Below, in pieces: positions 1-51,140 of a stretch of DNA of 51,140 nt. The stretch comes from Candidatus Nomurabacteria bacterium. GTDB lineage: Bacteria > Patescibacteriota > Minisyncoccia > Phycocordibacterales > UBA9973. The first letter of the stretch is position 1, and every line of letters begins with the position of its first letter. Below the pieces are notes generated by a model, which worked only from the letters and a program-made list of their open reading frames with translations, had not been told where the DNA came from and did not search any database. The position numbers and the translations under genes are program-made. The stretch is taken from NCBI GenBank assembly GCA_943359485.1, contig CALRHR010000001.1, forward strand, positions 1-51,140, written 5' to 3'.

Positions 1-104
1 AATTTTTTCTCTTTCTAAAATACTTAAATGCTTGTATTGCATACCTCTATTTTACTAGAAGTGTTGCACTTACTTGTTGAACTCTCTTTCTATACAGAAA
101 AAAA

Positions 105-1310
105 TTAAAATTTTGTTTGTGAAGCTAAATTTTTTACAGCGTTAAATAATACATTTTGCTCGCAAGCTTTTTGAAATACTGTAAAATAATTTACAGTTGC
201 TACTTGAAACAATAGCTTGCCTATAATATTATTAGTATTAATATATTCAGATTGATCCCTGGGTAGTAAATTGGGGATTTGTATTTCTTTTAAATTGGAA
301 CAATCTTGATTGACTGCATTAATTTGATTGATAAAATAGTCCGTATTATATTTTTTTGTTTCTATTTCACTGAATGCTTTATTTGGATTGTTTAATGCAT
401 AACTAAGAATCTCTTTTTCTTGTGGACTTATAGATGGATCATTTATTTGTTTATTTAAATAAGTTTTTATATCTAAGCTAATACTTTTGAGCGCAAGTAA
501 AGCATTATTGTATTCATATTTTAGGGCATTAACTAGGCCAATTTTATTATCTTTATACTGATCCAAGGAAGAATTGAAAACTTTTAGTGTGTCGGCTGAT
601 TTTACAAGTGGTAGTATCGTCTGGATAGCCTCAAGACTTCGGTCTTTCATTGTTGTTCCTACTATATAAAGTATTATTCCTCCTTGCGATTGCTGTATAT
701 TGTGCCCTAATTTTAAGCTTTTGAAAGCTATGGTGAGAGCTTCATCGGTTTTGCCTTGTTTGGCTAGGGTTATAGCTTTAATAAGATAAATATTGTTCAC
801 ATTTCGCCAGTTATTTATTGGATATAAAGGTGAGTCTAGAGTTATTAGTTTTGGATCACTATAATATGGAATCTGAAAGTAAGTTTGTTGCACAGCTTTA
901 TCAAATTTATCCAAAGCCGTCTTGTTCGCATTGATTATTTTTATTGCGTTGTTTTCATCAAAACTTTTTCCTTCAACATAGTCCAACTGACTAGCTTTGG
1001 TTATTGTATCTTTTATTTCATCTGATGTTATTGTGTTTAAAATAGAAAATGCATTTTGGGAATCCGGGACTTGTATTAAGGTAAGGTCGAGATTTAGTGC
1101 TGGAATTTCAGCTATTTTATTTGTTTGAGATTCAGTCAATGGTATTTGAGGAGCAACTTCTTGTTTTTCAGGATTTTTTATAAAAGTAAAATAAAACCAA
1201 CCAGCAAATGCTAATGTAATAACTATAATTCCGGCAATGACTATTTTCCAAGTGTTGTAATGATGTTCGGGAGTGGGAGGTATATAATTTTGATTATTAT
1301 TTGCTTCCAT
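105..1310 (-). CDS. Membrane-anchored protein of unknown function
   Basis: A 401-residue protein that I do not recognise. An N-terminal hydrophobic segment at about residues 22-44 follows a short polar stretch, so it is probably a single-pass membrane protein with a large soluble domain outside. The soluble part is mostly helical; around residues 170-270 the pattern (ALTIAFKSLKLG and following helices) suggests helical repeats of TPR type, but this is weak. It is transcribed away from the PAP2 gene. On its coding strand a TATAAT-like box lies about 15-20 nt before the ATG. No catalytic motif is visible. Confidence 0.75.
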   Translation of the reverse strand: MEANNNQNYIPPTPEHHYNTWKIVIAGIIVITLAFAGWFYFTFIKNPEKQEVAPQIPLTESQTNKIAEIPALNLDLTLIQVPDSQNAFSILNTITSDEIKDTITKASQLDYVEGKSFDENNAIKIINANKTALDKFDKAVQQTYFQIPYYSDPKLITLDSPLYPINNWRNVNNIYLIKAITLAKQGKTDEALTIAFKSLKLGHNIQQSQGGIILYIVGTTMKDRSLEAIQTILPLVKSADTLKVFNSSLDQYKDNKIGLVNALKYEYNNALLALKSISLDIKTYLNKQINDPSISPQEKEILSYALNNPNKAFSEIETKKYNTDYFINQINAVNQDCSNLKEIQIPNLLPRDQSEYINTNNIIGKLLFQVATVNYFTVFQKACEQNVLFNAVKNLASQTKF

Positions 1311-1383
1311 GTTAGTTTATTGTTATTATAAATATATTAATTTTACCATAAAGTATGACTACTGGTCAAGGTAATTATACCAG

Positions 1384-1908
1384 ATGAACAACGATATTTT
1401 CTTATTTTTTTATAATTTAGCGCACCAGTCGGTTTTTGTAGACGGGCTGATCGTGTTTTTTGCTGTTTATTTTCCGTATGCCGTTATTCTAATTGCAGGA
1501 GTATTTATCTTGATGCATCATGAAGTTTTGAAAATGGAAAATCCTTACCGATTTTTTTTGCAAAAGAAAAAAGAAGTGTCAAGTGCTTTTCTTACCGGAA
1601 TCTTGGCGTGGATTTTGGCTTTCGTGCTGAAATTTTTATTTCAGATGCCGAGACCTTTTGATCTATTTTCTCAAGTTCAATCACTTATCCCAGAGTCCGG
1701 ATACGCTTTCCCCTCCGGACATGCTACTTTTTTTGCATCCCTAGCTCTTTCTATTTTCTTTTTTCACAAAAAAGTCGGTTATATTTTTATGCTTTTTGCT
1801 TTAGTCATCGGTTTGGCTCGGATTACAGCTGGTGTGCATTTTCCTGTTGATATTTTAAGTGGTTTTGTACTCGGGAACTTGGTTGCTTATTTGGTAAGAA
1901 ATGTGTAA
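1384..1908 (+). CDS. PAP2-family phosphatase (undecaprenyl-diphosphatase-like)
   Basis: 174 residues with five or six hydrophobic segments and the three PAP2 phosphatase signatures in order: K-x6-RP (KFLFQMPRP, about residue 92), PSGH (about 110) and the R-x5-H-x3-D motif (RITAGVHFPVD, about 145). The family removes phosphate from lipid pyrophosphates at the membrane; in bacteria with peptidoglycan the usual substrate is undecaprenyl diphosphate, which would recycle the cell-wall lipid carrier. That substrate is inferred. A TATAC-containing -10-like box ends a few bases before the ATG. It lies 15 nt ahead of secD and may share its transcript. Confidence 0.88.
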   Translation: MNNDIFLFFYNLAHQSVFVDGLIVFFAVYFPYAVILIAGVFILMHHEVLKMENPYRFFLQKKKEVSSAFLTGILAWILAFVLKFLFQMPRPFDLFSQVQSLIPESGYAFPSGHATFFASLALSIFFFHKKVGYIFMLFALVIGLARITAGVHFPVDILSGFVLGNLVAYLVRNV

Positions 1909-1923
1909 TATAGCTATGTATTT

Positions 1924-3294
1924 ATGAAGAAGAACATAATTTTATCGATAATAATACTCATTTTGGGTTCAGGTGTGGCTTTTTTTGTTTATAAATCTGA
2001 ACCGAAATTGAATAAAAATTTCGAGACGCAAAACGCGTTTTTTAAGAAATTTAGATTTCGTTTGGGGCTCGATCTCTCTGGTGGGAGCCATTTGACATAC
2101 AAAGCTGACACCGCTTTGGTTCCAACTGAGAAGATAGATGATTCAATGTCCGCACTCCGTGATGTGATTGAGCGTCGGGTAAATCTTTTTGGTGTTTCTG
2201 AGCCAGTCGTACAAGTGCAACATGGTGGACTAGTGGGTGGGCAAGGTGAACAATTGATTGTAGACCTTCCTGGGGTGACTGATGTTAAAAAAGCAGTAGA
2301 AATGATTGGATTGACTCCACTCTTGGAATTTAAAATTGAAAAATCAAAAGATGAACCAATAACCATCAGGCCGGGAAAGGACGGAAAGATAGATATTGGG
2401 CAGATAAGTTTAGACCAGCAATTTATCCCTACCGAACTCACCGGTAGGTATTTGAAAAAAGCGACTTTGGAGTTTAATCCGACTACTCGCGAGCCGAGCA
2501 TATCTTTGCAGTTTGATGAAACTGGCACAAAACTTTTTGCAGAGATTACAAAAAACAACATCGGCAAACAGGTTGCTATATATCTCGATGGCGCACCTAT
2601 TTCTGCTCCAGTGGTGCGTGAAGAAATTCCAAATGGCCAAGCTATTATCTCCGGAAGTTTTAGTCCACAGGAAGCCAAAACTCTGGTGGGTCGCTTGAAT
2701 TCTGGAGCTTTACCGGTGCCGATAACACTAATTTCTACACAAACCATAGGTGCATCTCTCGGTGACAAGGCAGTCAATGCTGGAGTCAAGGCCGCAGTTC
2801 TGGGGTTCTTGCTTGTAGCATTTTTTCTAATTCTTTGGTATCGCTTACCGGGATTTATTGCAACCATTTCGCTTTGTATTTTCATTGTGATAATTCTTTC
2901 ATTATTTAAACTTTTACCGGTGACGCTGACGGCTGCTGGTATTGCTGGATTTATTATTTCAATAGGGATAGCCGTAGATGCTAATGTGCTTATTTTTGAG
3001 CGAGTAAAAGAGGAGTTAAAAGCGGGTCACACTGTGGCGGATGCTGTTTCGCATGGTTTTTCTCGTGCATGGTTGGCTATTCACGATTCTAATATTTCTA
3101 ACCTTATCACAGCCCTGATTCTTTTTTGGTTTGGAACTTCTTTGATTAAAGGTTTCGCACTTACCCTCGGCATGGGAGTTATCGTATCGATGTTTTCTGC
3201 TATCATCGTCACACGGATTTTTCTTTCAGCATTGCGATTTATTGGTGAGGGCAAGGTCGCAAGATTTTTATTCAGTTCAGGAATTAGTAAATAA
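1924..3294 (+). CDS. secD: Protein translocase subunit SecD
   Basis: 456 residues, the single-domain SecD form separate from SecF. One N-terminal membrane helix (about 4-22) is followed by the extracytoplasmic P1 region, starting with the conserved GLDLSGGSHL (about 48), and five C-terminal membrane helices from about 285. The RND-type motif with VDANVLIFERVKEE (about 350) is present. SecDF uses the proton gradient to pull secreted proteins through SecYEG. The start has the TTTATG context common in this window. A hairpin separates it from secF. E. coli SecD is longer (about 615 aa), so the periplasmic region here is compact. Confidence 0.97.
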   Translation: MKKNIILSIIILILGSGVAFFVYKSEPKLNKNFETQNAFFKKFRFRLGLDLSGGSHLTYKADTALVPTEKIDDSMSALRDVIERRVNLFGVSEPVVQVQHGGLVGGQGEQLIVDLPGVTDVKKAVEMIGLTPLLEFKIEKSKDEPITIRPGKDGKIDIGQISLDQQFIPTELTGRYLKKATLEFNPTTREPSISLQFDETGTKLFAEITKNNIGKQVAIYLDGAPISAPVVREEIPNGQAIISGSFSPQEAKTLVGRLNSGALPVPITLISTQTIGASLGDKAVNAGVKAAVLGFLLVAFFLILWYRLPGFIATISLCIFIVIILSLFKLLPVTLTAAGIAGFIISIGIAVDANVLIFERVKEELKAGHTVADAVSHGFSRAWLAIHDSNISNLITALILFWFGTSLIKGFALTLGMGVIVSMFSAIIVTRIFLSALRFIGEGKVARFLFSSGISK

Positions 3295-3300
3295 TAAAAT

Positions 3301-3325
3301 GTCGCGTCGAAAGGACTTACGCGAC
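3301..3325 (+). promoter_or_regulatory. Hairpin between secD and secF
   Basis: GTCGCGT at 3301-3307 pairs with ACGCGAC at 3319-3325 around an 11-nt loop. It has no T-tract, so it looks like a processing or stability element, not a terminator. The GTCGCGT/ACGCGAC arms recur in the hairpin at 7951-7980. Confidence 0.45.
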
Positions 3326-3341
3326 TGATTTGTAAAATCAC

Positions 3342-4301
3342 ATGTTTATCATAAAATACAAAAAAATATTCGTCAGCGTATCGATCGTCTTGGTTTTGTT
3401 GTCCATTGTTGCATTGTTTATTTTTGGTATAGATCTTGGAATTGATTTCAAAGGTGGCGCGCTCACTGAAGTTGTTTATACGAGAGAACGCCCAGCTCAG
3501 GACAGTCTTCAAGAACATTTATTCAACAATATAGAACAGGATTTTAGTTTGGTACAGAACGGCTTAGGCCCTATTCTTCTTCAGCCGACAGGAGATTTGG
3601 GTTATATAGTTAAAACTCGAGCTTTGACTGATACAGAACATCTTCAATTATTAAACGCACTTTCTGATATATCAGTTGCAGGAGAGGAGGAAAATAAATA
3701 TCCGCTCGAAGAAAAAAGTTTCAATTCCATTGGGCCATCTGTCGGTCGCGAGCTTACTCGCAAAGCGATAGTAGCTATTATTCTAGTATCACTCGCTATC
3801 ATTTGTTTTATTGCTTTTGCTTTCCGAAAAGTTTCCAAGCCGGTTTCGTCTTGGCGTTATGGATTTATCGCCATCGTTACATTACTGCATGATGTGCTTA
3901 TTCCTGTTGGAATTTTTTCCACCTTGGCACATTTCTACGGAATAGAAATAGATACGCTGTTTGTGGTAGCGGTGCTTACCATTCTCGGGCTTTCAGTTTC
4001 CGATACTATTGTTATTTTTGATAGAATTCGAGAAAATTTAAAAGCACACGCTAGCGCAAAAACTTTTAATTTTAGTGACATCGTTGGGCAGAGTATAGAC
4101 CAATCCTATGTGCGTTCCATATCTACTTCATTAACAGTTATTTTAGTGCTTTTAGCCCTTGTCTTCTTTGGCCCAGTGTCCACAAAATACTTTGCACTCA
4201 TGCTCACTGCTGGAATGTTCTTCGGTACATATTCATCGATTTTCTTGGCTTCTCCGTTGTTGGTACTAGTAGAAGAATGGCAGAAAAAGAAGAATGGATA
4301 A
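3342..4301 (+). CDS. secF: Protein translocase subunit SecF
   Basis: 319 residues, normal SecF length. It has an N-terminal membrane helix, the IDFKGG motif (about 33), an extracytoplasmic domain and five membrane helices, with the conserved LSVSDTIVIFDRIREN (about 217) matching the SecD motif. It is the partner of the upstream SecD in the SecDF accessory complex of the Sec translocon. The gap to secD is 47 nt and contains a hairpin; the 3' end overlaps the next gene by 8 nt, so secD, secF and the Gmad2 gene are probably one operon. Confidence 0.97.
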   Translation: MFIIKYKKIFVSVSIVLVLLSIVALFIFGIDLGIDFKGGALTEVVYTRERPAQDSLQEHLFNNIEQDFSLVQNGLGPILLQPTGDLGYIVKTRALTDTEHLQLLNALSDISVAGEEENKYPLEEKSFNSIGPSVGRELTRKAIVAIILVSLAIICFIAFAFRKVSKPVSSWRYGFIAIVTLLHDVLIPVGIFSTLAHFYGIEIDTLFVVAVLTILGLSVSDTIVIFDRIRENLKAHASAKTFNFSDIVGQSIDQSYVRSISTSLTVILVLLALVFFGPVSTKYFALMLTAGMFFGTYSSIFLASPLLVLVEEWQKKKNG

Positions 4302-4800
4302 ATTTTACGGTTCAAAATTAAATACAGTATTACTTTTGATTCTTATTGTGTTGATGGTTTTTGCTTTAAAAATAATGTTGCAAGATAAGGAGATATATTT
4401 CCCTCAGTTGAAAAAAAATACTCCAGTGGTGGATAAAAGTTTACCGAAATTAGATATAAAAGATGGTATAGAGGGCCGGAAAGATGATTTAATATCATTT
4501 ACTATTTTACCCTACACAAAAGTGCATGGAATACTTTCTTATCGAGGGGTTATCAAAGGCGGGTATTTCTTTGAGGGAAATATCTTGATAAATGTTTTTG
4601 ATAAAAATAAAAAGGTGATATTTAGTAGTAATGCTGTTGCGAAAGGGGAATGGATGACGGCTGAGCCAGTATCTTTTGAGGGGAATATTGATTTTACTTT
4701 ACTTCCAAAAGGCCCTGCCTACATCGAAATTCATAATGACAACGCTTCTGGACTTCCAGAAAACGACAAGTCTATACTAATTCCGATTGTGATAGAATAA
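4294..4800 (+). CDS. Gmad2-type immunoglobulin-like exported protein
   Basis: 168 residues: an N-terminal membrane helix or signal anchor (about 8-27), a short linker, then a beta-rich domain from about 75 to the end. The C-terminal part (GYFFEGNILINVFDKNKK followed by VAKGEWMT, FEGNIDF and PIVIE) fits the Gmad2 immunoglobulin-like domain, a surface or adhesion-type fold first noted in spore germination proteins. It overlaps secF by 8 nt. Its role is unknown; the position suggests an envelope protein whose expression is tied to SecDF. Confidence 0.7.
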   Translation: MDKFYGSKLNTVLLLILIVLMVFALKIMLQDKEIYFPQLKKNTPVVDKSLPKLDIKDGIEGRKDDLISFTILPYTKVHGILSYRGVIKGGYFFEGNILINVFDKNKKVIFSSNAVAKGEWMTAEPVSFEGNIDFTLLPKGPAYIEIHNDNASGLPENDKSILIPIVIE

Positions 4801-4840
4801 TCTATAGAAAATTTAAGCTTTATTTTTCTCATGATTTTGT

Positions 4841-4846
4841 TATACT
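4841..4846 (+). promoter_or_regulatory. -10 box for gatC, leaderless geometry
   Basis: TATACT ends 6 nt before the gatC ATG at 4853, so transcription should begin at or next to the start codon. Confidence 0.55.
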
Positions 4847-4852
4847 CTCTAC

Positions 4853-5149
4853 ATGAGTCTAAGTATCAAGGATGTTGAAAATTTAGCAGAACTAGCAAAA
4901 CTTGAATTGACACAAGAGGAAAAGGAGTCTCTGCTTCACGATATGGATAGTATTTTGGGTTATGTGAAGCAGATTGAGCGTCCCAGTGCCGAGGTTGACG
5001 GAAGTATTGAACTTTCCAGCGAAGCGCCCCGTATTTACAATGTTTGGCGCGAAGACATTCTAGAGCCTCGTGAATTTTCCAAAGAGCTTATCGTGGAGCA
5101 ATTTCCAGATTCGCAGGATGGATTTTTGAAAGTGAAAAAGATCTTATAA
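4853..5149 (+). CDS. gatC: Asp/Glu-tRNA amidotransferase subunit GatC
   Basis: 98 residues, the usual GatC size. The N-terminal ENLAELAKLELTQEE and the later DILEPREFSKE-type tail are characteristic. GatC wraps around GatA and stabilises the GatCAB complex, which converts Glu-tRNA(Gln) and, in many bacteria, Asp-tRNA(Asn) to the amidated forms. gatA follows 42 nt downstream; gatB is not in this window. A tRNA-Gln gene is present at 44.2 kb. Confidence 0.95.
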   Translation: MSLSIKDVENLAELAKLELTQEEKESLLHDMDSILGYVKQIERPSAEVDGSIELSSEAPRIYNVWREDILEPREFSKELIVEQFPDSQDGFLKVKKIL

Positions 5150-5155
5150 TAAAAA

Positions 5156-5187
5156 TTAGGCATTAGGCATTATGCTCTAGGCATTAG
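5156..5187 (+). repeat. Heptameric repeat array upstream of gatA
   Basis: The gatC-gatA spacer is built from 7-bp units: AGGCATT, AGGCATT, ATGCTCT, AGGCATT. The period and the AGG start match the arrays around ftsE and ftsX at 35.1-36.9 kb. Confidence 0.65.
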
Positions 5188-5191
5188 TAAA

Positions 5192-6631
5192 ATGAAAATA
5201 AATTTAAAAGAACTAACAATCCAAAAAGCAAGAAAGGCTCTAGACGGGAAAGTTTTTTCGGCAGTAGAATTAGTGCAAACTTATCTCGATGAAATAAAAA
5301 ATAAAAATAAAGAACTAAACGCGTATTTGGAAGTTTTTGATGATGTGCTAGAGCAAGCTCGCGTCGCTGACGAAAAGATTGCAAAGGGGGAGACGCATCC
5401 GCTCTTGGGAATTCCACTTGCGATTAAAGATAATATACTTATTGAAGGCAAGAAAGTAAGTTCAGCTTCAAATATTCTGGGAACATATGTTGCTTCTTAT
5501 GATGCCACAGTAATATCTAAATTAAAAAAGGCTGGTGCAGTTTTTTTAGGTAGAACAAATATGGATGACTCCGCAATGGGTGGTTCAACCGAGAATTCAG
5601 CTTATGGGGTCACAAAGAATCCACATGATATTTCACGGGTAGCGGGAGGGTCTTCTGGTGGATCTATCGCTGCGGTAGCGGCTAATCTTGCTCTTGGAGC
5701 TCTTGGCTCTGACACTGGAGGGTCTGTACGAGAACCAGCAGCTTTTTGTGGAATAGTTGGTATGAAGCCGACATATGGAAGAGTTTCTCGTCATGGTCTT
5801 ATGGCTTTAGGTTCTTCTCTTGATTGTATTGGTCCTGTTGCTAAGAATGTTGAGGACACGAATATTATTTATCAGGCAATTCACGGAGCAGATGTTTTAG
5901 ATAGTACAACTATTACAGATACTACTTATGAAAAATCATCTTCTAAAAAAGAATTAACTATCGGTGTACCATGGGACTTGGTTAATGGAGATGGTGTAGA
6001 CAAAGATGTGAAAGAGAATTTCAAACAATCTACTGAAAAATTTAAATCACTTGGTTTTGAGATTAAAGATATTTCCTTAAAAAATCTTGATATGGCGTTA
6101 GCGGTTTATTATATTATTATGCCAGCCGAAGCTTCTACAAATCTTTCGCGTATTGATGGTATGCGTTATGGTTATAGTGCTAAAGGGGATAATCTATGGG
6201 AAGTTTATAAAAAAAGTCGAGGGAAGGGATTTGGCAAAGAAGTTCGTCGCAGAATTTTAATTGGCACTTATGTTCTTTCGGCTGGATATTATGATGCGTA
6301 TTATGGCAAGGCTCAGATGATTCGAGCGATGCTGAAAAAGGAATTTACAAGCGCTTTCAAGGATGTAGATATTATTTCTACACCGACGGCGCCGTTTGTA
6401 GCTTGGAAGATAGGTGAAAAAAGTGATCCACTCTCTATGTATTTGGCAGATATCTTTACTATTACGGCAAATATTGTGGGTGTGCCGGCTATTTCTGTAC
6501 CTTCAGGCTTTAGTGAGATAGAAGGTAAAAAATTACCACTCGGTATCCAGTTTATGGCCCCTCATGGCAGAGAGGATCTGCTTTTCGACATTGGCAAAGA
6601 ATTTGAATCGCTAGAAACAGAAAATTTGTGA
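5192..6631 (+). CDS. gatA: Asp/Glu-tRNA amidotransferase subunit GatA
   Basis: 479 residues, full length for GatA. It carries the amidase signature with the catalytic Lys in IKDNI (about 77), GGSSGGS (about 150) and GSDTGGSVREPAAFCG (about 172), giving the Ser-cis-Ser-Lys triad. GatA hydrolyses glutamine and passes ammonia to GatB for tRNA-dependent amidation. It is in an operon with gatC; a short heptamer repeat lies in the spacer. The gene ends in TGA, which supports normal stop usage of UGA here. Confidence 0.97.
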   Translation: MKINLKELTIQKARKALDGKVFSAVELVQTYLDEIKNKNKELNAYLEVFDDVLEQARVADEKIAKGETHPLLGIPLAIKDNILIEGKKVSSASNILGTYVASYDATVISKLKKAGAVFLGRTNMDDSAMGGSTENSAYGVTKNPHDISRVAGGSSGGSIAAVAANLALGALGSDTGGSVREPAAFCGIVGMKPTYGRVSRHGLMALGSSLDCIGPVAKNVEDTNIIYQAIHGADVLDSTTITDTTYEKSSSKKELTIGVPWDLVNGDGVDKDVKENFKQSTEKFKSLGFEIKDISLKNLDMALAVYYIIMPAEASTNLSRIDGMRYGYSAKGDNLWEVYKKSRGKGFGKEVRRRILIGTYVLSAGYYDAYYGKAQMIRAMLKKEFTSAFKDVDIISTPTAPFVAWKIGEKSDPLSMYLADIFTITANIVGVPAISVPSGFSEIEGKKLPLGIQFMAPHGREDLLFDIGKEFESLETENL

Positions 6632-6643
6632 TAGAATATTTCT

Positions 6644-7270
6644 ATGGATCAAAACAACATTTTAGGGGATTCGGTTCTTAATTCAAAGTATTTTAATCCT
6701 GACTACTTATTCGACAAGGGGGTTACATTTTTTAAAAGTCTCTCGAATGTCACTACTCCTACGAGTATTTTACCTTTATATAATACTATTCTTATCTTTC
6801 TGGCGATATTTTTTATCGTAATTATTTTTTATTGTGTCATAAGAATGTTTGAAATCAGAAAAAAGGAGCATCATTACCTAGAGCAGGAGATTGCTGAATA
6901 TGCACATAAACAGAAAGAAAAAGAAAGAAAGGCGCAACAGAATGAAGAGATTTCTAAAAATCCGAGATGGATTAAAACTTTGAACTATCTTTTTTCGGAG
7001 CACGAAAGTGATTGGAAACTCGCGGTGATAGAAGCCGACAGTATGCTGGAAGATTTGTTGGCTCAGCTTGGTTTTAAAGGAGAAACTTTGGGTGATAAAT
7101 TAAAATCTACAGATCAGATTAAATTTCGTAGTCTTACTCTGGCATGGGAAGTGCATACCATTAGAAACAGAATAGCCCATGAAGGCACATCCTTTTATCT
7201 AAGCCAGAAGGAAGCCAAAAGGGTTATAGCCGTTTATGAATCTATTTTCCGAGAGTATGGGTATATATAG
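6644..7270 (+). CDS. Membrane-tethered protein with HEPN-like motif
   Basis: 208 residues. A membrane helix at about 46-68 is followed by a charged coiled-coil-like stretch (about 72-110) and a helical C-terminal domain. That domain contains TIRNRIAHEG, an R-x4-H arrangement like the catalytic motif of HEPN domains, then a helix ending in ESIFREYGY. HEPN proteins include RNases and non-catalytic helical proteins; ribonuclease activity is inference. It lies 12 nt after gatA and probably shares its transcript. Confidence 0.7.
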   Translation: MDQNNILGDSVLNSKYFNPDYLFDKGVTFFKSLSNVTTPTSILPLYNTILIFLAIFFIVIIFYCVIRMFEIRKKEHHYLEQEIAEYAHKQKEKERKAQQNEEISKNPRWIKTLNYLFSEHESDWKLAVIEADSMLEDLLAQLGFKGETLGDKLKSTDQIKFRSLTLAWEVHTIRNRIAHEGTSFYLSQKEAKRVIAVYESIFREYGYI

Positions 7271-7335
7271 AAGAAAGTCTTGCCCTTCATATTCGTTCAA
7301 GGACTTCTTCTCTTTATTTATGCCGGCCGTAGGCA

Positions 7336-7399
7336 CTGATTTTCACTTCGTCATTTCATTCCTCAGTGCCTTCTTGCAATTATCTTATCAGTGCCGAAG
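7336..7399. repeat. Inverted repeats in the tRNA-fMet downstream spacer
   Basis: GGCACTGA near 7334-7341 is complementary to TCAGTGCC, which occurs twice further on (about 7362-7370 and 7387-7395). No gene is visible between 7271 and 7507; the stretch also holds a partial copy of the tRNA-fMet 3' end at 7425-7436. Confidence 0.4.
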
Positions 7400-7424
7400 G
7401 CCCTGATGACCGGAGGGAAGAAGG

Positions 7425-7436
7425 GTTGCGGGAGGC
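7425..7436 (-). repeat. Partial copy of tRNA-fMet 3' end
   Basis: The 12 bases GTTGCGGGAGGC here are identical to 7507-7518, the 3' acceptor end of the adjacent tRNA-fMet gene. The 70 bases between them also hold two diverged copies of a TAGTCGC...GCTCTTT sequence. Confidence 0.5.
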
Positions 7437-7507
7437 AAAACATAGTCGCGAGTACGCTCTTTGTTTATGCACTGCGCAAATTATAGTCGCACAAGTGCTC
7501 TTTAATG

Positions 7508-7578
7508 TTGCGGGAGGCCGAATCGAACGGCCGTCTTAAGGTTATGAGCCTTACGAGATGCCTCTTCTCTATCCCGCC
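7508..7578 (-). tRNA. tRNA-Met (CAT), probable initiator
   Basis: Read on the minus strand this folds as a 71-nt cloverleaf: acceptor GGCGGGA/TCCCGCA, D-stem GAGA/TCTC, anticodon stem TAAGG/CCTTA around CTCATAA (anticodon CAT), T-arm GGCCG-TTCGATT-CGGCC. The 1-72 position is a G-A mismatch, and an unpaired 1-72 is the hallmark of bacterial initiator tRNA. The usual three G-C pairs in the anticodon stem are not complete (only two). CCA is not encoded. Confidence 0.85.
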
Positions 7579-7657
7579 CATATATTCTATAGTAAAAATC
7601 GTTTTTTGGCAACAAAAAATTTGAAAAAGAAGTAAAATATGCTATTCTGAAAACTAT

Positions 7658-7730
7658 GTCGGCGTAGCTCAGTCGGTAGAGCGGAGGACTCATAAGCCTC
7701 AGGTCACAGGTTCGATCCCTGTCGCCGACA
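7658..7730 (+). tRNA. tRNA-Met (CAT), probable elongator
   Basis: 73-nt cloverleaf: acceptor GTCGGCG/CGCCGAC, D-stem GCTC/GAGC, anticodon loop CTCATAA (anticodon CAT), T-arm ACAGG-TTCGATC-CCTGT. The variable loop and T-arm resemble elongator tRNA-Met; a lysidine-modified tRNA-Ile2 with CAT cannot be excluded by eye. Position 31-39 is an A-G mismatch. Confidence 0.9.
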
Positions 7731-7764
7731 CCCAAAATGTACTTGGAAATAAGCTTGTTTTATG

Positions 7765-7770
7765 TATAAT
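7765..7770 (+). promoter_or_regulatory. -10 box for tRNA-Asp
   Basis: TATAAT lies 8 nt before the first base of the tRNA-Asp gene. Confidence 0.45.
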
Positions 7771-7778
7771 GTTTATAT

Positions 7779-7852
7779 GCGGTCGTAGCTCAACTGGTTA
7801 GAGCGCTTCCCTGTCACGGAAGAGGTTGCCGGTTCAAGTCCGGTCGATCGCG
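7779..7852 (+). tRNA. tRNA-Asp (GTC)
   Basis: 74-nt cloverleaf: acceptor GCGGTCG/CGATCGC, D-stem GCTC/GAGC, anticodon loop CTGTCAC (anticodon GTC), T-arm GCCGG-TTCAAGT-CCGGT, discriminator G. Its last 18 bases plus one are repeated exactly at 8286-8304, on the far side of the GIY-YIG gene. Confidence 0.95.
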
Positions 7853-7853
7853 C
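7835..7853 (+). repeat. Direct repeat, left copy (tRNA-Asp 3' end)
   Basis: CAAGTCCGGTCGATCGCGC, the T-loop, T-stem and acceptor 3' strand of tRNA-Asp. It is identical to 8286-8304. Confidence 0.9.
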
Positions 7854-7886
7854 CGCGTAAAAGGCCATAAGATGGCCTCACGCGGC
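7852..7886 (+). promoter_or_regulatory. Two-tier hairpin after tRNA-Asp
   Basis: GCCGCGT (7852-7858) pairs with ACGCGGC (7880-7886), and inside it GGCCAT pairs with ATGGCC. It begins on the tRNA discriminator base and has only a weak T-tract, so it may be a processing signal or part of the inserted segment. Confidence 0.5.
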
Positions 7887-7916
7887 TTTGCCATGAAGTG
7901 GTAAAGACGAGTGAAC

Positions 7917-7940
7917 AAAAAACACCTGATGGTGTTTTTT
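7917..7940 (+). terminator. Intrinsic terminator
   Basis: AAAAAACACC-TGAT-GGTGTTTTTT is a perfect stem with a T-tract, able to work on both strands. The 23 bases leading into it (7904-7926) recur with one mismatch at 10019-10041 before another terminator. Confidence 0.8.
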
Positions 7941-7950
7941 GTTTTATGCG

Positions 7951-7980
7951 TGTCGCGTAGAACTTGTTCTTTACGCGACA
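7951..7980 (+). repeat. Inverted repeat ahead of the GIY-YIG gene
   Basis: TGTCGCGTA (7951-7959) is complementary to TACGCGACA (7972-7980), with an inner GAAC/GTTC pairing. It ends 17 nt before the GIY-YIG start codon and shares arm sequence with the secD-secF hairpin. Confidence 0.6.
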
Positions 7981-7997
7981 AGTATTACAATTAGTTT

Positions 7998-8282
7998 ATG
8001 TACTATACATACCTTTTAGAAAATCAAAATGACAAAAGCTGGTATATTGGGTATACTTCTGATCTTAAGAAAAGATTAAAAGAACATCAATCTGGTCAAG
8101 GTGGTAAAACTACAAGTAGAGGGAAAATTGCCTTGCAACGTGGCGAAGCTTTACGTTGGAAGTTAATTTATTACGAAGCTTATTTAAATAAAAAAGATGC
8201 GGAAGGAAGAGAAAGATTTCTCAAAAGTGGTTCGGGAAGGAAATACTTAAAGAAGCAATTGGCTAATTACTTAGAAACTTGA
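7998..8282 (+). CDS. GIY-YIG nuclease-domain protein
   Basis: 94 residues, essentially a bare GIY-YIG domain: YTYLLEN (the GIY strand), WYIGYTSDLKKRLKEH (YIG strand and the conserved Arg helix), and a later Glu in EGRERFLKSGSGRKYLKKQL. The family makes single metal-dependent nicks or cuts and includes homing endonucleases and small COG2827-type proteins. Its stop codon lies 3 nt before an exact copy of the tRNA-Asp 3' end, so the gene sits wholly inside a 451-bp segment bounded by 19-bp direct repeats. This suggests a mobile gene, or a nuclease whose cutting led to the insertion. Confidence 0.92.
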   Translation: MYYTYLLENQNDKSWYIGYTSDLKKRLKEHQSGQGGKTTSRGKIALQRGEALRWKLIYYEAYLNKKDAEGRERFLKSGSGRKYLKKQLANYLET

Positions 8283-8285
8283 CCC

Positions 8286-8304
8286 CAAGTCCGGTCGATC
8301 GCGC
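8286..8304 (+). repeat. Direct repeat, right copy (tRNA-Asp 3' end)
   Basis: An exact 19-bp copy of 7835-7853. No tRNA body precedes it, so it is a displaced gene end or a target duplication. Confidence 0.9.
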
Positions 8305-8326
8305 TAGTAGATAGTGCTAGAGCTGG

Positions 8327-8332
8327 TATAAT
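8327..8332 (+). promoter_or_regulatory. -10 box upstream of the sigma factor
   Basis: TATAAT within GGTATAATAAA, about 63 nt before the start codon. This is the longest leader suggested in the window. Confidence 0.45.
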
Positions 8333-8395
8333 AAACATATATTTTAAAAGTGTAACAAATGTCGAAAAAGCAGGCATTATCACTATGGAAGCTGT

Positions 8396-8923
8396 ATGGA
8401 AGATTCTGAATTAAAATCCTTAATATTAAAGGCCCAGTCCGGCGACCCTGATATATTTAGGGTCCTGTACAAGATCCTTTCTCCGCGGGTGTTTCGTTTT
8501 ATTCGTCCGCGAGCGAGGAACCGCACCGAGGCCTTGGATGCGCTTCAGGATACGTTCATTGATTTCTGGAAGGGTTTGCCTAGGTTCTCATTTGAGGGAG
8601 AAAAGGCACTGGATGCATTTTTGTACCGCATAGCGGTGCGGAAACTCTCGCGAGGTTTCCGATTCTGGCAGTCGTATACTGAGCTTGAAGATGTAGAAGA
8701 CATAGTCGTAGACGATGTCTCTACTCCCACCGGCGATGTGTATGATGTAGGAAAGATGCTCTCTTCTTTAAAATCCGAAGATAGAAATCTGATAACTCTG
8801 CGGGACATTGAAGACAAGTCCTTTAGGGAAATATCCGAGCTTTTAGGTGAGAGGGAAGGTGCTCTGCGGGTACGCCACCATAGAGCCATAAACCGTCTCA
8901 AGAAAAAATTTAATTATGAATAA
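8396..8923 (+). CDS. ECF-type RNA polymerase sigma factor
   Basis: 175 residues with the two sigma-70 domains of extracytoplasmic-function factors. Region 2 is at about 15-75 (FRFIRPRARNRTEALDALQ and DTFIDFWKGL). Region 4 is at about 120-172, with a helix-turn-helix in SFREISELLGEREGALRVRH. It directs RNA polymerase to a stress or envelope regulon. The ATG at 8396 opens the conserved reading frame; an out-of-frame ATG at 8385 gives only a 9-codon ORF. The 3' end overlaps the next gene by 8 nt, the usual arrangement for a sigma factor and its membrane-bound regulator. Confidence 0.93.
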   Translation: MEDSELKSLILKAQSGDPDIFRVLYKILSPRVFRFIRPRARNRTEALDALQDTFIDFWKGLPRFSFEGEKALDAFLYRIAVRKLSRGFRFWQSYTELEDVEDIVVDDVSTPTGDVYDVGKMLSSLKSEDRNLITLRDIEDKSFREISELLGEREGALRVRHHRAINRLKKKFNYE

Positions 8924-9941
8924 CGACAAGAAAAAAATTGAAGAGTTGTTCCGCAAAATATCTTATAAGGATATGAGCGTGGAGGAACAAGAGAGTGTTT
9001 GGCGGGGCATCATGCGAAAGCAGTCGTCCATATTAACAATTTTAACTTTTAAAAAAACTATGATACCACTAATTATTACGCTTGTGCTAGCGCTCGGAGT
9101 AGGAGGAGCTGCAGTATCTGCAGACAATGCCCGACCTGGGGATGCATTATTTAAACTAGATCAAAAGATAGAAAACCTCCGCTTAGGCTGGTCTGCGGAA
9201 GGCAAGAAAGATGCGCTTCGATTAAAATTTGCAGGAGAGCGAGTCAAAGAATTGGGCGATATTAAAAATGAAAGTAAGTCCGACCATGTTTCCGGCAATA
9301 AGGTAGAGAATATGTCCGAAGAAGATAAGGAAAGTGTATCCCTAGGCATATCAGCTGCGATCACGCTTCTGTCTGGAGTATCCTCATCTTTAGATGCAGA
9401 GTCTAGAGCAGAACTTCAGGCTATTACTGATCAGCTCAATGATTATCTGGATGAACTGCCAGAGGACGCTAAGGTAAAAGTGCGTGTGGATGAAGATAAT
9501 AATCGAGCTCGAGTAGACATAAAGAGCGAGGACGGCCGAATCAAGGTGGATTTAAAGAATGGAGAAATCAAGATAAAGCTCGGTGATAACAAGTCCGATT
9601 CAGATGATGATTCCGATGAAGAAGAAAACGAAGACGAGGATGAGGATAAAGATGATGACAAAGAAGATTCAGATGACAAGGATAAAGATGAAGATGAGGA
9701 TTCTGATGATGAAAATGACAGGGGTGGCTTAGAAATAGAGGCTGAAGTGTTTACTAATCAGACAGTGGTAAAGGTAGAGACAAACGATACAGAGAAAATC
9801 TACACCACAAATCTAAAAACCAAAGCTGAGTTATCAGCATTCATCAAGACCAAATATCCTCTTTTATCACTTGCGGAGATCGAGAGTGCTCTCGAAATCG
9901 AGATAGAAGATAGAACCTCTGAACAAAAAGATTTGGACTAA
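8916..9941 (+). CDS. DUF5667 membrane protein, putative sigma regulator
   Basis: 341 residues. A short cytoplasmic N-terminus (about 1-45) is followed by one membrane helix (about 47-67). Next comes a DUF5667-like segment (RPGDALFKLDQKIENLRLGW, about 73-92), then an acidic low-complexity block of Asp, Glu, Lys and Ser at about 225-270, and a charged C-terminal domain. Its overlap with the ECF sigma gene and its cytoplasm-membrane-exterior layout suggest an anti-sigma factor, but no zinc-binding anti-sigma motif is visible, so this is inference. The acidic block might bind cations outside the cell. Confidence 0.8.
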   Translation: MNNDKKKIEELFRKISYKDMSVEEQESVWRGIMRKQSSILTILTFKKTMIPLIITLVLALGVGGAAVSADNARPGDALFKLDQKIENLRLGWSAEGKKDALRLKFAGERVKELGDIKNESKSDHVSGNKVENMSEEDKESVSLGISAAITLLSGVSSSLDAESRAELQAITDQLNDYLDELPEDAKVKVRVDEDNNRARVDIKSEDGRIKVDLKNGEIKIKLGDNKSDSDDDSDEEENEDEDEDKDDDKEDSDDKDKDEDEDSDDENDRGGLEIEAEVFTNQTVVKVETNDTEKIYTTNLKTKAELSAFIKTKYPLLSLAEIESALEIEIEDRTSEQKDLD

Positions 9942-9965
9942 ACCTAAATCAAGAAAAATTTTAAG

Positions 9966-10000
9966 CAAAACAGCCATTCATCTTTTGGATGGCTGTTTTG
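9966..10000 (+). terminator. Intrinsic terminator of the sigma factor operon
   Basis: CAAAACAGCCAT (9966-9977) pairs perfectly with ATGGCTGTTTTG (9989-10000). Confidence 0.8.
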
Positions 10001-10030
10001 TCGTAAAACCAATAACAGAAGACGAGTGAA

Positions 10031-10058
10031 TAAAAAACACCATTAGGGGTGTTTTTTA
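10031..10058 (+). terminator. Second terminator with repeated leader
   Basis: TAAAAAACACC pairs with GGTGTTTTTTA. The sequence AAGACGAGTGAA before it is the same as at 7904-7915. The rest of 9942-10187 holds no gene I can support. Confidence 0.75.
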
Positions 10059-10187
10059 TTGCATGGGAATTAAACGCAGAACCGGTATGATAAATTTATG
10101 GCAACTAAAAAAGGAACAATAGATAATATTTTGGTATCAATTGTATTTGTGATAAAATAGCCGATATTATACATTACTGTTGTTAAT

Positions 10188-10679
10188 ATGGATTTAAATT
10201 TAAAAGAAAATAAAGCACCAGTTGAAAAAGGTGATATTACTACAAGGGATAACGCTATGGAGGCTAGAAGCAAAAAGCCTGAAGATGTTATAGGATTCTT
10301 AAGGGCGCATAATTTTGGTTTTAGAGATGAGCTTGCCGTAGTAAGTGTAGAAAAATTTATTAGATATATGCAAGAGTTTAAACCAGATCCAAATGAGATT
10401 TATAATTTAGTAGTAGAAAAGTATTCCTTCGAAGAAAATCATAATCAAACAAAGATTTATAACTACCATCCTCCAGCAACTAAAGAAGATTTTACTTTGT
10501 TAGACTCATTTATTGCTGTTTTAGTAGAGGCTGGATATGCTAAAGAGGGGGAGATTTCTAGAGATGTCTGGAGCCAAGAAGCTGAACTTGCTTTGAGTAA
10601 TGCATTTAAAGATTTTAATGATTATTCAATATCTGAACAAAAGGAATTAAGTGCAAAACATGAAAATTGGAGATCTTGA
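10188..10679 (+). CDS. Hypothetical soluble protein
   Basis: 163 residues, not recognised. No signal peptide or membrane helix. The first 30 residues are polar and probably disordered; the rest is predicted helical (FRDELAVVSVEKFIRYMQEF, then a Trp-containing helix WSQEAELALSNAFKDF near the end). It has its own promoter-like AT-rich upstream region and stands alone between terminators and the next transcription unit. Coding status rests on its length and codon pattern. Confidence 0.6.
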   Translation: MDLNLKENKAPVEKGDITTRDNAMEARSKKPEDVIGFLRAHNFGFRDELAVVSVEKFIRYMQEFKPDPNEIYNLVVEKYSFEENHNQTKIYNYHPPATKEDFTLLDSFIAVLVEAGYAKEGEISRDVWSQEAELALSNAFKDFNDYSISEQKELSAKHENWRS

Positions 10680-10751
10680 AGTATTTGAGTTATCAACATA
10701 TTTATTAAAATATATTTACTCAAAGTGGTTATTTTTTATTTATTAAAATAA

Positions 10752-10841
10752 TATTTACATTTTTCTGCAATAAATCCGTCAGAACTTAAACAAGCACTAA
10801 TAAAAGCGTTTGAGCTAGCCCCATGGCAAGAAGTGCCGTAA
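10752..10841 (+). pseudogene. Possible remnant of a gene 3' end
   Basis: An open frame of 29 codons without a start codon. It ends in TAA and reads INPSELKQALIKAFELAPW near its end, which looks like protein sequence. It may be the surviving tail of a deleted gene. The evidence is weak. Confidence 0.25.
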
Positions 10842-10847
10842 AAATGA

Positions 10848-10853
10848 TAGAAT
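10848..10853 (+). promoter_or_regulatory. -10 box, leaderless geometry
   Basis: TAGAAT ends 6 nt before the ATG at 10860. The same 15 bases TAGAATAGAATTATG precede and include the start at 13858. Confidence 0.5.
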
Positions 10854-10859
10854 AGAATT

Positions 10860-11732
10860 ATGAACACATGCAGTTCGTATTTGCAGTCTAAAATCTGGAA
10901 AATAATTTTGTTTGTATTTGGATTTGTTTTTTTAGTGCCGGTCTTAGCTTCCGCCCACCAACCACGCATCACCGAGAGCAGGCTTACGACTGTGCCTGAT
11001 CCTGAGGTTTCAAAGGCGTATTATGCAAATCTCGTGGGTGAACCGGATGTGTATGTGATAAATGCTCCCGCGCCATTTGATCTGTATGTCGGCATTTTGG
11101 TCCCAGATATAGCGTCTACAAAGAAAGATATTCTTGCAGAAGTATTTAAAGGCGATGAAAAAATAGCGGTAGTAGGAGGCGCCAACGCTACTTGGAAACC
11201 TTTCTTTGAGCCGTTCGGGCAGAGTAATTATTTTGACGGTGGGGAATACAAAGCTCGCGCCGAGGCGGGGGTGTATACAATCAAAGTTTCAAATCCAGAG
11301 AACACTGGCAAGTATTCACTTGCAGTTGGAGAAATAGAAGCGTTCAATGGCAAGGAAGGAATGAATGCTCTTTCGATGATTCCAGATTTGAAAAGAGACT
11401 TTTTTGAAGAATCTCCAATTTCTTTTATCCTCTCACCATTCGGCTGGGGGCTTATCGTTGTTATGTACATCCTCGCGTTCATCGTCGGCTTCATCTACCG
11501 TGCGATTTTGAAAAAGTTTGCGCGCCAGTCTGCGCATGGCGCGCCAAAAAACATCGGCAAATCAGACCGCTTGTTTCGCCTCACCATCGGCATTGCATTG
11601 CTCCTATGGGCCATCACCACCACATGGAGCCCCATCCTCATCTTCTTCTCCGGCTTCGCATTCTTTGAAGCGATATTTAGCTGGTGTGGATTTTACGCAG
11701 CGATGGGGAAAAATACTTGTCCGGTGGATTAA
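10860..11732 (+). CDS. Exported protein with C-terminal DUF2892 membrane domain
   Basis: 290 residues. An N-terminal signal segment (about 12-32) precedes an extracytoplasmic beta-rich domain (about 35-185). Then come a membrane helix (about 195-215) and a C-terminal pair of helices from about 236 (RLFRLTIGIALLLWAI and the FEAIFSWCGFYAAMGKNTCP end), which match the DUF2892/YgaP-type membrane domain. In YgaP this domain follows a rhodanese; here it follows an unrelated exterior domain. Function unknown. Confidence 0.7.
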   Translation: MNTCSSYLQSKIWKIILFVFGFVFLVPVLASAHQPRITESRLTTVPDPEVSKAYYANLVGEPDVYVINAPAPFDLYVGILVPDIASTKKDILAEVFKGDEKIAVVGGANATWKPFFEPFGQSNYFDGGEYKARAEAGVYTIKVSNPENTGKYSLAVGEIEAFNGKEGMNALSMIPDLKRDFFEESPISFILSPFGWGLIVVMYILAFIVGFIYRAILKKFARQSAHGAPKNIGKSDRLFRLTIGIALLLWAITTTWSPILIFFSGFAFFEAIFSWCGFYAAMGKNTCPVD

Positions 11733-11736
11733 ATTT

Positions 11737-12426
11737 ATGAAACGAGAATACTATTCTAATTCAATTGCTCATTTTATAAAATCTGATGTAAACGAGATAC
11801 TGGGTATACTTACTCGAAATAGTGATTTTGACTTAGGACAAAATCAACGAGATGCTTGGATAGAAGAAGTGAATGTTTTACAAAAAGTTCTAGTTTCTTA
11901 TTCTGGTTCAATATATTTTGAATACTCTATTCCAAGAATGGGAAAGAGAATTGATGTTGTATTAATTATTGGGTCAGCTATTTTTATTCTTGAATTTAAG
12001 GTTGGAGATAAAGAATTTTCTTCAAGTGCATTAGATCAAGTTTGGGATTACGCTTTAGACTTGAAAAATTTTCACAGCTCAAGTCATGATCATTTTATTG
12101 CTCCAATTCTTATAGCTACGAATGCAAAAAACATTACTCCTGTTATTTCGTTAACTCCACAAAGTGACAAAGTTCTTTTCCCAATAAAATCGAGCACGGA
12201 AACTTTAAAGAATGTCATAGACAATACTCTGGCTTTATTAGACGGTGCTACTATCGACATGACCGAATGGGAAAAAGGAAGATATTGTCCTACGCCTACC
12301 ATCGTGGAGGCGGCGATGGCTTTGTATCGAGGCCATTCTGTTGAAAATATTTCACGAAGTGATGCGGGAGCAATTAATCTGACGCAAACATCCGAGGTTG
12401 TATCGGAAATAATTAAATCTTCATGA
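11737..12426 (+). CDS. N-terminal fragment: nuclease-like domain of the broken DUF2075 gene
   Basis: 229 codons up to TGA. The start is the ATG at 11737, four bases after the previous gene; the longer frame reaching back to 11518 overlaps a real gene and lacks support. It carries the Asp and Glu-x-Lys of a PD-(D/E)XK fold. If translated alone it would be a stand-alone nuclease-like domain. Confidence 0.7.
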   Translation: MKREYYSNSIAHFIKSDVNEILGILTRNSDFDLGQNQRDAWIEEVNVLQKVLVSYSGSIYFEYSIPRMGKRIDVVLIIGSAIFILEFKVGDKEFSSSALDQVWDYALDLKNFHSSSHDHFIAPILIATNAKNITPVISLTPQSDKVLFPIKSSTETLKNVIDNTLALLDGATIDMTEWEKGRYCPTPTIVEAAMALYRGHSVENISRSDAGAINLTQTSEVVSEIIKSS

Positions 12427-13710
12427 AATAAATCACAAAAATCAATCTGCTTTGTTACTGGTGTACCGGGTGCTGGAAAAACTTTGGTTGGACTAAATAT
12501 CGCGAATAAACATATTGATAAGAAAAATGCTCTGTATAGTGTTTTTCTTTCTGGTAACGGACCACTTGTCGCTATACTACGGGAAGCATTAACTCGTGAT
12601 AAGGTGTCTCACGAGAAAGAGAAAGGAAATAAAATTACCAAAGGTGATGCGATGCGTAATGTTAAATTATTTATCCAAAACGTTCATAATTTTCGTGATG
12701 ATTGTCTGAAAGATGAAAAACCGCCGATTGAACACGTTGCTCTTTTCGATGAAGCACAAAGAGCCTGGAATTTAGAGCAAACAGCAAATTTTATGCAAAG
12801 GAAGAAAGGCAAACCAGATTTTAATCAGTCTGAGCCGGAGTTTCTAATATCTTGTCTTGATCGTCATCCTGATTGGGCAGTTGTCGTTTGCTTAGTCGGC
12901 GGAGGTCAAGAAATAAACACAGGGGAAGCAGGTATTAGCGAATGGATTGAATGCTTAAATCGTTCATTTCCAGATTGGAATATTTATGTCTCTTCTCGAC
13001 TTACCGATAGTGAGTATGGAACAGGACAGATTTTAAACAAAATTAAAAATCATAAAAATGTATTCACAAAAGATGAGTTGCACTTATCTGTCTCAATGCG
13101 TTCATTTCGTGCCGAACATGTTTCTTTGCTTGTAAAGCAAATTTTGGATATGGACGTAAAAGAAGCTCAGAAAACACTTACACAGGTGAAATCAAAATAT
13201 CCAATTGTAATCACTCGCGATATTTCAAAAGCAAAAGAGTGGTTAAAAAAACAAGCTCGTGGTTCTGAGCGTTATGGAATGATTGTTTCTTCACAAGCAG
13301 AGAGACTAAAACCTCATTCAATATTCGTTAAGTCTCCAATGGATCCCATTCATTGGTTTCTTGATGGTAAAGAAGATGTTCGATCATCATACTATCTTGA
13401 AGATGTCGCAACAGAGTTCGATATCCAAGGTTTGGAATTAGATTGGTCATGCGTATTTTGGGATGCTGATTTTAGGCATACAGAAAATGGCTGGGATTTC
13501 CGATCATTTGTTGGTAGTAAGTGGAATTATATTAAAAAATCCGAAAGACAAATGTATTTAAAAAACGCTTATCGTGTTTTACTCACTCGTGCGAGACAAG
13601 GAATGGTTATTGTTATTCCGCCCGGCGATCCTTTAGATCCTACCCGTAACCCAGATTTCTACAACCCAATATTCGACTATTTAAGAAGTATTGGATTTGA
13701 AGTAATTTAG
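12427..13710 (+). CDS. C-terminal fragment: DUF2075 helicase domain
   Basis: In-frame continuation after TGA. The first available start is a TTG at 12484, inside the P-loop helix, so an independently translated product would be non-functional as an ATPase. All other helicase motifs are intact, which argues that the interruption is recent. Confidence 0.65.
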
Positions 13711-13745
13711 GGGAAATGGGGTCAGCCACCATTCATCAAACCAAT

Positions 13746-13814
13746 ATGAAAAAAATATACATTGTCGCGGGGGTTGTTGCTGTTCTTCCTCGCAAGGACC
13801 GTCCTTGCGAGTGA
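13746..13814 (+). pseudogene. Truncated signal-peptide-like ORF cut by an inverted repeat
   Basis: A 22-codon ORF begins MKKIYIVAGVVAVL, like the start of a membrane or exported protein, then runs into an 11-bp inverted repeat (13789-13811, CTCGCAAGGAC/GTCCTTGCGAG) and stops. The 20 bases around its ATG (13738-13757) are identical to 16430-16449 at the start of the DUF4386 gene. Confidence 0.35.
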
Positions 13815-13845
13815 CAAGGCTATTTGGGTCGGGTGGGGGAAATGG

Positions 13846-13851
13846 TAGAAT
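13846..13851 (+). promoter_or_regulatory. -10 box, leaderless geometry
   Basis: TAGAAT ends 6 nt before the ATG of the oxidoreductase gene. Confidence 0.5.
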
Positions 13852-13857
13852 AGAATT

Positions 13858-14766
13858 ATGAAAGCAATACTTTGTAAAAAATATGGGCCACCTGAGGTTT
13901 TGCAAATGGGGGAGGTGCCAAAACCCATACCAAAAGATAGCGAAATCTTAGTCAAAATAGTTGCAACGACGGTAAACTCTGGCGATGTTCGAGTGAGAGC
14001 GCTTCGGGTCGAAGGATTTATGAAAATAGTTATGCGACTGGTACTAGGTTTCTCAAAGCCAAGAAAACCAATCTTGGGAACTGTTTTTGCGGGAATTGTA
14101 GAGAGTGCTGGCAACAAAGTAAATCATTTTAAAATTGGTGATCGTGTCTTTGGTGCAACTGGCTTCAAAGGCGGTACATACGCAGAATATATTGCAGTTG
14201 ATGAAAAAAGTGCGGTTGTCATGATGCCTCACAATGCCTCGTTTGATGAGGCAGCTAGCATTGTTTTTGGTGGACAGACTGCAGTCTATTTTTTAGAAAA
14301 AGCTGGGATCAGTAAAAGAGTGGGGCTAAAGATTTTAATCATTGGGGGCACTGGAGCGGTAGGAAGTGCGGCGATACAAATAGCAAAATATCATGGAGCA
14401 GAAATCACAACAGTCTGTAGCTCAGATGGACTTGATTTGGCGCGCACCCTGGGCGCTACACATACTATACTTTATGATAAGGAAGATTTTACCAAACAAA
14501 CCAACACTTTTGATATTATATTTGATGCTGTCGGTAAAACTTCTAAAAAGAAGTGTGCCCATCTTTTAAATGACGACGGTGTCTATAAAACTGTCGAAGG
14601 ATTTGATGTTGCCTCTGATAGTAAAGAGCAATTGGAGCAACTGGGGAGACTATATGAGGCTGGCACATATCAAGCAGTAATCGACAGGACATTTACCATG
14701 AACGAGGTTGTGGAAGCTCACCGATATGTCGATACAGGTAGAAAAAAAGGAAACGTAGTTCTGTAA
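13858..14766 (+). CDS. NAD(P)-dependent MDR oxidoreductase (quinone reductase/ADH-like)
   Basis: 302 residues of the medium-chain dehydrogenase/reductase superfamily. The N-terminal GroES-like half has PVLGT-type (here KPILGTVFAGIVESAG, about 77) and GDRVFG motifs. The Rossmann half starts at LIIGGTGAVGSAAIQIAK (about 160), a nucleotide-binding glycine motif. The cysteines of the structural zinc loop are absent, so it belongs with zinc-free quinone oxidoreductase-like enzymes. The substrate cannot be told. Confidence 0.88.
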   Translation: MKAILCKKYGPPEVLQMGEVPKPIPKDSEILVKIVATTVNSGDVRVRALRVEGFMKIVMRLVLGFSKPRKPILGTVFAGIVESAGNKVNHFKIGDRVFGATGFKGGTYAEYIAVDEKSAVVMMPHNASFDEAASIVFGGQTAVYFLEKAGISKRVGLKILIIGGTGAVGSAAIQIAKYHGAEITTVCSSDGLDLARTLGATHTILYDKEDFTKQTNTFDIIFDAVGKTSKKKCAHLLNDDGVYKTVEGFDVASDSKEQLEQLGRLYEAGTYQAVIDRTFTMNEVVEAHRYVDTGRKKGNVVL

Positions 14767-14792
14767 ATCTCAAACTAACCACAGTTAGTACA

Positions 14793-14826
14793 TGCTAGCA
14801 TTTTGCAAAACACTGCAATAAGGAAT
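14793..14826 (+). repeat. Repeated site, copy 1
   Basis: It contains TAGCATTTTGCAAAACACT followed by GCAATAAG, with the palindrome TTTTGCAAAA. It is shared with copies at 15254-15297 and 15557-15600. Confidence 0.75.
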
Positions 14827-14861
14827 AGTTATATGACAACGTGCTGTGTTAAAATTCTTTA

Positions 14862-15245
14862 ATGTCATTAAATGGAATTTTAAATTTATTAGGAAAGAAA
14901 AAGTATACTCGGTGGGATTATAAAAAATACAAAGAAGACGCTAGAAGTTTGGTGCATAAGAAGATTGGTGAGATTAATGCTCACTATGGGTTCAAGGTGG
15001 GTAGAGTGTCCATTCGAAATACCAAATCCCGCTGGGGTAGCTGCTCCAAGCAGGGGAATTTGAATTTCAATTATAAAGTTTTATTTTTACCGCCCCATAT
15101 TGCCGACTATATAATAGTGCACGAATTGTGTCATATAAAGGAATTCAATCATTCTACGAATTTTTGGAATTTAGTGGCCGAACTCGTGCCCAACCATAAG
15201 GCCATCCGAAAGGAATTGAAACAAACAACTTGGAAATACCACTAA
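14862..15245 (+). CDS. YgjP/SprT-like zinc metallopeptidase (DUF45)
   Basis: 127 residues, corresponding to the catalytic C-terminal half of YgjP-like (M48-type, DUF45) proteins, which are usually over 200 aa. Motifs: SRWGSCSKQGNLNFNYKVLF (about 57), then the zinc-binding HELCHIKEFNHS (about 88-99), giving HExxH plus a downstream His. A small cytoplasmic metalloprotease is expected. It lies between copies 1 and 2 of the repeated site, like a single-gene cassette. Confidence 0.85.
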   Translation: MSLNGILNLLGKKKYTRWDYKKYKEDARSLVHKKIGEINAHYGFKVGRVSIRNTKSRWGSCSKQGNLNFNYKVLFLPPHIADYIIVHELCHIKEFNHSTNFWNLVAELVPNHKAIRKELKQTTWKYH

Positions 15246-15253
15246 TGAGTATA

Positions 15254-15297
15254 CAATCTCTATACTAGCATTTTGCAAAACACTAGCATAAGAAAAT
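15254..15297 (+). repeat. Repeated site, copy 2
   Basis: About 44 bp, nearly identical to copy 3 (one small shift in CACTAGCATAAG versus CACTGCAATAAG). It lies just after the metallopeptidase gene. Confidence 0.8.
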
Positions 15298-15306
15298 AGG
15301 CGGTGA

Positions 15307-15312
15307 TATAAT
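15307..15312 (+). promoter_or_regulatory. -10 box of the wHTH gene
   Basis: TATAAT ends 9 nt before the ATG at 15322 and follows copy 2 of the repeat directly. Confidence 0.55.
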
Positions 15313-15321
15313 AAATACACT

Positions 15322-15594
15322 ATGGCACTAGCTTATCGAAAAGTTGAAAGGTTGTTAAAAGGATTCGCCAATCATAACCGGCTAAAGATTTTGGAGTTAC
15401 TGGCAAAGGAACCAGAGTTATCTGTAGCTGACATTTCAGAGAAACTCAAGATAGGGTATGAAAACACCTCGGATCATATTCGCAAAATGGCTATAGCCGG
15501 ACTTCTCTTGAAACGTAACGACGGCCCCAACGTCCGCCACAAACTCACCCCTCGTGCAATCTCTATACTAGCATTTTGCAAAACACTGCAATAA
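15322..15594 (+). CDS. ArsR-like winged-helix transcriptional regulator
   Basis: 90 residues. One winged-helix domain: KGFANHNRLKILELLAKEPE, then a helix-turn-helix around VADISEKLKIGYENTSDHIRKM (about 34-55) and a wing with LLLKRNDGPNVRHKL. This is the ArsR-type fold; no metal-binding Cys cluster is evident (one Cys near the end). The last codons are written in the repeated site (copy 3). The rhodanese gene follows, a common partnership for ArsR-like regulators of sulfur or redox responses. Confidence 0.85.
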   Translation: MALAYRKVERLLKGFANHNRLKILELLAKEPELSVADISEKLKIGYENTSDHIRKMAIAGLLLKRNDGPNVRHKLTPRAISILAFCKTLQ

Positions 15595-15600
15595 GAAATA
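15557..15600 (+). repeat. Repeated site, copy 3 (3' end of wHTH gene)
   Basis: It encodes the last residues ISILAFCKTLQ and the stop of the winged-helix gene. Copies 1 and 2 are therefore non-coding relatives of this gene end. Confidence 0.8.
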
Positions 15601-15650
15601 TTGAGAAAAAAATGTTAGAATGGTTCGACAAGTTCACCCTAAATAGATTT

Positions 15651-15905
15651 ATGAAAATTATAGACGTACGAACAAAAGGAGAATATGAGGCCGGGCATAT
15701 AGAAGGAGCAGTATTGCATGATATCCAAGAAATGATGCAAGGAGTTTTTCCTATTGTGGATAAAAACGAAGCCATCACTGTGTATTGTGAATCAGGAAAC
15801 AGGTCCATGATGGCCAAGAGCTTTTTAGAAAAAGCTGGGTTTACAAACGTGACCAATGGAGGGGGCATGGAGGAGTTGGTTGAAAATTTAAAAAAAGGTG
15901 TATAA
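15651..15905 (+). CDS. Rhodanese-domain protein
   Basis: 84 residues from the ATG at 15651; an in-frame ATG at 15612 would add 13 residues. A compact single rhodanese domain: IIDVRTKGEYEAGHIEGAV at the start and active-site loop CESGNRS with the catalytic Cys (about 50). Small rhodaneses carry persulfide sulfur between partners. The next gene, a cupin, follows 7 nt later with its own -10 box overlapping this stop codon. Confidence 0.88.
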   Translation: MKIIDVRTKGEYEAGHIEGAVLHDIQEMMQGVFPIVDKNEAITVYCESGNRSMMAKSFLEKAGFTNVTNGGGMEELVENLKKGV

Positions 15906-15906
15906 T
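15901..15906 (+). promoter_or_regulatory. -10 box of the cupin gene
   Basis: TATAAT overlaps the rhodanese stop codon and ends 6 nt before the cupin ATG. Confidence 0.55.
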
Positions 15907-15912
15907 ATAGTT

Positions 15913-16314
15913 ATGAAAAAGGGGTATAAGGGTAATCTTGAAGAATTAACATTAGCTAATGAGAATTTTCGAAAGGTAATTTATACCGCCAAAAATTGTC
16001 AGCTGGTTCTAATGTCTTTGGCCCCAGGAGAAGATATTGGGCTAGAAACTCACGAGGGGGGTGATCAGTTTTTCCGATTTGAGATGGGGAGTGGCGAGGT
16101 GGTAATTAATGAAACCAAGTACACTGTATCAGCTGGTGATGCAGTTATTGTGCCGATGGGAGCAATGCACAATGTTGTTAATACTTCTCAAACAGAGAAA
16201 TTAAAACTATATACTTTATATACACCACCACATCACGAGGATGGAGTTGTAAGATTGACCAAGGCTGATACGCTAAACAACAGTCCTGAATGGTCAGGTA
16301 AAACCACGGAATAA
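15913..16314 (+). CDS. Cupin-domain protein
   Basis: 133 residues from the ATG at 15913, chosen because TATAAT ends 6 nt upstream. A single cupin barrel: motif 1 around GLETHEGGDQFFRFEMGSGEV with a His, Glu-like metal site (about 50-65), and motif 2 around GDAVIVPMGAMHNVVN (about 82-97) with the second His. Small cupins of this kind act as metal-dependent enzymes or sugar or amino-acid sensors; the ligand is unknown. Confidence 0.88.
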   Translation: MKKGYKGNLEELTLANENFRKVIYTAKNCQLVLMSLAPGEDIGLETHEGGDQFFRFEMGSGEVVINETKYTVSAGDAVIVPMGAMHNVVNTSQTEKLKLYTLYTPPHHEDGVVRLTKADTLNNSPEWSGKTTE

Positions 16315-16363
16315 TTTTAAACAAGTTACAAATAATAAATAGATATATTGATAAAATAAAAGT

Positions 16364-16441
16364 ATGAACACATACAACTGGTACCCCCACACCAAAAACA
16401 TTGGTATGGGGACATGCTCACAACTTATAAAACCAATATGA
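16364..16441 (+). CDS. Putative 25-codon leader ORF upstream of the DUF4386 gene
   Basis: Starts MNTYNWYPHTKNIG, 25 residues, and its TGA overlaps the ATG of the next gene (ATGA). It spans a hairpin at 16385-16411 (CCCCA and ACCAA paired with TTGGT and TGGGG). A -10-like TAAAAT lies just upstream. The arrangement would allow translational coupling or attenuation. Whether it is translated is unknown. Confidence 0.4.
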   Translation: MNTYNWYPHTKNIGMGTCSQLIKPI

Positions 16442-17148
16442 AAAAAATAACAGGTATTTTGTTTGTTGTTGGTGCCGTGGTTGTAAACATTCCATACGCA
16501 CTGCTCATTAGCAATTTTAATTATCCGGACATTTTAAGAGAACCTGCGGGTGTCGTGCTTACTAAATTTGCAGAGGGTGGTAGTGGACTCATTTATACTT
16601 GGCTCTTTTTTGCACTTGCAGGATTACCGCTTCTCTTCGCTACCATAATGCTTGGGAGGTTGTGGAGGAACACTTCAAATGCGTTAGTTAGCCTAGCGAC
16701 TACATTCGGAGTGATTGCGCTTGTTGCTCAGTTAATAGGTCTACTAAGGTGGGTTTTTGTTGTTCCTATATTAGCAAAGAATTATGTAGCGAGCGGTGCT
16801 ACTGAAGCCATGCAAACAGCTTCGACAGTAGCGTTTCAAACAGTGAATCAATTTGGAGGTGTACTTCTTGGTGAGTATGTCGGCCAACTCTTCAGCATCA
16901 TTTCAATGTTCCTATTTAGCATTCTCATTTACAAAAAAAAGCTTTTGAAGTCATGGGTTGCTTGGCTTGGTTTTTTGGCATCAGCAGTTTATCTTTTAGC
17001 ACAAACAGAATTATTCCATACGGTGATACCAACATTCCCTGTAGTAGATATGGCTGGTCTAGTTGGAAGCATACTCTGGATAGTTTGGCTCATCTGCATT
17101 GGGGTACTACTTATAGTAGAGAAGAATGAGGCACCTAGTGATGTATAA
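16438..17148 (+). CDS. DUF4386-family membrane protein
   Basis: 236 residues from the ATG at 16438 (an upstream in-frame ATG at 16414 lies inside the leader ORF). Six hydrophobic segments: about 4-24, 48-70, 85-110, 135-160, 168-188 and 205-228. The helix arrangement and GLPLLFATIMLGRLWRNTS fit the DUF4386 family of small integral membrane proteins, whose function is not established. It is followed by another small membrane protein, DUF1761. Confidence 0.75.
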   Translation: MKKITGILFVVGAVVVNIPYALLISNFNYPDILREPAGVVLTKFAEGGSGLIYTWLFFALAGLPLLFATIMLGRLWRNTSNALVSLATTFGVIALVAQLIGLLRWVFVVPILAKNYVASGATEAMQTASTVAFQTVNQFGGVLLGEYVGQLFSIISMFLFSILIYKKKLLKSWVAWLGFLASAVYLLAQTELFHTVIPTFPVVDMAGLVGSILWIVWLICIGVLLIVEKNEAPSDV

Positions 17149-17190
17149 TAGAAATAGCTCAGAAAAATTATTTAATTATTACTAAATCAT

Positions 17191-17616
17191 ATGGAATCAA
17201 TATCAATTAATTATTTAGCAATTTTGGTTGGCGCAATATTGTCTATGGTGATTGGTGCAGTTTGGTATGGACCACTTTTTGGTAAGAAGTGGATGGAGAT
17301 AATCGGAGTGAGTACACTAGACCTCGAGGCGAACAAAAAGATGCAAAAGGCGTATATGCCTATGTATGGAGTTCAGTTTATTTTGACACTCTTTCAGGTT
17401 TTAGTTTTAGCTCATCTAATAGCAGATACTACTAAAGTAGGTGGCACAGAGAGAGCAATTTGGATTTGGGCGGCCTTTGTAATCCCAACTTTAGCTGGCG
17501 CGGTAATGTGGACCAATGAGCAGAGCAAGAACAAATGGGCGCGTTTTCTTATCCAGGGCGGATATCAGCTGACAATTTTCATAATCTTTGGGCTACTTTT
17601 GCAATATTGGAAATAA
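17191..17616 (+). CDS. DUF1761 membrane protein
   Basis: 141 residues with four hydrophobic helices. The N-terminus (AILVGAILSMVIGAVWYGPL followed by FGKKWMEIIG) is the characteristic DUF1761 opening. Function of the family is not established. It lies 42 nt after the DUF4386 gene and may share its transcript. Confidence 0.82.
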   Translation: MESISINYLAILVGAILSMVIGAVWYGPLFGKKWMEIIGVSTLDLEANKKMQKAYMPMYGVQFILTLFQVLVLAHLIADTTKVGGTERAIWIWAAFVIPTLAGAVMWTNEQSKNKWARFLIQGGYQLTIFIIFGLLLQYWK

Positions 17617-17635
17617 AATTATTTACTTATGAGCC

Positions 17636-17679
17636 ATAATCGTGAAAAAGTGCTTTTTTATCTTATTTTTCACGATTAT
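17636..17679. promoter_or_regulatory. 14-bp inverted repeat operator upstream of fic
   Basis: ATAATCGTGAAAAA (17636-17649) is perfectly complementary to TTTTTCACGATTAT (17666-17679). A third half-site, GCGTGAAAATTA, lies at about 17690-17701 between the -35 and -10 boxes. This is a strong candidate operator, or a terminator for the upstream gene. Confidence 0.7.
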
Positions 17680-17680
17680 C

Positions 17681-17708
17681 TTGACAAAAGCGTGAAAATT
17701 ACTATAAT
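17681..17708 (+). promoter_or_regulatory. Promoter of the fic gene
   Basis: Consensus TTGACA (17681-17686), 16-nt spacer, TATAAT (17703-17708). The ATG is 9 nt downstream, so the transcript is nearly leaderless. Confidence 0.8.
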
Positions 17709-17717
17709 AGTTAGTAT

Positions 17718-18605
17718 ATGGCAAAGACACCAGCAGTATTCAATAAAATAAATTCTCTACGAGAGAGATACTATAAGGCTTCTATCGGTAAAGAGGCGCT
17801 TATTTCACTCGTCAGTGAAGCGGAAATTGCCGAACAAGTTTATAACTCAAATGCTATTGAAAACAGCACGCTTACTCTTGAGGAAACAGAAAAAATATTG
17901 CTTCAGATTAATCTTGATAGGTTCATTAGTGAGTGCGAGATTTTTGAAGCTAAAAATCTCGCGCGGGTTGTTGAGTATATAGGGAAACGAGCCAAAGAGC
18001 AGGAATTAACACTTGATGTTATTTTGTCTCTCCATAAAATGCTGATTTCAAATATTCGCGACGACATTGCCGGAAGATTCAGGAAAGATAAAGAATTTGT
18101 GCGAGTAGGCAGTCACATTGCTCCCGCCCCACAAGAAATACTTGAGAGATTGGAAAATATGCTTGTAGAATATAATGCTAATAATCATGAAAGTATAATA
18201 AAGCGCATTGCTAAACTACATCTTTCATTTGAGTACACTCATCCATTTTGTGATGGTAATGGACGCATTGGTCGCGTGTTAAATAATTATCTTTTAATCC
18301 GAGAAGGTTTTGTTCCTATTAATATAAAGTTTATTGATCGAAGAAAGTATTATGATGCGTTCAAAGAATTCGATGATAAGAGTAAAACGGAAGTAATGGA
18401 AGAAATAGTTGCAAAAGCCCTTACTAATAGCTATCACAAGCGCTTGGCTTATTTAGAGGGTAAAAAAATTGTTCCATTGGTAGAATATGCAAAATTCCAA
18501 AAGATTTCTCACTCAAATCTTATAAACAAAGCTACACGTCAAACTATCGAAGCCTTTTTGGAAAAAGGTGTTTGGAAAATAGGAATCGAATACAAGAAAA
18601 AATAG
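17718..18605 (+). CDS. Fic family protein (predicted AMP-transferase)
   Basis: 295 residues. The Fic core motif HPFCDGNGRIGR (HPFx(D/E)GNGRxGR) is intact at about 175-186. The N-terminal segment has SNAIEN, matching the (S/T)xxxE(G/N) inhibitory helix, which places it in the class with N-terminal self-inhibition. Fic enzymes usually transfer AMP to a Tyr, Ser or Thr of a target protein. The C-terminus (about 235-295) is helical and may be a winged helix that binds the operator just upstream, but this is inferred from the palindromes only. Confidence 0.93.
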   Translation: MAKTPAVFNKINSLRERYYKASIGKEALISLVSEAEIAEQVYNSNAIENSTLTLEETEKILLQINLDRFISECEIFEAKNLARVVEYIGKRAKEQELTLDVILSLHKMLISNIRDDIAGRFRKDKEFVRVGSHIAPAPQEILERLENMLVEYNANNHESIIKRIAKLHLSFEYTHPFCDGNGRIGRVLNNYLLIREGFVPINIKFIDRRKYYDAFKEFDDKSKTEVMEEIVAKALTNSYHKRLAYLEGKKIVPLVEYAKFQKISHSNLINKATRQTIEAFLEKGVWKIGIEYKKK

Positions 18606-18690
18606 ACGGCGTGTATTAATTGACGCACGGGGTTAAAAATGTTTAACTGTAATCAACATATATTTCTTTTAACCATAACCATTGATGATG

Positions 18691-18696
18691 CATAAT
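18691..18696 (+). promoter_or_regulatory. -10-like box of the subtilase gene
   Basis: CATAAT ends 6 nt before the ATG at 18703. It is the basis for choosing that start over ATGs at 18682-18688. Confidence 0.4.
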
Positions 18697-18702
18697 AAAA
18701 TT

Positions 18703-21531
18703 ATGAATAAATGTAAAATTGCTTTTTCCTCCTTACTCATCCTTGGACTCGTCTTCCCGGTGCAGTTCGCATCTTTTTCCTATGCCGAGGAGACCATACC
18801 GCTAGAGAATGAAGTTGCCACGAATGAACCGATAGTAGCACCATTTCCAGAAATCTTGCCCGAAGTAACCGAAGAAGCTCCCGTCGAAGAACCCAAGGAA
18901 GAGGAAATAGTAGTACCGGAAATAAAGATTCCTGACATCACTCAATTAAAGGCTTCATTCGTGAGCGTTTTTAATAATTTCCTCAGTTTCAAAAAGAACA
19001 GAACTCACGGCGAGATAATACAGTATACCCACCGGACACTCAAAGGGGATTTAGAAGGCGACACAGGCCAGATGGAGACTGGCGCGCGCGATTATGTGGA
19101 AGGTGAAATATTGGTGAAGTATAAAGATAACAAGATCAATTTGGATACAAAAGCCGGGAGAAAAATCGTCTACGGTTTCTTAAAAAACGAGTCGCTGGAG
19201 CAAAAGGATTCTATCCCTGATACCAATCTGGCGGTTTTGAAAATTACGGATGAAACATCCGTCGAAGACAAGGTGGCCGAACTGGAGAACAATCCGAACA
19301 TTGAATACGCCGAACCCAACTACAAGCTCGAGCTGGCGACTATCGACACGGACGATACCTACAAAGATATTTTATGGGGACTCGACAATATCGGCCAGGA
19401 GATCGGCGGCGATTTCGGAAAGAGTACGGGTACGCCGGACGCCGACATTGACGCACCGGAAGCATGGGCAATAAACGAGGGCACGAACGGCGAGACTATC
19501 GTCGCGGTAATTGATACCGGAGTTGCTTATGACCATCCTGATCTCGCAGGGAATATGTGGGATGGGACGAACTGCGTTGATGAGAATGGGGATTTGATAC
19601 CGGGCGGATGCAACCACGGTTATGATTTCGAAGACAACGACAACACGCCGCTCCCGACGAATCCAGATTATGGGTACCACGGTACCCATGTCGCAGGAAT
19701 CATAGCGGCGGAAAAAGGCAACGGGGAAGGAGTTGTCGGTGTCGCGCCGCATGCGAAGATCATGGCCCTGAAATTTGCGCTTGACGACTTTTCTGAAGCG
19801 AAGGCAATTGATTTCGCTATAAAAAACGGCGCTAAGGTCATCAATGCAAGTTACGGTGGACCGTTTTTCTCGCAGACGGAATACGACGCGATCAGCCGGT
19901 TTAAAGATGCAGGAGGAATTTTCGTAGCGGCGGCGGGAAATTTCTCATCCGATAATGACGATTCTCATTTTTACCCCTCGGATTATGACCTGGATAATAT
20001 TATTTCAGTCGCCGCGACAGATAACAACGACAATCTGGCCTCCTTTTCTAACTACGGATCCATTTCGGTGGATGTGGGCGCACCGGGTCAGGATATTTAC
20101 AGCACCTTCGTCACCGATACGACGACAGAAGAAACTTTATACAATGAAGATTTTGACGACGTGATCGCGCCCGACTTGCTCGAAGCCTGGGTAAAAGGCG
20201 GGACCGACAACAATTGGGGTACTTATCATTTTGGTCGGGGTTTTTTTCTCGGCAATGTCCTCTATGGCGATGTTGTCAATCTGCCTTATGCGCCGACAGC
20301 GGACACGACCGTGAGTTCGTCAGGAATAGATTTAAGCGCAGATGAAGCGGAGCTGAGTTTTTCAACGGAGTGTGATACCGAGTATAGCGAAACCGCCTGG
20401 AACGATTACATGTCGCTCTCAATGAGCAATGATAATGGCGCTACATATACGGAAGTATTTAGGTGGGACGAAGAGATCCTGGATGTATTTAACGGAGAAT
20501 ATCCTTTAAACGGAGACGGTGGAGCCGGTTACAGTTTCCAACATTTGCCTGTACCAAGTGAATACTTGAACAGTAATTTTAAATTTCAATTGAGATGGGT
20601 AGCTAACGGGAACGAGGATGTCGGCGGTGGGGAAGGTTGCTCTGTAAATAACATCAAGTTCACTCAAATAATACACCATTCCTCACTCGATTATTCTTAT
20701 TTGAGTGGTACATCCATGGCTACTCCCTATGTCGCAGGGGCCACAGCGCTTCTCTGGGGATACAAGCCTAACCTGATCGCTTCCCAGGTCAAAGATGCGA
20801 TTTTAAACTATGGCGACCCGCTTCTCAGTCTGGAAGGGAAAACGACAAGCGGCAAGAGGATAAATGCCTTTAACACCTTGAATCAGTTTGTACCCGTTCC
20901 TGACTCTACCATTCCGGTCATCACCCTGGTCGGGAATCCGGTTATAAGTCTTACGATTGACCAGGCTTTTGTCGACCCGGGAGTAACCGCTTCGGATGAT
21001 ATTGATGGAGATATCACTGCGAATGTGATCGTGGGAGGAAACACCGTAAACCCAACGATCGTAGGCACATATATAATAACTTATAATGTTACCGACTCAT
21101 CAGGAAATGCTGCTGAAGAAGTGACTCGCACGGTAAAAGTATCCGAGCGTCCTTCTTCCGGCGGCGGAGGCGGGGGTGGTGGAAACATTCCAGTTCCCAG
21201 GTACCTCCAGAGCCAGAGCTGTCCACCCGGGGACCTTTTTAGCACGCTTACAGGCCAAAAATGTACTGATAATTCTTTAATCCCGCAAGTCTTGGGTGCA
21301 CAATCTTACAATTTCACTGCATTGCTTCACAAAGGTTCGACCGGCTCCGAAGTTACAGAACTTCAAAAGAAACTCGCGACTATCGGCCTTTTCATGGGGA
21401 CGATTGACGGAAAATTCGGTCCTATTACAGATAATGCTGTTCGTATGTTTCAAATAAAATACAACCTTAAGGCGGATGGAATCGTAGGACTGATGACACG
21501 TACGGCTCTGAACTCGCTTCCGACACTCTAA
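18703..21531 (+). CDS. Secreted subtilisin-like serine protease with DUF5011 and peptidoglycan-binding domains
   Basis: About 942 residues. In order: signal peptide (1-29); Pro/Glu-rich linker; prodomain (about 130-220, GEILVKYKDN to NIEYAEPNYKLE); S8 catalytic domain with Asp in VAVIDTGVAYDHPDLAG, His in YHGTHVAGIIA, oxyanion Asn in AAAGN and Ser in SGTSMATPYVAG; an insert of about 190 residues between Asn and Ser that looks beta-rich; a DUF5011/Ig-like repeat (PGVTASDDIDGDIT); a Gly-rich hinge; and a C-terminal PG_binding_1 domain (GSEVTELQKKLATIG to MTRTALNSL). It should be exported and held on the cell wall. Its GC content is visibly higher than its neighbours, suggesting transfer. Codons upstream of 18703 (starts at 18682 or 18688) are possible. 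Confidence 0.92.
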   Translation: MNKCKIAFSSLLILGLVFPVQFASFSYAEETIPLENEVATNEPIVAPFPEILPEVTEEAPVEEPKEEEIVVPEIKIPDITQLKASFVSVFNNFLSFKKNRTHGEIIQYTHRTLKGDLEGDTGQMETGARDYVEGEILVKYKDNKINLDTKAGRKIVYGFLKNESLEQKDSIPDTNLAVLKITDETSVEDKVAELENNPNIEYAEPNYKLELATIDTDDTYKDILWGLDNIGQEIGGDFGKSTGTPDADIDAPEAWAINEGTNGETIVAVIDTGVAYDHPDLAGNMWDGTNCVDENGDLIPGGCNHGYDFEDNDNTPLPTNPDYGYHGTHVAGIIAAEKGNGEGVVGVAPHAKIMALKFALDDFSEAKAIDFAIKNGAKVINASYGGPFFSQTEYDAISRFKDAGGIFVAAAGNFSSDNDDSHFYPSDYDLDNIISVAATDNNDNLASFSNYGSISVDVGAPGQDIYSTFVTDTTTEETLYNEDFDDVIAPDLLEAWVKGGTDNNWGTYHFGRGFFLGNVLYGDVVNLPYAPTADTTVSSSGIDLSADEAELSFSTECDTEYSETAWNDYMSLSMSNDNGATYTEVFRWDEEILDVFNGEYPLNGDGGAGYSFQHLPVPSEYLNSNFKFQLRWVANGNEDVGGGEGCSVNNIKFTQIIHHSSLDYSYLSGTSMATPYVAGATALLWGYKPNLIASQVKDAILNYGDPLLSLEGKTTSGKRINAFNTLNQFVPVPDSTIPVITLVGNPVISLTIDQAFVDPGVTASDDIDGDITANVIVGGNTVNPTIVGTYIITYNVTDSSGNAAEEVTRTVKVSERPSSGGGGGGGGNIPVPRYLQSQSCPPGDLFSTLTGQKCTDNSLIPQVLGAQSYNFTALLHKGSTGSEVTELQKKLATIGLFMGTIDGKFGPITDNAVRMFQIKYNLKADGIVGLMTRTALNSLPTL

Positions 21532-21574
21532 CCGTAGCCTTTGCATTCTACGGGTGTAGTGGACGGGGAACTGG

Positions 21575-21580
21575 TATAAT
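21575..21580 (+). promoter_or_regulatory. -10 box, leaderless geometry
   Basis: TATAAT (in GGTATAATAAA) ends 6 nt before the ATG at 21587. Confidence 0.55.
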
Positions 21581-21586
21581 AAATAT

Positions 21587-21877
21587 ATGATTTTTGAATG
21601 GGCTGTTCGAAAAAAACTATTTAGAAACATAAACCATGTTCTTTGGTTTATGATGAGTGTTTATATATTGGCGCTTGTAATCACTTATTACTTTTACCCC
21701 AATTCTAAGATAATTATTTTCTTGCCAATTGCTATTCATCTTACTGCTTTTTTGCAAGCAATTTATACATATGTGAAGAAAATTTCCAGCGAAACAATAA
21801 GTAAGGATTGTATTTGGTGGAATTTATTTATGCTTTTAGTTTATGTGGCTATATTTTTTATACTAAATTTATCTTAA
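21587..21877 (+). CDS. Small hypothetical membrane protein
   Basis: 96 residues with three hydrophobic stretches (about 15-35, 41-60 and 73-95) after a basic N-terminus. Not recognised. It has its own -10 box. The stop codon falls within a perfect 13-bp inverted repeat, so the gene ends in a hairpin. Confidence 0.6.
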   Translation: MIFEWAVRKKLFRNINHVLWFMMSVYILALVITYYFYPNSKIIIFLPIAIHLTAFLQAIYTYVKKISSETISKDCIWWNLFMLLVYVAIFFILNLS

Positions 21878-21887
21878 ATTTAGTATA
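21859..21887. repeat. 13-bp perfect inverted repeat
   Basis: TATACTAAATTTA-TCT-TAAATTTAGTATA. The right arm is also the first copy of a TAAATTT/GTATATAAATA element that recurs at 23069 and 23288. Confidence 0.7.
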
Positions 21888-21898
21888 TAAATATAACC
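21873..21898 (+). repeat. TAAATTT-GTATATAAATA element, copy 1
   Basis: CTTAAATTTAGTATATAAAT and following bases. Copies 2 and 3 are at 23069-23094 and 23288-23313. Copies 1 and 2 flank the ATPase-DUF4325 gene. Confidence 0.6.
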
Positions 21899-21920
21899 AG
21901 TTGGGGATGTTTACAATTAC

Positions 21921-21950
21921 TTGACAATTGAATATAGATTGGTTTACAAT
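21921..21950 (+). promoter_or_regulatory. Promoter of the HTH-ATPase-DUF4325 gene
   Basis: TTGACA (21921-21926), 18-nt spacer, TACAAT (21945-21950), ATG 10 nt on. GTTTACAATTA occurs twice (about 21909 and 21942), a possible operator pair. Confidence 0.6.
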
Positions 21951-21960
21951 TAACCTTACA

Positions 21961-23013
21961 ATGTTAAATAAGGAAAAAATACTTGAAATAGCAAGAAAAA
22001 AAGGTCAAATTCGCACAAAGGACTTCCTGGGTCTTTTTAGTGTTTCCAGACAATATACAAGCATGCTTATTGGACAGCTTGTAGAGAATAAAGAACTTAT
22101 AAGAATTGGTTCCACAAGGAATGCCTTTTATGTGTTACCAGAATACACAAGAATTCATCCACACATTTTACCAAATAAATTTTTTAGACGGCTTAAAAAT
22201 ACTCACTTAGAGGAGCACAAAATTTTGGCAGAAATAGAAGAAAAATTTCCAAAGATTTCAGAACTAAAAGAACACATTCGTAATATTTTCATCTTTGCAT
22301 TTTCAGAAATGTTGAATAATGCGATTGAACATTCACAATCAAAAAATATATCTGTTGAGATTTCATTAACTGGGGATGAACTTTGGTTTATTATAAATGA
22401 TACTGGGGTTGGGGTATTTAGAAATGTCATGAGAAAGAAAAAGTTAAAATCAGAGCTCGAAGCGATTCAGGATATTTTGAAAGGTAAGACGACGACAATT
22501 CCAAAATCTCACACTGGACAAGGAATTTTTTTTACATCGAAAGCCGCAGATATATTCATTTTGGATAGTTTTGGGCAACAAATGACCATTAATAATAAAA
22601 CTCATGATGTTGTGGCTAGAAAAATAAATGCTAGTAAAAGAGGCACAAGAGTCGTGTTCAGAATTCAAACTAGTTCGCATAAGCATTTGAGCGATGTTTT
22701 TAAGAAATATACCAATCTAAAGGATGATAGTGATTATGGTTTTGATAAAACTGAAATTCGGGTAAAGTTGTATACGGCTGGTGGAGTAAATATTTCACGT
22801 TCTCAAGCGAGGAGAATTCTTCATGGTTTGGAAAAATTTAGAATTATATCGTTTGATTTTGATAAGGTGCCAATGATTGGGCAAGCATTTGCAGACGAGA
22901 TATATAGAGTATTTCATAATAAATATTCAAGCATTGAATTACAAGAAATTAATATGAATGAAGCTGTTAAGTTTATGATAGAGCGCGCAAAGAACGATGC
23001 AACAAGGTCCTAA
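21961..23013 (+). CDS. wHTH / histidine-kinase-like ATPase / DUF4325 regulator
   Basis: 350 residues from the ATG at 21961. Domains in order: an N-terminal winged helix (about 1-60, VSRQYTSMLIGQLVENKELI); a GHKL-type ATPase domain (about 90-225) with the N-box FSEMLNNAIEHS, DTGVG, and a HTGQGIFFTSKAAD glycine-rich lid; and a C-terminal STAS-like DUF4325 domain (about 255-340, ARRILHGLEKFRIISFDFD). No phospho-acceptor His domain is present. This resembles a fused anti-sigma-type kinase with its own STAS-like antagonist, here with a DNA-binding domain added. Target unknown. Confidence 0.85.
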   Translation: MLNKEKILEIARKKGQIRTKDFLGLFSVSRQYTSMLIGQLVENKELIRIGSTRNAFYVLPEYTRIHPHILPNKFFRRLKNTHLEEHKILAEIEEKFPKISELKEHIRNIFIFAFSEMLNNAIEHSQSKNISVEISLTGDELWFIINDTGVGVFRNVMRKKKLKSELEAIQDILKGKTTTIPKSHTGQGIFFTSKAADIFILDSFGQQMTINNKTHDVVARKINASKRGTRVVFRIQTSSHKHLSDVFKKYTNLKDDSDYGFDKTEIRVKLYTAGGVNISRSQARRILHGLEKFRIISFDFDKVPMIGQAFADEIYRVFHNKYSSIELQEINMNEAVKFMIERAKNDATRS

Positions 23014-23068
23014 AAGAAAAAGTAAGAATATTATGGCGCGTCATTTAATAATTTAGAATGTTTTTTCC

Positions 23069-23094
23069 CTTAAATTTGGTATATAAATACAACA
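23069..23094 (+). repeat. TAAATTT-GTATATAAATA element, copy 2
   Basis: CCTTAAATTTGGTATATAAA and following bases, 56 nt after the stop of the ATPase-DUF4325 gene. Confidence 0.6.
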
Positions 23095-23287
23095 TTATAG
23101 TGCTGAATTGTAGTTCTAACTTCGTACGTTCGTTTCACTCAGTACCTACGGTCCATTAAGTCGAGCAAACAAAAAAGAGCCATAGAAACTCGCAGTTATT
23201 TTTTTTAAATTGCGAAATGCCTGTTTAAGTTTCTGGTAGTCATTTCTTTTTAAGACAGCAATAGGGGATACAAGTTCTCGCTTTTAT

Positions 23288-23313
23288 CCTAAATTTGTTA
23301 TATAAATATAAAA
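23288..23313 (+). repeat. TAAATTT-GTATATAAATA element, copy 3
   Basis: CCTAAATTTGTTATATAAAT and following bases, ending a few bases before tRNA-Thr. Confidence 0.6.
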
Positions 23314-23317
23314 TCAA

Positions 23318-23392
23318 GCCGTTGTAGCTTAGTGGTAAAGCACGTCATTGGTAATGACGAGACCGTGAGTCCGATCCTCACCAACGGCTCCA
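23318..23392 (+). tRNA. tRNA-Thr (GGT), CCA encoded
   Basis: Cloverleaf with acceptor GCCGTTG/CAACGGC, D-stem GCTT/AAGC, anticodon loop TTGGTAA (anticodon GGT), T-arm GTGAG-TCCGATC-CTCAC, discriminator T and an encoded CCA. The other tRNA genes in the window do not encode a full CCA. Confidence 0.93.
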
Positions 23393-23551
23393 GGGCAGAA
23401 AGTAACAAAAGCAATTTTTAAAATGCAATCTATCTAGCCAAGCTTTGGGAGTGTTCTGCTCGTCGATCAAGAAAATAATGATAGGAGTACCTATTTTATT
23501 TTCTAATCTTCTGCGCAAGGCATTTGAAAAAATCTTTTGTTCCTTTAAAAA

Positions 23552-23622
23552 GCCGATATAGTTCAGTGGCAGAACACTACTTTCGTAAAGTAGGAACATG
23601 GGTTCGATTCCCATTCTCGGCT
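23552..23622 (+). tRNA. tRNA-Thr (CGT)
   Basis: 71-nt cloverleaf: acceptor GCCGATA/TCTCGGC (one T-C mismatch), D-stem GTTC/GAAC, anticodon stem CTACT/AGTAG around TTCGTAA (anticodon CGT), T-arm ATGGG-TTCGATT-CCCAT. The 159 bp between the two tRNA-Thr genes hold no gene I can support. Confidence 0.92.
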
Positions 23623-23675
23623 CCGCAATCAAAGAGAACGATTTTTTGGTAAAATTTTATCAAAAAGGTGTACTG

Positions 23676-23783
23676 TTCCTGTAAGGAAGGACTGAAAGAT
23701 TTTTCTGCTGAAAAATACTTTTGGTTTGAGGGAATGCTCCCGTTTTCTTCAGTTGCTTTGCAACTGGTTGAAAACGCAGTCCT
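23676..23783 (+). ncRNA. Predicted structured RNA upstream of the type III R-M operon
   Basis: A set of nested pairings closes without conflict. A first hairpin TTCCT-GTA-AGGAA (23676-23688) is followed by a closing stem GGACTG (23689-23694) with CAGTCC (23777-23782). Inside this stem are three hairpins: ATTTTTC/GAAAAAT (23699-23716, loop TGCT), GGGA/TCCC (23730-23741), and a long one pairing GTTTTC/GAAAAC and CAGTTGC/GCAACTG (23742-23775). This gives a four-way junction. It fits no RNA family I can name with confidence. It could be a leader element of the R-M operon, which starts 57 nt later, or a free small RNA. Confidence 0.5.
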
Positions 23784-23840
23784 GTGGGCGGGCGGGGTTC
23801 TTGAGTGGAAAATATGGCTGAAAAATGCTAAAATGAAAAA

Positions 23841-25364
23841 ATGCCATCACTAAACTGGATTGGAAAAGAAAAGATTGTAAATCACGACAAAGAAGTGCCT
23901 TTTCGCTTACTCAAAAAAGTTGAGAAATATTCTCTTGGAAAAGATAGTGAGAATTTGATTATTGAGGGCGATAACCTAGAAGCGTTAAAGGCACTCATAC
24001 CATATTATGTCGGGCAAGTTAAATGTATCTATATTGATCCTCCATACAATACTGGTAATGAAAGTTGGGTATATAACGACAACGTTAATGCTCCGAAAAT
24101 TAAAGAGTGGTTCAAAAAAGAAGTAAAAATTGATGATCTTACTCGTCACGATAAATGGCTCTGTATGATGTACCCACGCTTAAAGCTTTTGCGAGATTTA
24201 CTTCGTGATGATGGAGTTATTTTCATTTCGATTGATGATAATGAGCATTGTCATTTGAAAATTATAATGGATGAAATTTTTGGATCAGAAAATTTTCTTG
24301 CAAATTTTATGTGGAAAAGAAAAAAGGAAATTTCCAACGACTCAAAAAATGTTTCAATACAGGGAGAATATGTTGTTTCGTACTCAAAAACACAAGGAGT
24401 CTCGTTAGCCCTAGAAGAATTATCAGAGGAATATATTAAAACAAGTTATAGCGACCCGACAAAAGAATTTCCATTAGGAAAATGGCGACCTGTTCCGCTC
24501 ACAGTTTCTAAAGGATTAAGTGGGGGTGGTTATACCTATAAAATTAAAGCTCCAGCGGGTAAAATTCATGAAAGAATTTGGGCATATCCAGAAAATAGTT
24601 TTAAAAATCTTCTAGAACAGAAAAGAGTATATTTTGGAAAAGATAAAAACGGTATTCCTCAAAGAGTTATTTACGACTTTGAGAGTAAGGGTAAGCCAAC
24701 CACAAATTTCTGGGATAATATAGCGACAAACAAAGAAGGTAAGAAGGAAATTATAGATATTTTTGGTGACAATCTTTTTGACACTCCAAAACCTGTTGAA
24801 CTTATAAAAAAGATGATTAAATTATCTACCGATAAAGATAGTCTTGTTTTGGATTCCTTTGCTGGTTCAGGTACAACAGCAGATGCGGTTATGCAGTTAA
24901 ATAAAGAAGAAGAAGGTAGTAATCGCAAATTTATTCTTATTGAACTAGAAAAAGAAATTGCTCAAAAAATAACAAGTGAAAGAGTACGCATAGTAAGCAA
25001 GAATTTGAACGGACATTTTTCGTATGAAGTTTTAAGCGACCCTCTTTTCAATGCAAATGGAACAATTACAGAAGAAGTATCTTATAATGTTTTTGCTCAA
25101 TATATTTATTTTACAGAAACGCACACGAATCTAAACACAAAAGAAATCGCTAATCCAAAAATTGGTGAACATAACGAAAGTGAATACTATTTAATTTACA
25201 AAAAACCGAAAGAAAATTTGCTTGATAAAAGCTTTTTAAAAAATGTTAAAAAGAGTAAGATCCAAAAGGTTGTGTATGCAGACAAAAATACCTTATCAGA
25301 CGAAACCCTTAGAGCGTATGGGATTATATTTAAACAGATTCCTTATGAAGTAAAAGTTTATTAA
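23841..25364 (+). CDS. mod: Type III restriction-modification methyltransferase (Mod)
   Basis: 507 residues. An N6-adenine methyltransferase of the beta class: catalytic motif IV DPPYNTG (about 74), motif I DSFAGSGTTADAV (about 335) near the C-terminus, and an N-terminal NLIIEGDNLEALKAL. The region between them (about 150-320) would hold the target recognition domain. It is somewhat shorter than typical Mod proteins (about 600 aa). It forms an operon with res, with two other genes in between. Confidence 0.93.
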   Translation: MPSLNWIGKEKIVNHDKEVPFRLLKKVEKYSLGKDSENLIIEGDNLEALKALIPYYVGQVKCIYIDPPYNTGNESWVYNDNVNAPKIKEWFKKEVKIDDLTRHDKWLCMMYPRLKLLRDLLRDDGVIFISIDDNEHCHLKIIMDEIFGSENFLANFMWKRKKEISNDSKNVSIQGEYVVSYSKTQGVSLALEELSEEYIKTSYSDPTKEFPLGKWRPVPLTVSKGLSGGGYTYKIKAPAGKIHERIWAYPENSFKNLLEQKRVYFGKDKNGIPQRVIYDFESKGKPTTNFWDNIATNKEGKKEIIDIFGDNLFDTPKPVELIKKMIKLSTDKDSLVLDSFAGSGTTADAVMQLNKEEEGSNRKFILIELEKEIAQKITSERVRIVSKNLNGHFSYEVLSDPLFNANGTITEEVSYNVFAQYIYFTETHTNLNTKEIANPKIGEHNESEYYLIYKKPKENLLDKSFLKNVKKSKIQKVVYADKNTLSDETLRAYGIIFKQIPYEVKVY

Positions 25365-25367
25365 AAT

Positions 25368-26051
25368 ATGACAACAATAGATACAAAACAACTTGAAAGT
25401 AATTTGGCATATTGGTTTAACTTTGAGCGTGAACAGGTTGATGTTGAACATAAGGGTAATGTGCCATGGACTGATCGTAAGAAAAAGCTAGAAATAATTA
25501 AATCAGTTTTTGCTTTAGCAAACAACCCAGAAGGCGGAGTTGTTATTGTTGGGATAGATGCAAATGGTAAGCGGGTAGGTTTATCGAAAGAGAAATTTGC
25601 TTCGTTTCAACATGACTCTCTCAATAGAGAGCTGAAAAACCGGATTGGCAATCAAGATGTTCAAGTTGTTGTTGAGAAGAAAGAGTTACCAATGGAAGGA
25701 ATTCAAAAATTTAAAAGGTTTGTTTTTATTGTTGTACAACCAACTAACGAGTACCCCCTCATTTATAGTGGTAAACTTGAGAAAAATAACGAAAATGAAG
25801 GTGATTATACTTCTAATATTTTTTTAAGACCCGGTGCATTGTATATAAGAAACAAAGGTCCTATAGAAAATAAAGAGATAGCGACACCGAAAGAATGGCA
25901 AAGTATTATAGAAACTACTTTAAGAAAATATAAATCTGAATCAGATAGAAGAAAAAGCATTGAACCTGAAAAATCTGTTGTGAAATCCGGAGCAGTCAAA
26001 TATAAACCTCAAAAGAGTCGTTTTGATGATGAACTTATAATAAAAAAATAA
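25368..26051 (+). CDS. AlbA_2 (Schlafen-type) domain protein inside the R-M operon
   Basis: 227 residues. The AlbA_2 core is at about 15-150: VEHKGNVPWTDRKKKLEIIK, then ALANNPEGGVVIVGIDANG. These proteins bind nucleic acid; some act in regulation or defence. The C-terminal 70 residues are charged and probably disordered. It starts 4 nt after mod and ends 4 nt before the next gene, so it is translated with the R-M genes. Insertion of such a gene between mod and res is not part of the standard two-gene type III layout. Confidence 0.82.
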   Translation: MTTIDTKQLESNLAYWFNFEREQVDVEHKGNVPWTDRKKKLEIIKSVFALANNPEGGVVIVGIDANGKRVGLSKEKFASFQHDSLNRELKNRIGNQDVQVVVEKKELPMEGIQKFKRFVFIVVQPTNEYPLIYSGKLEKNNENEGDYTSNIFLRPGALYIRNKGPIENKEIATPKEWQSIIETTLRKYKSESDRRKSIEPEKSVVKSGAVKYKPQKSRFDDELIIKK

Positions 26052-26054
26052 TTT

Positions 26055-26792
26055 ATGTCTGAATCAATGATAGAAAAAATTAAAAACGGTAAAGGATATT
26101 GGTATGTTAGAATACGCCCTGTTGATGAATTTTATAAAAAAAATCTCTTTGATATGACTCAACTAAGGGAAATAATAAATTCAACTCAAGTTCGTTATCG
26201 TGGTTGGTATTACCCACACATTCAAAAACCCGCTGTTATTGGCGAAGGGGTACTAGGTGATAGTGTTTCCTTTGAGGGTTTTCTTGAGCATTGGAATTTA
26301 TACAGGAGTGGACAATTTGAACACTATTTCGCAATGAGAGAGGATTTTACAGTTAGTCCAGAAAAATTAGAAAAAATAAAATCAAGTTTTCCATTTAACA
26401 AAGATGACAGTAAAAGCGTTGAAAAACTCCTAGAGATTGTTTCTACTATCTACAGAATGACTGAAATATATTTATTTGCTACAAATTTGGCACAAAATAT
26501 ACATTTTAGGAGCATTACAAAATTTGAAATTACTATTGAACTAAAGGGGGTCAAAGACAGAATGTTATTTGTATGGGAATGGGGAAGAGAATTGTGGTCA
26601 CCTTATATTTGTCATCGTATTGATGACACGATTAGATTTCAAGATGAATACAAGAAAGATGATCTTATATTGAATTCTAAAATAATAGCATTAGATCAGG
26701 TTAAGGAAATTTTTGAAAATTTTAATTGGGAAAAGCCAAATACAGATTCAATTTCTACAGATCAGGACAAATTTTTACAAGGAAGATATTAA
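26055..26792 (+). CDS. Unknown protein between AlbA_2 and res
   Basis: 245 residues, soluble, not recognised. The N-terminal half is rich in aromatic residues (KGYWYVRIRP, RYRGWYYPHIQ); the C-terminal half is charged. Spacings of 3 nt on both sides and the TTTATG start context tie it to the operon. Its placement next to the AlbA_2 gene suggests a functional pair, perhaps an accessory of the restriction system. No catalytic motif is seen. Confidence 0.75.
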   Translation: MSESMIEKIKNGKGYWYVRIRPVDEFYKKNLFDMTQLREIINSTQVRYRGWYYPHIQKPAVIGEGVLGDSVSFEGFLEHWNLYRSGQFEHYFAMREDFTVSPEKLEKIKSSFPFNKDDSKSVEKLLEIVSTIYRMTEIYLFATNLAQNIHFRSITKFEITIELKGVKDRMLFVWEWGRELWSPYICHRIDDTIRFQDEYKKDDLILNSKIIALDQVKEIFENFNWEKPNTDSISTDQDKFLQGRY

Positions 26793-26795
26793 TTT

Positions 26796-29063
26796 ATGCA
26801 ACTCAAAAAATACCAACAAAAATCAATAGATAAACTTAAGGAATATTTAAAAGAGCTCCAAAAAAGCGGACCGAAGCGAGCTTTTATTTATGCCACCGAC
26901 AATGCTTACAAGGAAGACTTTTTTGGCGACATACCTTTTGTGTGCATGAAGCTCCCTACTGGCGGAGGAAAGACGCTTGTTGGATGTCATGCTGTACCAG
27001 AAATTATGAGTTCAGTTTTGAATCATAAAATGGAAAAAGGTATTGTTCTTTGGTTTGTTCCATCTGAAGCCATAAAATCTCAAACACTCAAAAAATTCAA
27101 GGACAGAAAAGATTGGCACAGACAATCATTGGATGTTGCTTTTGATAACAAGGTGCAAGTTTTCTCAAATGAGGAAGCTCTTCGACTTCGTAAAGATGAT
27201 GTGGAAAATAATTTGTGTGTCATTATCGCTAGTTTGGAAGCATTTCGAAAAGAAAAAACTTTGCAAAAGAAATATAAGGTTTATCAAGAAAACGGAGAAA
27301 TGGTAAACCATTTTGAAAATGTAAAAAATACAAAGGGATTAGAAACTGATGCTGATGGTGAAGTGATAAATTCTCTCGCAAATGTGATTCGTATGAATAG
27401 TCCGCTTGTCGTTATTGATGAGGGACACAAAACACAAACACAATTATCTATTGATTTTATAAAAGATCTAAAACCAAGCTTTATCATTGAATATACAGCT
27501 ACACCTCGTTCAGGAAGTAATATTTTAGTGGAGATATTTGCGTCAGATTTGAAAGAGGAGCAAATGGTAAAAATACCTATTGTTCTTGAAAGTGCTGTAC
27601 AGTGGGAAAATTCTTTGATTCGAGGAGTAGCAAAAAGAAAAGAACTAGAAAAAGAAGCGAATAAAAATAAAGCAGAATATATCCGTCCGATCGTTCTTAT
27701 TCAAGCAGAATCGGAAAGTCAGGTTAGGCAAAATATTACTGTAGAAAAAGTTAAAGAATGGTTACTAAAGGCAAACATACCAGAAGACGAAATTGCGATC
27801 GTCTACAAAGATACAAATGAGATTGCGGGCATGGATTTGTTTTCTAAAAAATGCAAAATTAAATACATAATTACTGTAAATAAAATTGCCGAGGGTTGGG
27901 ATTGTTCTTTTGCTTATATTCTCGTTTCTCTTGCAAATGTTGGTGCAAAAATCGCCGTTGAGCAGATTATCGGCCGAATTTTGCGTATGCCATACGCTAA
28001 GCGTAAAGAAAATGAGGATTTGAATAGAAGTTATATATTTGCTTCAGCAAAGAATTTTCAAGAAGCGGCGAATCAAATTATTTCAGGACTTAAGGAAAAT
28101 GGCTATGATAGTTTTGATTTGATTGATGGCACAAAGAAAGATCAGAAATATGAACGAGAAGTAAAAAGGGCTTTTAAAAAAGATTTAACAGTACCAATGA
28201 TTAGTTATGATGGCGAAACACTTTCGTTTGAAGATTTGATTGGCGGAGACTTTGAGCTTGTAAAACAGGATTATGAGTTTGGTTTTGATATTCATTTTGA
28301 CAATGATGGGCGTGCGATTCTTGATGTGCAAAAAGACAACGAGTGGACACGAGGAGTTCAACAGTCTCTCAATCTGAGATATCAAGACAAAAATATTACA
28401 GAAACAGAACTTATTGAATGGCTAGACAAGCGTTTACGATTCACAATTTTGGAAAAGAAAGATAAGGTGGCTTTTCTTACGAAAGCACTTAATTTCCAGC
28501 TTAAAAAACGAACACTAACAGAGTTGTCGGTTAATAGATATATTTTTGTTGAAAAATTAGGCGAGCATATTCAAAATGTTTTAGAAATATATGCAAAGAA
28601 AAAATTTGATGATTTAGTGAAAAAAGGGAAAATTATCACAAAAGCACTTGCGAAGTTTCCAGATACAATCATTTTGAAAGATAAAATTCCACAGGAGTAT
28701 AAAAAGAATTATTACGAGGAATTAGACAAGCTTAATGGCGAAGAAAAAAACTTTTTGGATAGATTAGATTTAGGTACATTGCCAAATATAGAATTTTGGG
28801 TACGCAATCGAGAAAAAGTTGATCCATTCTATATTCAAGGTTGGCAGAAAAATAAATTTTACCCAGATTTTGTGGCAGTTACGAAAAAAGGAAATATTGT
28901 TGCTTTAGAATGGAAAGGAGAAGACAGGGTTGGGAATATAGATACAAACTACAAAGAAGCTATTGCGAAAGTATGGGAAGATTTAGGAAAAGGAAAACTA
29001 CATTTTTTCTTGGTGCATAATAAAAATATAGAAGAAGTATTGTCTGAAATTAAAGGCTTATAA
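26796..29063 (+). CDS. res: Type III restriction enzyme subunit (Res), DEAD/DEAH helicase-nuclease
   Basis: 755 residues. Superfamily 2 helicase motifs in order: Walker A KLPTGGGKTLVG (about 49), Walker B VVIDEGHKTQ (about 206), TATPR (about 232), and motif VI EQIIGRILRMPYAKR (about 390). The C-terminal nuclease has PDFVAVTKKGNIVALEWKG, a PD-(D/E)XK site, at about 690. It translocates on DNA and cuts when two unmethylated sites are engaged. It is shorter than classical EcoP1-type Res (about 970 aa). Confidence 0.93.
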   Translation: MQLKKYQQKSIDKLKEYLKELQKSGPKRAFIYATDNAYKEDFFGDIPFVCMKLPTGGGKTLVGCHAVPEIMSSVLNHKMEKGIVLWFVPSEAIKSQTLKKFKDRKDWHRQSLDVAFDNKVQVFSNEEALRLRKDDVENNLCVIIASLEAFRKEKTLQKKYKVYQENGEMVNHFENVKNTKGLETDADGEVINSLANVIRMNSPLVVIDEGHKTQTQLSIDFIKDLKPSFIIEYTATPRSGSNILVEIFASDLKEEQMVKIPIVLESAVQWENSLIRGVAKRKELEKEANKNKAEYIRPIVLIQAESESQVRQNITVEKVKEWLLKANIPEDEIAIVYKDTNEIAGMDLFSKKCKIKYIITVNKIAEGWDCSFAYILVSLANVGAKIAVEQIIGRILRMPYAKRKENEDLNRSYIFASAKNFQEAANQIISGLKENGYDSFDLIDGTKKDQKYEREVKRAFKKDLTVPMISYDGETLSFEDLIGGDFELVKQDYEFGFDIHFDNDGRAILDVQKDNEWTRGVQQSLNLRYQDKNITETELIEWLDKRLRFTILEKKDKVAFLTKALNFQLKKRTLTELSVNRYIFVEKLGEHIQNVLEIYAKKKFDDLVKKGKIITKALAKFPDTIILKDKIPQEYKKNYYEELDKLNGEEKNFLDRLDLGTLPNIEFWVRNREKVDPFYIQGWQKNKFYPDFVAVTKKGNIVALEWKGEDRVGNIDTNYKEAIAKVWEDLGKGKLHFFLVHNKNIEEVLSEIKGL

Positions 29064-29068
29064 ATAAT

Positions 29069-29467
29069 ATGAATTATCAAGGTGTAATAATTGAAGAAAG
29101 TTTGGGCGATAAAGAGGTTTTGAATAATGTAAAAATTATAAAAACTAGAGTTAGTCCTGTTGTAGAAAAGCACAGAACTCCTTGGGTTAAGCGGTGGACT
29201 ATGCACACTGTTGAAATTCTCGAACAAGATGCCGAAAAAATTGCGGAGCAGTTAAGTGAAGATTTAGACAAAGAACACGCTTGGTATGCTGATTTCAAAA
29301 ATGAAAATTATCATTTTATAATTTATCGCGGAAAAATATTTAAGGTTGATCTAAAAAATCCTATATTTTATAAAGAGGCTAAAAAATTTGGTATAGCACT
29401 AGGTATTCCGGAATATCAAGTTGATTTTGCACCCAACGATAAAATTTTTGAAAGTACTAATTTATGA
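29069..29467 (+). CDS. Unknown protein after res
   Basis: 132 residues, soluble, not recognised. The C-terminal half (KEHAWYADFKNENYHFIIYRG followed by KIFKVD) is beta-rich. It begins 5 nt after res, and its TGA overlaps the ATG of the next gene (ATGA), so it is coupled to the kinase-like gene. It may belong with the kinase rather than the restriction system. Confidence 0.75.
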   Translation: MNYQGVIIEESLGDKEVLNNVKIIKTRVSPVVEKHRTPWVKRWTMHTVEILEQDAEKIAEQLSEDLDKEHAWYADFKNENYHFIIYRGKIFKVDLKNPIFYKEAKKFGIALGIPEYQVDFAPNDKIFESTNL

Positions 29468-30345
29468 CCAAAAGAGATTTACTCAAAAAAATTAAAAAGG
29501 AATTTCCAGAATTAAAATGGAAACATGCTCAACATAATGTCCAAGGTTGGGATCATTATGTAATTATTTTAGACAATAAATACGTCTTTCGTTTCCCTAG
29601 AACTAAGCATTATTTAGAGAGATTAGAAAATGAGATTTCGCTACTTAAGTATTTAAGAAACAGAATCAAAATTTCTATTCCCCAATACACGCACATCGCC
29701 AAAGACAAGAGCTTTGCTGGTTATTTACTAATTCCGGGCGAGCAATTAAAGAAAAAAGTATTTAAACTAGTATCTAATAACACGAGAAATATTCTTGCCA
29801 AACAAGTCGCAGATTTTCTTTCTGTTTTGCACAAAACACCAATTAAAATTGCTAACCAATACACCACTAAAAAAGTAGACACTCAAAAATTATATAAGGA
29901 ATTAGTATCAAATATAAAAAAATATATTACATCTAGGTTTTCAAAAAGAGACCAACTTTTAACAGAAGAATTTTTGAAGGAATTTAAAAATTACTTAAAA
30001 TTTCCCAATAAAGTTTTTACTCATAATGACCTTTATTCTAGCCATATACTTTTCAATAAAAATAAAAAAACAATTTCTGGTATTATAGATTTTGCTGACA
30101 GGCGAATAGATGACCCTGCACGAGATTTTGCAGAATTGTGGGATTATGGAAATAATTTTGTTCAAGAAGTTTACAAACACTACAGAGGTCCAAAGGACAA
30201 GGATTTCTTAAAGCGTTCAATGATGTATTATAAAAGAATCCCTTTCTGGGAAATGGTTTCTCGATTCCAAGGTGGACGAGGTAGTTTTAGAATGGGATAT
30301 AAAATGTTTAAGTATAGATTTTTACACAAAGGTATTTTTAATTAA
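29464..30345 (+). CDS. Aminoglycoside phosphotransferase-family kinase
   Basis: 293 residues with the APH protein-kinase-like fold. The nucleotide-binding N-lobe has YVFRFPR (about 39) with an early Glu. The catalytic loop is HNDLYSSHILFN (about 181), followed by IIDFADRRIDDPARDFAEL (about 199) as the metal-binding Asp region. The usual HGDxxxxN Asn is replaced by His, seen in an APH subfamily of unknown substrate. A link to antibiotic resistance should not be assumed. It is coupled to the upstream gene by a 4-nt overlap. Confidence 0.85.
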   Translation: MTKRDLLKKIKKEFPELKWKHAQHNVQGWDHYVIILDNKYVFRFPRTKHYLERLENEISLLKYLRNRIKISIPQYTHIAKDKSFAGYLLIPGEQLKKKVFKLVSNNTRNILAKQVADFLSVLHKTPIKIANQYTTKKVDTQKLYKELVSNIKKYITSRFSKRDQLLTEEFLKEFKNYLKFPNKVFTHNDLYSSHILFNKNKKTISGIIDFADRRIDDPARDFAELWDYGNNFVQEVYKHYRGPKDKDFLKRSMMYYKRIPFWEMVSRFQGGRGSFRMGYKMFKYRFLHKGIFN

Positions 30346-30349
30346 TTTT

Positions 30350-30919
30350 ATGTCGGACTACCAAAATACAACCCAAGATACCCCAACTCCGGATTCCAGA
30401 CCTATAATGCCTTCCGATACCCCCGAAACAGCCCCTGAGGCCCAAAACGCCCCTAAGGATGGTTTTACCCCTGAAAGCTCAAATAACCCTTTAGATATAG
30501 GGAATGCTGGTACGGCCGAACCACAAAATGGGCATGAAAACCAAAATTCTCCCTCTGGAGAAGCTGAAAGCGAACCAGTTTCTGAACCCGTCGAAGCTAG
30601 TGAATCTCGAACGGCTCAAACACCAGTAAATGAGCCATTAGCTTCTAAACCCGAGCCGATACAAACACAATCAAAATCTTCTCTCGCCCAACAACTTTTA
30701 ATCTCCGCTCGAAATGCAATTCAATTTCGGAAAAGAAAGAAACTAGATCGAATTCTTGAATTGTTCGCGAAGCGAACAAGTATAACTAATGATGAAGTAG
30801 AAAAATTTTTGCATGTGTCAGATGCAACTGCAACTAGGTATCTCTCGCAATTAGAAAAAGAAGGAAAAATTAAACAGAACGGAAAAACTGGAAAAGGAGT
30901 TTTGTATGTTAAAATATAG
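30350..30919 (+). CDS. Winged-helix protein with disordered Pro/Glu-rich N-terminus
   Basis: 189 residues from the ATG at 30350; a longer frame from 30272 would overlap the kinase gene by 74 nt. Residues 1-115 are low-complexity (Pro, Glu, Ser, Thr, Asn). Residues 120-189 form a winged helix: KLDRILELFAKRTSITNDEV, then HVSDATATRYLSQLEKEGKI with the recognition helix. It could be a DNA-binding regulator with a flexible tail; targets unknown. Confidence 0.78.
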   Translation: MSDYQNTTQDTPTPDSRPIMPSDTPETAPEAQNAPKDGFTPESSNNPLDIGNAGTAEPQNGHENQNSPSGEAESEPVSEPVEASESRTAQTPVNEPLASKPEPIQTQSKSSLAQQLLISARNAIQFRKRKKLDRILELFAKRTSITNDEVEKFLHVSDATATRYLSQLEKEGKIKQNGKTGKGVLYVKI

Positions 30920-30934
30920 TTTTAGAATTAAAAT

Positions 30935-31738
30935 ATGAATATTGGCTTTACAAAAATGCATGGCTTGGGGAATGACTTTGTGGTCATTGATAATATGAAT
31001 GGCCGGATAAAATTGTCGACAGAGCAGATTGTTTTTCTGTGCGACAGGCATAAGGGTATCGGTGGAGATGCTGTGATTCTCGTTGAATCTTCTAGCACTG
31101 CGGATTGTTTTATGAATTATATAAATAATGATGGCACCTCTGCCGAAATGTGTGGGAATGGTGTGCGGTGTGTGGCTAAGTTTTTTAAAGAGGAGATTTT
31201 ACCTAAAAAAAATTCGCAGACAAGTTTTAAAATAGACACCCGTGCAGGAATAAAAAATATAGAACTTTTAGATGATGGAACTTTTTCAGTAAACATGGGT
31301 AAGCCAATTTTTTCTAGTATAGATTTTCCTGATAAATCTCTAGAGCTTGAAGGATTCTTGTATCATTTCGTTTCTATTGGGAACCCCCATGCGGTCGCGT
31401 TTGTGGAAGATTTAGATACGTATGATTTACTTACACTTGGACCGAAAATAGAAAATAATTATAATTTTCCAAATAAAATAAATAATCATTTAGCAGAAAA
31501 GATAAATAATAAAGAATACAAAATGAGAGTTTTTGAAAGGGCTTGTGGTATTACTCTCGCTTCTGGTACTGCAGCTAGTGCTGTGTATGCAACGGCTCGG
31601 AAGCATCAAAATGCCGAAAAAGAAATAACTATACAAATGCCTGGCGGTAAATTATGCATGTCTGAGAATGCAGAAGGTGATATAATTATGCGTGGTCCCG
31701 CCGAGAGTGTCTATGGCGGGATGATTGAAGTAAGATAA
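30935..31738 (+). CDS. DapF-family epimerase homologue with altered active site
   Basis: 267 residues, length and order of diaminopimelate epimerase: KMHGLGNDFVVID at the N-terminus, the first catalytic Cys in SAEMCGNGVRC (about 72), and SIGNPHAV (about 149). The second catalytic motif, normally ERGxGETxACGTG, reads ERACGITLASGTA (about 201-213): the acid/base Cys is Ser, the substrate-binding Glu is Ile, and a Cys appears six residues earlier. The conserved Asn loop before it is also changed. It may have lost or changed activity, so I do not assign dapF outright. It is 3 nt from a PLP enzyme gene. Confidence 0.85.
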   Translation: MNIGFTKMHGLGNDFVVIDNMNGRIKLSTEQIVFLCDRHKGIGGDAVILVESSSTADCFMNYINNDGTSAEMCGNGVRCVAKFFKEEILPKKNSQTSFKIDTRAGIKNIELLDDGTFSVNMGKPIFSSIDFPDKSLELEGFLYHFVSIGNPHAVAFVEDLDTYDLLTLGPKIENNYNFPNKINNHLAEKINNKEYKMRVFERACGITLASGTAASAVYATARKHQNAEKEITIQMPGGKLCMSENAEGDIIMRGPAESVYGGMIEVR

Positions 31739-31741
31739 TTT

Positions 31742-32764
31742 ATGCAAAAGAATAATAAAGTTTTTGAGGGGGAAAAAGCAGTTGCAGAATACCTGGCCCC
31801 GGGTGCTTTGGGCCCGACGCCTATAGTCGAATTACCAGAATCTCTGAACCCCTTTACCAAAGATGGCGTGCGAATTTTCGTAAAGCTTATGCAATTCGTA
31901 CCACTTTCAAATATTAAATCCTTACCTTCTTATAAGATGCTTGAAAATATTTCAAAGCAAGAACTTAAAAAAATTAAAAATCTTGTAGAATATTCTTCTG
32001 GTAATACTGTACTATCTCTAACAATACTTGCACGACATTTTGGTATTCAAAATATGCATGCCGTTATTACTCCTGATGTTCCAGAACATAAAAAGCGCTT
32101 GCTTCGTTTGGTGGGTGCCAACCTTCTTATTTCTCATGGGAATCCGAGTCCTGGAGTTTTTGATAAAAATGGAGGAATTTATGATGCGAAAATATTAGGA
32201 CAAAAACCTGGTTGGCATAATCTACACCAGTATATCAATAAAGGAAATAAAGAAGCGGCATCAAAGTATGTTGGGCAAGATTTATGGAAACAGCTTGGCT
32301 CCAAGCTTTCTATTGTTGTAGCTAGTATGGGTACAGCTGGGACTATTTCAGGCACAGGAGAGTTTCTTAAAAATAAAAATAAAAATATTAAAGTATTAGG
32401 AGTAGCAATCAAACAAGGTTCAGAAATTCCAGGACCTCGTGGTGAAGTAGCCATACATAAGCTTGGCATTGAGTGGAAGGGGATAGTGGATGATGTTGTT
32501 TCTGTGACAACCCGTCCTGCTTATGAAAAGAGTTTAAAACTTATTCGGCTTGGGCTTTTTGTTGGTCCTTCTACGGGCATGCAGCTTTCAGCGCTTTTGA
32601 CTAAATTAACAGAATATAAAAAGAAAAATAAGTTAAAAAATTTACGCAATAAAGACGGGGAAGTAGTTTGTTGTTTTATAGCCTGTGATACAATGTTCCC
32701 ATATATTGATGATTATTTTGTAAATTTACCAGCGAAATTTTTCCCCAAGATTAAACATTTATAA
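31742..32764 (+). CDS. PLP-dependent enzyme, cysteine synthase family
   Basis: 340 residues of fold-type II. The Schiff-base Lys is in PLSNIKSLPSYKML (about 60), EYSSGNTVLSLTILA (about 81) binds substrate carboxylate, GTAGTISGTGEF (about 200) holds the phosphate, and GPSTGMQLSAL is near 279. The family makes cysteine, cystathionine or diaminopropionate, among others; the substrate is not clear. Tight coupling to the unusual DapF homologue suggests a joint step in amino-acid metabolism. Confidence 0.85.
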   Translation: MQKNNKVFEGEKAVAEYLAPGALGPTPIVELPESLNPFTKDGVRIFVKLMQFVPLSNIKSLPSYKMLENISKQELKKIKNLVEYSSGNTVLSLTILARHFGIQNMHAVITPDVPEHKKRLLRLVGANLLISHGNPSPGVFDKNGGIYDAKILGQKPGWHNLHQYINKGNKEAASKYVGQDLWKQLGSKLSIVVASMGTAGTISGTGEFLKNKNKNIKVLGVAIKQGSEIPGPRGEVAIHKLGIEWKGIVDDVVSVTTRPAYEKSLKLIRLGLFVGPSTGMQLSALLTKLTEYKKKNKLKNLRNKDGEVVCCFIACDTMFPYIDDYFVNLPAKFFPKIKHL

Positions 32765-32766
32765 AA

Positions 32767-32794
32767 ACATATATACGCTATCGCGTATATATGT
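32767..32794 (+). promoter_or_regulatory. 12-bp perfect hairpin before prfB
   Basis: ACATATATACGC-TATC-GCGTATATATGT, directly after the PLP enzyme stop and 12 nt before the prfB start codon. No T-tract; it may mark a boundary or act on prfB translation. Confidence 0.65.
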
Positions 32795-32806
32795 AAAATT
32801 GAAATT

Positions 32807-33691
32807 ATGCCAGAAGATACACACGACATAGAAGAACAAATAAAAAAGTTGGAGGAGGCCATGGTAAACCCGCTTTTTTGGGAGGACAAAGGGAAAGCGC
32901 AGGCGACCTTGCGCGAACTCGCGGATTTGAAGAACAAAAAAGCGGGTCTGGGTAAATATGACCGTGGTAATGCCATCCTCACCATAATTTCCGGTGCCGG
33001 TGGCGAAGATGCTGAAGATTTTTCATCGATGCTTATCGAGATGTATATGAAGTATGCGAATAAAAATGGCTGGGAAATTTACGCAATTCATGAAAATAAA
33101 AACGACCATGGGGGGTATCGGAATGTTTCTGTGGAAATAAAAGGTAAAGGCGTTTATGGAAATTTAAAATCCGAATCCGGTGTGCATCGCTTGGTGCGAA
33201 TTTCTCCTTTTGATGCAAAAAAACTTCGGCATACATCTTTTTGTCTCGTTGAAGTTTTGCCGAAATTCTCTTCGTTGGAAGAGCGTGATATTGTGCTCAA
33301 TCTGGAAGATTTAAAAATCGAATTTTCGCGTTCTGGCGGGCCTGGCGGGCAGAATGTGAACAAGAGGGAAACGGCAGTGCGGATAGTTCATATGCCGACC
33401 GGCATCGCCGTGCATGCTTCGACCGAGCGTAGTCAAGAGCAGAATCGAGAGCAAGCCATGGCGATCCTGCGAGCGAAAATTTTCAAAAAAGCTCAGGAAG
33501 AAAAAAGAAGCACAGAAGAAGCTATGAAATTAAAAAATACGGAAATAGAATGGGGCAACCAAATCCGCTCATATGTTCTGCATCCCTACAAAATGGTCAA
33601 AGACCACCGCACGGATGCCGAGACTTCAAATGTCGATGCAGTTTTAGATGGGGAGATAGACATTTTTATTGAGGCGGAGAAGAATCTCTAA
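32807..33691 (+). CDS. prfB: Peptide chain release factor 2
   Basis: 294 residues against about 365 in E. coli; the shortage is in the N-terminal domain 1. RF2 is identified by the SPF tripeptide (VRISPFDAKKLRHTSF, about 128) that reads UAA and UGA, and the peptidyl-hydrolysis motif GGPGGQNVNK (about 182). No programmed frameshift site is needed in this short N-terminus. Its presence shows UGA is a stop in this organism. The last codons (EIDIFIEAEKNL-stop) are repeated at 34341-34376 beyond a toxin-antitoxin pair. Confidence 0.95.
   Translation: MPEDTHDIEEQIKKLEEAMVNPLFWEDKGKAQATLRELADLKNKKAGLGKYDRGNAILTIISGAGGEDAEDFSSMLIEMYMKYANKNGWEIYAIHENKNDHGGYRNVSVEIKGKGVYGNLKSESGVHRLVRISPFDAKKLRHTSFCLVEVLPKFSSLEERDIVLNLEDLKIEFSRSGGPGGQNVNKRETAVRIVHMPTGIAVHASTERSQEQNREQAMAILRAKIFKKAQEEKRSTEEAMKLKNTEIEWGNQIRSYVLHPYKMVKDHRTDAETSNVDAVLDGEIDIFIEAEKNL
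33651..33691 (+). repeat. prfB 3' end, left copy
   Basis: Codes GEIDIFIEAEKNL-stop. It matches 34335-34376 with mostly synonymous differences. Confidence 0.85.
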
Positions 33692-33694
33692 CTC

Positions 33695-33730
33695 TTGACT
33701 TATATATACAACAATATATACTGTATATAT
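33695..33730 (+). promoter_or_regulatory. Toxin-antitoxin promoter and palindromic operator
   Basis: TTGACT (33695-33700), 16-nt spacer, TATACT (33717-33722). The palindrome ATATATAC-T-GTATATAT (33714-33730) covers the -10 box and the antitoxin ATG, a good site for autorepression. Confidence 0.7.
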
Positions 33731-34001
33731 GAATAACGCAGTAATAAATTTTAATACAGACTCAAAGGTCAAGAAGGAATTTATAAAAACCCTAGACGAA
33801 ATGGGGCTCACTATTTCTATTGCCCTAAATCATGCTGTCAGAAAAATTATAGTCGAAAAAAGAATAGAATTTACCACTCCTGAAATACCAAATGTTAGAT
33901 TGAGAAAGGCGTTTAGAGATGCGCGTAAAGAGTATGCAACTGGAAAAATGAAAATTTACAGAACTCATGAAGAACTAGAAAAGCATCTCTTGTCTTTATG
34001 A
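33729..34001 (+). CDS. RelB/DinJ-family antitoxin
   Basis: 90 residues. The N-terminus (NAVINFNTDSKVKKEFIKTL followed by DEMGLTISIALNHAV) is the ribbon-helix-helix of RelB/DinJ antitoxins, which both binds DNA and neutralises the toxin through the C-terminal helix. The stop TGA overlaps the toxin ATG. The ATG is covered by the palindromic operator. It follows prfB by only 37 nt. Confidence 0.9.
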   Translation: MNNAVINFNTDSKVKKEFIKTLDEMGLTISIALNHAVRKIIVEKRIEFTTPEIPNVRLRKAFRDARKEYATGKMKIYRTHEELEKHLLSL

Positions 34002-34261
34002 TTGATGTATTAACTAGTAAAAAATATAACAAATCTTTTAAAAAGAAAGATAAGTTTGTGCAGAAAAAAGCCATTGCGCGGATTAAACTTTTTAGAGAAG
34101 ACCCATTTAATGTTTTATTAAATAATCACGCACTTAATGGCGAACATGGAGATGAGAGAAGTTTTAATGTAACCGGAGATTATAGAATCACTTTTTACCA
34201 CGTTAATGAAAATACTGTAGTTTTTACTGATATTGGCACTCACCCGGAATTGTATGGATAA
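33998..34261 (+). CDS. YafQ/RelE-family mRNA interferase toxin
   Basis: 87 residues with the RelE/YafQ fold: KYNKSFKKKDKFVQKKAIAR helices, then ALNGEHGDERSFNVTGDYRI and the C-terminal IGTHPELYG, where the conserved His and aromatic residue sit. The family cuts mRNA in the ribosomal A site. It overlaps the antitoxin by 4 nt. The pair sits between prfB and a copy of the prfB tail, notable because both proteins act in the A site. Confidence 0.92.
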   Translation: MIDVLTSKKYNKSFKKKDKFVQKKAIARIKLFREDPFNVLLNNHALNGEHGDERSFNVTGDYRITFYHVNENTVVFTDIGTHPELYG

Positions 34262-34331
34262 ATATTTTTTTAACTCGTGGATCTTTTCATTGCCTTGTGA
34301 TCCAAGATAAAGCCAGAGTATAGGATTTGGT

Positions 34332-34376
34332 ATGGGTGATATAGACATTTTCATTGAGGCGGAGAAGAATTTGTAA
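34332..34376 (+). pseudogene. Displaced second copy of the prfB 3' end
   Basis: Frame reading GDIDIFIEAEKNL-stop, matching the last 13 residues of prfB apart from one Glu/Asp change; the DNA differs at mainly third positions (TTT/TTC, CTC/TTG). It lies 71 nt after the toxin and has no prfB body before it. Confidence 0.85.
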
Positions 34377-34417
34377 GTTCTAGTGAAATTTTTTAATTTT
34401 TATGCTAAAATGAATGA

Positions 34418-35086
34418 GTGATTTACTTTAACAATGTTTCCAAACTCTATAAAGATTCTCTGGCGCTCGATGATGTGAGTATTACGATTGCGGCGGGAGA
34501 GTTTGTCTCCGTTGTTGGGCACTCGGGAGCGGGTAAGACTACACTAACTAAGATGATTTTAGCTGAAGAGAACCCTTCTACGGGAACAGTTTTTTTTGAG
34601 TCCATCAATGTGCATACATTAAAAAACAGCGACTTAACCCGGCTTCGCCGTCGTATTGGAGTGGTTTTTCAGGATTTTAAATTGTTACAGAACAAAACTG
34701 CTTATGAAAACATCGCTTTTGCTATGGAGGCGGTGGGCAAGACGGACGAAGAGATAGCTTCTGATGTTCCACATGTGCTCGAGTTGGTGGACTTGGGTAG
34801 TAAAATTTTTCATTTTCCAAACCAAATGTCCGGGGGTGAACAGCAAAGGCTCGCTATCGCTCGGGCCATCATTAATCAGCCTGAGATAATAATTGCTGAT
34901 GAACCGACTGGTAACCTGGACCCAATAAATACGCACGAAATAGTTCAGATTTTGAAGAAGATAAATGATCTTGGCACGACAGTAATTCTGACTACGCACA
35001 ACCGTGGAGTTATTGATTCGGTGGGGAAAAGAGTAATAACTATGGAAAAAGGGAAGATAATTCGAGATACAAAACATCACAAGTAA
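34418..35086 (+). CDS. ftsE: Cell division ATP-binding protein FtsE
   Basis: 222 residues, typical FtsE. Walker A GHSGAGKTT (about 34), ABC signature MSGGEQQRLAIARA (about 133), Walker B IIIADEPTGNLDP (about 155), and a switch His in LTTHNRG. The start is GTG at 34418. FtsEX is a membrane complex that links the divisome to peptidoglycan hydrolase activation. ftsX is not adjacent as usual: two unrelated genes lie between them. Confidence 0.95.
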   Translation: MIYFNNVSKLYKDSLALDDVSITIAAGEFVSVVGHSGAGKTTLTKMILAEENPSTGTVFFESINVHTLKNSDLTRLRRRIGVVFQDFKLLQNKTAYENIAFAMEAVGKTDEEIASDVPHVLELVDLGSKIFHFPNQMSGGEQQRLAIARAIINQPEIIIADEPTGNLDPINTHEIVQILKKINDLGTTVILTTHNRGVIDSVGKRVITMEKGKIIRDTKHHK

Positions 35087-35120
35087 TTAGGTGCTAGTTT
35101 CTAGGTGCTAGGTTCTAGTT
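35087..35120 (+). repeat. Heptameric repeat array after ftsE
   Basis: Units AGGTGCT, AGTTTCT, AGGTGCT, AGGTTCT in direct order. The array before ftsX (35845-35869) is its reverse complement type (AGAACCT). Confidence 0.75.
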
Positions 35121-35141
35121 TTTAAAAATGAACGCAATGTA

Positions 35142-35690
35142 ATGAACTATTTTACTTTTATTGAAATTCTTGGATCTGTTTTTTATTTGCTTCAAAATAT
35201 ATCCTTAAGTCTGGAAAAGAGAATTGGTTGGTTATTGGGACTTATTGGTGCAATTGCTTATTTTATTGTTGCTATACATAAAGGATCTTTTGCCTATTCC
35301 GTATTGGAAGTAATGAATGGAATTATATTTATCTTTGGAATATTTGTATGGCAAAAATACGAAAATGTGGAAAGAAAAGTTACACTCACTATGAGTGTCC
35401 TAGCATTAATTGGTATTTTTTTTGTATTTTTTCTTAATTTAGGATCACCAAATTGGATTTTGGAAAATTTAATGGTAATTGTATTTGTTTTAGGTATAGT
35501 TTTTTTAGTTTTGCGTAATCCAATTGGCTGGATTCTTTATATTTTAGGGCATATTCTTTTAATTGCTTATGCATATCTTTTGGGAACCTACTTTATTTTA
35601 ATTCTTCAAGTTGTATCGTTACCATTTGCTTTTTTAGGTTATAAGAATTTTAAATTAAAAAAATCTAGATCATTAAATGACCAATTCTGA
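35142..35690 (+). CDS. PnuC-like membrane protein
   Basis: 182 residues, six or seven membrane helices. The spacing of Trp and Gly (EKRIGWLLGLIGAIAYFIVA near 28, RNPIGWILYILGHILLIAYA near 126) fits the PnuC nicotinamide riboside/mononucleotide transporter fold. It is shorter than known PnuC proteins (about 220-240 aa). The substrate is inferred. It lies between ftsE and ftsX, bounded by inverted heptamer arrays. Confidence 0.65.
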   Translation: MNYFTFIEILGSVFYLLQNISLSLEKRIGWLLGLIGAIAYFIVAIHKGSFAYSVLEVMNGIIFIFGIFVWQKYENVERKVTLTMSVLALIGIFFVFFLNLGSPNWILENLMVIVFVLGIVFLVLRNPIGWILYILGHILLIAYAYLLGTYFILILQVVSLPFAFLGYKNFKLKKSRSLNDQF

Positions 35691-35862
35691 TATAAAATCC
35701 TATAAAGACCTAATTGTTTGGCAGAAAGGGTCTGAACTTGAAACACAATTGTTTTTATGTAAAGATCTATACGCTTTAGATGTAAAAGAGTGTATAATGC
35801 TACTGGAAGAAGTGAGTAAAATTCTTCGTGTTATTATCAGTAAACTAGAACCTAGAACCTAG
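35677..35862 (+). pseudogene. Internally deleted four-helix-bundle (23S rRNA-IVP type) gene
   Basis: 61 residues. The first 20 (KSYKDLIVWQKGSEL) match the opening of four-helix-bundle/S23 proteins. The sequence then jumps to their last helices (LETQLFLCKDLYAL, LLEEVSKILRVIISKLE). Normal members have about 115-125 residues, so roughly 50 residues of the middle are missing. The last codons (LEPRT) are formed by the heptamer array. It overlaps the PnuC-like gene by 14 nt. Confidence 0.7.
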
Positions 35863-35869
35863 AACCTAA
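35845..35869 (+). repeat. Heptameric repeat array before ftsX
   Basis: Three units of CTAGAAC and a partial fourth, the reverse complement of the AGGTTCT units after ftsE. Confidence 0.75.
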
Positions 35870-35872
35870 TCT

Positions 35873-36793
35873 ATGATGACAGCATTAAAAAGAATAATTA
35901 AAGCAGGATTTATAAATTTCAGGCGGGGAGGCTTGGTGTCTTTTGCGGCTGTTCTGGTGATGACGATTACTCTCTCCGTCATTACTCTGATTATTTTATT
36001 GAACGCGGTATTGTATTTTTCGTTGAACTCTATAAAAGAAAAAGTAGATGTGACGATTTATTTTACCGTAGATGCATCCGAAGACAGGATTATGCTTTTA
36101 AAATCATCTCTCCAAAAATTACCAGAAGTGGCCGAAGTTTCTTATACTTCCGCTGATGAAGCTTTGCAACTTTTCCGTACTCGCCACGAAAGTGATTATC
36201 CGACCATAGCTGCTTTAGACGAGATAGGTGTCAACCCTCTCGGCGCGTACCTTAATGTAAAAGCTAAAGAGATTTCGCAGTACGAAAATATTGCAAACTT
36301 TATGAAGTCTGACAATGCGCTTGTCTTGGGTTCGTCTTCCATTATTGACAAGGTGGATTATAACAAAAACAAATTAGTTATAAATCGGCTGAATTCGATA
36401 ATTCTCGGTGCACACAAACTTAGTTTTCTGATTACAATTATTTTAATAATTATTTCTGTAATTATCACTTTTAACACGATCAGACTCACCATTTTTATTT
36501 CCAAAGAAGAGATTGGTGTAATGCAGCTGGTGGGCGCTTCCAAGATGCATGTTCGTGGGCCATTTATGGTTGAAGGGGTGATTTATGGTATTATTGCGAC
36601 TTTGATAACTTTGGTTCTTTTCGTGCCGACTACGGCGTGGGTCGGGTCAAATATGACTGTATTTCTGGGATTAAATATGTATGATTATTATGTTTCCAAT
36701 TTCTTCCAGATTTTTGCAATTTTATTGCTTTCCGGTATAATCTTGGGGGTGGTATCGAGTTTCTTGGCGATTAGAAGATACCTTAATAAATGA
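35873..36793 (+). CDS. ftsX: Cell division protein FtsX
   Basis: 306 residues: an N-terminal cytoplasmic stretch and membrane helix (about 23-45), an extracytoplasmic domain (about 46-170, KEKVDVTIYFTVDASEDRI), then three helices (about 180-205, 225-255 and 275-298). FREISK-type EEIGVMQLVGASK marks the conserved cytoplasmic loop. It is the partner of FtsE. The ATG at 35876 is an equally possible start. Confidence 0.93.
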   Translation: MMTALKRIIKAGFINFRRGGLVSFAAVLVMTITLSVITLIILLNAVLYFSLNSIKEKVDVTIYFTVDASEDRIMLLKSSLQKLPEVAEVSYTSADEALQLFRTRHESDYPTIAALDEIGVNPLGAYLNVKAKEISQYENIANFMKSDNALVLGSSSIIDKVDYNKNKLVINRLNSIILGAHKLSFLITIILIIISVIITFNTIRLTIFISKEEIGVMQLVGASKMHVRGPFMVEGVIYGIIATLITLVLFVPTTAWVGSNMTVFLGLNMYDYYVSNFFQIFAILLLSGIILGVVSSFLAIRRYLNK

Positions 36794-36799
36794 TTAGTT

Positions 36800-36850
36800 A
36801 GGTGCTAGTGACTAGTTGCTAGAACCTAGAAGCTAAAACCTAGAACCTAA
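36800..36850 (+). repeat. Heptameric repeat array between ftsX and pyrG
   Basis: Seven units in a row: AGGTGCT, AGTGACT, AGTTGCT, AGAACCT, AGAAGCT, AAAACCT, AGAACCT. The first units are near reverse complements of the last, so it can fold on itself. Confidence 0.8.
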
Positions 36851-36853
36851 TTT

Positions 36854-38488
36854 ATGAAAAAACCGAAATACATTTTTGTGGTGGGAGGCGTAATGTCGAG
36901 CGTAGGTAAGGGTGTCGCCGCCGCATCTATTGGTAAGATTTTGCAGTCCCGTGGTTACGCTATTGCTAACCTCAAGTGTGATATGTATGTAAATTTAGAT
37001 GCAGGTACGATTCGTCCCGCCGAGCATGGGGAAGTTTTTGTCGGTGAAGACGGCATTGAAGCGGACCAGGATCTTGGTAATTATGAACGATTTACTGATC
37101 AAGTTTGCACGAAAGAAGACTACATTACCACTGGTCAGATTTACGCGGAAGTTATCAAGCGTGAACGCAATTTGGAATACGGCGGGGAAGATGTGGAAGT
37201 TTATCCGGATATTCCTAAAGAAATAATCAGACGCATAGAAGCTTGCCAGAAAAAAAATAAATCCCAAATCACGATCATAGAATATGGAGGTACGGTAGGG
37301 GAATATCAGTTATTGCCTTTCCTGGAAGCTGCCAGAATGATGAAATCCAAAAATCCCGCAGATGTTTTTTCCATTTTAGTAAGTTATCTGCCGACTCCAA
37401 AATTACTCGGAGAACAGAAATCAAAACCGACTCAACACGCTATCACTGACCTTTATTCAGTCGGTCTTAATCCGGATTTCGTTATCTGCCGGTCCGATCT
37501 TCCAGCCACTTTGGATGTCAAAAGAACTATTAGTAATGTTTGTAGTCTTCCGATAGAGCGAATAATCTCTGCTCCAGATGTTTATTCTATTTACGATGTT
37601 CCGGTTAATTTCGAAAAAGATAATCTTGGAGTTACTTTGCTTAAAGCTATGGGTTTACCACCGCGCAAGAGAGATTTAATCGAATGGGTTCGTTTGGCTA
37701 ATAAAATTCCAAAAATCACAAAGGAGGTTAAAATTGGTATTGTCGGCAAATATTTTAATTTTAAATCAGTTAAAGATACTTATATTTCAGTGATTGAGTC
37801 GATTAATCATGCGGCTTGGTCACAGAACTTAAAGCCAAACATTATTTGGCTAGATTCAGAAAAATACGAAAAGGATGTTTCGTTATTAAACGAACTGGAT
37901 AAGCTGGATGGGATTATTGTTCCTGGTGGGTTTGGTACTAGGGGTGTGGAGGGGATGATCCTGGCGGCAGATTATGCCTATCGGAAAAATATTCCGTATT
38001 TTGGCTTGTGTTTAGGTATGCAGATTTTAACTATTTCTTACGCTCGCAATATTCTAAAATTTAAAAATGCCAACTCGACGGAAATGGATCCTAATACTCC
38101 TTATCCTGTAATTGCGACTATGGCTGATCAAGTTGAAAAAATAAAAAATAAAAATTATGGGGCAAGTATGCGACTCGGCGCTTATGACTGCGTACTCTTA
38201 AAAAATACTGTTGCGGCAGAGGCGTACAAAGCTTCCCAAATTTCCGAACGGCATAGGCATCGATACGAAGTTAATACAAAGTACATCACTGAATTAGAAA
38301 AAGCAGGGCTAGTATTCTCTGGGCGGTCTCCCGATGGGGTTTTGATGGAAATAGCTGAGCTTCCAAAAAATAAACACCCATTTTATTTAGGTACGCAGTT
38401 CCATCCTGAATTTAAATCCCGCCCACTTACACCGCATCCATTGTTTACAGCTTTTATCAAAGCTTGTGTGAAGAAAAACTTGAAATAA
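36854..38488 (+). CDS. pyrG: CTP synthase
   Basis: 544 residues, full length. The N-terminal synthetase domain opens with GGVMSSVGKGVAAASIGKIL (P-loop) and has EYGGTVGE. The C-terminal glutaminase has the Cys nucleophile in GLCLGMQ (about 384) and the His/Glu pair in TQFHPEFKSRP (about 517). It converts UTP to CTP with glutamine. It is convergent with mscL, 17 nt away. Confidence 0.97.
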   Translation: MKKPKYIFVVGGVMSSVGKGVAAASIGKILQSRGYAIANLKCDMYVNLDAGTIRPAEHGEVFVGEDGIEADQDLGNYERFTDQVCTKEDYITTGQIYAEVIKRERNLEYGGEDVEVYPDIPKEIIRRIEACQKKNKSQITIIEYGGTVGEYQLLPFLEAARMMKSKNPADVFSILVSYLPTPKLLGEQKSKPTQHAITDLYSVGLNPDFVICRSDLPATLDVKRTISNVCSLPIERIISAPDVYSIYDVPVNFEKDNLGVTLLKAMGLPPRKRDLIEWVRLANKIPKITKEVKIGIVGKYFNFKSVKDTYISVIESINHAAWSQNLKPNIIWLDSEKYEKDVSLLNELDKLDGIIVPGGFGTRGVEGMILAADYAYRKNIPYFGLCLGMQILTISYARNILKFKNANSTEMDPNTPYPVIATMADQVEKIKNKNYGASMRLGAYDCVLLKNTVAAEAYKASQISERHRHRYEVNTKYITELEKAGLVFSGRSPDGVLMEIAELPKNKHPFYLGTQFHPEFKSRPLTPHPLFTAFIKACVKKNLK

Positions 38489-38505
38489 TTTCCCTAAATA
38501 ACTTT

Positions 38506-38907
38506 TTAGGATACAACCTGCGCGCAATGCGAACAACGCTTTGCCTCGAGAGGGATCTCGCTAAGACACTCTTTACATTTCTTGGTCGTTGGGTCTGCGG
38601 GTGGTTCTTTGCGAGAGCGGGCTATAAGCACATTCATTGGTTTAACCACAAAGAAGAAAATTGTGCTCGCAACGAGAATAAATGAAATCAAGGCATTAAT
38701 AAAATGGCCGTACATAAACTGACTGCCGTTTATGGTAAATGAAAGTTCACCAAAATCAGGCACTTTGCCGACAGCAGCAATGATCGGCGTGATAAGGTCA
38801 CTTACCAACGCCGTAACAATTGCGCTAAAAGCAGCACCAATCACGACACCAACTGCTAAATCAACCACATTTCCTCTTAGTAAAAATTGTTTAAATTCCT
38901 TAAGCAT
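38506..38907 (-). CDS. mscL: MscL mechanosensitive channel with C-terminal zinc ribbon
   Basis: 133 residues. The first helix (FLLRGNVVDLAVGVVIGAAF) and second helix (FINALISFILVASTIFFFVV) are those of the large-conductance mechanosensitive channel that opens under membrane tension. Beyond the usual end, at about 110-128, is KKCKECLSEIPLEAKRCSHC, two CxxC pairs forming a probable zinc ribbon. This replaces the normal short amphipathic C-terminal helix bundle. Confidence 0.93.
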   Translation of the reverse strand: MLKEFKQFLLRGNVVDLAVGVVIGAAFSAIVTALVSDLITPIIAAVGKVPDFGELSFTINGSQFMYGHFINALISFILVASTIFFFVVKPMNVLIARSRKEPPADPTTKKCKECLSEIPLEAKRCSHCAQVVS

Positions 38908-39018
38908 AAATATTACATTAGTTAATGTATAATAATAATGGATATCATAACAGATGTATTATCCAAATGTAAAATATAAATACCCTAAAACAGCTAGTCT
39001 ATTTTTTGGCTGAGTGAC

Positions 39019-40161
39019 TTAATGATGCGTGTGTGAAACATCTGAATGATTATATTTTCCTTTATAACCCTTGAGCCAGTAGACAGCTAAAAGAGTAGTT
39101 ATGGGAACAGTTAAAATAAGACCAATGCTTCCAACGACAGTTCGTATGATTTCTGTAGCGAAAATTTCTTGATTAATAACACTACCCATAGAAGAATCTC
39201 CGCTCGAAAAAAGTAGTAATAAAGGCAAAGATGCACCAGTGTATGCAAGTGCTAAAGTATTAACCAATGCGCCCACATGTTCTTTGCCTACACCTAATGC
39301 TTTTTTATAAATTTCTTTTCGAGAAAGATGTGAAGCCGAGTTATAAAGCTCCCTTACAACTGCAGCTTGAGTTACTGCAATATCATCAAGTACACCAAGA
39401 ACACCGATCATTATCCCTCCGAGAAGTAGGCCAGTAAAATCCAACATACCTCTTGTATTTAAGTTCAAATAAAAAGCTTCCTCTGTAGCAAGACCAGTAA
39501 AGCGAGCCAAAGTAACGCCGATATAGGCAAGAATACCGGTCAATATCACGGCAAGGACAGTTCCAGAGAATGCGACGGTAGATATTCGATTAAAACCGTG
39601 AGTAAAGTAAATAGCAAGAAAAAGAATTACTGTAGCAACCGCAATACTGGTGAGTATAGGGGGATAGCCATTAAGGAGACTTGGAATAAGAATGTATAGA
39701 ATTACAAAAAAACTTCCTGCTAAACCAATTAGCGACCGCAATCCTTGTTTCCCTGAAAAAAATAAAACAACGGCTACAAATAAAGCAATAAAAATTAATA
39801 TAACTGGGCGACGGTCTACATCTCTAACTGAATATGTTTCTCTCCCATCTAAACCATCAATAGCATGATAAAGAAAAATTTTATCTCCTGCCTCAAGAGT
39901 AATAAAATCATTATCTATAGTTATCACTTTTCCTTTTTGATCGCCTTTTAAAATTTCAACTGTTATCGTCTGGTATACACTTTGCAAATCAGTACCAGGA
40001 ACTTTTTTTGTCTCCTGACTTGCAACTTCTATTACTTTTGCTTGTATGATTTCAGTCTTGTCCTGTATTAATTCTTGCCCTTTAACCGAGAGAGGAGTAA
40101 ACACCGCGCATAAAAGGCTAAGGGCGATTACATGAAATATAAAGTTTTTTAAAATTCGCAT
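39019..40161 (-). CDS. YibE/F family membrane protein
   Basis: 380 residues. A signal-like helix (about 8-28), an extracytoplasmic beta domain (about 30-120, with EILKGDQKGKVITIDND), then seven or eight membrane helices. LGGIMIGVLGVLDDIAVTQA (about 255-274) is the YibE/F signature. Function of the family is not established; transport is suspected. The C-terminal tail is His-rich (SDVSHTHH), which may bind metal and fits the neighbouring metal genes. Confidence 0.87.
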   Translation of the reverse strand: MRILKNFIFHVIALSLLCAVFTPLSVKGQELIQDKTEIIQAKVIEVASQETKKVPGTDLQSVYQTITVEILKGDQKGKVITIDNDFITLEAGDKIFLYHAIDGLDGRETYSVRDVDRRPVILIFIALFVAVVLFFSGKQGLRSLIGLAGSFFVILYILIPSLLNGYPPILTSIAVATVILFLAIYFTHGFNRISTVAFSGTVLAVILTGILAYIGVTLARFTGLATEEAFYLNLNTRGMLDFTGLLLGGIMIGVLGVLDDIAVTQAAVVRELYNSASHLSRKEIYKKALGVGKEHVGALVNTLALAYTGASLPLLLLFSSGDSSMGSVINQEIFATEIIRTVVGSIGLILTVPITTLLAVYWLKGYKGKYNHSDVSHTHH

Positions 40162-40205
40162 ACTGGTATTTTACTACATAATTAAAGTTTCCCCCAATTT
40201 CTAGT

Positions 40206-40220
40206 TGCAAATGATTTGCA
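40206..40220. promoter_or_regulatory. Fur/Zur-type palindrome
   Basis: TGCAAAT-G-ATTTGCA, a perfect 7-1-7 palindrome ending 2 nt before the -10 box TAGAAT (40223-40228) of the Fur-family gene. A likely autoregulatory operator. Confidence 0.6.
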
Positions 40221-40239
40221 TTTAGAATAAAGTAGGTAA

Positions 40240-40650
40240 ATGGAAGATTTATTAAAAGGGAAGGGATACAAAATAACAGGAGCGCGGTTGGCAATTCTCG
40301 ATGTCTTTAGCAAGGCCAAACTTCCCTTAAGGGGAGAAGATGTTTACAAAGAATTAAAGAGGGATAAAAATAATAGGGTCATAAACGAAGCAACAGTATA
40401 TAGGACACTGACTTCATTCGCGGAAGGCCACATATTAAAAAGAATTGATTTCAGAAAGGGATCAGCTTATTTTGAATTGGCTCTCGAGCATCATCACCAT
40501 ATTGCCTGTATTAAATGTGACACAGTTGAGGATTTTGAAAGTAAAGATGTCGAGAAAGCTCTTGGAGGAATAGTTCGTAATTCTTCACAATTTATCAATA
40601 TACAAGACCACTCTTTGGAGCTTTTCGGGTTTTGTAAAAAATGTTCATAA
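40240..40650 (+). CDS. Fur-family metalloregulator
   Basis: 136 residues. An N-terminal winged helix (GYKITGARLAILDVF, NEATVYRTLTSFAE) and a C-terminal dimerisation domain with the metal ligands LEHHHHIACIKCDTVEDFE (about 82-100) and the final FCKKC. The two CxxC pairs form the structural zinc site of the family. The downstream ZIP transporter suggests zinc or iron sensing. A palindromic operator lies in its own promoter. Confidence 0.93.
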   Translation: MEDLLKGKGYKITGARLAILDVFSKAKLPLRGEDVYKELKRDKNNRVINEATVYRTLTSFAEGHILKRIDFRKGSAYFELALEHHHHIACIKCDTVEDFESKDVEKALGGIVRNSSQFINIQDHSLELFGFCKKCS

Positions 40651-40654
40651 AATT

Positions 40655-41398
40655 ATGATATACATTTATGCTCTATTGAGCACTGTGGTAGTAAGTTTGG
40701 TTTCATTAGTTGGAGTATTTTTTCTTTCTATAAAAGAAGAGTTTATCCGTAAATACATTTCCTTGTTTGTGAGTCTAGCAATTGGCGCTCTCTTGGGTGA
40801 TGTTTTCATTCACTTAATTCCAGAGTCATTTGAAGAATTGGCAAATGGCACTCATATTGGCTTGCTTGTTATTGTTGGTCTTTTCCTCTTTTTTATTTTG
40901 GAAAAGTTTCTTCACTGGCATCATCACGAAGATGACACAATGGAGAAACATATTCATCCTGTAGGGAAGTTGGTTCTATTGTCAGATGGAGTTCATAACT
41001 GCATTGATGGAGTTATTATTGGAGTTAGTTTCCTGATAAGTGTGCCAGTTGGAATTGCCACAACAATAGCAGTTATTCTTCATGAAATACCTCAAGAAAT
41101 TGGGGACTTTGGTGTGTTACTACACGCTGGTTATTCTAGGAAGAAAGCATTGTGGTTTAACTTCTTGTCTGCCCTAATGGCTATTTTAGGAACCCTATTT
41201 GCTTTTATTTTAGGAGAAGCTGGAGAAACCTTTACAGCTTGGATTTTGCCTCTAGCCGCTGGTGGATTTATTTATATTGCTGTTGCTGACTTAATTCCAG
41301 AGTTACATAAAACAAAGATAGTAAAAGATTCCCTCATGCAATTTTTAGCTTTAGTTTTGGGAGTTTTATTGATGCTTGCTTTAACTTTCCTAGAATAG
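40655..41398 (+). CDS. ZIP-family metal transporter
   Basis: 247 residues with eight membrane helices. A His-rich cytoplasmic loop (HWHHHEDD, about 88) precedes the metal-binding helices SDGVHNCIDGVIIG (about 109) and LHEIPQEIGDFGVLL (about 143), the ZIP signature. It imports Zn2+ or a related divalent ion. It starts 4 nt after the Fur-family gene, forming a two-gene metal operon. Confidence 0.92.
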   Translation: MIYIYALLSTVVVSLVSLVGVFFLSIKEEFIRKYISLFVSLAIGALLGDVFIHLIPESFEELANGTHIGLLVIVGLFLFFILEKFLHWHHHEDDTMEKHIHPVGKLVLLSDGVHNCIDGVIIGVSFLISVPVGIATTIAVILHEIPQEIGDFGVLLHAGYSRKKALWFNFLSALMAILGTLFAFILGEAGETFTAWILPLAAGGFIYIAVADLIPELHKTKIVKDSLMQFLALVLGVLLMLALTFLE

Positions 41399-41473
41399 GG
41401 TATCTCCGATTATGATCATCTAGCCCCTTTAGTATAGCTAAGTCGGCTTCTATGAAAAATAGCGAGGAAGTGA

Positions 41474-41479
41474 TAAAAT
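41474..41479 (+). promoter_or_regulatory. -10 box of the ABC exporter operon
   Basis: TAAAAT ends 7 nt before the ATG at 41487. Confidence 0.45.
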
Positions 41480-41486
41480 TACTTCT

Positions 41487-42485
41487 ATGAGTTCAAATTC
41501 CATTATAGTATCTAATCTTACAAAGAAGTTTTCTTTCTCGGCAAGAAACGAATCTTCGGGCTGGTTAAAAAACTTGTTCTCTCCTGAGAAAAAGGAAATT
41601 ATAGCTGTTAATAATATTTCTTTTTCAGTAAAACACGGAGAACGGATAGCCTTTATAGGTCCAAATGGAGCAGGTAAATCTACTACCATTAAAATGCTTA
41701 CTGGTATACTTTTCCCGACTTCTGGGAATGTAAATATACTTGGGTTAGATCCGACAAAAAACAGAAAGAAACTCGCTTATCAAATTGGTACGGTTTTTGG
41801 TCAGCGTTCCCAACTTCTACCGAATCTTCCACTTACAGACTCACTTGAATTCTTTGGAGTTATGTATGACATGTCCGAAAAAGAAATTAAGACAAGAATT
41901 ACTGAACTTATTGAGCTTTTTGATCTTGATTCCTTTATTACTCAACCTGTTCGTAAACTTTCGCTTGGACAGCGTATGAGAGCAGAAGTTGCCGCTTCCT
42001 TGATTCATAAACCAAAAATTATACTTCTAGATGAACCAACAATTGGTCTTGATGTAGTAGCAAAAAAGGCACTTCGAGATTTATTGCTCAAAATAAATAA
42101 AGAAGAAAATACTACAATATTCTTAACATCTCATGATGTCGGGGACATAGAATCACTCTGTGAAAGGACGATAGTTATTAACCATGGAGAAGTCATAAAA
42201 GATTTACCCACAGAAGACCTCTCAAAAACTTTTATTTATGAAAAATATATTGACCTTGTAGCAAAAACAAGTTTTGAGAATTTTCCTGAACTTCCAAAAG
42301 GAATAACATATTCTTCAAAAGACAAAAACAAGATAACTGTTATTGTTGACATCAAAACAATCAGTGTACAGAATTCTTTAAAAGAATTACTTACTTTATT
42401 TGAAGTTGAAGATATTGATGTCTATAACGCTGACCTTGAAACAGTGATCCGACATATTTATGAAAAAGATTCGCAAAAGCTTTAG
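41487..42485 (+). CDS. ABC-2 type transporter ATPase
   Basis: 332 residues. Walker A GPNGAGKST (about 58), signature LSLGQRMRAEVAASL (about 153), Walker B IILLDEPTIGLD (about 174), and LTSHDVGD as the switch His. The gene pair that follows shows it belongs to the three-gene ABC-2 export group (COG4586/4587/3694 type), whose cargo is unknown. The 3' end overlaps the first permease gene by 26 nt. Confidence 0.92.
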   Translation: MSSNSIIVSNLTKKFSFSARNESSGWLKNLFSPEKKEIIAVNNISFSVKHGERIAFIGPNGAGKSTTIKMLTGILFPTSGNVNILGLDPTKNRKKLAYQIGTVFGQRSQLLPNLPLTDSLEFFGVMYDMSEKEIKTRITELIELFDLDSFITQPVRKLSLGQRMRAEVAASLIHKPKIILLDEPTIGLDVVAKKALRDLLLKINKEENTTIFLTSHDVGDIESLCERTIVINHGEVIKDLPTEDLSKTFIYEKYIDLVAKTSFENFPELPKGITYSSKDKNKITVIVDIKTISVQNSLKELLTLFEVEDIDVYNADLETVIRHIYEKDSQKL

Positions 42486-43272
42486 GCTACCAATTAAAAT
42501 ACTTAAAACTCTCATTAAAGATTCTATCCAGTATCCTACTAGGATTGTAGTGGATACTATTGCCATCTTGGCTCGGTGCGGAATACTTTTAATTTTATAT
42601 TGGTATGTATTTAAATTAAGTAATGGTGTTATAAACGGCACTACGTTTATTTTTGCGGCGTGGAGCATTTTCTTTTATTTTTCGTTTATGTTATTACGAT
42701 TGCGTGATATTTCAAGATTAATGATGCAAGATATTCAATCTGGAAATGTTGAAGTATTATTTAGCAAACCCATATCTTATCTTTCGTATCGAATGTGGTG
42801 GCAAGTAGGCTCGGGTCTGTATTCCTTTGTTGTTATAACAATATTAGCCGCTATCGCATTAGGATTGATTATCGGTCTTCCTTACACAATGGTAATTGGT
42901 ATTTTCATACCTACGCTACTTTTAACCTTTCTATGTGGAATAGTTTTATCACTGTTTATGTATGCCATAGTGGGTCTTTTATCTTTCTGGATAGAAGATA
43001 TAAACCCAGTATTTTGGATTGTTGATAAGATAGTTATGATTCTTGGAGGTTCTTATCTTCCAGTAGCGTTATTTCCTCCACTTATGAAGAAAATTGCCCT
43101 ATATACTCCATTTGGGGCTTCTCAATTTGTAACCCACACTGTGTACGAATCTTGGCAAACGAATTGGTATCAACTGGTAGGTATTCAACTATTCTGGATT
43201 GTTCTATTAGGCTTAGTTGCGTATTTTATGTTCCTTAAAGCTAGGGAGAAAGTCTCCGTAAATGGAGGATAA
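42460..43272 (+). CDS. ABC-2 type transporter permease 1
   Basis: 270 residues, six membrane helices, with a cytoplasmic amphipathic N-terminus. The sequence LLRLRDISRLMMQDIQSGNV followed by LFSKPISYLSYRMWW fits ABC-2 permeases, in which this loop meets the ATPase. It overlaps the ATPase gene by 26 nt and the second permease gene by 11 nt, indicating coupled translation. Confidence 0.88.
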   Translation: MKKIRKSFRLPIKILKTLIKDSIQYPTRIVVDTIAILARCGILLILYWYVFKLSNGVINGTTFIFAAWSIFFYFSFMLLRLRDISRLMMQDIQSGNVEVLFSKPISYLSYRMWWQVGSGLYSFVVITILAAIALGLIIGLPYTMVIGIFIPTLLLTFLCGIVLSLFMYAIVGLLSFWIEDINPVFWIVDKIVMILGGSYLPVALFPPLMKKIALYTPFGASQFVTHTVYESWQTNWYQLVGIQLFWIVLLGLVAYFMFLKAREKVSVNGG

Positions 43273-44071
43273 TTTTATGATGAAAGAAATAAAATTTGCT
43301 TTATATGCAATAAAAAAGAATATACAAAGTAGCGCCGAACTCAGAACAAGCTTTGTGATGAATATTATTGGTATGAGTATTAATAACATAGTTTTTATAG
43401 TTATTTGGGGATTTTTCATAAAATCAGTCGGTATTATTAACGGTTGGACAGTAGCCGACATAGTTGGCTTACAAGGTTTCGTTGCTCTCTGTTTTGGTAT
43501 TGTATTTTCTGCAGGAGCAGGAATTAGAAAACTTGCTGATTATGTTGCTTCAGGTGCATTTGATCGCTTCATGCTTTCACCGAAAAATTTGCTTGTAAGA
43601 ATTGCAACATCGTCGTTTGGGGCTTCTGCGGTGGGGGATATAGTTTTTGGTGTTGTATGTTTAGTTATCTATGCTGTTCTTATTCAGGCAAGCATTTACC
43701 AAATTTTACTTATAATTTCTCTTGTTATCATTTCAGTAATTGTGTTTTTGTCAGCGGCGTTGGTTGTCTATTCAGCCAGTTTTTATTTCACAGATGCTGA
43801 TGCTGTAACCAAAAGTCTATTTGAGTTATTTTTGACGCCGTCATTATTTCATGGAGGTGCATTTCAAGGAGTAATGAGATTTATTTTTACTTTTGTTATT
43901 CCTTCTCTTTTAGTTGGAACCTTGCCAGTTGAAATAGTGAGAGATGCTTCATTGGAAAAACTTTTACCAGTCTGTGTTCTTACTGTATTATGGTTTATTT
44001 TTTCTATAAAAATATTCAATCGAGCTGTCAAAAAATATGAGAGTTCTAATTTTATGACTTTTGGTAACTAA
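43262..44071 (+). CDS. ABC-2 type transporter permease 2
   Basis: 269 residues, six membrane helices, similar in layout to the first permease (GIRKLADYVASGAFDRFMLS is the equivalent coupling loop). An in-frame ATG at 43277 is an alternative start that would avoid the overlap. The two permeases would form a heterodimer with two copies of the ATPase. A strong terminator follows 23 nt later. Confidence 0.88.
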   Translation: MEDNFMMKEIKFALYAIKKNIQSSAELRTSFVMNIIGMSINNIVFIVIWGFFIKSVGIINGWTVADIVGLQGFVALCFGIVFSAGAGIRKLADYVASGAFDRFMLSPKNLLVRIATSSFGASAVGDIVFGVVCLVIYAVLIQASIYQILLIISLVIISVIVFLSAALVVYSASFYFTDADAVTKSLFELFLTPSLFHGGAFQGVMRFIFTFVIPSLLVGTLPVEIVRDASLEKLLPVCVLTVLWFIFSIKIFNRAVKKYESSNFMTFGN

Positions 44072-44094
44072 GCAAAGTATCTAAAAAATCTTAA

Positions 44095-44126
44095 ACTAAA
44101 AAGCACCCACTCGGGTGCTTTTTAGT
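44095..44126 (+). terminator. Intrinsic terminator of the ABC operon
   Basis: ACTAAAAAGCACCC-ACTC-GGGTGCTTTTTAGT, a 14-bp perfect stem. It would work on both strands and thus also end the tRNA-Gln transcript. Confidence 0.88.
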
Positions 44127-44210
44127 TCTGAATACCGCTCTCAGCGGGTATGCTATGACTGAATAGTTTGTCCTATGCGTATCAGTCTCACCTGACTTAG
44201 CATAGCACTG

Positions 44211-44281
44211 CTGGGAGACTAGGATTCGAACCTAGATAATATCCTCCAGAGGGATATGTCCTACCATTAGACGATCTCCCA
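44211..44281 (-). tRNA. tRNA-Gln (CTG)
   Basis: On the minus strand: acceptor TGGGAGA/TCTCCCA, D-stem GTCT/GGAC, anticodon stem TATCC/GGATA around CTCTGGA (anticodon CTG), T-arm CTAGG-TTCGAAT-CCTAG, discriminator G. The 5' T and D-arm are typical of tRNA-Gln. GatCAB (gatC and gatA at 5 kb) would amidate it. Its first 15 bases recur at 44600-44614. Confidence 0.92.
44267..44281 (-). repeat. Direct repeat, tRNA-Gln 5' end (in gene)
   Basis: TTAGACGATCTCCCA on the plus strand, i.e. the first 15 bases of tRNA-Gln. Identical to 44600-44614. Confidence 0.8.
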
Positions 44282-44300
44282 GCCCTACTAAAAAAACTTT

Positions 44301-44543
44301 TTATTTTTGAATCAATTTTTTAAACGCATTACCACCCTTCCAACTCTTTACCTTCTTTTCTCTTTCTCGTGCCTCATTCATAGATGTAAATATTTCTGTA
44401 TGTACTATATTCCATGGCTTGCCTGGTTTTGTGGATTCTACATCTCCTCGATTGTGTCGCGACAATCTCTCTTGAACCCCGATTTCTGTTATCCCTATAT
44501 AATATTTTCCATATTTGTTTTTTAGTATATAAAGATGGGTCAT
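44301..44543 (-). CDS. GIY-YIG nuclease-domain protein
   Basis: 80 residues: LYILKNKYGKYYIGIT contains both halves of the GIY-YIG signature, VQERLSRHNRG the conserved Arg helix, and ARERERKVKSWKGG-type residues (AREREKKVKSWKG) the later Glu and basic helix. It is a bare nuclease domain, like the one at 8 kb but not closely alike in sequence. It lies between tRNA-Gln and a copy of the first 15 bases of that tRNA, in the same orientation as the tRNA. Confidence 0.9.
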   Translation of the reverse strand: MTHLYILKNKYGKYYIGITEIGVQERLSRHNRGDVESTKPGKPWNIVHTEIFTSMNEAREREKKVKSWKGGNAFKKLIQK

Positions 44544-44560
44544 ATTTGTGTCCTACTTCA

Positions 44561-44595
44561 CCCCGCCTCGCCTGCTCCCGCGGTGGCTGGCGGGG
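44561..44595. repeat. GC-rich inverted repeat
   Basis: CCCCGCC (44561-44567) and GGCGGGG (44589-44595). This GC-rich patch stands out in an AT-rich setting and sits at the far end of the inserted segment. Confidence 0.6.
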
Positions 44596-44599
44596 CAAG

Positions 44600-44614
44600 T
44601 TAGACGATCTCCCA
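44600..44614 (-). repeat. Direct repeat, displaced tRNA-Gln 5' end
   Basis: Exact 15-bp copy of the tRNA-Gln 5' end, with no tRNA body attached. Confidence 0.8.
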
Positions 44615-44660
44615 ATTTATATAACAATAATACAAAAATACCTTTTAATCAATGATTTGC

Positions 44661-44666
44661 TATAAT
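44661..44666 (+). promoter_or_regulatory. -10 box, leaderless geometry
   Basis: TATAAT ends 7 nt before the ATG at 44674. Confidence 0.55.
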
Positions 44667-44673
44667 CTAAACA

Positions 44674-45030
44674 ATGATATACCACCTTAGAACCCCAAAA
44701 ACATTTCGGAAATACAAAAAATTCATGGCTGAAGAACTTTTGCCAGGGGTATGCAGTTTATGCACAAAAGATAAGTCGATAAAAAAATTTAAACATTGGA
44801 GAATTGTGGAGAATCGATTTCCATATGACCTTATAGCTAAAACTCACCACATCATCATTTCGAGCAGACATGTAGTTTACGACAAACTAAACAAGGCCGA
44901 GAAGAAAGAACTTGATTTGATTAAATCAACATACATACAAATCAAATACCAAATGTTTATGGAGGCCACAAAAAAAAGACAGTCAGTCCCGGAGCATTTT
45001 CATATACATTTAATAGTATTCAAGGACTAA
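44674..45030 (+). CDS. HIT-like (histidine triad superfamily) protein
   Basis: 118 residues. A CSLC pair (about 27) may bind zinc; the C-terminal HFHIHLIVF provides the H-x-H-x-H triad of HIT/GalT-type hydrolases, and LIAKTHHIIISSRHV is the preceding strand-loop typical of the fold. The family hydrolyses or transfers nucleotide monophosphates. The third position and following residues differ from classical HINT proteins, so the substrate is open. Confidence 0.72.
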   Translation: MIYHLRTPKTFRKYKKFMAEELLPGVCSLCTKDKSIKKFKHWRIVENRFPYDLIAKTHHIIISSRHVVYDKLNKAEKKELDLIKSTYIQIKYQMFMEATKKRQSVPEHFHIHLIVFKD

Positions 45031-45089
45031 ATTTAAACATCAGCAAAAGGATTAACTACACACCGTTTTTACTAGAGGTGAATAACTGT

Positions 45090-45095
45090 TACAAT
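45090..45095 (+). promoter_or_regulatory. -10 box, leaderless geometry
   Basis: TACAAT ends 6 nt before the ATG at 45102, the basis for choosing that start over 45078. Confidence 0.5.
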
Positions 45096-45101
45096 ATAAA
45101 C

Positions 45102-46205
45102 ATGCCTTTTATTGAACCTATTCGCAACTGGTATGGCCGTTACGAGCGGCCCATTTCATCACTGTCGCTTATCCTCGGATTCGTTTTTGATATAGTCACA
45201 CTCAAGCGCCTGGATACCTTCTGGGAAAATTCTTGGATTTTAGCGCACTTGTTTATTGTCGGAATTTTTATAATTCTTATCCACATCCAAGATAGCGATG
45301 TCGGAGACGAGGGTAACCCGAGTAAAATGCATTTCTGGTATGTTAACATTTTGCAATTTTTCTTCGGGGGGTTGCTCTCCACTTACTTGGTATTTTATTT
45401 CAGAAGCGCGGATATATTGGTGGCTTGGCCGTTTATTTTGATCCTGGTTTTGGCCTTTATCGCTAATGAATCTTTGAAACGGCACTATGTCCGGTTTAGC
45501 TTTCAAATAAGTTTATTTTTTCTTTCTATATATTGTTTTTCAATCTTCCTTGTACCGATAGTTTTGCATAAAATCGGTGCATGGGTATTTTTGCTCTCTG
45601 GACTGCTCAGTCTTTTGCTGATCGCCTTTTTTATTTTGGTATTATTTTATTTTATAAAAGATAAAAATAATCATGCTAAAACAGAAAGCATGAAGATGAT
45701 CCTGCTCTCGATTTTCGGCATTTTTTTTGTGGTAAATTTTTTGTATTTCACCAATCTGATTCCACCCATTCCGCTTTCACTTAAAGATGCTGGGGTGTAT
45801 CATTCGATTAAAAGAAATTCTGAAGGGAACTATGATGTCACTTATGAGGATCATGGTTGGCGGGGGTATTTCAAGTTGTATCCAAATTTTAGCAAAATGT
45901 CCAGCGAGTCAGTCTATGCCTATAGCGCAGTATTTTCACCTCGGGGACTAGATTTAAATATTTTGCACGAGTGGCAGTTTTATAATGAAAAGACAGGCAA
46001 GTGGAAGACGGAGACCAAAGTAAAGCTACCCGTTGTCGGTGGGCGAGACAATGGTTTCCGAACATATTCAATGCGGTCAAATCTGGCATCAGGGAAGTGG
46101 CGCGTGAATATAAAAACTACCCAAGGTCACACTATTGGCCATCTGAGGTTCGCCGTAGTGGGGGTCGGTAGTGGGCCGACACTTTCCTCCGGCGTGAAAG
46201 AGTGA
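45102..46205 (+). CDS. DUF2914 membrane protein
   Basis: 367 residues. Seven hydrophobic helices occupy about 15-225. The C-terminal 130 residues form a soluble DUF2914 domain: AYSAVFSPRGLDLNILHEWQ, RDNGFRTYSMRSNLASGKWR and a final HLRFAVVG. Family function is unknown; the exterior beta domain suggests ligand binding at the envelope. Confidence 0.85.
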   Translation: MPFIEPIRNWYGRYERPISSLSLILGFVFDIVTLKRLDTFWENSWILAHLFIVGIFIILIHIQDSDVGDEGNPSKMHFWYVNILQFFFGGLLSTYLVFYFRSADILVAWPFILILVLAFIANESLKRHYVRFSFQISLFFLSIYCFSIFLVPIVLHKIGAWVFLLSGLLSLLLIAFFILVLFYFIKDKNNHAKTESMKMILLSIFGIFFVVNFLYFTNLIPPIPLSLKDAGVYHSIKRNSEGNYDVTYEDHGWRGYFKLYPNFSKMSSESVYAYSAVFSPRGLDLNILHEWQFYNEKTGKWKTETKVKLPVVGGRDNGFRTYSMRSNLASGKWRVNIKTTQGHTIGHLRFAVVGVGSGPTLSSGVKE

Positions 46206-46214
46206 TACAATTCT

Positions 46215-46637
46215 GTGGTGAAAAAAGTTTTACAAGAGGGCAGGCGGTATGTGCTTCGGTTTGACAGGGGAGAAGAAATCATTTCTTCTTTTAAAACTTT
46301 TTGTGAGCAAGAAAACATTATTTCTGGATTTTTCTATGGATTGGGAGCCTGTAAAAATCTCAAGCTTGCTTATTATGACATTGAAGAAAAAAAATACTTG
46401 GATAAAGAATATCCGGAGGATATGGAAATTGCCAATTTAACTGGGAATATTAGTCAGTCTGATCTGGGGCTTGTTATTCATACTCACGGTACTTTTTCTG
46501 GTAAAGATTTTGCGGCGATTGCCGGTCATGTAGTGTCTGCCGAGGTGGCTGTCACCTGCGAAATTTTTCTAATAAAATTTGAAGGCCCTCTTGCCAGAGA
46601 GCTCGATTTAAAAACAGGACTTAAGCTTTTAGATTAG
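46215..46637 (+). CDS. PPC/DUF296 domain protein
   Basis: 140 residues, the whole PPC (DUF296) domain found in plant AT-hook proteins and as single-domain bacterial and archaeal proteins: FDRGEEIISSFKTFCEQENI, ISGFFYGLGACKN, and HTHGTFSGKDFAAIAGHVV with a His cluster that may bind metal. Bacterial members form trimers; their role is unsettled. No AT-hook is present. The start is GTG. Confidence 0.85.
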   Translation: MVKKVLQEGRRYVLRFDRGEEIISSFKTFCEQENIISGFFYGLGACKNLKLAYYDIEEKKYLDKEYPEDMEIANLTGNISQSDLGLVIHTHGTFSGKDFAAIAGHVVSAEVAVTCEIFLIKFEGPLARELDLKTGLKLLD

Positions 46638-46661
46638 GTGTGATAAAACTCAAATGTTTGG

Positions 46662-46667
46662 TATACT
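46662..46667 (+). promoter_or_regulatory. -10 box, leaderless geometry
   Basis: TATACT ends 8 nt before the ATG at 46676, supporting that start over one at 46640. Confidence 0.5.
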
Positions 46668-46675
46668 ACTTAGCG

Positions 46676-47809
46676 ATGAAAAAAAATATTATTTGGCTAA
46701 TGCTGGCCCTGTTTTTAATACTGGTATTATTTTTTATTTTCCCAGAGCTTTTTAGTAGTAAAGTATCTTACCCTGTCACAGAAAATGGAGCTAGTTTAAA
46801 GAATGAGGAAGATCAGATTGTTGTCAAAAAAATTACCTTGCCGCCGCTCGACACTGTGGCCTACGACAAGAAAATGCTCGAGCTTGCCAATAATCCAAAA
46901 CCCCCACCGTCCACCACCAAAGTTGTCAAAGATCCAAAGACTGGTGTGGAAACAACTGTAACAATAGAACCCAAGCCACTTCCACCAAGTCCCTGGCCGG
47001 TCAAAACAGCATATCCAAACGCTGGTGCAGTTCTACCTTTTTCTCGCATCATTGCTTATTATGGAAATTTATATTCCACAAAAATGGGGGTGCTTGGTGA
47101 ATATCCGGAAGACATAATGTTGGCGAAGCTAATGAATGAAGTAGAAAAATGGGAAGCTGCAGATTCTACTACTCCTGTTGTGCCTGCGCTTCATTACATT
47201 ACTGTTGTGGCTCAAGCTGGTGCTGGTAAAGATGGAAAATATCGTGCTCGTATGCCAAGCACAGAAATAGATAAAGTTATAAAAATGGCAGAGAAAATTA
47301 ATGCTCTTGTTTTTCTGGATATTCAAGTTGGGTTTTCTAATTTGCAAACGGAAGTTCCTTTGCTTGAGAGGTATTTGAAATTACCCAATGTGCATTTAGG
47401 CGTTGATGCTGAATTTTCTATGAAGAGTGGTATCAGGCCGGGGAAAATTGTGGGGACACTGGATGCGACGGATATAAATTTTACGACAGAATATTTGGCA
47501 AAGATTGTGAAAGATAATAATCTTACCCCAAAGATTTTAGTGGTGCATCGCTATACACAAAAAATGATAACGAATTATAAATTAATCAAAATATTGCCGG
47601 AAACACAAATCGTAATGCATATGGATGGCTGGGGCGGAGCGGCCAAGAAAATGAATACTTACAAACAATTTGTCTACAAAGAGCCAGTGCAATTTACCGG
47701 TTTTAAATTGTTTTATAAAAATGATATTTTAACTCCGGGTACTGTTTTAATGACACCCGAACAATTATTAAAACTAAACCCCCGACCTATTTATATCCAG
47801 TATCAGTAA
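46676..47809 (+). CDS. Exported protein of unknown function, possible TIM-barrel
   Basis: 377 residues from 46676. Signal anchor at about 5-25, a Pro/Lys-rich linker to about 110, then a domain from SRIIAYYGNLYSTKMG (about 122) to the end. The alternation of strands (ALVFLDIQVG, NVHLGVDAEFS, KILVVHRYT, IVMHMDGWGG) suggests a beta/alpha barrel like those of glycoside hydrolases, with acidic and His residues at strand ends. This is a fold guess only. Confidence 0.68.
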   Translation: MKKNIIWLMLALFLILVLFFIFPELFSSKVSYPVTENGASLKNEEDQIVVKKITLPPLDTVAYDKKMLELANNPKPPPSTTKVVKDPKTGVETTVTIEPKPLPPSPWPVKTAYPNAGAVLPFSRIIAYYGNLYSTKMGVLGEYPEDIMLAKLMNEVEKWEAADSTTPVVPALHYITVVAQAGAGKDGKYRARMPSTEIDKVIKMAEKINALVFLDIQVGFSNLQTEVPLLERYLKLPNVHLGVDAEFSMKSGIRPGKIVGTLDATDINFTTEYLAKIVKDNNLTPKILVVHRYTQKMITNYKLIKILPETQIVMHMDGWGGAAKKMNTYKQFVYKEPVQFTGFKLFYKNDILTPGTVLMTPEQLLKLNPRPIYIQYQ

Positions 47810-47833
47810 GATATAATACTAGGATTTGGAATT

Positions 47834-48268
47834 ATGAAAGAAGAATTTATAAAACAAAAACAACCAAGACCAAGAGCAAGTGATTTAAATCCAGATAATT
47901 TTAGCGTGGATAATCAAGAAGTAATGGAGTGGTATAACGATGTCGTTAATTATTTAGAGAATGGACCTTTAAAAGGAAGAACGCCTCTGTCTCTCTTTGA
48001 GAAAAGAGATCTTAAAAAATGGGTTAAAGAATGTCTGATTAGAAATAAGTATTTAGAAGCTAAAATTAAAATATTTCGGTCCAGAAAAAATAAAAGGGCT
48101 ATGGGTGATCACAGAGAAAATCCAACATCTTTTGCCTATTTAATGTTCTTTAATTATTATGGTTTAGATTTCCAAGAATACATTGATCTTTATGGTGATA
48201 GCGAACAAACTGATCAACGATTCTATAATGATTTAGATTTTATTCGTCGGCAAATGCATTCACTGTAA
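47834..48268 (+). CDS. Hypothetical soluble protein
   Basis: 144 residues, not recognised. Highly charged and probably all-helical, with aromatic residues toward the C-terminus (FAYLMFFNYYGLDFQEYIDL). No signal peptide. TATAAT at 47812-47817 lies 16 nt before the ATG. Confidence 0.6.
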   Translation: MKEEFIKQKQPRPRASDLNPDNFSVDNQEVMEWYNDVVNYLENGPLKGRTPLSLFEKRDLKKWVKECLIRNKYLEAKIKIFRSRKNKRAMGDHRENPTSFAYLMFFNYYGLDFQEYIDLYGDSEQTDQRFYNDLDFIRRQMHSL

Positions 48269-48288
48269 TTTGTTTTGTATTTTTATGT

Positions 48289-48294
48289 TATAAT
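48289..48294 (+). promoter_or_regulatory. -10 box, leaderless geometry
   Basis: TATAAT ends 6 nt before the ATG at 48301. Confidence 0.55.
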
Positions 48295-48300
48295 ATATAT

Positions 48301-48831
48301 ATGAAAAGAATATATATTGTTGTTATTTTAATAATCGTGGCGGGAGTATTATTTTTTGGATTTAAGAATAATAAATTAGAAGCTCCTGTGGTTGAGGATG
48401 TAAAGGAGTTTGAGGGAATTGTTGTTGATGATGATTTAAAAATACCACCAAGGGCGTGTACTATGGATGCCAAAATGTGCCCAGATGGAAGCTATGTAGG
48501 CAGAACTGGACCCAATTGTGAGTTTGAAGCTTGCCCAGTAGTTAAAAAAAATGAAGTTAAAGAATTTGTTGTGGTGGGTAAAAATTTCTCTTTTGCGCCT
48601 GAGATGATAACTGTAAAAAAGGGGGACAGGGTTAAAATAATTTTTAAAAATAGCGCTGGTTTTCATGATTTTAAAATCGATGAATATGGTATTGTCACCC
48701 AACAAACAAAATCCCCTACGACAGAAGTTTTAGAATTTACTGCAGACAAAGCTGGTAGTTTTGAATATTATTGTTCTGTTGGTTCTCATCGGGCGATGGG
48801 GATGAAGGGAACACTAAAAGTTTCAGAGTAG
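48301..48831 (+). CDS. Exported cupredoxin (plastocyanin-like) protein
   Basis: 176 residues. An N-terminal helix (about 4-20) anchors or exports it. A small Cys-containing module (CTMDAKMCPDGSYVGRTGP then CEFEACP, about 52-80) follows. A cupredoxin domain (about 88-176) has the type 1 copper ligands: His in GFHDFKI, Cys in YYCSVGSH with the second His, and Met in RAMGMKG. It should bind copper and carry electrons outside the membrane, or store copper. Confidence 0.88.
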   Translation: MKRIYIVVILIIVAGVLFFGFKNNKLEAPVVEDVKEFEGIVVDDDLKIPPRACTMDAKMCPDGSYVGRTGPNCEFEACPVVKKNEVKEFVVVGKNFSFAPEMITVKKGDRVKIIFKNSAGFHDFKIDEYGIVTQQTKSPTTEVLEFTADKAGSFEYYCSVGSHRAMGMKGTLKVSE

Positions 48832-48938
48832 AACGCTCGTAAATTTATAACGAAAAAGTTGATTCCCCTAATTTGTAGTAGTTATAGCCGAGCTAGTTCT
48901 GTTCTTGCTAAAGATTATATAAATAGTATTATAAAAGG

Positions 48939-49352
48939 ATGCATAATAATAACAATATAAAGATTTTTGTTGGAGTAATAGGTGTTTTGATATTAGGAAC
49001 AATCGCTACAGCAATACTCAGAGGGGGTAGCAATCTTCCTCCGGGTCCCGGCAAATACGATGAGTTTGCGACTTGCCTAAAGGACAAAGGCGCTGTTTTT
49101 TATGGAGCTTTCTGGTGTCCACACTGCCAAAATACGAAGAAACTTTTTGGTTCGTCTGCTAAACTTCTGCCCTATGTCGAGTGTTCTACGGCGGATGGTA
49201 AGGGGCAATTACAAAGTTGTAAAGATAAAAATATTTCTGGCTACCCAACATGGGAATTTGCTGATGGGTCGCGTCTAAATGGCGAGCTAACACTCGAGCA
49301 ATTGGCGGAAAAGACAGCCTGTATATTACCTGTAGATACTAGCGCAAAATAA
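48939..49352 (+). CDS. Membrane-anchored thioredoxin-like protein
   Basis: 137 residues. An N-terminal helix (about 7-27) and a thioredoxin fold with the active site AFWCPHCQNTKKLF (CPHC, about 63) and the cis-Pro in SGYPTWEFADG (about 105). The CPHC sequence is that of DsbA-type oxidants. It lies 2 nt before a DsbB-type gene, so the pair probably forms an oxidative folding pathway. Confidence 0.88.
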   Translation: MHNNNNIKIFVGVIGVLILGTIATAILRGGSNLPPGPGKYDEFATCLKDKGAVFYGAFWCPHCQNTKKLFGSSAKLLPYVECSTADGKGQLQSCKDKNISGYPTWEFADGSRLNGELTLEQLAEKTACILPVDTSAK

Positions 49353-49354
49353 AT

Positions 49355-49909
49355 ATGAATACAGAAAATATACATTACCTTAATATGTTTTTGGGAACTG
49401 GGGCAATAATTTTGCAGATGCTCTCGGTGGTGGCTCTCGCGATGCTATTTTTCCGTCGCAGTAGGAATAAAGAAAATAAATTTTTAGGTTTTATAGACAA
49501 GAATTACTTGGTGATAGGTTTTATAATTTCTTTATTTTCAGTACTTTTCTCTCTAGTATATTCAGAAATAATAAATTACTTGCCGTGCTATTTATGCTGG
49601 TTTCAAAGGATTTGTTTATTCCCGCTTGTTCTCATTTTTGGAGTAGCAATCTGGGACAAAGATAGGAAGATAGTAAAGTATACTCTACCTCTTGCAAGCA
49701 TTGGATTTCTTTTTGCTGTATATCAAAGTTTCTTTTATTATTTTGGAGAAAGTTCGAGTTTACCTTGTGATGCTTCTGGAGTTTCTTGCTACCAGCAACT
49801 GGTACGAGAATTCGGCGGGTATATATCAATACCGATGCTTTCGCTAACTATTTTCCTAGCTCTGGTTACTGTCGTTTTGGTCGCTCATTTTTATAAGAAA
49901 GAAGATTAA
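49355..49909 (+). CDS. DsbB/BdbC-type disulfide bond formation protein
   Basis: 184 residues. An extra N-terminal helix is followed by the four-helix DsbB core: the first redox pair in LPCYLCWFQRICLFPLVLI (about 77), the second pair Cys in SSLPCDASGVSCYQQL (about 138-146), and final helices. It passes electrons from the thioredoxin-like partner to quinone or another acceptor; no respiratory genes are in this window to show which. Confidence 0.92.
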   Translation: MNTENIHYLNMFLGTGAIILQMLSVVALAMLFFRRSRNKENKFLGFIDKNYLVIGFIISLFSVLFSLVYSEIINYLPCYLCWFQRICLFPLVLIFGVAIWDKDRKIVKYTLPLASIGFLFAVYQSFFYYFGESSSLPCDASGVSCYQQLVREFGGYISIPMLSLTIFLALVTVVLVAHFYKKED

Positions 49910-49918
49910 AATAAATTT

Positions 49919-50566
49919 ATGAATAAGTATATAAGTTTTTTGATTGTTGCGGTTGTAATTATTTTAGGAATTTGGTTTTTTACACAAAACAAGGAATCTA
50001 ATACCAAAATTCCGGATCCGGGTTTTAACGATACGAACTTAGAAAAAGATATAAAACCTATTATTAACCTTGATGATGATAAAATTATGACAAAAGCAAC
50101 ACTACACACAAACAAAGGAGATATTAAAATAGAATTTTTTAGAGCGCAAGCGCCGAATACAGTGGCTAATTTTACCAAGCTTGCCAAAGAGGGATTTTAT
50201 GATAGAACAAAATTTCATAGAGTTATTAAGGGTTTCATGATTCAAGGTGGTGACCCATTATCCAAAGACGGCAGTAAGGTAATCTTATGGGGCACTGGGG
50301 GTCCGGGGTATCAGTTTGCAGATGAGCTAGGCCCTGACAATAAAAATGATATAGGTACAATTGCTATGGCTAACTCTGGGCCAAATACGAACGGTTCACA
50401 GTTTTTTATAAACACAGCCTCAAATAATTTTTTAGATAGTAAGCATACAGTATTTGGTAAAGTTGTCGGAGATATGGATGTTGTAAATAAAATCGAGAAT
50501 ACACCGACTGATAAAGGAGATAAGCCACTCGAACCCGTCGTCATAAACAGTATCACTCTGGAGTAG
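49919..50566 (+). CDS. Cyclophilin-type peptidyl-prolyl isomerase, exported
   Basis: 215 residues. An N-terminal membrane helix (about 5-22), linker, then a complete cyclophilin domain (about 57-215) with FHRVIKGFMIQGGDP (catalytic Arg and hydrophobic pocket), MANSGPNTNGSQFFI and KHTVFGKVV. It speeds prolyl isomerisation of folding proteins outside the membrane and follows the thioredoxin-like and DsbB genes by 9 nt, so the three form a folding operon. Confidence 0.95.
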   Translation: MNKYISFLIVAVVIILGIWFFTQNKESNTKIPDPGFNDTNLEKDIKPIINLDDDKIMTKATLHTNKGDIKIEFFRAQAPNTVANFTKLAKEGFYDRTKFHRVIKGFMIQGGDPLSKDGSKVILWGTGGPGYQFADELGPDNKNDIGTIAMANSGPNTNGSQFFINTASNNFLDSKHTVFGKVVGDMDVVNKIENTPTDKGDKPLEPVVINSITLE

Positions 50567-50660
50567 TTTCATGAGGATTTTTCTTGTGATATAATTACAT
50601 TGGGTCAAATTATTAAAATAATTGATAGCGTCGTGTTAAGTTGACTTGCACGATGTGATT

Positions 50661-50738
50661 CCGCAGAATCATATGGGAAAAGGAAATAATGCTTATCGAA
50701 AAGATGTGAAGAAACCAAAAAAGGCGAAGAAGAAATAG
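50661..50738 (+). CDS. Putative 21-residue basic microprotein
   Basis: The ORF itself runs 50673-50738 and starts MGKGNNAYRKDVKKP, ending in Lys-rich KKAKKK. A promoter fits exactly: TTGACT at about 50641-50646, 17-nt spacer, CAGAAT, then the ATG a few bases on; a terminator follows the stop by 5 nt. That complete transcription unit argues it is real. A basic peptide of this kind could bind nucleic acid or ribosomes; the role is unknown. Confidence 0.5.
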   Translation, partial: PQNHMGKGNNAYRKDVKKPKKAKKK

Positions 50739-50743
50739 CTTTA

Positions 50744-50773
50744 CAAAACCCCGAAATGCGGGGTTTTGTTTTT
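50744..50773 (+). terminator. Intrinsic terminator
   Basis: CAAAACCCCG-AAATG-CGGGGTTTTG followed by TTTTT. Confidence 0.9.
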
Positions 50774-50800
50774 GAATCAATATGGTATAGTTTAAAAATT

Positions 50801-50872
50801 ATGACCCATTCGACAAGCTCAGGCCTTCGCTCTGAGACTCAGGCTCGAAGAGGTGATGAAATAGAACCATGA
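50801..50872 (+). CDS. Putative 23-codon leader ORF upstream of guaA
   Basis: Starts MTHSTSSGLRSETQARRG; its TGA overlaps the guaA ATG (ATGA). A -10-like TATAGT lies about 15 nt before it. Most of it is made of a REP-like sequence, so translation may be incidental. Confidence 0.35.
   Translation: MTHSTSSGLRSETQARRGDEIEP
50807..50853. repeat. REP-like inverted element
   Basis: CATTCGACAAGCTCAGG and the downstream CTCAGGCTCGAAG share TTCGA/GAGC-type arms. Sequences of the form TTCGACAAGCTCAGG occur as dispersed repeats in many bacteria. Confidence 0.5.
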
Positions 50873-51140
50873 ATAACCCCTTCCAAATATTAATAGTCGA
50901 TCTTGGTAGCCAATATACCGAAGTAATCAGGCGCAGTTTGCGCTATTTGGGTTTTCATTCTGTTATTTTACCACCTTCAAAATCCTTAAAATGGGCGGAA
51001 GTTTATAAACCTAAAGGCATTATTCTCTCTGGCGGGAGCGCGAGTGTTTACGAGATTGATGCGCCTAAAATTCCGAAAGAATTATTGAGTTTTGGTGTGC
51101 CAGTTTTGGGTATTTGCTACGGCATGCAGTGGCTGGCTTA
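50869..51140 (+). CDS. guaA: GMP synthase, N-terminal part (cut by window end)
   Basis: 90 codons before the window ends. This is the class I glutamine amidotransferase domain of GuaA: ILIVDLGSQYTEVIRRSLR at the start, GIILSGGSASVYE, and the nucleophile Cys in GICYGMQ (about 85). It converts XMP to GMP with glutamine. The ATG is part of an ATGA overlap with a short upstream ORF. Confidence 0.93.
   Translation, partial: MNNPFQILIVDLGSQYTEVIRRSLRYLGFHSVILPPSKSLKWAEVYKPKGIILSGGSASVYEIDAPKIPKELLSFGVPVLGICYGMQWLA

Follow-up and report, generated by a model that had tools for sequence, protein, structure and literature searches.

SegB, a free-standing GIY-YIG homing endonuclease of T-even phages, is reported to cut in a tRNA region and to be inherited at high frequency, and a 2026 study associates SegB genes with tRNAs in phages (PMC2988022, PMC13096335). 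In fungal mitochondria, the so-called mORFs are endonuclease ORFs that lie near the end of a gene, supply a replacement for that end, and leave the native end orphaned downstream; the first such case was Allomyces atp6 (PMC3630166). The insertions in rRNA genes of CPR bacteria include GIY-YIG proteins within insertions unlike introns (PMC11270868). A literature search from which most subscription journals and preprints fell outside yielded no paper combining GIY-YIG, a tRNA gene, and Patescibacteria. Here, we analyzed a stretch of 51,140 nt from a Candidatus Nomurabacteria bacterium (GCA_943359485.1, contig CALRHR010000001.1; hereafter, the window), in which a stand-alone GIY-YIG gene adjoins tRNA-Asp. 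We estimate a probability of about 70% that this segment is one insertion of a widespread set of compact, intronless, homing-like GIY-YIG elements of Patescibacteria, in which the invaded tRNA stays intact and a spare piece of it is left on the far side.

The segment and its host tRNA comprise the following parts:

7779-7852, plus strand: intact tRNA-Asp(GTC) (Rfam, 68.4 bits; the ARAGORN boundary extends to 7854)
7835-7853, plus strand: first occurrence of the 19-nt tRNA-Asp 3' end, spanning T loop to discriminator + 1 (sequence)
7853-7885, plus strand: left-end hairpin of the element, beginning in the last tRNA-Asp bases (fold; on the minus strand, CCGCGTGA-GGCCAT-CTT-ATGGCC-TTTTACGCGG)
~7914-7943, plus strand: intrinsic terminator within the element leader (sequence and fold)
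7951-7980, plus strand: second leader hairpin, TGTCGCGT..ACGCGACA, 5' of the GIY-YIG start codon (fold)
7998-8282, plus strand: stand-alone GIY-YIG nuclease gene, 94 aa (PF01541, E=7e-16)
8267-8284, plus strand: right end of the element, TTACTTAGAAACTTGACC, overlapping the end of the ORF
8286-8304, plus strand: second copy of the tRNA-Asp 3' end, i.e., the displaced original end (sequence; junction in the kin element L267)

The window holds two copies of the repeated 3' end (CAAGTCCGGTCGATCGCGC) and no more, one at 7835-7853 and the other at 8286-8304, with 19/19 positions identical; chance falls far short of explaining an exact 19-nt match that ends at a tRNA 3' end over so short a span (451 nt). 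The GIY-YIG gene at 7998-8282 is the sole gene between the two copies, and its TGA ends 3 nt 5' of the second one. The initial annotation had read this arrangement (an exact duplication, a lone GIY-YIG gene stopping 3 nt before the second copy, and two hairpins plus a terminator), and each of these parts was borne out. Because the genome has only one tRNA-Asp match, the intact copy is the working gene, which the insertion either preserved or rebuilt. Within the window, a hairpin motif with a GA/TTTT internal loop is confined to the element and not dispersed. There was no Rfam match to a group I intron (RF00028) in the window or in the loci L001 and L003, and tRNA-Asp is uninterrupted, so that a group I intron is ruled out for both elements of the window.

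The window protein carries the domain and the catalytic residues of the GIY-YIG nuclease superfamily, the latter (Y5, Y16, G18, R26, H30, and E62) being invariant in alignment A1. Its gene lies outside introns and inteins and is free-standing, as in free-standing homing endonucleases. A single-protein scan of genome contigs placed the closest named kin in Ca. Paceibacterota, Taylorbacteria, Nomurabacteria, and similar Patescibacteria, and kin of the protein are located at tRNA-Asp, -Gln, -Met, and -Glu. Nearest among the elements is L267, whose protein shows 74% amino acid identity and which lies at the same tRNA-Met/tRNA-Asp pair. The leaders of L267 and of the window element are 78% identical, and L267 keeps the left-end hairpin (7853-7885), the terminator, and the second leader hairpin. 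In the protein tree, in which many forks are weakly supported, nearest neighbors lie at different tRNAs (e.g., Val/Thr, Gln/Ser, and Arg/Phe), and other GIY-YIG clades, one of them conserved, are devoid of any tRNA link. A search of a phage database for a possible source gave only two weak Listeria phage matches and hence no phage origin.

The insertion junction was sought among relatives of the window, with a comparison set of eleven tRNA-Asp flanks lacking the second copy. The window's own right flank (after 8304) found no alignable empty relative, and a sigma-factor gene used as an anchor for the empty site had no close enough orthologues and gave no junction; the tRNA-Asp junction rests on L267 because the right flank of the window matches no empty relative. 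At the right end of L267, TTACTTAGAAACTCGACC is followed by a decayed copy of the tRNA-Asp 3' end and then by a terminator, and the element end TTACTTAGAAACTTGACC abuts the tRNA copy with one change, as it also abuts the copy in the ORF-less L129. This terminator aligns to the sequence directly 3' of tRNA-Asp in the empty genomes G013 and G015 (scores of 81 and 84; shuffle maximum, 34), whereas the sequence 3' of the intact tRNA in L267 does not match the flanks of empty relatives (score, 15). The native 3' flank thus came to lie beyond the second copy in L267, which is what insertion at the tRNA 3' end would predict, and the segment of the window is an insertion rather than a decayed second tRNA. 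The initial annotation had called for a search for tRNA-Asp loci without the segment and had named, as the reading that would defeat it, a second piece representing the tail of a decayed tRNA gene. Empty relatives do carry the native terminator directly after tRNA-Asp, and native flanks are displaced both in L267 and, as described below, at a tRNA-Gln promoter, so that the tail of a decayed gene does not describe the second piece. Element-bearing and element-free sites with clean junctions are both present among relatives, that of tRNA-Asp being seen via L267.

The genome of the window (G000; 713 kb, 99.8% complete) encodes three stand-alone GIY-YIG genes and one UvrC-type protein, and all three stand-alone genes (3/3) adjoin tRNA genes. 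The second of them, also in the window, neighbors tRNA-Gln, whose 5' end is duplicated there, and had been overlooked in the initial annotation:

44600-44614, minus strand: orphaned tRNA-Gln 5' end (nt 1-15) with the native promoter before it (sequence comparison)
44561-44599, minus strand: 39-nt hairpin inserted in the D loop of this orphan
44301-44543, minus strand: second GIY-YIG gene (80 aa), which stops 19 nt short of the intact tRNA-Gln
44210-44281, minus strand: intact tRNA-Gln(CTG), 3' of the second GIY-YIG gene

The conserved promoter region of tRNA-Gln directly precedes the whole tRNA in G005, G006, G012, and G018, i.e., at uninterrupted sites, of which that of G018 is the weakest (5/300 shuffles scored as high). 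In the genome of the window, this promoter precedes the orphan 5' piece instead (best score, 79 versus G006; shuffle maximum, 42), and the region before the intact tRNA-Gln scores only 33 against it. The second element of the window separates the tRNA-Gln promoter from its gene. Orphan pieces without an ORF follow the same promoter in G003 and G022, and less certainly in G015. Downstream, a conserved AGTGCTATGCTAAGTCAGG..GGACAAACTATTCAGTC stretch lies 3' of different tRNA-Gln genes in two species (window 44100-44209, minus strand; L264, at tRNA-Gln(TTG) of G022), and is possibly a structured RNA or another tRNA-end element.

The third GIY-YIG gene of this genome is decayed (internal TAA) and lies between an intron-split tRNA (RF00028, 57.4 bits; L002 1098-1408, on contig C11) and tRNA-Ala. 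Group I introns in or near the anticodon loop split tRNAs in L002, L146 (G017), and L081 (G023), as judged from RF00028 matches in L002 and L081 and from sequence alone in L146; two of these split tRNAs adjoin GIY-YIG genes. A serine recombinase with a 530-aa open frame (G000:C11:19748-20182; L295) is found in the vicinity, at ~1.2 kb from this decayed gene and its intron-split neighbor.

The initial annotation had further asked whether GIY-YIG genes border tRNA fragments more often than chance. A gene counted as linked if a tRNA or tmRNA lay no farther than 400 nt on its upstream side or about 120 nt on its downstream side. By this measure, 31 of the 84 stand-alone GIY-YIG genes in 41 genomes of the order, an unbiased sample drawn solely by Pfam, are next to a tRNA or tmRNA. 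A phylum-wide search with the alignment of tRNA-linked members found matches in 201 of 287 genomes, and 60 of the 89 loci inspected were linked, a sample selected by its query and thus descriptive only. Pooling of both samples gave 91 linked loci out of 173, from genomes that are mostly MAGs and loci that are not phylogenetically independent. Among the 173 loci, tRNA and nuclease gene share the strand in 105 linked pairs and are opposed in 1. By comparison, 3/29 control sigma-factor genes were linked, on mixed strands, and 0/9 UvrC genes had a tRNA within 400 nt. Direct repeats across the gene exceeded 20 shuffles in 50/90 tRNA-linked loci versus 5/81 unlinked ones. GIY-YIG genes thus adjoin tRNA genes and fragments far above the controls, and their targets comprise nearly all tRNA isotypes plus tmRNA. 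The family is not uniform, since ~60% of the GIY-YIG genes of the order are not beside a tRNA. The recurrence beside nearly every kind of tRNA across Patescibacteria points to widespread, undescribed selfish DNA.

Several placements extend this inventory. tmRNA adjoins GIY-YIG genes directly, upstream in L199, L215, L202, L208, and L037 and downstream in L282 and L069. A GIY-YIG gene of the same family lies at 1465-1761 inside a 16S rRNA match in L018 (G033). The order tRNA-Gln or tmRNA, leader, GIY-YIG gene also occurs on contigs labeled as an Alphaproteobacteria MAG (L290) and a Sedimentisphaerales MAG (L293), either by transfer or by mis-binning.

We distinguish two arrangements. In type A, represented by the tRNA-Asp element, the intact tRNA comes first and is followed by the leader hairpins, the nuclease gene, the 3' piece of the tRNA, and the native 3' flank. 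In type B, represented by the tRNA-Gln element, the native promoter comes first, followed by the 5' piece of the tRNA with a loop hairpin, the nuclease gene, and the intact tRNA. In both, an element consists of a single-domain GIY-YIG gene, hairpins, and one end matching the invaded tRNA gene. The mirror arrangement (type B), with a duplicated 5' end and a hairpin inside, is commoner than the 3' one. Orphan copies fit their own tRNA better than other isotypes: in type B, 39/60 are above the 95% null (3 expected) and 21/60 above the 99% null, and in type A, only 7/40 loci retain a 3' copy above the 95% null. In 46/60 type B cases, no more than 25 nt separate the stop codon from tRNA nt 1. At the other end, the orphan begins at tRNA nt 1 in 32 type B loci, and most of the orphans end no more than ~20 nt from the start codon. 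Of these 32 orphans, 27 hold an insert of at least 12 nt, nearly always a 19-84-nt hairpin, placed after nt 9-24 (mostly in the D loop) or 33-36 (anticodon loop). Mirror cases exist in type A, with a palindrome in the T loop (L225) or a hairpin in the anticodon loop (L082), and in L281 a perfect 60-nt copy of tRNA-Tyr with a T-loop hairpin precedes the gene. The commonest loop palindrome, CCTGCCTGCCGGCAGGCAGG, is dispersed in 7/10 genomes, with zero matches in reversed controls, and is absent from the genome of the window. As a guess, the orphan hairpins may prevent folding with the intact half or re-cutting.

Inserts of exactly 30 nt in L031, L189, L195, L213, L232, and L287 are each built from a pair of adjoining 15-nt hairpins (stem, 6 bp; loop, 3 nt). 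Type A leaders share a first helix that pairs with the tRNA CCA end (CCACGAA..TTCATGG or CCGCG..CGCGG), followed by a GC-rich hairpin (L159, L162, L171, L214, L233, L199, L215, and L267-L280); this leader could be an RNA or DNA end signal. An Rfam search of type A leaders and cassettes returned only tRNA and tmRNA matches, plus non-credible ones below threshold.

Modules of ~175-198 bp without a GIY-YIG gene, followed by the same 19-nt tRNA-Asp 3' copy, were found in G016, G031, G035, and G040, and in G016 and G035 they form tandem cassettes. The G031 module ends in the 18-nt right end of the window element, which in the window is coding sequence of the nuclease gene; the simplest reading of this module is a deletion derivative. 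The ORF-less L129 retains the 3' coding end of the GIY-YIG gene. At tRNA-Ala of G064, ORF-less and GIY-bearing units stand in tandem with the same end. Across the order, tRNA-Asp and tRNA-Gln are accompanied by more ORF-less pieces with matching ends than GIY-bearing ones, and duplications may therefore arise without the nuclease in cis.

These small cassettes bring up an alternative in which a site-specific recombinase acting in trans moves them at the tRNA 3' end, the att core spanning the T loop to the 3' end and the GIY-YIG gene being cargo. The 19-nt repeated core runs over just this interval, the tandem ORF-less arrays of G016 and G035 and the common ends of ORF-less and GIY cassettes at the G064 tRNA-Ala count in its favor, and the genome of the window encodes two serine recombinases. 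However, it encodes no tyrosine integrase (PF00589) at 99.8% completeness, with 14/14 control genomes positive, which speaks against assigning the elements to integrase-driven tRNA islands. Moreover, type B duplicates the tRNA 5' half, with breaks in D, anticodon, or T loops that one att rule does not cover, the GIY-YIG gene is the one gene recurring across loci, and L129 bears its coding end even without the ORF. A tyrosine integrase in trans is disfavored because of its absence from the genome and the existence of type B, and we consider the recombinase explanation as a whole unlikely.

The proteins themselves could instead be host enzymes related to UPF0213 or SLX1 that act on branched or hairpin DNA, with the tRNA pieces as repair scars and the tRNA genes as neutral sites; on this view, frequent breakage or folding of tRNA genes and palindromes would provide the substrate. 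Repair scars are conceivable because the A1 profile detects not only I-TevI but also UPF0213 proteins and structure-specific SLX1 nucleases, and the strong hairpins set in the tRNA loops of orphan pieces and the ORF-less scars suit them too. Strict co-orientation, abutment to tRNA nt 1, patchy presence, close kin at different tRNAs, and unlinked GIY-YIG clades with few repeats nevertheless fit selfish insertion better, and this second alternative seems quite improbable. Decay of tandemly duplicated tRNA genes with chance arrival of a GIY-YIG gene, to which some loci in tRNA clusters with sequence-sharing neighbors lend a semblance, is highly implausible given that native flanks have moved to the far side of the pieces, that co-orientation is 105 to 1, and that the piece is the end predicted by insertion geometry.

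Under the preferred reading, insertion of homing-like elements, the nuclease would cut tRNA genes lacking the element, and repair from an element-bearing copy would bring in the element along with a tRNA end by which the gene stays complete. Copies would reach tRNA nt 1 or the 3' end because selection would purge insertions that break a single-copy tRNA. In type B, the tRNA's own promoter would drive the nuclease gene, and RNase P would release the tRNA from the nuclease transcript. The homing into a tRNA gene without an intron that the initial annotation had suggested stands as far as the insertion junctions, the tRNA linkage, and the lack of an intron are concerned, but its simple picture is complicated by the ORF-less segments and by the commoner 5' mirror type. 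A bolder and decidedly tentative proposal is that of a distinct mobile class, in which a minimal GIY-YIG nuclease would recognize a tRNA-like fold of the DNA (cloverleaf or hairpin) instead of a fixed sequence, and would thereby enter many tRNA genes, copy the end of its target each time, and set a genomic palindrome in the loop of the orphan half against re-cutting or misfolding; ORF-less forms, perhaps with the 178-bp repeats of Escherichia coli tyrT, would be non-autonomous relics.

If the main reading holds, one of the largest bacterial radiations carries an undescribed family of selfish nucleases in its tRNA genes, and an endonuclease colonizes essential single-copy RNA genes by rebuilding them, without an intron or an integrase. 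There would be a concrete origin for the incomplete tRNA copies and repeated tRNA ends that annotation passes over, and dozens of natural cases (empty, occupied, and ORF-less) would bear on shape versus sequence targeting by GIY-YIG enzymes.

Among known systems, integrative elements at tRNA 3' ends (att sites of tyrosine recombinases) share the direct repeat of the 3' end, the intact tRNA, and tandem arrays, whereas the present elements have no integrase, are shorter than 0.5 kb, and include a mirror type at the 5' end. In E. coli MG1655 (L297, 1285800-1288000), 178-bp repeats, each with 19 nt of the tRNA end, follow tRNA-Tyr. By the record annotation, these tyrTV repeats are the long-known rtT/tpr repeats. 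They resemble the ~195-bp ORF-less tRNA-Asp cassettes in having a 19-nt tRNA 3' end per 178 bp and no integrase gene in between, but they lack a GIY-YIG gene, and no Rfam family in common was reported for the cassettes searched; whether they might be relics of a similar element is worth asking. The rRNA insertions of CPR bacteria occur in the same phyla and include GIY-YIG proteins, yet they reside in rRNA genes and mostly encode LAGLIDADG proteins, with tRNA unmentioned in the main text of that report (PMC11270868). SegB is likewise a single GIY-YIG gene that lies outside introns and beside tRNA genes. It is phage-borne, however, and the passages on it in its two sources mention neither partial copies nor rebuilding of a tRNA, nor hairpins in loops (PMC2988022, PMC13096335), whereas the present elements are chromosomal, belong to Patescibacteria, and occupy many tRNA types. 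With mORFs, they share a replacement gene end joined to the gene and a native end orphaned beyond the ORF, as in type A of L267 and, mirrored, in the type B tRNA-Gln element. mORFs differ in that they inhabit mitochondrial protein genes, are mostly LAGLIDADG (GIY-YIG in one case), and bring diverged foreign ends (PMC3630166); the present elements sit in tRNA genes, their ends match the local tRNA exactly or almost exactly, which sets aside a diverged foreign replacement end here, and their orphans carry hairpins. SegB and mORFs are the closest parallels in logic.
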